Positions 1 through 42,118 of a stretch of DNA of 42,118 nt are shown piece after piece; the stretch's first letter is position 1; each line of letters opens with the position of its first letter. The stretch is from Myxococcales bacterium. GTDB taxonomy: Bacteria > Myxococcota_A > Polyangia > Haliangiales > Haliangiaceae. The position numbers and the translations under genes are program-made. The stretch is taken from the NCBI GenBank assembly GCA_016794525.1, contig JAEUJY010000038.1, forward strand, positions 1 through 42,118, in the 5' to 3' direction. A model generated the notes under the pieces. The model did not search any database, was not told where the DNA came from, and saw only the letters and a program-made list of their open reading frames with translations.

Positions 1-141
1 GAGCGTAGTCTCCTTCCGCCACCGGTACAGCGTTCCCTCGGGAACCCCGGTTTCTTGAGCCAGCGCCGAAACCGCCCTGGGGTTCGGCATCAGCATCTTC
101 TGGACGAGCTTCGTTCTGAACGTCTCGCTATACGCGGTCAC
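1..141 (-). CDS. Transposase N-terminal part (IS3/HTH_Tnp_1-like), partial at window edge
   Basis: Reading the minus strand from a GTG at 141 gives an uninterrupted frame to the window edge, beginning MTAYSETFRTKLVQKMLM and containing the helix-turn-helix stretch SALAQETGVPEGTLYRWRKE. The pattern YSxxFR...VQKML...LAxExGVxxxTLYRWRKE is the classic HTH_Tnp_1 DNA-binding start of IS3-type and related transposases (OrfA-like). Only 47 residues lie inside the window, so family, completeness and the downstream catalytic part cannot be judged. The upstream ATT is less likely as a start. GGGGGCAG about 12 bases upstream is a weak ribosome site. The insertion-sequence end is not visible with certainty; it should lie between 142 and about 240. 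Confidence 0.75.
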   Translation of the reverse strand, partial: MTAYSETFRTKLVQKMLMPNPRAVSALAQETGVPEGTLYRWRKETTL

Positions 142-240
142 AATGGTCTCTCTGCCCCCGGCCTCGGTCCGCGGCGGCGGTCAGGCCGCCAGCGGGATGC
201 GACAACTACCCTGGCACAGGGGGAGATCGGATCGCGCGAC
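142..240. other. Spacer between transposase start and tandem array; probable IS end inside
   Basis: No gene is seen here. Upstream of the transposase on the minus strand the sequence TGTGCCAGGGTAGTTGTCGC (minus-strand reading of about 199-218) would be a plausible terminal inverted repeat, but the other end of the element is outside the window. The CCCTGGCACAGGGG stretch is itself nearly palindromic. Calling it an IS end is inference. Confidence 0.2.
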
Positions 241-523
241 CAGATCTCCCACGTGGGACCGTGGGACCGCGCGACCGCCCCCGCCGCGGCCAGATCTCCC
301 ACGTGGGACCGTGGGACCGCGCGACCGCCCCCGCCGCGGCCAGATCTCCCACGTGGGACCGCGCGCCGACCCTCGGGCCCCCGCCGCGACCATCTCCCAC
401 GTGGGACCGTGGGACCGCGCGACCGCCCCCGCCGCGGCCAGATCTCCCACGTGGGACCGCGCGCCGACCCTCGGGCCCCCGCCGCGGCCAGATCTCCCAC
501 GTGGGACCGCGCGCCGCCCCGCC
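241..523. repeat. Six-copy 50-bp tandem array with palindromic TCCCACGTGGGA core
   Basis: Units begin with CAGATCTCCCACGTGGGACC at 241, 291, 341, 391 (lacks two bases, 48-bp unit), 439 and 489. Each contains the perfect 12-bp palindrome TCCCACGTGGGA (at 247, 297, 347, 395, 445, 495). Two unit variants are interspersed: one continues GTGGGACCGCGCGACC, the other GCGCGCCGACCCTCGGG, in the order A, A, B, A, B, and B truncated. The last copy ends about two bases from the stop codon of the lipoprotein gene at 525. There is no spacer diversity, so it is not a CRISPR. Possible roles are clustered protein-binding sites, a transcription end structure, or a minisatellite; nothing here decides between them. 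Confidence 0.95.
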
Positions 524-524
524 G

Positions 525-2237
525 CTACTCGAGCCGCAGCGCGGCGTCGCTCGCCACCACCACCTCGTGGTTGGGCGTCGCGTCGTCCTTGACGATGAAG
601 TAGATCCACCCGTCGCTGCGGAAGTGCGGGAACAGCGCCGCCTGGCCGGGGTTCATCGCGGTGATCCGGCGCGGCACGCCGGTGGTGATGTCGAGCAGGA
701 AGATGTTGGCGGTGCCCTGGGTCAAGAGCGCCTGGAACGCCGGATCGGTGGCGCTGGCGTAGCCCATCCACGACCAGTCGGCCGCCTGCACCCAGTGGTG
801 GTAGACGATCCACCGCTCGTCGTAGCTGAACGCCGGCTTGCCGCCCTGCACGCAGTAGCGGCCGATGATCGGGACCTGGACGTCGTAGGTCGAGCCGTTG
901 AACGTGGCGTCGACCCGGCGCAGCGTGAAGCCCGACTGCGCGCTGTTGAACGACGTGCGGCTCAGCAGCAGCTTCGCCGACGGCGAGATGATCGTGTCGC
1001 CCTCGTACGGCGTCGCGATCGACACCTCGGCGCGCGCGCTGTACGCGGTGCCCGACCACACCATCGGCGTCAGGTCGCTGTGGCCGCTGGCGCCGAAGCT
1101 GGCGCCCGGCTCGCCGCCGCCGTTGTCGCTGACGAACTGCCCGGCCACGGCCCAGTAGTCGCCGCCGCGCACCGCGCCGAGGTGCTGGTACAGGCCGTTC
1201 ACCGAGCCCGAGTTGTCGGGGAAGAAGCCGGGATCGTACGACGCCGACGCCGGGATCTCGCGGCCGGTGGTGAGATCGATGAAGGTCGAGCCACCGGGGC
1301 CGCCACCCGACGCGACGTAGCGGCCGTCGGCCGAGCTGCGGGTCCAGAAGCTCGAGCGGTGGTCGTACTGCTTGAGGATGCGCAGCGTCGAGGCCGGCGC
1401 CGCGGCGCCCCAGCCCGACGACCACGCGTACGCCGTCGACGCCGGGAACGTCGCCAGGCAGCCCAGCGTGGTGGGCGCGCCGGCGCAGCCGAACATCAAC
1501 AGGCCGTCGTCGCTGTTGAGCGCGCGCCAGCCGGCGGTCTGCATCGCCGCGACGTGGGTCGCGACGGCGGGCTGGATGTCCTGGGTGCAGCCGTCGGGCG
1601 GCGGGATGTCGTTGACCACCGAGTCGAGCTCGGGCAGGCCGCGCGCGAACCACTCGGCGACGACGTCGAAGTCGTCCTGGGTCAGGAGCGGCTGCGGGCC
1701 GCGCGGCATCTGCACGCGGGTGATCCACGTCGGCTGCTCGGCCGAGCCGGCGCCGTAGCCCAGCTCGAGCACCGCGGTGAACCACGCCAGGCCGGCGCCG
1801 GTGGTGTAGATGCCGAGCCGCCGCGGATCGTAGGGCTCGGTGGCGCTGGTGCGGAAGCAGTCGAGGATCGCCCGCGCCTCGGTCGGCGAGCCCGGGGTCA
1901 GCGTCGTCAGGCACGCGTCGCCGGCGCGGGTCTCGGTCAGCCAGCGGGTCAGCGTGTCGCGGGTCAGCGCGTGGCACTGGTCGCACGCCTTGCTGGTGCC
2001 GATGCCGAGCCGGCCCGCCGCCGCCTGGGCCAGCGGCAGGTCCGCCAGCGTCACCGGGTTGCGGAACACCGGGAACGGTGGCGCGTCGGGGCCCGCGTCG
2101 ATCGGCGGCGGCGCGTCGACGTCGGCGGCGTCGGGCGCGGCGTCGGGCGCGGCGTCGATCGGGGTCGCGGCGTCGTCGCCGCCGCAGGCGGCGAGCGCGA
2201 GCGCCGCCAGGGTCAGGTACGTCGAGGTCGACTTCAT
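525..2237 (-). CDS. Large lipoprotein with one c-type haem motif and propeller-like repeats
   Basis: The 570-residue product starts MKSTSTYLTLAALALAACGG, a lipoprotein signal with lipobox LAAC, followed by an Asp/Ala-rich linker (about residues 20-55). Near residues 82-90 it has KACDQCHALTRD, a CxxCH haem-c attachment motif. The middle and C-terminal parts carry recurring strands such as SSADGRYVASGG, SYDERWIVYHHW and FRSDGWIYFIV, which resemble TolB/WD-like propeller blades. The ATG at 2237 is chosen because the signal peptide begins there. The gene is divergent from the kinase at 2367. Its stop abuts the 50-bp array. The sequence supports an exported, possibly haem-binding surface or periplasmic lipoprotein; no specific reaction can be assigned. 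The single CxxCH could be incidental. Confidence 0.88.
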   Translation of the reverse strand: MKSTSTYLTLAALALAACGGDDAATPIDAAPDAAPDAADVDAPPPIDAGPDAPPFPVFRNPVTLADLPLAQAAAGRLGIGTSKACDQCHALTRDTLTRWLTETRAGDACLTTLTPGSPTEARAILDCFRTSATEPYDPRRLGIYTTGAGLAWFTAVLELGYGAGSAEQPTWITRVQMPRGPQPLLTQDDFDVVAEWFARGLPELDSVVNDIPPPDGCTQDIQPAVATHVAAMQTAGWRALNSDDGLLMFGCAGAPTTLGCLATFPASTAYAWSSGWGAAAPASTLRILKQYDHRSSFWTRSSADGRYVASGGGPGGSTFIDLTTGREIPASASYDPGFFPDNSGSVNGLYQHLGAVRGGDYWAVAGQFVSDNGGGEPGASFGASGHSDLTPMVWSGTAYSARAEVSIATPYEGDTIISPSAKLLLSRTSFNSAQSGFTLRRVDATFNGSTYDVQVPIIGRYCVQGGKPAFSYDERWIVYHHWVQAADWSWMGYASATDPAFQALLTQGTANIFLLDITTGVPRRITAMNPGQAALFPHFRSDGWIYFIVKDDATPNHEVVVASDAALRLE

Positions 2238-2281
2238 GCGGCCCGCAGCGTACCGCGTCGACGGGGCCGATCACGCACGAT

Positions 2282-2317
2282 CGACATCGCCCGCCTCCCC
2301 CCGGTGGGGTGATGTCG
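2282..2317. promoter_or_regulatory. Inverted repeat in divergent lipoprotein/kinase intergenic region
   Basis: CGACATC (2282-2288) and GATGTCG (2311-2317) form a 7-bp inverted repeat in the 129-bp space between two divergent genes, with an inner CCCC/GGGG pair. The position would suit an operator or a hairpin. No regulator is identified. Confidence 0.2.
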
Positions 2318-2366
2318 GCCACGCGGCGGCGGGGGCCACCGGCGCGCGTAGTAGAGTGGTGGGCCC

Positions 2367-5099
2367 GTGGATCACGACGACACCGTCACCGCGTCCGGCG
2401 CGGGCGTGCACAGCGGCCACGACGACACCGTCGCCGCCGGCGATCCGTCGTTCGACGGCGGCCCGGCGCGCATCCGCCCGGCGTCGCTGCCGCCGTCGAC
2501 CGCGCGCGCCGACTACCCGGGCCTGCTCGAGGTCGATCCCGCGCACTACGTGATCGATCGCGAGATCGCGCGCGGCGGCATGGGCCGGGTGCTGGTGGCG
2601 CGCGATCGCCGCCTCGGCCGCGAGGTCGCGGTCAAGGAGACGCTGGTGACCAGCGGCCGGGTCGCGCGCCGCTTCGAGCGCGAGGCCCGCATCACCGCGC
2701 GCCTGCAGCACCCCGCGATCGTCGGCATCCACGAGGCCGGCACCTGGCCGACCGGCGAGGCGTTTTACGCGATGCGGCTGGTGTCGGGGCGCTCGCTCGA
2801 CCAGGCCATCGCCGCCGCGCCCACCTACCCGGCGCGGCTGGCGCTCCTGCCCAGCGTGCTGGCCGTCGCCGACGCGATGGCGTACGCGCACGGCCAGCGG
2901 GTCATCCACCGCGACCTCAAGCCGCGCAACGTCGTCGTCGGCGAGTTCGGCGAGACGGTCGTCATCGACTGGGGCCTGGCCAAGGAGCTGGGCCACGACG
3001 AGCCGCTCGACGCGACCTGGCCCGACGGCCTCGACGCCGCGCCGACCGGCGGCGGCGGCAACAGCTCGCAGGGCAGCACCGGCGGCGAGACCGTCGCCGG
3101 CGAGGTGCTCGGCACGCCGGCCTACATGCCGCCCGAGCAGGCCAACGGCCTCGCGGTCGACGCCCGCGCCGACGTCTACGCGATCGGCGCGATGCTGTAC
3201 CACCTGCTCACCGGCCGCGCGCCGTACCAGGCCGACAGCACCGCCGAGCTCCTGAGCGCCGTGTTCGCCGGGCCGCCGCCGCCGCTGACGACGCTGGCGC
3301 CCGAGGCCGCGCGCGAGCTGGTCGCGATCGTCGAGCGCGCGATGGCGCGCGATCCCGCGGCGCGCTACGCGACCGCGCGCGAGCTGGCCGAGGATCTGCG
3401 GCGGTTCCAGACCGGCCAGCTGGTCGGCGCCCACCGCTACTCGTTGCGCCAGCTGGTGCGGCGCTGGCTGCGGCGCCACCGCACCGGGCTGGCCGCGCTC
3501 GCGACCGCCGCGGCGGTGGCGGTGGTCATCGGCGTGGTCGCGATCCGCCGGGTCGTCGCCGCCGAGCGCACCGCCCGCGCCGAGCGCGCCGCCGCGATCG
3601 CCCACCAGCAGGACGCCGAGGCGCTGATGCAGTTCATGCTCGGCGATCTGCGCGAGAAGCTGGCGTCGGTCGGCAAGCTCGATCTGCTCGAGGTCGTCGC
3701 CCGGCGGGCGATCGCCTACTACGACGCCCGTGGCGACGTCGGCCGCGACGAGGACCGCTTCCTCGCCGCGGTGGCCCGGCTCAGCGTCGGCACCGTGATC
3801 GAGTCGCGCGGCGATCTGCCGGCGGCGCTGGCCGAGTACCGCAAGGCGGCGGCGACGCTGGCCCAGCTCATCGCGGTCGCGCCGAAGGTCGATCGCTACC
3901 GCGAGCGCGCCCTCGCCGCCGAGCTCAAGATCGCCGACGCGCTGCTGTCGCAGGGCGACTCGGCCGCGGCGCTGGCCAGCTACCAGGATCTGAAGGCGCG
4001 CGCCGAGGCGTGGGTGGCCGACGCCCCGACGCTGCCGGCGGCGCTGAAGGCGCTGGCGCTGCACCGCGGCCGGATCGCCGGCGTGCTCGAGGATCGCGGC
4101 GAGCTCGAGGCGGCGCTGGCCGAATACCAGGCGTCGCTGGTGCTGGCCCAGCGGCGGGCCGAGCTCGATCCATCGCCCGACGCCGATAAGACGCTGCTGA
4201 TCGCCTACGGCCACATCGGCGAGCTGCTGGCCGACGTGCGCCACGACGTGCCCGGCGCGCTGGCCGCGTACCGGACCGGCCTGGCGATCGGCGAGCGCAA
4301 CCTGGCCCGCGATCCCAAGGACCCGCGCTGGCTCAACGACGTCGCGATCAGCCACGACGAGATCGGCAAGCTGCTGCTCGACGAGGGCGACCCGGCCGCG
4401 GCGCTGGTCGAGTTCCGCGCCGCGCGGGCGACGATCGCCCAGGCGATCGCGATCGATCCCACCAACACCAACCCGCTCGACACCAGCGCGACGATCACCG
4501 AGAAGATCGGCATGGCGCTCCTGGCGCAGGACGACCTGGTCGGCGCCGCCGCCGAGTTCACCGCGTCGGCCGCGGCCTGGGACGCGCTGGCCGCGCGCGA
4601 TCCGTCGAACCTCGAGTGGCAGCGCGCGCGCACGCTGCTGGCCAACAAGCTCGGCGACGTCCGGCTCAAGAGCGGCGATCCGCGCGGCGCGCTCGCCGCC
4701 TACCAGGCCGCGCTGGCGATCCGCGCCGAGCTGGTCGAGCGCGACCCCACCAACGCCAGCCGCCGCCGCGACCTGTTCTACAGCCACTACAAGGTCGCCG
4801 GCGCCTACCTCGCGGTGCCCGACCGCCCGGCGATGATCGCCGCGCTGCGCGCCGGGATCGCCGTCGCCCAGGTCACCCACGACGCGCACCCCGACAACGA
4901 GACCTACGCCAACGACGTCGCCGAGACCCGCACGACGCTCGCCGAGGCGCTGCGCGAGGCGGGCGACGTCGCCGGCGCCCGCGCCGAGTTCACCGCCGCG
5001 CTCGCGATCGCGCAGCGGATGGCCGCGCGCCCGACGCCGCGGCCCGGCTGGGCCAAGATGATCGGCGAGGTCACCGCCGCGCTGGCCGCGCTGCCCTGA
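2367..5099 (+). CDS. Membrane Ser/Thr protein kinase with C-terminal TPR repeats
   Basis: The 910-residue protein begins with GTG at 2367. A Hanks-type kinase domain covers about residues 60-345: glycine loop IARGGMGRVLV (about 67-77), VAVK lysine 90, catalytic HRDLKPRNVV (HRD at 181-183), and DWG in place of DFG at 201-203, followed by GTPAYMPPEQ in the activation segment. One transmembrane helix follows (about 375-395). The rest, about residues 400-905, is a run of TPR units of the form ALAEYQ...A. This is the common myxobacterial layout of cytoplasmic kinase, membrane helix and protein-binding TPR array. The DWG variant occurs in such kinases and still supplies the metal-binding Asp. The N terminus carries HDDTV twice (residues 3-7 and 18-22), possible phosphothreonine sites. 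The substrate is unknown. Confidence 0.95.
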   Translation: MDHDDTVTASGAGVHSGHDDTVAAGDPSFDGGPARIRPASLPPSTARADYPGLLEVDPAHYVIDREIARGGMGRVLVARDRRLGREVAVKETLVTSGRVARRFEREARITARLQHPAIVGIHEAGTWPTGEAFYAMRLVSGRSLDQAIAAAPTYPARLALLPSVLAVADAMAYAHGQRVIHRDLKPRNVVVGEFGETVVIDWGLAKELGHDEPLDATWPDGLDAAPTGGGGNSSQGSTGGETVAGEVLGTPAYMPPEQANGLAVDARADVYAIGAMLYHLLTGRAPYQADSTAELLSAVFAGPPPPLTTLAPEAARELVAIVERAMARDPAARYATARELAEDLRRFQTGQLVGAHRYSLRQLVRRWLRRHRTGLAALATAAAVAVVIGVVAIRRVVAAERTARAERAAAIAHQQDAEALMQFMLGDLREKLASVGKLDLLEVVARRAIAYYDARGDVGRDEDRFLAAVARLSVGTVIESRGDLPAALAEYRKAAATLAQLIAVAPKVDRYRERALAAELKIADALLSQGDSAAALASYQDLKARAEAWVADAPTLPAALKALALHRGRIAGVLEDRGELEAALAEYQASLVLAQRRAELDPSPDADKTLLIAYGHIGELLADVRHDVPGALAAYRTGLAIGERNLARDPKDPRWLNDVAISHDEIGKLLLDEGDPAAALVEFRAARATIAQAIAIDPTNTNPLDTSATITEKIGMALLAQDDLVGAAAEFTASAAAWDALAARDPSNLEWQRARTLLANKLGDVRLKSGDPRGALAAYQAALAIRAELVERDPTNASRRRDLFYSHYKVAGAYLAVPDRPAMIAALRAGIAVAQVTHDAHPDNETYANDVAETRTTLAEALREAGDVAGARAEFTAALAIAQRMAARPTPRPGWAKMIGEVTAALAALP

Positions 5100-5102
5100 G
5101 CG

Positions 5103-5651
5103 TCACCCGGGCGGCGGCGGCAGCGCCACGACGTGCTGCGCCAGCGGCGGGGGCGGCGTGGCCGCAGCGCGCTCGGCCAGCAGCCGCCGCAGCGCCGCCT
5201 CGTCGCTGGCGCTCAGCGACGTGTGCAGGACCGTGCCGCCGAACCGCGCCAGCTCGGCGTGGAGCCGATCGGGGGTGGCCTGCCGCACCAGCAGGAACAC
5301 CGCCGACGTGCCCGGGTGCATCTCGCGGGCGAGGTCGCGCATGAACCGATCCGAGATGCCGTAGTCGGTCAGCGCGCCGGTCGCCGCGCCAGCGGCGGCG
5401 CCGGCGGCCAGGCCGATCAGCGGGTTCAGCACCAACAGCCCGATCAGCGTGCCCCAGAACGCACCGCCGAGCGCGCCCTGCGCGGTGACGTTGATCGTCT
5501 GGTGCAGGCGGACCGCGCCGTCGTCGGCCTTGGTCACGACCACGGCGTCGTCGAGATCGACCAGGTGCCCGGCGGCCATGGCGCGCGTCGCGCGGAGCAC
5601 GTCGTGGGCGCGGTCAGCGTCGGAGTACACGATGGCGATCAGCTGTGACAT
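5103..5651 (-). CDS. DUF1269 family membrane-associated protein
   Basis: The 182-residue protein starts MSQLIAIVYSDADRAHDVL at ATG 5651, which has a good ribosome site (GAGGAGGT, about 7 bases upstream); an earlier in-frame ATG at 5678 lacks one. The N-terminal alpha/beta part (DLDDAVVVTKADDG) is followed by a glycine-zipper hydrophobic segment (about residues 62-95, LIGLAAGAAAGAATGAL), then TDYGISDRFMRDLAREM and the FLLVR strand. This order is characteristic of DUF1269 (PF06897) proteins, which are often stress-associated and of unknown biochemical role. The gene is convergent with the upstream kinase (3-bp gap) and lies downstream of the RNase gene's terminator, so it is probably a separate transcript. 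Confidence 0.9.
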   Translation of the reverse strand: MSQLIAIVYSDADRAHDVLRATRAMAAGHLVDLDDAVVVTKADDGAVRLHQTINVTAQGALGGAFWGTLIGLLVLNPLIGLAAGAAAGAATGALTDYGISDRFMRDLAREMHPGTSAVFLLVRQATPDRLHAELARFGGTVLHTSLSASDEAALRRLLAERAAATPPPPLAQHVVALPPPPG

Positions 5652-5710
5652 GGGGACCTCCTCGGTGGATGGCGTCACCGTGGGGTCGATCGCACAGGTC
5701 GTCCAGAGCG

Positions 5711-5750
5711 AAAAATCAAAAGCGTCGTGTCGATCCTATCGACACGACGC
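5711..5750 (-). terminator. Rho-independent terminator of the RNase G/E gene
   Basis: A perfect 13-bp stem (GCGTCGTGTCGAT at 5722-5734 and ATCGACACGACGC at 5738-5750) with a 3-base loop is followed, reading the minus strand, by TTTTGATTTTT. It lies 24 bp past the stop of the RNase gene. Confidence 0.88.
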
Positions 5751-5773
5751 CCGATCGCACCGAGGCGGCTCGG

Positions 5774-7468
5774 TCAGCCGCGCCCGCGGCCGCCGCGGCG
5801 GCGCCGCTTGCCGCCGCTGCCACCGCCACCACCACCACCGCCGATCGCGCCGATCGACCGCATCGGCGCCGCGTGGCTCATCGCCGCGGCCTGCTTGGCC
5901 TCCTCGGCGGCGATGTCGGTCGACATCTTGCCGGCGACCCGGAACTGATCCGGCTTCCAGCCCTTCTGCGGCGACACCTCGAGCTTCTTCTGCAGCTTCT
6001 TCTCGAGGCCGTCGAGGTAGTCGCGCTCGCGGGTGCTGAGCAGCTCGGCCACCTTGGGCGAGGCCTCGATCTGCACCTTGTCGTTGTCGACCAACCCGCC
6101 CGAGCGGCGCACCTCGCGCAGCACCTCGTAGGCGACCGTCGTCGTCGACTTCACGACGCCGGCGCCCTCGCAGGTCGGGCACGGCTCGGTGAGCACCTGC
6201 CACAGCGACTCGCGGGTGCGCTTGCGCGTCATCTCGACCAGCCCGAGCTCGCTGATCTTGGTGACGTTGCAGCGGGCGCGGTCCTTCTTGAGCGCCGCCT
6301 GGAAGGTGTCCCACACCTTCTTGCGGTTGCCCTCTTTGTCCATGTCGATGAAGTCGATGACGATGATGCCGCCGATGTTGCGCAGCCGGAGCTGGCGGGC
6401 GACCTCCTCGCACGCCTCGAGGTTGTTGAGCGTGACCGTCTCCTCGAGGTTGTTGTTCGACCCGGTGAAGCTGCCGGTGTTGACGTCGATCGCGGTCAGC
6501 GCCTCGCCCTGATCGATCACCAGCGAGCCGCCCGAGCGCAGCGGCACCTTGCGCGCCACCGCCACCCGCAGCGCGGGCTCGATGTTGAAGTGATCGAAGA
6601 TCGGCCGCCGGCCCTCGTAGCGCTTGATGCGCTCGGCGTAGCGCGGCAGGAACGTCTCGGTGAACCGCTTGATCCGCGTGTACTGCTCCTCGTCGTCGAT
6701 GTGGACCTCGGTGGTGTTCTCCTTCACCAGGTCGCGCACCAAGCGCAGCGGCAGATCGAGCTCGGGGTAGATGAGGCCGGCGCCCTTGACCTGATCCTCG
6801 CGGCGGCCGATCTCGCCCCACACGCGGGTCAGGTACTCGACGTCGTCCTTGATCTCCTGCTCGTCGGTGTCCTCGGCGGCGGTGCGCACGATGAACCCGC
6901 CGTGCTTGGGCCGCGCCTTCTGGATGATGTCGCGCAGCCGCTTGCGCTCCTTGTCGGAGGCGATGCGGCGCGACACGCCGACCTGCCCCACGGCCGGCAT
7001 GTACACGCTGTAGCGCCCGGGCAGCGACAGGTAGCCGGTGACCCGCGCGCCCTTCATCGCGATCGGGTCCTTCACGACCTGGCACATCACCTCGTGGCCG
7101 GGCTTGAGCAGATCTTCGATCTTGCGCGCCGCCAGGCTCTTCTTGGTGCGGGCGATCCGCGACGCCGCGGCCTCGGGGGCCTCGTCGCCGTCCTCGACGT
7201 CGGCGTCCTCGAACAGCTTCTTGCCGTCGTCGCCGCCGAGCACGTCACCGACGAACAGGAACGCCGCGCGCTCGACCTTGGGGCCGAGATCGACGAACGC
7301 CGCCTGCATGCCGGGCAACACGCGCGTGACCTTGCCCCGGTAGATGTTGCCGACCATGCCCCGGTCGCGTTTCCGCTCCACGAACAGCTCGGCGAGCGCG
7401 CCTTCTTCCACCACCGCGACCCGGCACTCCGGACCTTCGGCGTTGACCACCAGAATGTTTTGACCCAT
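5774..7468 (-). CDS. rng: Ribonuclease G/E family endoribonuclease
   Basis: The 564-residue protein begins MGQNILVVNAEG at ATG 7468. An in-frame ATG at 7516 is possible, but the family normally starts near this strand. It has an N-terminal S1-like segment (MVGNIYRGKVTRVLPGMQAA), the RNase H-like/DNase I-like catalytic region with AIDVNTGSF and VIDFIDMD (the catalytic Asp pair that holds magnesium), and the zinc-link cysteines in CPTCEGAGVV. Family members cut single-stranded RNA in rRNA maturation and mRNA decay. The tail ends in a glycine run and KRRRRGGRGRG, a short basic, RNA-binding-like end rather than the long E. coli RNase E scaffold. The gene stands alone, with a long leader and a strong terminator. 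Confidence 0.96.
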   Translation of the reverse strand: MGQNILVVNAEGPECRVAVVEEGALAELFVERKRDRGMVGNIYRGKVTRVLPGMQAAFVDLGPKVERAAFLFVGDVLGGDDGKKLFEDADVEDGDEAPEAAASRIARTKKSLAARKIEDLLKPGHEVMCQVVKDPIAMKGARVTGYLSLPGRYSVYMPAVGQVGVSRRIASDKERKRLRDIIQKARPKHGGFIVRTAAEDTDEQEIKDDVEYLTRVWGEIGRREDQVKGAGLIYPELDLPLRLVRDLVKENTTEVHIDDEEQYTRIKRFTETFLPRYAERIKRYEGRRPIFDHFNIEPALRVAVARKVPLRSGGSLVIDQGEALTAIDVNTGSFTGSNNNLEETVTLNNLEACEEVARQLRLRNIGGIIVIDFIDMDKEGNRKKVWDTFQAALKKDRARCNVTKISELGLVEMTRKRTRESLWQVLTEPCPTCEGAGVVKSTTTVAYEVLREVRRSGGLVDNDKVQIEASPKVAELLSTRERDYLDGLEKKLQKKLEVSPQKGWKPDQFRVAGKMSTDIAAEEAKQAAAMSHAAPMRSIGAIGGGGGGGGSGGKRRRRGGRGRG

Positions 7469-7936
7469 CGAACTCTCTGCGCAAAAACGTTCAACCCAGG
7501 TAGCCGCCCCTGACATGGATGTCTTGGGCAGGTCGCGGCGAAAAGGGCGTTAGGACCCCTGCGGTACCACGCAATGTCCATGAATACAAGGCATTGCGGA
7601 GCGGGTTGCCAACTTGGCGCGGAGTTTGCTCCCTCTTGTGGTCACTATCGGGACAACCTGACGGGGTGCCGCCCAGCAGGTTGCTCTAGCTAGCTTAGTC
7701 TGCGCCTGTCTTCTGCTGTAACCTTCGAATACCTATAGCTTTTCTTGTTGCGCCGGTGCCCTCGGGTCTATCCCCCGAGGGCATTCTGGTTTTCGGCCGG
7801 TTTCGGCCGACGTAGATAGGACATCGGCCGGGGGCGGGGGTTGCTTCTGTCGATAGGTACGCGCTGGGGTACGGTTCGGCCTGCGAAACGCGGCTACGGG
7901 GACAACTTCGTGGCCGGGTCGGGTATTCCTTGCGCC
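7469..7936. other. 468-bp gene-free region between RNase G/E and exporter genes
   Basis: This region has clearly lower GC than its surroundings and no convincing gene. Read on the minus strand it would be the RNase leader; RNase E-type genes in other bacteria are autoregulated through their 5' leader (established for E. coli, inferred here). On the plus strand it contains a 39-codon frame (7574-7693) with five Cys codons and a hairpin at 7757-7783. The in-frame extension of the exporter back to TTG 7841 has poor third-position GC and looks noncoding. A small RNA or leader regulator is possible. Confidence 0.4.
7757..7783 (+). terminator. Hairpin, possible intrinsic terminator or attenuator before the exporter
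   Basis: TGCCCTCGGG and CCCGAGGGCA make a 10-bp stem with a 7-base loop, followed on the plus strand by ATTCTGGTTTT. No plus-strand gene ends here, so if it terminates anything it would be an unannotated RNA or the exporter's own leader. The T tract is interrupted. Confidence 0.3.
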
Positions 7937-9217
7937 GTGAGCGAGCGCCGCGACCCGACCGATCGACCGCGGCGCAGCGCCGACACCGGCCAGCTGCCGC
8001 TGGCCGAGCGCGAGCGTATCGAGAAGAGCCGCGTGCGGTTCGTTTTGGCTCTCGGCCGCGGCCTGCATCGCTACGGCACCCCGGCGCACCGCCTCGAGGA
8101 GGCGCTGGCCGTCGTCTGCGGGCGGCTCGGGCTGCGCGCGCAGATCATGTCGACGCCGACCTCGCTGATGATCGGCTTCGGCGATCCCGCCGACCAGAAG
8201 ACCGCGCTCTTGCGGGTCGACACCGGCGAGCTCGACCTCGGCAAGCTGGCGCAGCTCGACGCGCTGGCCGAGCGCGTGCTGGCCCGCGAGATCGACTCCG
8301 AGGCGGCGCTGGCCCAGATCCAGGCGATCGAGGCCTCGCCCCCGGCGTGGGGCCGCTTCGCCGAGACCGCCACCTACGCGCTCACCGCGGCGTCGATCGC
8401 GGTGTTCTTCGGCGGCGGCTGGCGCGACGTCGCGGCCGGCGCCGGCGTCGGCCTCGCGCTGGGCTTCCTGGCGCTGGCGATGCGCCGCCGCACCCACAGC
8501 CAGCGCGCGGTCGAGCTGGTCGGCGCGTTCGCCGCCGCGTTCGCGGCCAACGCGATCGCCCACGTCGTCCATGGCGTGACGCCGTCGATCGTCACGATCG
8601 CCGCGCTGATCGCGATGCTGCCGGGCATGACGCTCACCACCGCGATGACCGAGCTGGCCACCCGCAACCTGGTGTCGGGCACCGCGCGGATGATGTCGGC
8701 GGTGATCGTCCTGCTCGAGCTGGCGCTGGGCGTCGCGCTCGGCGAGCGGCTGGCCCGCGCGCTGTGGCACGTCGCCGCGGTGACGCCGGTGCCGCTGCCG
8801 GGCTGGAGCGAGTGGGTGGCGTTCGTCGTCGGCACCGTCGGCATGGTGATCGTGTGCCAGGCCGAGAAGCGCGCGCTGCCGTGGATCATGCTGACCTCGC
8901 TGATCGCCTACGCGGCGTCGAACTTCGGCGCCGACCTGCTCGGCCCCGAGCTCGGCGTGCTGATCGGCGCGCTGGCGCTGGGCATCGCCGCCAACCTCTA
9001 CGCCCGCTTCCTCGACCGGCCGCAGCAGGTGGTGCTGGTGCCGGCGGTCATCCTGCTGGTGCCGGGCTCGATGGGCTTCCGCGGCATTTCGTCGCTGCTG
9101 GACCGCAACACGATGACCGGCATCGAGACCACCTTCGCCACGTTCGTCGTCGCGATGGCCATCGTCGCCGGCCTGCTGATCGCCAACGCGCTGGTGTCGC
9201 CGCGCCGGGTGCTCTAG
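7937..9217 (+). CDS. ThrE-type threonine/serine exporter family membrane protein
   Basis: The product is 426 residues from GTG 7937. The N-terminal soluble part contains LHRYGTPAHRLEEAL and later LMIGFGDP, hallmarks of the ThrE/DUF1212 domain, followed by about ten hydrophobic segments in two halves (ThrE then ThrE_2-like: for example TPSIVTIAALIAMLPGMTL and VVLVPAVILLVPGSMGFRG). Such proteins export threonine or serine across the inner membrane; substrate specificity here is inferred only from family. The frame stays open to TTG 7841, but those codons lack the strong G/C third-position bias, so the later start is preferred. The gene lies 46 bp before the histidine kinase gene and may be co-transcribed with it. 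Confidence 0.9.
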   Translation: MSERRDPTDRPRRSADTGQLPLAERERIEKSRVRFVLALGRGLHRYGTPAHRLEEALAVVCGRLGLRAQIMSTPTSLMIGFGDPADQKTALLRVDTGELDLGKLAQLDALAERVLAREIDSEAALAQIQAIEASPPAWGRFAETATYALTAASIAVFFGGGWRDVAAGAGVGLALGFLALAMRRRTHSQRAVELVGAFAAAFAANAIAHVVHGVTPSIVTIAALIAMLPGMTLTTAMTELATRNLVSGTARMMSAVIVLLELALGVALGERLARALWHVAAVTPVPLPGWSEWVAFVVGTVGMVIVCQAEKRALPWIMLTSLIAYAASNFGADLLGPELGVLIGALALGIAANLYARFLDRPQQVVLVPAVILLVPGSMGFRGISSLLDRNTMTGIETTFATFVVAMAIVAGLLIANALVSPRRVL

Positions 9218-9263
9218 GCCTCGCAGGAACGCCCCGACGGTCGATCTCGATCCTCGGCCGCTC

Positions 9264-11195
<1,932 letters not shown>

Positions 11196-11204
11196 GCCGC
11201 GCCA

Positions 11205-11239
11205 GCGATGTCGCGGTCGGCGGCGGCGCCCGACATCGC
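11205..11239 (+). promoter_or_regulatory. 9-bp inverted repeat after the histidine kinase gene
   Basis: GCGATGTCG (11205-11213) and CGACATCGC (11231-11239) are perfect inverted repeats separated by 17 bases, just past the kinase stop. There is no T tract, so it is a weak terminator candidate. It may instead be a binding site for the next gene. Confidence 0.25.
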
Positions 11240-11353
11240 CGTCAGGCGGCTGTGGCGCAGACGCGACAGTCGGCGGGCCCCGATCGGCCCGCGCCGTGCG
11301 ATCCTGGCGATCCTCGCCGGCACGACCGTTGCTGTACGGCCAGCCACCTCCCG

Positions 11354-12007
11354 ATGCGCTACCTCGCCGCTCTGTCCCTGACCGCCGCCTGCGCCGCGCC
11401 CCCGATGGGGCTCGGCACCGGCGCCCGCACGCCCGCCGCCGTCGGCCACAACGTCATCGAGGGGCGCACCGGCATGGCCGCGGCCTCGGGGCGCCAGGCC
11501 TTCCAGGCCGACGTGTCGGCGCGCTTCCAGGTCGCCCGCGTGTTCGCCATGGAGAGCGGGATCGCGGTGACGCGCGTGCAACAAGCCGGCGCCGACGGCG
11601 ACCAGGTGAACCTGACCGGCGGCTTCCCCTACCTGCGACCGCGGTTCCAGGTCGACCGCGTGTCGCTGGCGATCGCGCTGGCCGGCCTCGGCATGGGCGG
11701 CGGCGGCGGCGGCATCATCGGCGGCATCGCCGACGCGCAGCTCGGCTACGGCACCGCCGCGTGGTCGGTCTACGTCGGCGCCTACGCGCAGAGCTTCGAG
11801 ATCGTCTCGGAGTCGCCGATCGACACCTCGGCGCGCCAGGTGCGGCTCGGCGGCGAGTACGCGTGGGCGATGGGCGCGTCGCGGTTCGGCGTCGCGGTCG
11901 AGCTGTACCGCCAGCGCGAGGCGCTGCGCAACGGCGACGATCAGGCCGACACCGACGGCTTCGCCGGCGGCGTGAAGCTGTCGATCACCTCGCCGGAGTT
12001 CCGGTGA
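11354..12007 (+). CDS. Predicted outer-membrane-type lipoprotein, unknown function
   Basis: The 217-residue product starts MRYLAALSLTAACAAPP, with a lipobox-like TAAC. The mature part has many short alternating strands rich in Gly and aromatic residues (GFPYLRPRFQVDR, WSVYVGAYAQSFEI, RFGVAVELYRQ), which look like a beta-barrel or porin-like fold. A glycine run (GMGGGGGGIIGG) sits near the middle. No family is recognised. The stop overlaps the GTG start of the next gene (12004-12007), so the two are probably translationally coupled and work together. The start at ATG 11354 is set by the signal peptide; the frame is open further upstream but that part overlaps the kinase in another frame. Confidence 0.8.
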   Translation: MRYLAALSLTAACAAPPMGLGTGARTPAAVGHNVIEGRTGMAAASGRQAFQADVSARFQVARVFAMESGIAVTRVQQAGADGDQVNLTGGFPYLRPRFQVDRVSLAIALAGLGMGGGGGGIIGGIADAQLGYGTAAWSVYVGAYAQSFEIVSESPIDTSARQVRLGGEYAWAMGASRFGVAVELYRQREALRNGDDQADTDGFAGGVKLSITSPEFR

Positions 12008-12534
12008 GCGCGCGCGGCCTCGCGCTCGGCGCGCTGGCGCTCGGCGCGTGCGTCATCCCGCCCAGCCAGTCGGCGGTGGGCACGATCGTCACCGCCGACG
12101 GCGTCGGCACCCGGGCGTCGATCGGCGCCCACGCCAGCGCGCTCGACGATCGCGGCGCGACACCGATCGATCTCGGCGCCGGCTGGGCCGGCGAGTCGGT
12201 CGACGGGCGCGGCACCGCCCACGCGACCTACGTCGCGGTGGCGCGGCGGATCACCGGGCCGCTGTGGCTGGGAGGGCGCGCCGAGCTGTTCTGGAACGTC
12301 GACGGCGATCAGCCGCGGCGCGGGCTGATGGCCCGGGCCGCGCTGCGCCAGCAGCTCGCCGGCGTGCGCTGGGGATCGGGCGACGGCGGCGGCGCGCTCG
12401 GCGTGCTGGGCGCGCTGGCCACCGGCGCGTACCTCGACGTCGGCGGTCGCCAGCTCGCGAGCGGCGGCGCCGAGATCGTCGCCGCCGCCGGCGTGTCGCT
12501 GGACCTGCCGGCGATCGCGGGCGTGTCGAAGTAG
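12004..12534 (+). CDS. Small lipoprotein coupled to the preceding outer-membrane-type protein
   Basis: The 176-residue product begins with GTG 12004, overlapping the previous stop by 4 bases (GTGA). The signal sequence MSARGLALGALALGACVIPP has a clear lipobox (LGAC). The rest has amphipathic strand patterns (HATYVAVARRITGPLWLGGRAELFW) like the C-terminal strands of small outer-membrane beta-barrels. No known family was recognised. The overlap with the upstream gene and similar character suggest paralogous or partner surface proteins. Confidence 0.78.
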   Translation: MSARGLALGALALGACVIPPSQSAVGTIVTADGVGTRASIGAHASALDDRGATPIDLGAGWAGESVDGRGTAHATYVAVARRITGPLWLGGRAELFWNVDGDQPRRGLMARAALRQQLAGVRWGSGDGGGALGVLGALATGAYLDVGGRQLASGGAEIVAAAGVSLDLPAIAGVSK

Positions 12535-12659
12535 GCGACGCGGCGCGCCAGCGCGACTCTGACATCGCGGTCGCGATCGCTGCCGGCCACGGGCGCCGAC
12601 GACCAACCCAAGCGCGCGAGATCGCATCCGGGCACGCGCCTCGCATGGGGCCGCGGACC

Positions 12660-13268
12660 ATGGCCTCTACCCGGACGATCCTCGGAGCGCTCTTCGCTGG
12701 TTCGTTGTTTGCCACCGCCGCCTGCGGCGACGATCCGGCGCCGCTCGTCGGCAGCTGGCGCGCGCACGCCAACGCGCTCGACGCCGGCGCGTTGCCGGAG
12801 GCCGATCGCCAGGTGCTGACCTTCCGCGCCGACGGCTCGGTGGTCGCGAACGGCTCCGCACCCGGCACGTACACCGTCGACGGTGATCGGCTCACGCTGG
12901 TGACCCCGCGGCAGGACGCGCCCGCCGACGCGTGGACCACGACGTACTACGCGAGCGACACCCACCTCGTGCTCGACGTGATGACCAGCGCCGACGCCGG
13001 CGACGGCGTGATCGGCACGTGGCAAGGCGCGCGCGTCGTGAACGGCGCGCCGATCGACACCACGGTGACGCTGCGCGCCGATCACTCCGGGCGCTACGAG
13101 AGCCACGATCGCGCGAGCGGCGGCGGCATCGCGATCGAGGCCACGTGGCAGCAACAGGGCGACGACCTCGCCGTGACCGCGACGATCAGCCCCGATCAGC
13201 TGCTGAGCTTCTACGCGACCCGGGTCGACGGCGTCCTCGGCAGCCCGTACGAACGCCTCGCGCCGTGA
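12660..13268 (+). CDS. Lipoprotein with two lipocalin-like repeats
   Basis: The 202-residue product from ATG 12660 begins MASTRTILGALFAGSLFATAACGDD with lipobox TAAC; an ATG 15 bases earlier is an alternative start. Two similar halves are visible. The first has VGSWRA..., LTFRADGSV and YTVDGDRLTLV. The second has IGTWQG..., VTLRADHSGRYES and WQQQGDDLAV. This 'GTW..., F-DG, G-Y, GD-L-' pattern is that of lipocalin-like/DUF domains that fold as small barrels. The ligand is unknown. The gene is convergent with the minus-strand cytochrome gene (1-bp gap between stops). Confidence 0.82.
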   Translation: MASTRTILGALFAGSLFATAACGDDPAPLVGSWRAHANALDAGALPEADRQVLTFRADGSVVANGSAPGTYTVDGDRLTLVTPRQDAPADAWTTTYYASDTHLVLDVMTSADAGDGVIGTWQGARVVNGAPIDTTVTLRADHSGRYESHDRASGGGIAIEATWQQQGDDLAVTATISPDQLLSFYATRVDGVLGSPYERLAP

Positions 13269-13269
13269 C

Positions 13270-13734
13270 TCAGTCGATGCCGGCGTCGATCAGCGGGTGC
13301 GGGCGCGCCCGCTCGCAGGCCAGCCACACCGAGAGCTGCCGTCGCTCGTCGAGCGTCGGCCGCGGGCACGCGATCGACAGCGGCGCGCCCGGCGTGGCCG
13401 GGCAGCGATCCGGCGGCATGATCGTGTTGGTCGCGGCCGGCCCGGCGCCGCTGTACTCGTCGACGTGATCGACCACCTGCAGCACGCCGGTGAGCGTGTC
13501 GAAGTCGTGGTAGATCGGCGCGCCGTTGCGCTGCGAGCGCGGCAGATCGCTGGCGTGACACGCGGTGCAGAACCGGGCCATGAAGTCGCGCCCGAAGCTG
13601 TCCCACGTGAGCGTCAGCGGATCCGGCGACGGGCACGCCGCGCCGGTCGGCGACGGCTCGGCGCCGCCGCACGCGGTCGCCGCGAGCAGCCCTGCCAGCC
13701 ACGGCCCCGCCAGCGCCCGGGCCAGCGCGACCAC
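13270..13734 (-). CDS. c-type cytochrome lipoprotein, single haem
   Basis: The 154-residue product from GTG 13734 lies two bases after the preceding gene's stop. The signal has lipobox LAATAC. Its haem attachment motif is CTACH (in FMARFCTACHASDLPR), and a later Met in NTIMPPDRCP is a likely axial ligand, as in small class I cytochromes. The C-terminal LDERRQLSVWLAC matches the final helix of such proteins. It is presumably an envelope electron carrier; its partner is unknown. The open frame upstream of the GTG overlaps the neighbouring gene and is disregarded. Confidence 0.82.
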   Translation of the reverse strand: MVALARALAGPWLAGLLAATACGGAEPSPTGAACPSPDPLTLTWDSFGRDFMARFCTACHASDLPRSQRNGAPIYHDFDTLTGVLQVVDHVDEYSGAGPAATNTIMPPDRCPATPGAPLSIACPRPTLDERRQLSVWLACERARPHPLIDAGID

Positions 13735-13736
13735 GG

Positions 13737-14051
13737 CTACTGCCCCCGCTGGGTGATGTAGTCGGCGCAGCCGGCGGTGACCTCGGCGGGCGTGGCGCTG
13801 GTCGCCGCCAGGTTGGCGCCCAGGTACGCCTCGCAGGCGGCGGCGGTGGTGCCGCACACCTGGGTCACGCCGCCGATCGGGTGCTCGAGGCAGCAGATCG
13901 TGATGGCCTGATCGTGGGGCAACGACTCGGCGGTGGCGTGCTCGTCGAAGCACAGCTGGAAGGTGGCGAACGCCTCGGCGCCGTGATCGTGATCGTCACA
14001 GGCGGCGAGCAGGGACAGCGCGATGATCGCGCCGATGGATGACGTACGCAT
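13737..14051 (-). CDS. Small Cys-rich lipoprotein, unknown function
   Basis: The 104-residue product begins at ATG 14051 (MRTSSIGAIIALSLLAACDDH) with GAGGAA upstream; an in-frame ATG at 14090 would precede the signal peptide by 13 residues. Lipobox LAAC is followed by a His/Asp cluster (DDHDHG). Cysteines at FQLCFDE, TICCLEH, QVCGTT, ACEAY and GCADY suggest disulfides or metal ligands. It is the middle gene of a three-gene minus-strand operon with the cytochrome two bases downstream. No family was recognised; a metal- or redox-related envelope role is only inferred from context. Confidence 0.75.
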   Translation of the reverse strand: MRTSSIGAIIALSLLAACDDHDHGAEAFATFQLCFDEHATAESLPHDQAITICCLEHPIGGVTQVCGTTAAACEAYLGANLAATSATPAEVTAGCADYITQRGQ

Positions 14052-14144
14052 GCGTGGATTCCTCGGACCGATTCGAGCAAACGGATGCACGGCGCGGCCC
14101 AGCGGGCCCCGCCACGCGCGACACGAGCCTCGACGCGGCCGCCG

Positions 14145-14501
14145 CTAGGAAGGCGCGTCGGGGCGCGGCGGCCACGGCGCCGGACGCGGCGCGGGCAGCG
14201 GCACGCGGACCGCCGGACGCTCGACCGGCACCGTCGGGATCACCGCCAGCGGCGGGGCCGCGATCGCGATCAGCGACGGCGTCACCATGCGGATCGTCCA
14301 CCCGCCGCACGCGCGCACCGCGGTCGACCCGCCGGCGTCGCCGTGGTCGGGGCAGTGGCACTCGGCGTCGCGCGGGCAGCAGCACGCGCGCTCGGCCTGC
14401 GCGGTCGGCACCTGCGCCACCGGCAGCGCCACCACCAGCGCGAGCGCGACCAGCGCGGCCAGCGCGGACGGGATCGCGGCGAGGACGCGCGGGCGCGGCA
14501 T
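14145..14501 (-). CDS. Small exported Cys-rich protein, unknown function
   Basis: The 118-residue product starts MPRPRVLAAIPSALAALVAL with a long hydrophobic signal segment ending near AQAERA. Next comes a Cys-rich patch CCCPRDAECHCPDHG, a second hydrophobic segment (about residues 75-95, LIAIAAPPLAVIPTV) and a Pro-rich tail. It may be a bitopic membrane protein whose short Cys/His patch binds metal or haem. It is the first gene of the minus-strand set 14501 to 13270, 93 bp before the next gene. Function is unknown. Confidence 0.6.
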   Translation of the reverse strand: MPRPRVLAAIPSALAALVALALVVALPVAQVPTAQAERACCCPRDAECHCPDHGDAGGSTAVRACGGWTIRMVTPSLIAIAAPPLAVIPTVPVERPAVRVPLPAPRPAPWPPRPDAPS

Positions 14502-14635
14502 CGAGCGGCAGTCTCGCGACCGATGCCGCCCCTGTCAACCGGACGTGCGCGACGCCACGCCGCAGCCGGCGTCAGGGCTGTGTAAGGCCGTCGGGCCAGC
14601 GGACTCGCGGCGCCGGCGTCGTGCGTCTCTACGGC

Positions 14636-15382
14636 ATGCACCCGACCCGCATCGCCCTCCCCCTCCTGGCCCTGGCCGCCGTCGCGTGCCGGGCGCCCGA
14701 GACCCACGTCCACCTCGACCGCCCCGCCGAGGCCAAGCCCGAGCACGGCCAGTTCGCGGTCACCGGCACCGCCGAGGTCAAGGTCCGCCCCGACGTCGTC
14801 GACCTGCACCTGACGATCGCCGCCGAGGCGCCCAAGGCCAAGACCGCGGCCGCGCAGCTACGCGCCAAGCAGGCCGAGCTGCGCGGCGCGCTGGTCGCCG
14901 CCGGCATCGCCGCCGAGGACCTGTCGTTCTCCAGCCTCGGCATCGAGCCGGTCTACACCTACGACGAGCACGCGCCGCCGCGCCTGCGCGGCTACCGCGC
15001 GGCGATCGACCTCACCGCCACCTCCAAGCAGTTCGAGACCCTGCCCGACGTGCTCGAGGCCGCGGTCACCGCCGGCGCCACCAACGTCACCACCGAGCGC
15101 CGCGTGCTCGATCTGCCGGCGCACAAGCGCGAGGTGCGCGATCTGGCGCTGGCCGCGGCCAAGGCCAAGGCCGAGCAGACCGCCAGCGCGCTCGGCGTCA
15201 AGCTGGGCCGGATCACCGCGATCAGCGAGTCGAGCGACGACGGCTCCGGCTGGAACGGCCGCTGGAACCGCGAGACCGTCAACGTCGCGCAGATGGCGGT
15301 GGCCGCGCCGCCCAGCCTCGGCCCGATGGTCGGCGACGCCCAGACGCTGACGCTGACGATCTCGATCAGCTACGAGCTGTGA
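14636..15382 (+). CDS. SIMPL-domain (DUF541) lipoprotein
   Basis: The 248-residue product begins MHPTRIALPLLALAAVACRAP with lipobox AVAC. The mature part has the SIMPL/DUF541 pattern: FAVTGTAEVKVRPDVVDLHL near the start, LRAKQAELRGALVAAGI, LSFSSLGIEPVYTY, and the C-terminal LALAAAKAKAEQTASALGVKLGRI followed by a final TLTLTISISYEL strand. Family members are envelope proteins of poorly defined role (oxidative stress, oligomeric rings). The gene's last 13 bases overlap the end of the convergent amidohydrolase gene. Confidence 0.9.
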   Translation: MHPTRIALPLLALAAVACRAPETHVHLDRPAEAKPEHGQFAVTGTAEVKVRPDVVDLHLTIAAEAPKAKTAAAQLRAKQAELRGALVAAGIAAEDLSFSSLGIEPVYTYDEHAPPRLRGYRAAIDLTATSKQFETLPDVLEAAVTAGATNVTTERRVLDLPAHKREVRDLALAAAKAKAEQTASALGVKLGRITAISESSDDGSGWNGRWNRETVNVAQMAVAAPPSLGPMVGDAQTLTLTISISYEL

Positions 15383-16452
15383 AGGAACAGCCGGCGGAAG
15401 TTGCCGGCCAGCACCGCGGCGATCTCGTCGGTGGTGTAGCCGGCGCCTTGCATGCCGGCGACCATCCGCCCGAGGTACGCGCGCACCGCGCCCGAGTACT
15501 GCGGCCCGTCGGTCGCGAACAGCGTGCGCCCGATCAGCCCGCGGGCGCGGATCGCCGCGAGCACCGCGGGGTACTGCGGCTCGGTGCCGGTGGCGGGGTG
15601 ACCGTCGAGGTCGACCTGCAGCGGCCGGTTGAGCGCCGAGATCTCCAGCCACACGTTGGGGTGGGCGGCGGCCAGGTCGAGCGCGTGGGCCACCGCGCGA
15701 GCGTCGCCTTGCCCGACGTGCGACAGCACGAAGTCGACGCGGGCTGGACCGTGGGCGCCGTCGAACGCGGTCACCACCGCCTCGAGGCCGAGCGGATCGT
15801 AGTAGGCCGGATCGAGCTGCGCGCCGGGGAACGGCGAGAAGCCGGTGTGCAGCAACACCGGCACGCCGACCTCGGCGGCGACCTCGTAGACGCCCTGGTA
15901 CGCGGGGTCGGTGAACGGCACCTGCTGGTGCGCGTGCGCCAGCTTGATGCCGATGAAGCGATCGGGGTGCTCGGTGAAGTAGCTGCGCAGCGCGGCCAGA
16001 CGATCGCCCGCCAGGTCGCCGGCCCAGTCGTCGAAGTTGACGCTGGCGAAGCCCCACGCCCACGGCGCGCCGTCGGCGGTGGCGACGTTGCGGGCGTCGT
16101 ACAGGTCGCCCTCGAGCGTCTCGTTGGCGTAGTAGCCGGTCGTGTGGTGGGTGTAGACCGCGAACAGCACGGCGTGATCGACGCCGGCCAGCGCGGTCTG
16201 CGCGGCGATGCCGACGTGCGGCGCGTAGGGATCGCTCAGGCGATCGAGCAGCGCCGGCGCGTACAGCGCGAACGCCGGCGGCAGGTTCTGGGTGATGAAC
16301 GCCTTGCCGCCCGGCGCCATCGTCGCGTAGTCGCCGGGGTGCAGGTGCATGTCGATCACCGGCAGCGTGCGACCGCCGACGTCGATGGTGGCCGCCGCCG
16401 GCGTGGCCGACAGCGCGAGCGCGAGCGCGAGGAGGAGGCGACGACGGATCAT
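15370..16452 (-). CDS. Exported amidohydrolase-family (amidohydrolase_2) metalloenzyme
   Basis: The 360-residue product starts MIRRRLLLALALALSATPAAA, a Sec signal peptide. The metal-binding pattern of the TIM-barrel amidohydrolase_2 family is present: HLH at 36-38 in VIDMHLHPGDY, IKLAHAHQ, LLHTGFSPF, LSHVGQGDA and LFATDGPQYSG. It probably hydrolyses or decarboxylates a small substrate in the periplasm; the substrate is unknown. ATG 16452 overlaps the stop of the upstream lipoprotein gene (ATGA). It ends by overlapping the SIMPL gene tail-to-tail. Confidence 0.88.
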   Translation of the reverse strand: MIRRRLLLALALALSATPAAATIDVGGRTLPVIDMHLHPGDYATMAPGGKAFITQNLPPAFALYAPALLDRLSDPYAPHVGIAAQTALAGVDHAVLFAVYTHHTTGYYANETLEGDLYDARNVATADGAPWAWGFASVNFDDWAGDLAGDRLAALRSYFTEHPDRFIGIKLAHAHQQVPFTDPAYQGVYEVAAEVGVPVLLHTGFSPFPGAQLDPAYYDPLGLEAVVTAFDGAHGPARVDFVLSHVGQGDARAVAHALDLAAAHPNVWLEISALNRPLQVDLDGHPATGTEPQYPAVLAAIRARGLIGRTLFATDGPQYSGAVRAYLGRMVAGMQGAGYTTDEIAAVLAGNFRRLFLHSS

Positions 16453-17009
16453 GGGAGCTCCCGGGCCGGCTGCATCGGCGGTGGATCGGGCGCGAGCTGG
16501 TAGGGCGCGACGACGCCGACGCGGCGCGCGCGGTCGGCCTCGTCCCACTCGATCGCGAGCCCGCTGGGGTAGTACGAGCGGCCGCCATAGGCCTCGGGGG
16601 CGGGCCCCAGCGCGAGCACGACCGCCGCGCGCACGTCGCCCGGCAACACCGGGCCGGCGAGGTCGGCCCCGGCGGTGGCGCCCGCGCCGATCACCACCGC
16701 GTCCGGCGTCAACGTGGCCTCGGACGGCGAGGTCAGGAGCGCCTCGAGCCCGAGCGCGGGCCAGGTGGCGTGTCCGATGCGCACCAGCACCACCGGCTCG
16801 GTGGGCGGCGCGCCGACCGCGCGCAGCACGTCGGCCCAGGTCATGCCCAGCACCAGCGGGCCGACCCGCTCGCCCGGGATCAGCAGGCGCGCCGGATCGG
16901 CGTCGATCGGCGGCGCGGCGTCGACCGGCGGCGGCGCGTCGATCGCGGGCGTGGCCGCGCGGTCGCCGCACCCGACCAGCGCCAGCGCCAGCAGCGTGGC
17001 GCGCCTCAT
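16449..17009 (-). CDS. Lipoprotein with Asp/Ala/Pro linker, unknown function
   Basis: The 186-residue product starts MRRATLLALALVGCGDRAA at ATG 17009 (lipobox LVGC), followed by the linker IDAPPPVDAAPPIDAD. The mature domain has RVGPLVLGMTWADVLRAVG and SYYPSGLAIEWDEADR, a short conserved-looking 'low-level G...T..EV...LG' pattern seen in small periplasmic domains, but no family is named with confidence. Both ends overlap neighbours by ATGA, so it is the middle member of a translationally coupled operon with the amidohydrolase. Confidence 0.82.
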   Translation of the reverse strand: MRRATLLALALVGCGDRAATPAIDAPPPVDAAPPIDADPARLLIPGERVGPLVLGMTWADVLRAVGAPPTEPVVLVRIGHATWPALGLEALLTSPSEATLTPDAVVIGAGATAGADLAGPVLPGDVRAAVVLALGPAPEAYGGRSYYPSGLAIEWDEADRARRVGVVAPYQLAPDPPPMQPARELP

Positions 17010-17470
17010 GGGTCGGTCAGCTCGAGCGTGACGCTCGTCGTCTCGCCGACCGCCAGCGTCAGCGGGCTCGACCACACGACGCGGTCCTCGGGGCCCGGCG
17101 ACTGCGGCGAGGCCGGGGCCACGTCGAGCAGCGCCAGCACGTAGGCCGGCCCGGCGGCCAGGTTCTCGATCGCCAGCGTCGCCGGGAACGTCGGCGTCGC
17201 GGCCTGGGCGAACCCGGCCGGCGGCCCCATCGGCGGCATGCTGCGGAACGCGGCCAGCACCAGCGCGCCTTGCGCGGTGCCGGTGTAGCGCACCGTCGCG
17301 GTGATCCGCGCGGCGACCGCGGCGTCGACCGGCGGCGCGGCGTCGATCGGCGGCGGGGCGTCGATCGCGGCGGCGTCGATCGCGGGCGAGGCGTCGATCG
17401 CCGGCGTCTCGGACGAGGAGTCACACGCGCCCAGCGCGGCGAGCGCGAGCGGGATCCACAGCGGCTTCAT
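17006..17470 (-). CDS. Small lipoprotein, first gene of the amidohydrolase operon
   Basis: The 154-residue product starts MKPLWIPLALAALGACDSS (lipobox LGAC) with a long Asp/Ala linker (IDASPAIDAAAIDAPPP, to about residue 50). The mature part, about 100 residues, is strand-rich (ITATVRYTGTAQGALVLAAF ... SVTLELTDP), an immunoglobulin-like or beta-sandwich style domain. No ligand is evident. Its stop overlaps the next start by ATGA. Confidence 0.8.
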   Translation of the reverse strand: MKPLWIPLALAALGACDSSSETPAIDASPAIDAAAIDAPPPIDAAPPVDAAVAARITATVRYTGTAQGALVLAAFRSMPPMGPPAGFAQAATPTFPATLAIENLAAGPAYVLALLDVAPASPQSPGPEDRVVWSSPLTLAVGETTSVTLELTDP

Positions 17471-17484
17471 GGCGGGCCTTTCAA

Positions 17485-17511
17485 GAAGTAGAACGTGGCA
17501 CTTCCTACTTC
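17485..17511 (-). promoter_or_regulatory. Inverted repeat upstream of the lipoprotein/amidohydrolase operon
   Basis: GAAGTAG (17485-17491) and CTACTTC (17505-17511) form a perfect 7-bp inverted repeat with a 13-base spacer, 15 to 41 bp before the first start codon, in a locally less GC-rich patch. It could be an operator or a leader hairpin. Confidence 0.25.
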
Positions 17512-17597
17512 CGTCCGGACCCGCGCCGCAACGCGACCGGCGCGCTGGCGCCCTTACTTGACCCGTCTGCCCGCCGCCGCGCCCGCGACGTCCGCCG

Positions 17598-20384
<2,787 letters not shown>

Positions 20385-20390
20385 ACGTCG

Positions 20391-20419
20391 AATCTGAGCG
20401 ACCGACCCCGGCAAGTCAA
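20391..20419 (-). promoter_or_regulatory. Sigma-70-like promoter of the TPR metallopeptidase
   Basis: On the minus strand TTGACT (20419-20414) and CAGATT (20396-20391) are spaced by 17 bases, with the ATG only 6 bases past the -10 box, implying a nearly leaderless mRNA. On the other strand TACACT (20440-20445) sits 6 bases before the ATG of the divergent gene. The match to consensus is moderate. Confidence 0.4.
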
Positions 20420-20451
20420 CGCAGGGCTCGCCGACGCGCTACACTCCGGCC

Positions 20452-20964
20452 ATGGCAGACCAGCGGGCCACCGCGGCACCGCGCGAGGCGACCGGCATCT
20501 ACGCCGACTTCGACGCCTTCAAGAAGCAGGCGATCCGCGACTACTACGAGCGCGGCTGGACCTCGCGCCGTGGCAACTTCATCGCGCTGTTGATCGCCGC
20601 GGGCGGCGGCGCCAGCCTCGGGCTGGCCAAGGACTCCGTCGTCGACGGCACCGGCACCAAGAAGGTCGCGATCGGCGCCGGCCTGGCGCTCGCGCTGCGG
20701 GTCGGGCTGCGCTACGCGCTAGGCGGACCGCTGTCGCTGGTGCTCACCGCCGCGGCCGGCGCGTCGATGCTGGCCTACCTGGTGCGCAACCAGAGGGACA
20801 TCCTCAAGAAGGTCGAGCGCTACCGCGGCGTGCTCGGCGAGACCGAGCAGAAGTACAAGGACACCCACGCGCAGTGGCGGGACGGCAAGTACGACGTCGC
20901 GCAGCGCAACCTCATGATCGACGGGCTGATGAAGCGCTTCGTCGCGGACATCGACGAGGCGTGA
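20452..20964 (+). CDS. Hypothetical membrane protein
   Basis: The 170-residue protein has a soluble N-terminal start (IYADFDAFKKQAIRDYYERG), two or three hydrophobic segments between about residues 45 and 110 (FIALLIAAGGGASLGLA, VAIGAGLALALRVGLRYAL, LSLVLTAAAGASMLAYLV) and a charged helical C terminus (RDILKKVERYRGVLGETEQK). No known family was recognised. The stop overlaps the next ATG (TGATG), indicating translational coupling with the downstream exported protein. Confidence 0.82.
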   Translation: MADQRATAAPREATGIYADFDAFKKQAIRDYYERGWTSRRGNFIALLIAAGGGASLGLAKDSVVDGTGTKKVAIGAGLALALRVGLRYALGGPLSLVLTAAAGASMLAYLVRNQRDILKKVERYRGVLGETEQKYKDTHAQWRDGKYDVAQRNLMIDGLMKRFVADIDEA

Positions 20965-21728
20965 TGCGCGCCGTGGCGCTGACCGTCGCGGCGCTCGTCG
21001 CCGCGAGCCCGGCCTGGGCCCAGCCCGCGCCGCGGCCCGCCGCCGCCAAGGTCGCGCCGCCCAAGGCCACCGCCGAGACCGACGACGTGATCGGGCTGCT
21101 CGACGTCCGCGTCGAGGGGCTGTCGGCCGACGCGACCGCGGTGTTCACCCGCAAGATCGAGGAGGGCCTCGAGATGTCGGGGCTCAAGGTCGCGTCGCGG
21201 GAGCGCCTGCGCAGCTACCTGGCCGGCACGCCGTGGAACTCGGCCTGCCTGCTCGGCGCCTGCCTCAGCGAGCTGGCCCGGGGCGCCGAGGTGGCGACCG
21301 TGATCGAGGTCGCGCTCGCCACCAGCGGCCCGAGCTATCACTACGTCATCACCTTGCTCGACACCCGCACCGGCCACGCCATCAACCAGGTCGCCGCCAA
21401 GTGCGACGTGTGCACCACCGACGAGGCGTTCGCCGAGGCGTCGCTGGCGGTGGTCGCGGTGGTCAACGGCGTCGGCGACGGGGCGCCGATCGTCCAGGCG
21501 CCGACCGTCGATCCGCAGCTGGCCCGCACGCGGGCGCGGGTCGTGCACGCGCGCAGCCGGGCCCGGGTGCTGGGCATCACGCTGATCGGCCTGGCCGCGG
21601 TGGCCGCCGGCGGCGCGTACTACTTCTTCGACGACGATCGCGACACGCTCGGGGGCGCCAGCGCAGGCGCCGCCGGCGCGCTGGGGGTCGCCGGCTTCAC
21701 GTCGCTCGGCCTGTCGTTCTCGTTCTGA
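20964..21728 (+). CDS. Exported protein with C-terminal membrane segments, unknown function
   Basis: The 254-residue product begins MRAVALTVAALVAASPAWAQ with a good signal peptide. The middle (about residues 40-165) has a folded pattern: VIGLLDVRVEGLSADATAVF, RKIEEGLEMSGLKVASRERL, and VATVIEVALATSGPSYHYVI, reminiscent of the CsgG/TolB-N style domain that finds low-molecular signals in outer-membrane complexes, but the match is not firm. The C terminus has two hydrophobic segments around residues 210-250. It starts one base inside the stop of the upstream gene, so the two form a coupled pair. Confidence 0.82.
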   Translation: MRAVALTVAALVAASPAWAQPAPRPAAAKVAPPKATAETDDVIGLLDVRVEGLSADATAVFTRKIEEGLEMSGLKVASRERLRSYLAGTPWNSACLLGACLSELARGAEVATVIEVALATSGPSYHYVITLLDTRTGHAINQVAAKCDVCTTDEAFAEASLAVVAVVNGVGDGAPIVQAPTVDPQLARTRARVVHARSRARVLGITLIGLAAVAAGGAYYFFDDDRDTLGGASAGAAGALGVAGFTSLGLSFSF

Positions 21729-21756
21729 CTCTGACTGCGTCCCTCGCGAGGCTCCG

Positions 21757-23679
21757 ATGACCAAGCCTATCTTTCTGTGCGCGCTGTTGACGGTCGCGGC
21801 CAGCGTCGGCTGCGAGAACCCCGACCCGACCGATCCCGAGCCCGTGTCCCCGGTGTTCGAGGTGCCGCGGCCCGGGGTCGCGCCGTCGGACTTCTACGCG
21901 CTGCCGTTCCCGTCGGACATCCGCCGCGACGACGCCGGCCACCCGATCATGACCGACTACCCGACGCCGGTCGGGATCATCGGCACGTACACCGCGGCGC
22001 TGCCCAAGCTCGACGGCTTCGGCACCAACGCCGCCATCTTCCAGCGCTTCACCGGGCCGATCGACGTCGAGTCGCTGCCGGCCGACGCGGCCGCGTCGCT
22101 GACCGACGCCGCGTCGGTGTACCTGGTCGACGTCGATCCCGACTCGCCCGAGCACGGCCAGAAGCGCCCGGTGGTGTTCCGGTTCCAGCACGCCAAGGGC
22201 TTCACGATCGGGACCGACTGGCTGAGCGCGCTGCCCTACCCCGGCTTCCCGCTGCGCGAGCGCACCACCTACGCGCTGGTCGTGACCAACCGCCTGACCG
22301 CCGGCGGTGGCCGGATGGCGCCGCCCGCCGAGTTCGCCGCGATCGCCGCCGCCCAGCCGCCCGCCGACGCGGCGCTGGCCCGCGCCCACGATCGCTACGC
22401 GCCGCTGTGGGCCTGGCTCGACGAGCCGGGCGGCGACGAGCGCGCCGACGTCGCGTCGGCGGCGGTGTTCACGACGCAGTCGGTGACCGGCATCATGGGC
22501 CAGCTGCGCGAGAAGGTGCGCAGCCTGCCGGCGCCGGTCGCCGCCGACGTCGTGCGCCAGCCGGCCGAGATCGTGCCGTACGCGATCTACAACGGCACGT
22601 TCCCCGCGCCGAACTTCCAGACCGGCGACGTGCCGTACCACGGCGCCATGGGCGGCGGCGACATCGCGATCGGCGACGACGGCCTGCCGATCGTCCAGCG
22701 CATGGAGTCGCTGCGGTTCTCGATCACGGTGCCGACCGGCACCGCGCCGGCCAGCGGCTGGCCGGTGGTGATCTACGCCCACGGCACCGGCGGCAGCTAC
22801 CAGTCGTTCATCGGCGACGGCACCGCGCAGCGGATGGCCGAGCAGGGCCTGGCCTGCATCTCGATCGATCAGGTGCTGCACGGGCCGCGCAACCCCGGCG
22901 GCGATCCCGAGATCGACTTCTTCAACTTCCAGAACCCCGACGCCGCCCGCAACAACGCCATCCAGGGCGCGGCCGACGACTTCTCGGTGGTGCGGCTGCT
23001 CGAGGGCCTGACGATCGCCGAGGCCGACCCCGCGCCGCACACGATCACCTTCGACACCAGCAAGCTGTCGTTCTTCGGCCACTCGCAGGGCGGGCTGACC
23101 GGCCCGCCGTTCATCGCCTACGAGCCGAAGGTGCGCGGCGCGGTGCTGTCGGGCGCCGGCGGGCTCCTGTACTTCGCGCTGCTCAACAAGACCGAGCCGG
23201 TCGACATCACCGCGCTGGTCCGCACGATCATCCTCGACGAGCCGCTCGACCAGTGGAACCCGGTGCTGGCGCTCCTGCAGATGTGGGTCGAGCGCTCGGA
23301 CACGATCAACTACGGCCCGCTGCTGGTGCGCGAGCCGCCGGCCGGGCTGCCGCCGATGGACATCTACCAGAGCATGGGCTTCACCGATCACTTCACGCCG
23401 CTGCCGACGATCGAGGCGCTGGCGGTGGCGATCGGCGGCGATCAGGTCGCGCCGACGCTGGCGCCGATCGCCGGGCTGACGATGCGCGGCCGCAGCGTGG
23501 CGACCGCGCCGGTGGCGGCCAACCTCGACGGCCACACCGCGGTGATCCTGCAGTACCAGGCGACCGTCTCCGACGGCCACTTCGTCGTGTTCGATACCGC
23601 CGCCGGGCGCCGGCAATCGAGCGAGTTCCTCGGTACGTTCGCGCGCACCGGCCAGGCCACGCTGGTCACCCCCGAGTAG
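21757..23679 (+). CDS. Lipase-like alpha/beta-hydrolase lipoprotein
   Basis: The 640-residue product starts MTKPIFLCALLTVAASVGCEN (lipobox SVGC). Residues about 30-330 resemble the N-terminal domain of bacterial virulence-factor lipases (FYALPFPSDIRRDD, YLVDVDPDSPEH, RTTYALVVTNRL). The C-terminal half is an alpha/beta hydrolase: WPVVIYAHGTGGSYQS (oxyanion region), then the nucleophile elbow FFGHSQGG with S443, and a late His in TVSDGHFVVFD near the end. It is a predicted surface lipase or esterase; the substrate is not known. It lies 11 bp before the MshEN gene and is probably in one transcript with it. Confidence 0.88.
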   Translation: MTKPIFLCALLTVAASVGCENPDPTDPEPVSPVFEVPRPGVAPSDFYALPFPSDIRRDDAGHPIMTDYPTPVGIIGTYTAALPKLDGFGTNAAIFQRFTGPIDVESLPADAAASLTDAASVYLVDVDPDSPEHGQKRPVVFRFQHAKGFTIGTDWLSALPYPGFPLRERTTYALVVTNRLTAGGGRMAPPAEFAAIAAAQPPADAALARAHDRYAPLWAWLDEPGGDERADVASAAVFTTQSVTGIMGQLREKVRSLPAPVAADVVRQPAEIVPYAIYNGTFPAPNFQTGDVPYHGAMGGGDIAIGDDGLPIVQRMESLRFSITVPTGTAPASGWPVVIYAHGTGGSYQSFIGDGTAQRMAEQGLACISIDQVLHGPRNPGGDPEIDFFNFQNPDAARNNAIQGAADDFSVVRLLEGLTIAEADPAPHTITFDTSKLSFFGHSQGGLTGPPFIAYEPKVRGAVLSGAGGLLYFALLNKTEPVDITALVRTIILDEPLDQWNPVLALLQMWVERSDTINYGPLLVREPPAGLPPMDIYQSMGFTDHFTPLPTIEALAVAIGGDQVAPTLAPIAGLTMRGRSVATAPVAANLDGHTAVILQYQATVSDGHFVVFDTAAGRRQSSEFLGTFARTGQATLVTPE

Positions 23680-23690
23680 CGGAGCACACG

Positions 23691-24503
23691 ATGGCGCGGA
23701 AGCGGATTGGCGAGATCCTGATCGAGGCCGGCCTCATCGACGAGGACGGCCTGCGCGCGGCGCTGGTCGAGCAGCGGCGACGCGGCGGCCCGCTCGGCCG
23801 CGCGCTGATCGATCTGAAGCTGGTGGCCGAAGAGACGCTGGTGGCCGCGCTGTCGCGGCAGCTGGCGGTGCCGGTGGTCGACCTCGACACGATCGAGATC
23901 CCGCAGGCGGTGATCGACCTCATCCCCGGCGAGCTGTGCGAGTCGTGGGGCGTCGTGCCGTTCGCGCAGCCGATGAAGTTCCTCGACCTGGCGATGAGCG
24001 ACCCGTCGAACCTGCGCGTGCTCGACGAGCTGCGCGTGCGCACCAACCTCAACGTGCGCAGCCACCTGGCCGGCCCCAAGGCCATCGAGCGCGCGCTCGG
24101 CCGTTACTACGGGCGCGGCATGGGCCGCGTCGCCGGCGCCGGTCGCCGCCGCGAGACCCTCGACGTGCCGCGCGCCGCCGACGAGGAGATGGAGCTGGTC
24201 AACCCCTACGACCCCTCCGCCAGCCGCAGCGTCGCCGTCGCCGGCGCCAACCCGCCCTCGACCCAGAGCCGCGAGCGCTTCCCCGCCCCGCCGCCGCCCG
24301 CCCGCACCGGCGCCGCCTCCACCGCCCCGCCCCCCGCCGCCGTCCGCGGCCCCTCCTTCGCCGACGTCGCCGAGCTGCAGGAGCGCATCGCCTCCCTCGA
24401 AGCCCTCGTCCGCCGCGACGAGGACGTCCTCAAGAAGCTCATGGCCCTCCTCATCGAGAAGGGCGTCGCCACCCGCGACGAGATCCTCGCCCGCCTCCGG
24501 TAG
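23691..24503 (+). CDS. Orphan MshEN (GspE/PilB N-terminal) domain protein with coiled-coil tail
   Basis: The 270-residue protein starts at ATG 23691 with GGAG upstream. Residues 1-150 form the type II secretion/type IV pilus ATPase N-terminal (MshEN) domain: RIGEILIEAGLIDEDGLRAAL, GPLGRALIDLKLVAEETLVA, VVDLDTIEIPQAVIDLIPG and WGVVPFAQPMKFLDLAMSDPS. The ATPase domain that normally follows is absent. A Pro/Ala-rich linker (about 165-225) leads to a short coiled coil (ELQERIASLEALVRRDEDVL). In other proteins MshEN binds c-di-GMP through RLGxx...L..Q...L-type motifs; residues here are compatible, but binding is inference. A GGDEF cyclase lies 1 kb downstream. Confidence 0.88.
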   Translation: MARKRIGEILIEAGLIDEDGLRAALVEQRRRGGPLGRALIDLKLVAEETLVAALSRQLAVPVVDLDTIEIPQAVIDLIPGELCESWGVVPFAQPMKFLDLAMSDPSNLRVLDELRVRTNLNVRSHLAGPKAIERALGRYYGRGMGRVAGAGRRRETLDVPRAADEEMELVNPYDPSASRSVAVAGANPPSTQSRERFPAPPPPARTGAASTAPPPAAVRGPSFADVAELQERIASLEALVRRDEDVLKKLMALLIEKGVATRDEILARLR

Positions 24504-24757
24504 GGACAGGATCTACCCCTCCAACCCGCCGCCACCACTCAGCTTTTTAAGCCCGCCGCGTCGCGGAAAGGGACACTTCCCTGTGGGCCAAGCAGTCGAA
24601 ATTGCTTGGCTTTATCCGCTCAAAAACGTTGGGTGATTTCGGGCCTCTACGACCAGGGGAAGTGTCCCTTTCTGCGACGCACGAGCCCGATATTCTCAAG
24701 TGATATCAGAGCATTGGAGAGCTGGATCCTGTCCCCGTAATGGTAGGATCTGTCCCC
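24503..24757. repeat. Nested inverted-repeat region upstream of lipoprotein gene
   Basis: The gap between the MshEN and lipoprotein genes is built of repeats. The outer arms are GGGACAGGATC (24503-24513) and GATCCTGTCCC (24725-24735), with a further related AGGATCTGTCCCC (24745-24757) touching the start codon. Inside lies the longer element described at 24558-24680. GC is lower than in the flanks. Such GGGACAC/ GATCTGTCCCC-type repeats are typical of REP elements mobilised by RAYT transposases; no transposase is present here. Confidence 0.7.
24558..24680. mobile_element. 123-bp MITE/REP-like element with 24-bp imperfect terminal inverted repeats
   Basis: The left arm, 24558-24581, begins GCGTCGCGGAAAGGGACACT and the right arm, 24657-24680, ends TGTCCCTTTCTGCGACGC. 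Their reverse complements match in about 22 of 24 positions. An inner hairpin GCCAAGCA/TGCTTGGC (24587-24594 and 24603-24610) adds a second perfect stem. It has no coding capacity. Size, terminal repeats and internal palindrome fit a non-autonomous miniature element. No clear target-site duplication is visible. Confidence 0.6.
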
Positions 24758-25501
24758 ATGATTCAACGTACTCTCTCGGCGCTGGTGCTGTGCACCGCCG
24801 TCACGGCTTGCTCGAAGGGCGGCGCGAAGAAGGACGAGGCTGCGGCGAAACAGCCGCCGGCCGCGCCGACCGCGCCGGCGCCGACCGCGCCCACGCCGAC
24901 GCCCTCACCCACGCCGGCGCCGACCGCGGCCGCGGCCGCGGCGGGTGCGCTGGCGAAGCTGGATCTCGCCGCGCCCGAGCTCGACGTCGGCAAGCAGTTC
25001 GCTGGCCAGGCGCTCGCCGTCGAGCACGGCAGCCTGCCCGACGAGGTCTGGGACGTCTTGTGGGTGCGCGACGGCGGCGGCAAGCAGGTGCTCGCGGCCC
25101 ACGTGTTCACCGACGCCGGCCGCGCGCGCGCCGTGAACCTGGTCGCGGCGGCGCCGGGCCTGATGCCCAGCCAGGGCGACGTCGGGATGTCGTTCGACGA
25201 CCTCCGCCAGAAGGTCCCCGACCTCACGTGCGTGTATCCGGACGACGGCGAGAGCCCGATCACGGCCCACCGCACCCACACCGAGCCGTCGAAGGACTGG
25301 GTCGTCTGCTACAGCCCGCGCGAAGGCGGCGACCGCAATCCGTTCGCCTACGTCTTCATCGACGACGGCAAGTGGAAGGTCGACGGCGCCAGCACCGCGG
25401 CGCCCGCCGGTGCGGCGGTGGCGTACGTCGCGTGGGAAGACGACAAGCGCGGGCCGACGCTGCTCGGGCTGCCGGCCGCCGCGGCCAAGCCCGCGCCCTG
25501 A
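24758..25501 (+). CDS. Lipoprotein with Pro/Ala/Thr linker, unknown function
   Basis: The 247-residue product starts at ATG 24758 (MIQRTLSALVLCTAVTACSK, lipobox VTAC); the in-frame ATG at 24740 lies inside repeat DNA. A low-complexity Ala/Pro/Thr linker spans about residues 25-65. The mature domain (about 65-245) has LDLAAPELDVGKQFAGQ, MSFDDLRQKVPDLTCVYPDD and FAYVFIDDGKWKVDG. No known family was recognised. Its upstream region consists of mobile repeat DNA, so its expression signals may derive from it. Confidence 0.8.
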   Translation: MIQRTLSALVLCTAVTACSKGGAKKDEAAAKQPPAAPTAPAPTAPTPTPSPTPAPTAAAAAAGALAKLDLAAPELDVGKQFAGQALAVEHGSLPDEVWDVLWVRDGGGKQVLAAHVFTDAGRARAVNLVAAAPGLMPSQGDVGMSFDDLRQKVPDLTCVYPDDGESPITAHRTHTEPSKDWVVCYSPREGGDRNPFAYVFIDDGKWKVDGASTAAPAGAAVAYVAWEDDKRGPTLLGLPAAAAKPAP

Positions 25502-25560
25502 CCCGCGACGCGCCGCGGTCACGGCCTACACCGCCGCCGCCGCTGGTCGACTCAGATCGC

Positions 25561-26634
25561 GTGAGCCTGCTGGCCGGTCTGCGCGAGCGTCGCCACCTCG
25601 GCGAGGTGGTGGTCGAGCGCGACGACGCCCGCGAGCGGGTGGCGATCCTCGAGGAGGTCACCGAGGCGATGCTCGGCTGCGTGCGCGCGCTGGTGCTGGA
25701 CCTCGACGAGATCGGCGCCGCCGACGTCCGCGCCGGGCTGGCCGAGACCGTCGATCGCCTGCGCGGCCACGTCGCCCCGGCCGCGCTCGCCGAGCAGGCG
25801 ACCCGCTGCCAGCACGACACGCTCACCTTCGCCGAGCGCGAGCGCGACTACCTCGGCCGCCGCGACGCCGAGCTGCGGCGCATCATCGGCGTCTTGACCG
25901 ACGGCCTGGGCGCGGTCGGCGCCAGCAGCGCCGCCTACCACCAGCGCCTGCTCGCCAAGGGCAGCCGGCTCGAGGCCGCGTCGCGGCTCGACGATCTGGT
26001 CAAGGTGCGGGCCGCGATCGCCACCGAGGTGCAGGCGCTGCGTGCCGACGTGGCCGAGCGCCAGGTCGAGGAGCAGCGCGCCACCGCGGCGCTGCGCTCC
26101 GAGGTCGAGACGCTGCGCGCCAGCGTGGCGCAGGCCCGCACCGAGGCGCGCACCGATCCGCTCACCGGCGCCGCCAACCGCGCGGCGTTCGACGACGAGC
26201 TGGCGCGCCGCTGCCAGCTGGCCGCCGCCGGCGGCGACGGCTTCACGCTGATCATGGTCGACGTCGATCACTTCAAGCGGTTCAACGACGACCACGGCCA
26301 CGCCGTCGGCGATCGCGTGCTGACCGGGCTGGTGGCGTTCCTGCGGGCCCGGGTCCGCCGCGACGACCTGATCGCGCGCTGGGGCGGCGAGGAGTTCGCC
26401 GTCGTGCTGCCCGGCGCGTCGGTGCGGGTGGCGCTCAAGAAGGTGCGCGCCATCCTGCGCGAGCTGGCCGGCACCGACTGGACGATCGACGGCGGCCGCA
26501 CGATCCGCTTCACCGTCAGCGCCGGCGTCGCCGCGTGGAAGGCCGGCCAGGATCCGGCCGCGATCACCGCCCGCGCCGACCGCGCCCTGTACAAGGCCAA
26601 GCACGCCGGCCGCAACCGCGCCGAGCGCGGCTGA
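25561..26634 (+). CDS. GGDEF diguanylate cyclase with N-terminal coiled coil
   Basis: The 357-residue product starts with GTG 25561. Residues 1-190 are helical and charged, ending in a likely coiled coil (LRADVAERQVEEQRATAALR, LRSEVETLRASVAQARTEAR). The GGDEF domain follows: DPLTGAANRAAFDDEL at the start, VDVDHFKRFNDDHGHAVGD (metal site), RRDDLIARWGGEEFAVVLP with an intact GGEEF active loop and an RxxD inhibitory site (RRDD) five residues before it, then ADRALYKAKHAGRNR. It should make c-di-GMP from GTP in the cytoplasm and be product-inhibited. No transmembrane segment is visible. The signal that controls it is unknown. Confidence 0.93.
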   Translation: MSLLAGLRERRHLGEVVVERDDARERVAILEEVTEAMLGCVRALVLDLDEIGAADVRAGLAETVDRLRGHVAPAALAEQATRCQHDTLTFAERERDYLGRRDAELRRIIGVLTDGLGAVGASSAAYHQRLLAKGSRLEAASRLDDLVKVRAAIATEVQALRADVAERQVEEQRATAALRSEVETLRASVAQARTEARTDPLTGAANRAAFDDELARRCQLAAAGGDGFTLIMVDVDHFKRFNDDHGHAVGDRVLTGLVAFLRARVRRDDLIARWGGEEFAVVLPGASVRVALKKVRAILRELAGTDWTIDGGRTIRFTVSAGVAAWKAGQDPAAITARADRALYKAKHAGRNRAERG

Positions 26635-26649
26635 CCGTCACGCGCTCGC

Positions 26650-27387
26650 TCAGCCGGTCCGCCCGTCGCGACGCACCGCGCCCCATTCGGCCTGGACCTC
26701 GTCGAGGCTCCTCTCACGATAGCCGGGAACGGGTGGCCCCCAACGCTCGACCAGGACGCCGGGCGAGCCGTAGAACGACGCGTCGAACGCGTCGATGCCG
26801 AGGCTGCGCAAGACCGCGGCGAGGTGCGCCGGGAGAAAGCGGTGACGCACGGACTTCGCGGCGAGCCACGCCGGATCCTCCCCGCGCAGCGGGGAACCCG
26901 ACACGTCCATCCGCCACCGCCCCCCGTCGTTGGCGACGCTCAGCGCACGGAGCGTGTTGAGCGGCTGGCCTGGCACCTCCGGCCCATAGAGCTCGAACAT
27001 GCGTGCGCCGTACCGCCGGACGGTTCCACCCACGACCACGTGCGGCGCGTTGACGACGCGCACCGCCCGGCAGCCAAGCGCGCGGGCCACGAACGCCAGT
27101 CCCGCTGCGTCGCCGCCCTGATGCCCGTTGGCGAACACCGCCGTCCATGCGGACCGGGTCGGGACCATCAGCACGCGGCGCGCCTCGACGACGGAGAGCG
27201 GCAGCAGCGCGGCGAGCTGCACCTCGAGCTCACCGACGATCGCGCGCGAGCGCACGCCCTTGCCGGCGGGTGCCAGCAACCGGTTCTGCCAGGCGCACCA
27301 CCCGTCGCTGACCACCGCCAGCGGGGCTTCCACGAAGCCAAACTCGGTCGTGATCGGCGCCCAGCGATCGTCCAGGAGAAGCTCCAT
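26650..27387 (-). CDS. Uncharacterised protein
   Basis: The 245-residue protein starts MELLLDDRWAPITTEFGFVE. Visible elements are ARRVLMVPTRSAWTAVFANG, GLAFVARALGCRAVRVVN, FELYGPE, and a C-terminal FLPAHLAAVLRSLGIDAFDASFYGSPG. I recall similar 'WTA-F-NG...LGCR' proteins scattered in actinobacteria and myxobacteria without function; that is memory, not a search. Codon use is slightly less biased than neighbours. It stands alone between a convergent GGDEF gene and the receiver gene, and could be an immunity-type orphan, which is speculation. Confidence 0.75.
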   Translation of the reverse strand: MELLLDDRWAPITTEFGFVEAPLAVVSDGWCAWQNRLLAPAGKGVRSRAIVGELEVQLAALLPLSVVEARRVLMVPTRSAWTAVFANGHQGGDAAGLAFVARALGCRAVRVVNAPHVVVGGTVRRYGARMFELYGPEVPGQPLNTLRALSVANDGGRWRMDVSGSPLRGEDPAWLAAKSVRHRFLPAHLAAVLRSLGIDAFDASFYGSPGVLVERWGPPVPGYRERSLDEVQAEWGAVRRDGRTG

Positions 27388-27423
27388 CTCGACCCGCTCC
27401 GATCCCCGCGGCCGCCCGCGCGG

Positions 27424-27837
27424 CTACTCGCCGATCGGATCGGGGCCGCGGTCGATGCCGGGATCGGACCAGGTGCGCACGCCGAGCAGGCGGGCGCACT
27501 CGTCGACGATGTCGGCGGCGGTGCACGGCTTGGGGATGAAGGCGGCGGCGCCGAGGTGGGCCGACAGCTCGGGGCCGCGCAGCGACGACGAGACCAGGAT
27601 CAGCGGCGGCGGCTCGGGCAGGCGGTCGAGCGCGGTGACCAGCTCGCGGCCCTCGTGCTCGCGGTCGCTGGCGTCGAAGACGATCGCGTCGAGGCCGCCC
27701 TCGCGGGCGTGGCCGATGCCGACGGCGATCGACGCGGCGGCGATCACCGCGTGGCGCTCGGCCTCGAGCGCGCCGGCCCACGCACCGCGCGCGGTCGCGT
27801 CGGCAGTGATGATCAGCACGGTCGCCTGGTGACTCAT
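27424..27837 (-). CDS. Receiver-like (REC) single-domain protein
   Basis: The 137-residue protein has the receiver fold order: VLIITADATARGAWAGALEA (only one of the usual two acidic residues), IVFDASDREHEG with the phospho-acceptor-like Asp, LILVSSSL with the Ser/Thr switch, and AAFIPKPCTA with the conserved Lys. The weakened acidic pocket suggests a degenerate receiver or a phosphorylation-independent one. Its ATG (27837) overlaps the stop of the upstream TPR frame (ATGA), so it is translationally coupled to the kinase/ATPase gene. Confidence 0.82.
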   Translation of the reverse strand: MSHQATVLIITADATARGAWAGALEAERHAVIAAASIAVGIGHAREGGLDAIVFDASDREHEGRELVTALDRLPEPPPLILVSSSLRGPELSAHLGAAAFIPKPCTAADIVDECARLLGVRTWSDPGIDRGPDPIGE

Positions 27838-28139
27838 CGCTCGGCAGCAGTAGCGCGGGACTCCCCCTCCGTCCACCCGACTTCGCGCGCGAGCTCGCGC
27901 GCCTCCTTCAGCACCTCGGGCGCGATCTTCATCAGCGTGCGCCCCGGGCTGGCGCCGTAGAGCAGGAGCTCGGCGGTGCCGCGGCGATCGCCGAGCTTGC
28001 GCATCTCCTCGACGGCGCCGCGGCGATGACGCTCGGCGAGGATGTGGTTGCCGAGCTTCTCGTAGGCGGTCGCGAGCAACGCGCGCGCGCGCGCGCTGCC
28101 GGCGGCCGAGCCGGCGCGCTGGGCCTGGGCCAGCGCCAC
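27834..28139 (-). CDS. C-terminal TPR part of the kinase, separated by an in-frame TAG
   Basis: From GTG 28139 this gives 101 residues, VALAQAQRAGSAAGSARARA to the end, which includes LLATAYEKLGNHILAERHRRG, a TPR helix pair. The frame is identical to that of the kinase gene upstream: only the TAG at 28149-28151 separates ...GDMSRCA from HAEVALAQAQRA, and together they read as one continuous TPR repeat. It is therefore either the broken end of one 1020-residue protein or a separately translated piece. A (GC)8 run lies at 28081-28096. Confidence 0.55.
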   Translation of the reverse strand: MALAQAQRAGSAAGSARARALLATAYEKLGNHILAERHRRGAVEEMRKLGDRRGTAELLLYGASPGRTLMKIAPEVLKEARELAREVGWTEGESRATAAER

Positions 28140-28148
28140 CTCGGCGTG

Positions 28149-30878
28149 CTAGGCGCAGCGGCTCATGTCGCCGTCGGCGGCGGCCAGCTGCGCCAGCTTG
28201 AGCACCAGCTTCCACATGTTGAGCGGCGCGCGCGGCGATCGCGGGCCGTCGCCCAGCGTCATCAGGTCGATCGCCTCCTCGAGCTCGCGCGCCGCGGCCG
28301 GGCTCTTGCCGGTGCGGATCAACACCGACGCGAGGTCGAGGTAGCTGTCGGCGATCAGCGCGCTGTCGCCGGTGGCGATCGCCGCGCCGATCGCGCGCTG
28401 CAGGTACGGCACGCCGGCGGCGGGATCGCGCTCGGTGGCGACCAGCTGGCCGAGCGCGCGCACCAGCAGCGCCTGGAGCCGCGGCCCTTGATCGCCCCAG
28501 CTCTCGGCCTCGTGCAGGATGCCGCGGGCGAGCGCCAGCTCGCCGGTGGTGCGCAGCAGCTCGGCGAGGCGGATCGAGATCGCGACCAGCTCGGCCGGCT
28601 CGAGCTCGCCGCCGGAGATCGCCGCGCGCGCGCACACCAGCGCCTGCGTGTAGCAACGCGCGGCCCCGACGTCGTCGAGCTGGCGGCTGGCGGCGTCGCC
28701 GGCCTCGGCGTACAGCGCCGCGGCCTCGGCGCGCAGCCCCGCGGCGTCGGTGTGGTGCGCCGCCAGCGCCGGCGGCGCGTCGGCGCCCAGCGTCTGCCGC
28801 GCGTACTCGTGCAGGTCGCGCCGCACCGACGCCGGGATCGCGCCGTAGGTGACGTCGCGGACGAAGTTGCTGGCGAAGCTCACGGCGTCGCCGCTGGCGT
28901 GCAGCCAGCCGCGCTCGACCGCCAGCCCCAGCGCCGCGTCGAAGGCGTCGCCCAGGCCGGACGCCTCGGCCACCTGCGCCAGCGCGGCCTCGCGGCCGAA
29001 CACCGCCACCGCCTGGCACACCCGCAGCGGATCGCGCGGCAGCGTCGCCAGCCGGGCGGCGATCAGGTCGGGCAGCGAGGTCGCGGCCTGCTCGATCGTG
29101 CCGCCCTCGGTGATGAACCGCACCAACTGCTCGACGTGGGCCGGCACGCCGGCGGTCAGCTCGGTCAGCTGCAGCGCGGTCAGCTCGCCGACCGCGCCGC
29201 CGCGGTTGAGCTGGGTGGCGAAGAAGCCCAGCGCCTCGCCGTCGAGCGCGTCGAGCTGGACCCGCAGGCAGTCGGCCGGCCAGGTCCGCGCCTCGGCCGG
29301 GGTCAGCGTCACGACGAGGCGCACGCCGCTGGAGTTGCGCTCGACGACCCGCCGCACCAGATCGACGCTGGCGCGATCGTAGCGATCGAGGTCCTCGAAC
29401 ACGACCGCGGTCGGCCCCCGGGTGGCCTCGGCGGCGAACGCCCGCACCACCGACGCGAACAGCTCGCGGCGCCGCACCGGCGGGTCGAGCTCGGCCAGCT
29501 CGCTGAGGTTGCCGAACAGCTCCGACAGCCCCGGCACGTCGCGCTCGCCGAGGCCGCGCGCCACCGCCGCGGCGCTCAGCTCGTCCTTGCCGCACACCGG
29601 CGGCAGCTCGAGCATCGTCGCGATCAGCGCGCGCAGCGGGTACAGCGGCGCCGGCAGCGGCGCGGGATCCGGATCGGCCTGGTAGATCGTCACGCCGGCG
29701 GCGTCGGCGACCCGCTCGTAGGCCTCGCGCAGGAGCGCGGTCTTGCCACTGCCGGCGTCGCCGATCACCAGCAGCGCCGGCGCGATCGCGCGCCCCGACA
29801 GGAAGTCCATCACGCGGTCGAGCTCGTCGTCGCGTCCGACCAGCGCCAGCGGCCAGGTCTGGCTGACCCGCACCTCCGACAGCCCGCCGCCGGTGGCCGC
29901 CATCTCGGCGGTGGTCGACATCGCCCGCCGCGGCTGTCCGCATTCCGGACAGAACCGGAACTCGGCGGCGGCCTGCGCGCCGCACGCCGAGCAGACGTAG
30001 CCGGTCGACGAGCGGGCCGGGGTCAACAGCGCGGCGATCGCCGCCCGCATCGCCGCGGCGTCGGTGAACCGGTCGCCCGGGCGCTTGGCCAGCGCGGTCA
30101 TCACCAGCTCGTCGATGGCCGGCGCGACCGCCACCACCTTGCCCGGCGGCCGCGGCTCGAGCTTGAGCTGCCGGCTGAGGATGTCGATCGCCGAGCCGCC
30201 GACGAACGGCGTCTGCCCGGTGAGCATCTCGTACGCCACGATACCGACGGCGTAGAGGTCGGTGGCGACGCTCGGCGGCGCGCCGCCGATCAGCTCGGGC
30301 GCCATGTACTCCGGGGTGCCGCTGATGCTGCGGTCCTCGCCCTCGCGCGGCGCGTTGACCAGCCGCGCGATGCCGAAGTCGACCACCTTCACCGTGTCCT
30401 GGCCGGTGCGGCGCTGCTCGACGATGATGTTGTCGCTCTTCAGGTCGGCGTGGATCACGCCGGCGAGGTGCGCCTCCTCGACGCCGGCCAGGATCTGGTC
30501 GACGATCGCCAGCACCCGCGCCGGCGGCAGCGGGTGCTCCTTGGCGATCAGGTGGGTCAAGGTCGGCCCGCGCAGGTACTCCATCACCAGGTACAGCAGG
30601 CCGTCGCTGGTCTGCCCGTAGTCGATGATCGACACGGTGTTGGGGTGGTTGAGGCGGCTGGCGGCCAGCGCCTCGTCCTGGAACCGCTTCACCAGCCGGG
30701 CGTCGCGGGTCAGATCGTCGTTCAGGATCTTCACCGCCACGGTGCGACCCAGCGTGATCTGATCGGCCTTGTACACCGCGCCCGAGCCGCCGATGCCGAT
30801 GCACCCGCGCAGCCGGTACTTGTCGTCCAGCACGCGGCCGACGAGGCGTTGCGCGTGGGCCTGTTCGTCGGTGGACAT
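28149..30878 (-). CDS. Ser/Thr kinase - zinc ribbon - ATPase - TPR regulator (truncated by in-frame stop)
   Basis: The product is 909 residues from ATG 30878 (MSTDEQAHAQRLVG). The kinase domain (about 20-285) has the glycine loop GIGGSGAVYK, VAVKILN lysine, HADLKSDNIIV (HAD instead of HRD, so a non-RD kinase), VVDFGIARL and GTPEYMAPE. A zinc ribbon (about 294-318) has CSACG and CPECG pairs. An AAA-type/STAND ATPase follows with Walker A GDAGSGKT (about 372-380) and Walker B VVFEDLDRYD. The C terminus is helical and TPR-like, ending abruptly at TAG 28149 while the same frame continues a TPR. This layout resembles MalT/adenylate-cyclase-type signalling ATPases fused to kinases. It is coupled to a receiver gene through the downstream fragment. 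Confidence 0.9.
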   Translation of the reverse strand: MSTDEQAHAQRLVGRVLDDKYRLRGCIGIGGSGAVYKADQITLGRTVAVKILNDDLTRDARLVKRFQDEALAASRLNHPNTVSIIDYGQTSDGLLYLVMEYLRGPTLTHLIAKEHPLPPARVLAIVDQILAGVEEAHLAGVIHADLKSDNIIVEQRRTGQDTVKVVDFGIARLVNAPREGEDRSISGTPEYMAPELIGGAPPSVATDLYAVGIVAYEMLTGQTPFVGGSAIDILSRQLKLEPRPPGKVVAVAPAIDELVMTALAKRPGDRFTDAAAMRAAIAALLTPARSSTGYVCSACGAQAAAEFRFCPECGQPRRAMSTTAEMAATGGGLSEVRVSQTWPLALVGRDDELDRVMDFLSGRAIAPALLVIGDAGSGKTALLREAYERVADAAGVTIYQADPDPAPLPAPLYPLRALIATMLELPPVCGKDELSAAAVARGLGERDVPGLSELFGNLSELAELDPPVRRRELFASVVRAFAAEATRGPTAVVFEDLDRYDRASVDLVRRVVERNSSGVRLVVTLTPAEARTWPADCLRVQLDALDGEALGFFATQLNRGGAVGELTALQLTELTAGVPAHVEQLVRFITEGGTIEQAATSLPDLIAARLATLPRDPLRVCQAVAVFGREAALAQVAEASGLGDAFDAALGLAVERGWLHASGDAVSFASNFVRDVTYGAIPASVRRDLHEYARQTLGADAPPALAAHHTDAAGLRAEAAALYAEAGDAASRQLDDVGAARCYTQALVCARAAISGGELEPAELVAISIRLAELLRTTGELALARGILHEAESWGDQGPRLQALLVRALGQLVATERDPAAGVPYLQRAIGAAIATGDSALIADSYLDLASVLIRTGKSPAAARELEEAIDLMTLGDGPRSPRAPLNMWKLVLKLAQLAAADGDMSRCA

Positions 30879-31015
30879 CGCGGGTAGGGGCCCAGCATAC
30901 CCCACCGCTGCCCGACGATGACAGGCACCGCGGCAACCTCACCCCGCCGGCGCGACTGGTCGGACCGCGGGCCACGCCCGCCGGCTCAGACCCAGATAGC
31001 CTCGCTGGCGCTCGG

Positions 31016-32221
<1,206 letters not shown>

Positions 32222-32291
32222 GGTGCGCGGACCATACCCCCGGCGCGGCCGAAAAGTTGGTCGGCGCGCGGCCGGCGCCTACCGTCGAGCC

Positions 32292-32708
32292 ATGGCCCAC
32301 TTCGACCCCGCCAGCCTGGCCGCCGCGCCGATCTCCGACGCCCCCGCGCAGGAGCTGGCGTGGTTCGCGATCCGCCAGCCAGCGGTGGTGCGGTTCCTCG
32401 AGCGCCGGCTGTGGAGCACCGACGGCGACGCGTTCGCGGTCGCGCTCGACGCGGTGTGCCGCCTGCACGCGGTGATCACGCTGCGCGACGGCCTCGAGCC
32501 GGTGCGGGTCGACGATCGGCTGCTGTGCGAGGGGCTGGAGATGGCCGCACCGCCCAGCCTCATCGGGTGGCTGCACGATCACTGCCGGGCCGCGCCGGTG
32601 GTGCTGACCGACGCCGAGGAGGCCACCGTGGCCCGGCTGGTGGCCGCGGTGGCGTGGGGCTTCACCGCGGGGCGTGCGGTCGGCGGCGGCGAGCGTACAA
32701 TCGGGTGA
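32292..32708 (+). CDS. Hypothetical small soluble protein
   Basis: The 138-residue protein from ATG 32292 has no signal peptide. It looks alpha-helical (APAQELAWFAIRQPAVVRFL, FAVALDAVCRLHAVI, EATVARLVAAVAWGFTAGR) and no known family was recognised. Its stop overlaps the next start (TGATG), suggesting coupling with the following lipoprotein. Confidence 0.75.
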   Translation: MAHFDPASLAAAPISDAPAQELAWFAIRQPAVVRFLERRLWSTDGDAFAVALDAVCRLHAVITLRDGLEPVRVDDRLLCEGLEMAAPPSLIGWLHDHCRAAPVVLTDAEEATVARLVAAVAWGFTAGRAVGGGERTIG

Positions 32709-33775
32709 TGCGGCGCACCGCGCTCGGCCTGCTCTTCGTCGCCACCGCGTGCGGCGACAACCTGGCGCCGGCGGTGACGATCGAGTCGACCGGCGCGGCG
32801 TGGATCGCCACCCGCGGCGCGCCCGATCAGCCGTGGGTCCGCCACGACGGCGCCCGCGCCCGCTTCGACGCCGACCCCACCGGCCGCCCGTACGACGTCG
32901 TCGTGGTGTGCCGCGCCGACGCCGGCGAGGGCTGGGCGCTCACCGCGGGCTACGAGGACGGGCTCGCCTGGATCCGCCCGTGCGCGACGCCGGCGGTGCC
33001 GACGGTGGCGGTCGGCTTCGACCTGACGTCGCCCGCCGACGAGGTGCGCGTTCGCGATCGCGTCGGCCTGGCGCCGGCGACCGACGTGCTGGCGGTGCCG
33101 GCCGGCGTGTCGGACGTGATCGCGGTGACCGGCGGCGCCGGCGCGGTCGATCGCATCCAGATCCAGCGCGGCCTCGAGTTCACCGCCGATCGGCGGGTCG
33201 CGCTCGACGTCGCCGGCCGCGGCACCGACCTGGTGCCGGTCGAGGTCACGTTCGACGGCCGCCTGCCGACCACCGCGGTGGTGCGCATGCTCACCGCCGG
33301 CGGCACCGCGATCCCGCTGACGACGACCGTCGCGCGGGTGGTGCCGACCGCGCTGGTCTACCCGGGCGACATCCAGTCGGTCGAGGTGACGCTGGGCGAC
33401 GCCTGGGCCCGCGCCGCGATCGACGAGCAGGCCGTCGATCTGCCGCACCCGGGCGCGTCGCCGCGCCTCGAGCTGAGCGGGGCGGCCCCGCCGACCTGGA
33501 CCTGGCACCGCGTCGGCAGCTTCCGCGCCACGCTGGCGGTCATCCCCGACGGCGCCGCCGCGGCCCGGTGGACGCTGTACGCGTACCCGACCGCGCTCGA
33601 CGCCCGCACCGTCGACGGCATCGTCACCCAGCCGCTGGTCGCGCCCGACGTCGCCGGCTGGGATCCGACGTGGTGGCCGAGCGCGCCGTACACCTGGCTG
33701 GCGCGGCTCACCCGCGACCGCGAGGACGGCGGCAGCGAGGGCTTCACCACGTCGCGCACGATCGCCGCGCCGTGA
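32708..33775 (+). CDS. Lipoprotein, strand-rich, unknown function
   Basis: The 355-residue product from ATG 32708 overlaps the previous stop by one base. The signal MRRTALGLLFVATACGDN has lipobox ATAC. The mature protein is almost wholly beta-strand (AWIATRGAPDQPWVRHDG, YDVVVVCRADAGEGWALTAG, SFRATLAVIPDGAAAARWTL), like stacked beta-sandwich or carboxypeptidase-regulatory-type domains. No catalytic motif was seen. It is probably a surface-exposed structural or binding lipoprotein. Confidence 0.8.
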   Translation: MRRTALGLLFVATACGDNLAPAVTIESTGAAWIATRGAPDQPWVRHDGARARFDADPTGRPYDVVVVCRADAGEGWALTAGYEDGLAWIRPCATPAVPTVAVGFDLTSPADEVRVRDRVGLAPATDVLAVPAGVSDVIAVTGGAGAVDRIQIQRGLEFTADRRVALDVAGRGTDLVPVEVTFDGRLPTTAVVRMLTAGGTAIPLTTTVARVVPTALVYPGDIQSVEVTLGDAWARAAIDEQAVDLPHPGASPRLELSGAAPPTWTWHRVGSFRATLAVIPDGAAAARWTLYAYPTALDARTVDGIVTQPLVAPDVAGWDPTWWPSAPYTWLARLTRDREDGGSEGFTTSRTIAAP

Positions 33776-33826
33776 TCGCCTGCGGCCCTTGACGGCGGCG
33801 GCGCGACTCACGAACATGCGCGCCTC

Positions 33827-34453
<627 letters not shown>

Positions 34454-34584
34454 TCGCCGCCACAGCCGCGACACGGCGGTGAGTTCTCGCCGCGTGGGCG
34501 TCGATCGCTGAGCAGTCGGGGCGGCGCAAGCCACCGAGATCGCGGATCCGGCGCGCCGGTGCGCGGTATGCATGGGCGACCGGC

Positions 34585-35166
34585 ATGCGCCCCGCGATCC
34601 TCCCGGTCACCCTGCTCGCCATCGGCATGGCCGCGCCCGCCGCGCGCGCCGACGACCCGGGCCCTGCGCCCACCGCGCTGGGCGCCCCCGCCGCGCCCGC
34701 CGGCGATCCCGGCCGGGTCACGAGCTATCGGCGGTACACGCTGACCACCGACGCGGTCGCGCTCGGCTTGATGGTCGCCGGCGGGCTGGCCGAGGGCGAG
34801 GGCGGCCGCGACACCGCGCTGTCCTCGAACCTGATGGGCGTCGGCGCGCTGGGCGCGCTGTTCGCCACGCCGATCATCCACGGCGTGCGCGGCCACGTCG
34901 GCCGCAGCCTCGGCAGCCTCGCGCTGCGTTCCGGCCTCGGCGCGATCGGCGGCAGCCTCGGGTTCGCCATGGCCGACTGTCGCGGCGACGACGAGCTGCT
35001 GTGTGGCCTCGACCTCGTCGGCCCTGGCGTCCTGCTCGGGTTCGCGGCCGCGAGCCTCATCGACGCCGCGACGCTGACCGACGAGCGCGATGGCCGCACC
35101 GGCTGGGCGCCCCAGCTCGCCGTCACCCACGACCGCGTCCAGGTCGGCGTCGCCGCGGCGTTCTGA
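34585..35166 (+). CDS. Exported Gly-rich membrane protein, unknown function
   Basis: The 193-residue product begins MRPAILPVTLLAIGMAAPAARADD, a signal peptide, followed by a Pro/Ala linker. The mature part has several hydrophobic, glycine-rich segments (VALGLMVAGGLAEGEGG, LMGVGALGALFATPIIHGV, LGAIGGSLGFAMAD, GVLLGFAAASLIDA), consistent with a small outer-membrane or inner-membrane protein. Two cysteines (ADCRGDDELLCG) could form a disulfide. No family was recognised. Confidence 0.78.
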   Translation: MRPAILPVTLLAIGMAAPAARADDPGPAPTALGAPAAPAGDPGRVTSYRRYTLTTDAVALGLMVAGGLAEGEGGRDTALSSNLMGVGALGALFATPIIHGVRGHVGRSLGSLALRSGLGAIGGSLGFAMADCRGDDELLCGLDLVGPGVLLGFAAASLIDAATLTDERDGRTGWAPQLAVTHDRVQVGVAAAF

Positions 35167-35176
35167 TCGGCGCGCG

Positions 35177-36022
35177 CTACTCGACGGCGACCGGGCAGCG
35201 GGCGTCGACGGTGGTGAAGCGACGTCGCGCGTAGGTCGACTCGACGGTCGGCTTGTTCGGGTTGGCGGCGGGGTCGTAGGTCCAGATCCACTGCGCGGTC
35301 GAGCCCGGGGCCAGCGACGCCAGCACCGCGCCCCACGGCGCGATGCCGACCGCGCCCAGCTCGACCGCCGGCGACCACGCGCTGTCGTCGAAGCCCGGCT
35401 GCTCCCAGCTGGCGGCCAGCGTGTTGGTGGCCGCGAAGCCGGCGCCGGTCACCACGGTCTGGGCCTGGCCGTCGACGGTGAAGCGCAGGTCGGCGACGAT
35501 GCCGCGATCGTAGCCGGCCTGGTTCTGCAGGTTCACGCCCTCGATCGCCAGCACGTTGGTGTGGCCGGGGTGCGCGTAGATCATCACGTCGTAGCGCTGC
35601 GGGTTGCTCCACACCCGCGGCACGTCGTCGATCAGCACGCCGTTGAGCCAGACCTTGGTGTTGTCGTCGGTCGTGACCGCGAGGCTGGCCGGGATCAGAT
35701 CGTTCAGGCCGACCGGGCAGCCGCTGGCGGCGTCGACCGCGATCGCCGCGTCGACATCGGCGGTGGACGCATCGACCACCGCCGCGGCATCGACGACCGC
35801 CGTCGCATCGACCACGGCCGTGGCATCGACCACGGCCGTGGCATCGACCACGACCGCCGCATCGCCCGCGGGCGCGTCCTCCGTCCCCGCGGCGTCGACG
35901 GCCGCGGCGTCATCCCCGGCACGACCGTCGGCGCCACCGTCTCCACCAGCGGCGTCGACGATCGGCTTCCCGCCCTCACCGCAGGCGGCCAGCGCGAGCA
36001 CCAGGACCCAGCGAGTGCGCAT
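35177..36022 (-). CDS. Lipoprotein with VVDATA linker repeats and a jelly-roll-like domain
   Basis: The 281-residue product starts MRTRWVLVLALAACGEGG (lipobox LAAC). An 80-residue low-complexity linker contains repeated VVDATA units encoded by the 18-bp array at 35769-35864. The folded part (about 105-280) has KVWLNGVLIDDV, HTNVLAIEGVNLQNQ, WEQPGFDDSAWSPAVELG and WIWTYDP, the signature of galactose-binding-like/rhamnosidase-N beta-sandwich modules. A carbohydrate-binding surface protein is a reasonable inference. It lies 39 bp after the upstream IgGFc gene on the same strand, probably one transcript. Confidence 0.85.
   Translation of the reverse strand: MRTRWVLVLALAACGEGGKPIVDAAGGDGGADGRAGDDAAAVDAAGTEDAPAGDAAVVVDATAVVDATAVVDATAVVDAAAVVDASTADVDAAIAVDAASGCPVGLNDLIPASLAVTTDDNTKVWLNGVLIDDVPRVWSNPQRYDVMIYAHPGHTNVLAIEGVNLQNQAGYDRGIVADLRFTVDGQAQTVVTGAGFAATNTLAASWEQPGFDDSAWSPAVELGAVGIAPWGAVLASLAPGSTAQWIWTYDPAANPNKPTVESTYARRRFTTVDARCPVAVE
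35769..35864. repeat. 18-bp tandem repeats within lipoprotein linker
   Basis: Units starting GCATCGA recur at 35769, 35787, 35805, 35823, 35841 and 35859 (last partial). The middle units contain the perfect palindrome CCACGGCCGTGG. In frame on the minus strand they encode VVDATA-type units, so copy number changes would alter linker length without a frameshift. Confidence 0.85.
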
Positions 36023-36060
36023 GGGCCCCATGCTCGCACGCGCCGGGCGCCGCGGCGCGA

Positions 36061-37989
36061 TCACGGCGTCGCGAACGCCTGCCCGAGCGTGCGCGCCGGC
36101 CCGCGCGGCTTGCCGATCGGGTTGATGATCTTGAGGTCGCTGCCGCCGGCGAACGCGTAGCTGCCGACGTTGTAGTAGCCGTACACCGTGATGCCGAACG
36201 GGTCGGTGCCGGCGACGGTGTGCTGGCCCTCGGTGACCGGGCAGGTGACCTGCTCGTAGTTGACGCCGTGGACCACGCCGATCGGCTCGACCTGGCAGCC
36301 GGCGAACTCGCCGAGCGCGCGGCCGTCGACGGTGAAGCTGCCGCTGACCGGCTTGGCCAGCACGAAGTAGTTGGTGCGGAACGTCGACGGCACCAGGAAC
36401 ACGTAGTCCTTGCGGTGCTGCTCGGCCGACGGGAAGATCACCAGCGACGGATCGCCGGTGAAGCCGTCGGGCACGCGGTGCTGCGACACCAGCACCTGGC
36501 CCAGAGTCACCGCGCCGGTCGCCGACAGCGTGAACCCGCGATCGGCGTAGAACGCCTTGTGCTCGCCGGCGTTGAGCGTGAACGCGTTGAAGGGAGCCGG
36601 CAGGTTGGTCGTGATCGAGACGCCGTCCTCGGACGCCAGCACCCGGTACATGTCGGGCTCGCGGTAGCTGGGGTTGGTCGAGCGCACCGGCGACCGGCTG
36701 ACCGCGAACTCGCGGCCGAGCGCGGTGGTCGGCAGCAGCTGCTCCTCGAGGTGGTCGGTGCAGCAGCTCTCGCCGTCCCAGTTGGGCGGGTCGGGCGGCA
36801 TCGCGCCGCCGGTGCCGATGCCGCGCTCGAGGCCGGTGAACACCGCGACCTTCTTGTCCGAGGTCACCAGCGAGCCCATGAAGTCGCCGTCGCGATCGAG
36901 GAAGTTGAAGCACTCCTGGATCGGCACCACCGGCTGATCGGACTCGAGGTTGACGACGTCGTACTTGTTGATCGTGAACGTCAGCGGCTGGCCGGCCGGC
37001 GTCGCGGCGATCGAGAAGCCGGAGTCGCCGGCCGACGCGGTGATCGGGTGGGTGGCGTTGACCGTCACGCTGGTGTTGTCCTCGACGCCGACGATCGTGA
37101 TCGACGTGCGATCGGGGATGCTGCCGTCGAAGCCGAACGTGCCGGGCGGCGGGCCGCACGGGTTGGCGGTGGGCCAGCCCCAGACGTAGTAGTGGCGGCC
37201 CAGCGCCTGGATCGGGATCAGGATCGACGCGTCGTTGGAGTACTGCTGGACGATCGGGTTGAACTGGTAGGCGACGACCGGGCCGGTCGTGACCAGGTGG
37301 TACGCGTGAGGCGAGACGAACGTGCCCGAGCCGCTGTAGCGGGTGTACGCCGCGTTCTGGCCCATCGTGCCGTCGACCTCGCGCTGCGGCAGGTCGACCT
37401 GCTTGGCGCTGCGCGCCGGCGCGACGGTCTGCAGCACGACCTGCTCGTCCAGCGCGCCGACCCGGCCGCCGTTCTTGTAGACGGTGATCTGGACGTCGTA
37501 GTCGTTGTTGTTGGCGACGACGATCGAGTACTGCTGCATCGCCGCGTCGTTGGTGAAGCCCAGCGTCGTCGACGCCTCGTTGTCGAGGTCGGCGGCCCAG
37601 AAGTCACAGCCGACGTTCGACGGCTCGGTCAGCGCGCGCTGGCACGGCGTCACGCAGGTGCCGCTGCCGCACACCGTGCCGGCCGCGCACTGCTCGAGCA
37701 GCGTGCCGCCGGTGCCGTCGCTGTTGCACATCCAGACCTGGTCGAGCTCGCCGCAGTACACCTGATCGGGGATGCACACCGCGCAGCCGATCTCCTCGAT
37801 GCACACCTGATCGTTCGTGCACGCGACCGGCACCTGGTAGACGCCGTCCGAGATGCACTGCTCCCAGCCGAACGCGGTGCAGCGGTTCTGGCAGGCCGGG
37901 TTGTCGTCGTCGTCGCCGCTGGCCGAGGGCCCGCAGGCCGCGACCAGCAGTCCGAGCGCGAGGCTAAGCAACCAAAGTCGTGGGCGCAT
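36061..37989 (-). CDS. IgGFc-binding-domain lipoprotein with Cys-rich N terminus
   Basis: The 642-residue product starts MRPRLWLLSLALGLLVAACG (lipobox VAAC) at ATG 37989. Residues about 30-130 are Cys-rich (CQNRCTAF, CISDG, VYCGELDQVWMC, GTVCGSGTCVTPC), like the small disulfide modules common in myxobacterial surface proteins. The remaining roughly 500 residues match the IgGFc-binding N-terminal domain seen in FCGBP-like and bacterial proteins: YSIVVANNNDYDVQITVY, YVWGWPTAN, VVNLESDQPV, VAVFTGLERG, CCTDHLEEQLLPTTALG, VLVSQHRVPDGFTGDPSL, and ADRGFTLSATGAV. In bacteria this domain marks large surface or adhesin-like proteins; binding of immunoglobulin is not implied. Confidence 0.9.
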   Translation of the reverse strand: MRPRLWLLSLALGLLVAACGPSASGDDDDNPACQNRCTAFGWEQCISDGVYQVPVACTNDQVCIEEIGCAVCIPDQVYCGELDQVWMCNSDGTGGTLLEQCAAGTVCGSGTCVTPCQRALTEPSNVGCDFWAADLDNEASTTLGFTNDAAMQQYSIVVANNNDYDVQITVYKNGGRVGALDEQVVLQTVAPARSAKQVDLPQREVDGTMGQNAAYTRYSGSGTFVSPHAYHLVTTGPVVAYQFNPIVQQYSNDASILIPIQALGRHYYVWGWPTANPCGPPPGTFGFDGSIPDRTSITIVGVEDNTSVTVNATHPITASAGDSGFSIAATPAGQPLTFTINKYDVVNLESDQPVVPIQECFNFLDRDGDFMGSLVTSDKKVAVFTGLERGIGTGGAMPPDPPNWDGESCCTDHLEEQLLPTTALGREFAVSRSPVRSTNPSYREPDMYRVLASEDGVSITTNLPAPFNAFTLNAGEHKAFYADRGFTLSATGAVTLGQVLVSQHRVPDGFTGDPSLVIFPSAEQHRKDYVFLVPSTFRTNYFVLAKPVSGSFTVDGRALGEFAGCQVEPIGVVHGVNYEQVTCPVTEGQHTVAGTDPFGITVYGYYNVGSYAFAGGSDLKIINPIGKPRGPARTLGQAFATP

Positions 37990-38109
37990 GGGGCGGGACG
38001 ATAGCCCCGGCCGGCGGTCGGCCCGCAAGCGGACATCGTCTGTCGCGCCGACGAGCGGCGGCGTGACGCAGGGGCCGCGCGGCCCCGGTCCGCCTGACGC
38101 CGCGGCGCG

Positions 38110-39942
38110 TCAGCGGGGCGCGCTCAGGGCCCGGGCGCTGGCTCGCACCGACGCGGCCAGCGCCGCCCGGTCGACGCCGCGCAGCGCGGCCCGGGCGAAC
38201 ATCTGCATGCCCGGCAGGTCGGCGTGGGCGTCGATCGCGCCGGCCACCGGCGCGCCGGCCACCGCCCGCGCCTGGTCGAGCCGCACGGTGCCGAGCAAGA
38301 AGCCGATCTCGGTGGCGGTGTCGGTGCCGGGGTCGTAGTCGAACGCGACGCCGAACACGCCGACGAAGCCGACGTCGAACGTGAACGGCACGAACCAGGC
38401 CTGGGGCCAGGCCACGACGACCGCGAGGATGTGCCCGTCGGTGGCGCGGCGGCCGAAGACCTGCAAGAGCTCGCTGGCCGGCTGCCCCGGCTGCGGGTTG
38501 GGATCGCGGCCGGCCATCACGCCGACCGGCGTCGTGACGTAGGTGGCGGCGCCGACGGTCACGGTCATCGTGCCGGCGCCGACCGCCAGCGGGTTGGGCG
38601 CGCCCAGCGTGCCGTAGGTCGTGCTGAACGCCGACTCGACGGTGCCGCGGACGTCGAGGCACGGGTACTCGCCGAGCGGCTCGGTCCAGGTGGGGCCGGC
38701 GTCGAGCTCGGCGGTGAGCAGCGCGCGGCGGCCGGTGATGAACGCGCGGACGTCGGCGAGCGCGGCGCGCCAGCCCGGATCGGTGGCGTCGGCGATCGGA
38801 CCGATCAGCGCGACCATGCGATCGACCTCGGCCAGGAGCTCGGCCTCGTTCCACACCGTCGCCAGCAGCGTGCGCTCGCGGGTCAGGAAGCGCGCGCGGC
38901 CGGTGGCGGTGCCGTACAGGCGGTTGGCGAGGAAGCCGGCGGCGGCGACCGCGTTGGGGCCGGTGGCGGGATCGCCGAACGGGTGGTTGGGCTGGAACGT
39001 GCCGTCGACGCCCCACGGCAACAGCACGTGCTTGCCGGTGCCGAGGTCGTGGAAGACGAAGTAGTTGTTGCGGTTCGACGCGTAGCCGTCCCACTGCCCG
39101 GTGATCACCTCCATCGCCCAGTACGACTCGAACTGCTCGCGATCGAGCGTGGCCGCGACCGCGGCGTCCATCGCCGCGTCGTCGGTGAGCTGCAGCGCGT
39201 CGACCAGCGCGGTGAGGTCGCTGCGATCGCCGTTGCCCTTGGGATCGAAGGTGCCGGTCCAGCCCGGGCGGAAGTCCGAGAGCGTGCCCTCGTAGAGGTT
39301 GCCGTCGCCGTTGGCGAAGTTGCGCCGGGTGAACTCGTGGTCGACGCTCTCGACGTTGACGTAGACGCCGAGGTCGGCGCCGTTGACGCGGACCCGCGCG
39401 AAGTTGCAGCGCGACGCGACCAGCCCGGCCTTGCGGAACATCGCGTAGGCCAGGCACTGCCGGACGTACGCCGGATCCTGGTTGGCGTTGTTGAGCGTGA
39501 GCTTCTCGAGGCCGAGGTAGCGCTGCCCGGCGACGTACTCGTCGAAGTCGAGCTTGAGCGACGGCTTCTCGGTGTTGAGCGACCCGAGCAGGCCCTTCTT
39601 CTTGATGCCGACCTGATCGAGGCGCGTGCCGTCGATGGTGACGGTGGCCGCGAACTTGGTGAACGGGCTGGGGAACGGCTGCGCCAGGCAGTCGCCCTCG
39701 ATCATCTCGGCGATCGAGCGGGTCTGGACCCGCAGCGCGTCCCAGTCGGCGGGCGCCATCGTGATCGCGACGTCGACGATGTGATCCGGCGCGAACAGCG
39801 CCGGCGTCAGATCGGGGCCGGCGTCGATGGCCGCGTCGACCGCAGCGTCGGCGCCGCCGTCGGGCGCGGCGGTGTCGTCGCCCCCGCCACCGCAGGCGGC
39901 GAGTGTGGCCAGAAGCGACAGGATCAGCGCGCGGCGGGGCAT
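38110..39942 (-). CDS. CotH-kinase family lipoprotein
   Basis: The 610-residue product starts MPRRALILSLLATLAACGGG (lipobox LAAC) with an Asp/Ala linker. Residues about 55-350 match the CotH atypical protein kinase: ITMAPADWDALRVQ, VGIKKKGLLGSLNTEKPSLK (substrate-binding Lys), LNNANQDPAYVRQCLAYAM, ARVRVNGADLGVYVNVE, NRNNYFVFHDLG and PWGVDGTF. In CotH of Bacillus the last motif is PWDxD; here the first Asp is Gly while the second is kept, as I recall in several myxobacterial homologues. The C-terminal 200 residues form an additional strand-rich domain. CotH phosphorylates surface coat proteins; here it may modify secreted partners such as the adjacent lipoproteins. Confidence 0.92.
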   Translation of the reverse strand: MPRRALILSLLATLAACGGGGDDTAAPDGGADAAVDAAIDAGPDLTPALFAPDHIVDVAITMAPADWDALRVQTRSIAEMIEGDCLAQPFPSPFTKFAATVTIDGTRLDQVGIKKKGLLGSLNTEKPSLKLDFDEYVAGQRYLGLEKLTLNNANQDPAYVRQCLAYAMFRKAGLVASRCNFARVRVNGADLGVYVNVESVDHEFTRRNFANGDGNLYEGTLSDFRPGWTGTFDPKGNGDRSDLTALVDALQLTDDAAMDAAVAATLDREQFESYWAMEVITGQWDGYASNRNNYFVFHDLGTGKHVLLPWGVDGTFQPNHPFGDPATGPNAVAAAGFLANRLYGTATGRARFLTRERTLLATVWNEAELLAEVDRMVALIGPIADATDPGWRAALADVRAFITGRRALLTAELDAGPTWTEPLGEYPCLDVRGTVESAFSTTYGTLGAPNPLAVGAGTMTVTVGAATYVTTPVGVMAGRDPNPQPGQPASELLQVFGRRATDGHILAVVVAWPQAWFVPFTFDVGFVGVFGVAFDYDPGTDTATEIGFLLGTVRLDQARAVAGAPVAGAIDAHADLPGMQMFARAALRGVDRAALAASVRASARALSAPR

Positions 39943-40038
39943 CCTCCCATTCGACAGCAACCCGCGTGCCCGCCGCAACCTCCGCTGATCGCGCATGGTT
40001 GGCCGATCGCGGCGGTGCGCTGTGGCGGACCGCGACGA

Positions 40039-40770
40039 TCAGCGGGCGATCGGCAGCCGGCCGGCGGCGACCAGGCGGCCGTCGGGGCCGGCGGCCAGGA
40101 CCACCGCCTCGAGCCCGGCGGCGCGCCAGCCCGGCTCGAGCGGCACCGCGGCGCGGTCGGTGAGCGGCACCAGCGCGCGCACGACCCGATCGTTGCGCAG
40201 CGTCTCGCCCTCGTTCTCGCCGGCCGCGACGCGGGTGACCAGCGCGTCCTCGACGATCGCCACCGCGCCGCGCGCGCCGGCCGGCACCGCCGCCGCGACC
40301 TCGACCGCGCCGTCGACGACCCGCGCCGTGCCGGCGATCGCGGGCAGCCGCGGCGCCTGGGCGATGGCCGCGGCGACCGCGGCGCGGCGCGAGCCGACCA
40401 CCGCGCCGCCGCCGTTGATCACCAGCGCCGGGGTGTAGACCCGATCGCCGTCGCCGCGGGCGTACGCCTCCTGGCGCGCGCTCCACGCCGGCCGCGACCA
40501 CGGATCGGCCCAGCCCAACCGGTTCCAGTAGTCGACGTGGAACGCCAGCGCGATCACGTCGCGGCGATCGCGGGTCAGCTCGGTCAGCAGGCGATCGGCC
40601 GGCGGGCACGAGCTGCAGCCTTGCGACGTGAACAGCTCGACCACGACCGCGCCGTCGACGGGCGCGGGCGCCATCGGCCCGGGTGTCGACGCGGACGCCG
40701 GTGGCGAGGCCGGCACCCGGCCGTCGGCCGTCGAACACGCCGTGACGATCACCGCAGCGAGCCAGCGCAT
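40039..40770 (-). CDS. DUF1223 thioredoxin-fold exported protein
   Basis: The 243-residue product begins MRWLAAVIVTACSTADG, with a lipobox-like TAC. After a Pro/Ser linker, VVVELFTSQGCSSCPPADRLL and LAFHVDYWNRLGWADPWS and the following YTPALVINGG are diagnostic of DUF1223 (thioredoxin-like fold, CxxC in GCSSC). The C-terminal half is a beta-rich domain. Family role is unknown; the exposed CxxC suggests thiol-disulfide chemistry or metal binding in the envelope. It is divergent from the next gene (50 bp). Confidence 0.93.
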   Translation of the reverse strand: MRWLAAVIVTACSTADGRVPASPPASASTPGPMAPAPVDGAVVVELFTSQGCSSCPPADRLLTELTRDRRDVIALAFHVDYWNRLGWADPWSRPAWSARQEAYARGDGDRVYTPALVINGGGAVVGSRRAAVAAAIAQAPRLPAIAGTARVVDGAVEVAAAVPAGARGAVAIVEDALVTRVAAGENEGETLRNDRVVRALVPLTDRAAVPLEPGWRAAGLEAVVLAAGPDGRLVAAGRLPIAR

Positions 40771-40820
40771 GCCGAGCCTACGCGTCGCGACCGCGGCGGT
40801 TACGTGCGAAGCTGGCGCCG

Positions 40821-42118
40821 ATGTGCCGCTCCGCGCTCGTGGTCGCGATCCTCGCGGTGGCGGTGGTGGAGACGCCGAGGCCGGCGCGCGCGGGCGACGA
40901 TCCGCTCGGCGAGGGCGCGGCCGCGGCGGCGCGCCTGGCCGACGAGGCCCGCCAGCTGAGCGAGACCGCGCGCGACGTGCGCGACCTGCTCTACTACCTC
41001 TCGGATCCGCGCGGCTTCCAGTACGACTACTACCGGGCCAGCGAGCAGCTCACCAACGATCCGGTGCTGGGCCCGCTGGCCCACAACCTCGCCGAGCTGT
41101 ATCGCCACCGCCAGTGGGAGGCCAAGGTGCAGGGCCAGGCGATGGTCGACAGCGCCACGCCGGCGTCGCTCGCCGTCGGCGCCGGGCTCACCTGGGACGC
41201 GCCGCTGTGCCGGCTGTTCGAGGCCCAGGGCAGCGTCCAGGGCTTCTACGACGACGGCAAGGCCCAGGCGGCGATGGCCTACGGCGTCGGCGGCTGCCTG
41301 CCGCTGCCGTTCGACACCTTCGAGCTCGGCTACCGCGGCCGCCGCGACGTGCGCAACTCGCTGCTGGCGCGGCCGATCGCGCTGGGCGAGCGCGCCAGCG
41401 GCGACACCGTCTACGCCAACCTGCGCTTCTACCGCTGGCTGTCACAGGATCACCAGATCGACGTCGCGCCGATGCGGTTCCAGTTCGACTGGGTCCACGG
41501 CGGCGCGACGACGTTCCAGTCGTGGGCGTCGTTCCAGCCGGTGTACTGGGCGCGGCGCGGACGCGGCCTGGGCGGGCGCGACCAGACCTACGACTTCATG
41601 AAGATCGCGTTCACGACGCTGGGGCTGACCGACGACGGCGTCGACGATCCGCTGGTCGCGGCGATCTCGCCGCTGGCGATCAGCGGCGTGCGGCTGGGCG
41701 ACCACGTCGCGATCGGCCTCGACGTCGGCTTCGAGATCGGCGAGTTCCACCCGCCGGGGACGATCGAGGCGGTCCAGCGCGACGCGCTGCACCTCGACGC
41801 CACGGTGCAGGCGCGGCGCGGCCGCGCCACCCTCGAGGTCCACGCGATCAACGGCATGTACCCGACCTCGGCCAACCAGATCCTCGACGAAGATCGCCTG
41901 ACCGCGCGGCTCGACGTCGACCGCCCGGCGGCGTGGCTGCGCGCCGACGGGTTCGTCTCGCACGCGCGCCTGCTGAGCCTGACCCGCTACTCGCAGCGGG
42001 TGTGGACCTACGGCGCCGGCGTCGACGGCACGCTGGCGATGACCGACCACCTGTTCCTGTACGCGCGGGCCGAGGGCGCGCGCAACGTCGTCGTCGACGA
42101 GGACGCCGCGGTGCCCGC
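40821..42118 (+). CDS. Secreted beta-strand-rich (outer-membrane-type) protein, partial
   Basis: The frame is open from ATG 40821 to the window end (432 codons, no stop), so the C terminus is missing. The signal peptide MCRSALVVAILAVAVVETPR ends near ARAGDD. The mature part is rich in alternating strands and aromatic residues: GFQYDYYRASEQLTND, LGYRGRRDVRNSLL, YANLRFYRWLSQDHQ, FQSWASFQPVYWARRGRG, and HARLLSLTRYSQRVWTYGAG. This suits a beta-barrel or large surface protein. No family was recognised. It is divergent from the DUF1223 gene. Confidence 0.85.
   Translation, partial: MCRSALVVAILAVAVVETPRPARAGDDPLGEGAAAAARLADEARQLSETARDVRDLLYYLSDPRGFQYDYYRASEQLTNDPVLGPLAHNLAELYRHRQWEAKVQGQAMVDSATPASLAVGAGLTWDAPLCRLFEAQGSVQGFYDDGKAQAAMAYGVGGCLPLPFDTFELGYRGRRDVRNSLLARPIALGERASGDTVYANLRFYRWLSQDHQIDVAPMRFQFDWVHGGATTFQSWASFQPVYWARRGRGLGGRDQTYDFMKIAFTTLGLTDDGVDDPLVAAISPLAISGVRLGDHVAIGLDVGFEIGEFHPPGTIEAVQRDALHLDATVQARRGRATLEVHAINGMYPTSANQILDEDRLTARLDVDRPAAWLRADGFVSHARLLSLTRYSQRVWTYGAGVDGTLAMTDHLFLYARAEGARNVVVDEDAAVP

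Follow-up and report, generated by a model that had tools for sequence, protein, structure and literature searches.

The window analysed here, a 42,118-nt stretch of DNA from a Myxococcales bacterium, exhibits a protein kinase gene whose reading frame is closed by a TAG and then resumes in the same frame. Is this one interrupted gene, two coupled genes, or a single gene read through its stop codon? The 909-codon frame starts at an ATG (30876-30878, minus strand). Past the TAG, it runs on as HAEVALAQAQRAGSAAG... for 104 codons up to a TGA, which overlaps the ATG (27835-27837) of a receiver-like gene as ATGA (Table 1). The original prediction described exactly this arrangement, a 909-residue kinase closed by TAG, a resumed frame and the ATGA overlap, and the given sequence bears it out. 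Its estimate of ~1010 residues for the protein with TAG read as sense is close to the about 1014 aa obtained here. An upstream GTG (30903-30905) leads to an ORF of 918 codons; homologues start at or beside the ATG at 30878. On the plus strand, antisense to the kinase gene, lies an open frame of 953 codons (28026-30887). It is an expected by-product of the high GC content of the kinase frame, and carries no evidence of being a gene.

Table 1. Features of the interrupted kinase locus, in window coordinates.
Feature	Position	Strand	Content and evidence
First 909 codons of the kinase gene	28152..30878	-	Kinase, zinc-ribbon-like stretch, AAA_16 and TPR up to the TAG; Pfam, homologues
In-frame TAG	28149..28151	-	All relatives have a sense codon at the homologous column, the closest one GAG
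Final 104 codons of the kinase gene	27837..28148	-	Terminal TPR and conserved C-terminal motifs; conserved as upstream
Original TGA stop	27834..27836	-	ATGA overlap with the receiver gene start; same overlap in the sister species
Receiver-like gene (137 aa)	27424..27837	-	Directly downstream, syntenic in relatives; tblastn, NCBIfam

Domains were assigned on the read-through protein, with the TAG taken as a residue. Pfam searches identified a Ser/Thr protein kinase domain (PF00069, residues 23-275, E-value = 2e-47) and an AAA_16 ATPase domain (PF13191, residues 346-523, E-value = 7.6e-18), with a zinc-ribbon-like stretch between them (residues 296-316, weak match to PF13240). A TPR region follows and runs to the TAG, its PF13424 match being weak and below the cut-off. 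Beyond the TAG, the protein exhibits the conserved C-terminal motifs GDRRGTAELLL and EARELAREVGW. We rejected an assignment to the PASTA-domain kinases (NF033483), the score being 296 bits against a cut-off of 450 with a match over the kinase part only. Kinase, AAA_16 and TPR C-terminus together place the gene in a kinase/AAA_16/TPR family of Myxococcota, of which full-length homologues are found across the order at 38-76% identity.

The window genome is a draft (9.8 Mb, 177 contigs, 97% complete), and the named relatives nearest to it in the collections are MAG-labelled assemblies from Kofleriaceae and other Myxococcales. With the read-through protein as query, most genomes of the family yielded full-length uninterrupted homologues. 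Where these relatives have about 1010-1040 codons without a break, the window gene is interrupted, being the only one among the matches listed to carry an internal stop (one TAG, against none in the relatives). When the order was searched with the last 235 residues, the window was again the sole stop-bearing match among those listed. At the TAG column, each of the 29 homologues from the same order that span the site has a sense codon (R in 16, E in 6, Q in 3, K and A in 2 each). The same holds, with the frame uninterrupted, for 33 of 33 homologue rows in a wider set that shares some genomes with the former. The closest relative, of the same genus and about 75% identical, has GAG at this column within a 1016-aa ORF that likewise overlaps its receiver gene as ATGA. 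Therefore the ancestral gene extended to the ATGA junction. No second strain of the species was found in the collections searched.

The 104 residues past the TAG align without gap across the stop with the C-termini of full-length homologues (14 full-length relatives aligned), and their codon usage is coding-like. The open frame is thus not a chance product of a GC-rich sequence. Conservation past the stop is undiminished. Compared with the sister species, the 104 codons exhibit 73% identity and a dN/dS of 0.35, against 75% and 0.42 for all codons before the TAG, and 73% and 0.42 for the 103 codons directly before it. Lineage-specific amino acid replacements (window versus sister) number 7 versus 10 downstream and 59 versus 71 upstream of the stop (Fisher p = 0.80). 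Of the downstream columns, 22 do not vary among 14 other family members, and the window keeps every one of them. The segment being undecayed and conserved like its upstream counterpart, we infer that the stop is very recent in this lineage, or false; the relaxation test is of modest power given so short a segment, leaving room for a stop of moderate age.

These observations converge on a single gene for a full-length kinase/ATPase/TPR signalling protein, in which one codon reads TAG, either because a nonsense substitution occurred very recently or because the assembled base is wrong or that of a minority. We put the probability of this reading at about 0.94. The lesion would be confined to a single codon, arising either from a recent nonsense substitution or from a base-call, consensus, assembly or strain-mixture error. 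The original prediction had named a nonsense mutation and a sequence error among its options, and had proposed a sense codon in homologues as the check. Every homologue covering the site has one (E, Q, R, K, A and others), which supports the two options jointly. Homologues ending at residue 909 would have spoken against them; all those covering the site continue past this point without a stop.

If the TAG is real, translation would end after residue 909. Kinase and ATPase would be retained in the product, along with most TPRs, while the terminal TPR and both C-terminal motifs would be lost. The receiver gene would probably be translated less as well, because ribosomes would not reach the ATGA overlap. 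The receiver gene itself exhibits weak NCBIfam response-regulator matches, and was found by tblastn in the flanks of nine relatives at 38-58% identity. On the other side of the kinase gene, a thiolase gene (31016-32221, minus strand) occupies a position conserved in several relatives.

The window TAG appears to stand alone in the part of its genome that was scanned. In-frame stops flanked on both sides by coding-like sequence were sought in 0.44 Mb of the window genome, and 13 sites were listed, the window site among them. The other 12, judged by eye from their translations, resemble ordinary junctions of different genes, such as those of ribosomal proteins S13/S11, and no second case like the window TAG was found in the 0.44 Mb scanned. 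Since the same scan of the sister genome also listed 13 sites (in 0.38 Mb), there is no excess of interrupted genes, and a poor assembly with many such genes was ruled out. Recoding as a genome-wide pattern gives no sign of itself.

Two other explanations were weighed, both of them options of the original prediction. One is gene fission, with two coupled polypeptides and reinitiation at a GTG (28137-28139) shortly after the TAG. This GTG, 9 bases past the stop, does start a 101-aa ORF, but no ATG start lies nearby, and a clear ribosome-binding site was not seen by eye. Moreover, the cut falls inside the TPR region, and a natural split at this position was found in none of the homologues examined. 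The other in-frame junctions of the genome lead into a recognisably new protein, whereas here a TPR carries on. A real gene boundary at the TAG is accordingly very improbable.

The other is that the TAG is read through, in a programmed or tolerated manner, so that the 909-aa protein and the full-length one are both made. A fully conserved downstream segment with its frame kept is what such a mechanism would leave, but this conservation is more simply explained by a very recent origin of the stop or by a base error. No relative exhibits a stop at the site, all having a sense codon there. No tRNA gene was found within the window, and none with a CUA anticodon among the tRNA genes of the genome (RF00005 finds read with ARAGORN, in a 97% complete draft with one unreadable tRNA-like gene). 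The genome encodes release factor RF1 (515.9 bits against a cut-off of 423.25), and TAG terminates a quarter of the long coding-like ORFs sampled (37 of 147, with 43 of 136 for the sister genome). A change of the genetic code is ruled out by these same data. An RNA element after the stop was also rejected, the 100 nt that follow folding no better than shuffled sequences (z = -0.75). With the TAG unconserved, no natural split, no CUA tRNA found and RF1 present, readthrough is as poorly favoured as a gene boundary. Still less probable is a readthrough of regulated rate, which would switch between short and full-length kinase and tune the coupled receiver gene.

The tRNA search also returned a tRNA-like gene that is degenerate and whose anticodon could not be read (C77:1-2500, positions 965-1036). 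Near it lies a short release-factor-like ORF (C77:3727-4161, a 222-aa open frame, 158 bits with the RF1 model). Elsewhere in the same genome, 27 tRNA genes are densely packed on one strand (C7:35000-54999, positions 5243-13037); this array spans most amino acids and duplicates the dispersed tRNA set. Dense tRNA arrays are often located on mobile elements.

The main bearing of the single-gene reading is on annotation: the two ORFs are best entered as a single interrupted gene. The TAG site gives no sign of recoding in the lineage, and we found nothing in the literature that bears on it. In its domain order (PF00069, PF13191, TPR), the protein is the same as the Myxococcota proteins combining a Hanks-type Ser/Thr kinase, a STAND/AAA_16 ATPase and TPRs; it differs from that family in the TAG within the TPR region, which is peculiar to this assembly. 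Mycobacterium PknK, a kinase with a MalT-like region, is a looser analogue. We found no difference between this locus and an ordinary single-substitution pseudogene or a draft-genome base error, in which a frame otherwise intact and conserved likewise has a single lineage-specific stop. The event is an ordinary one.
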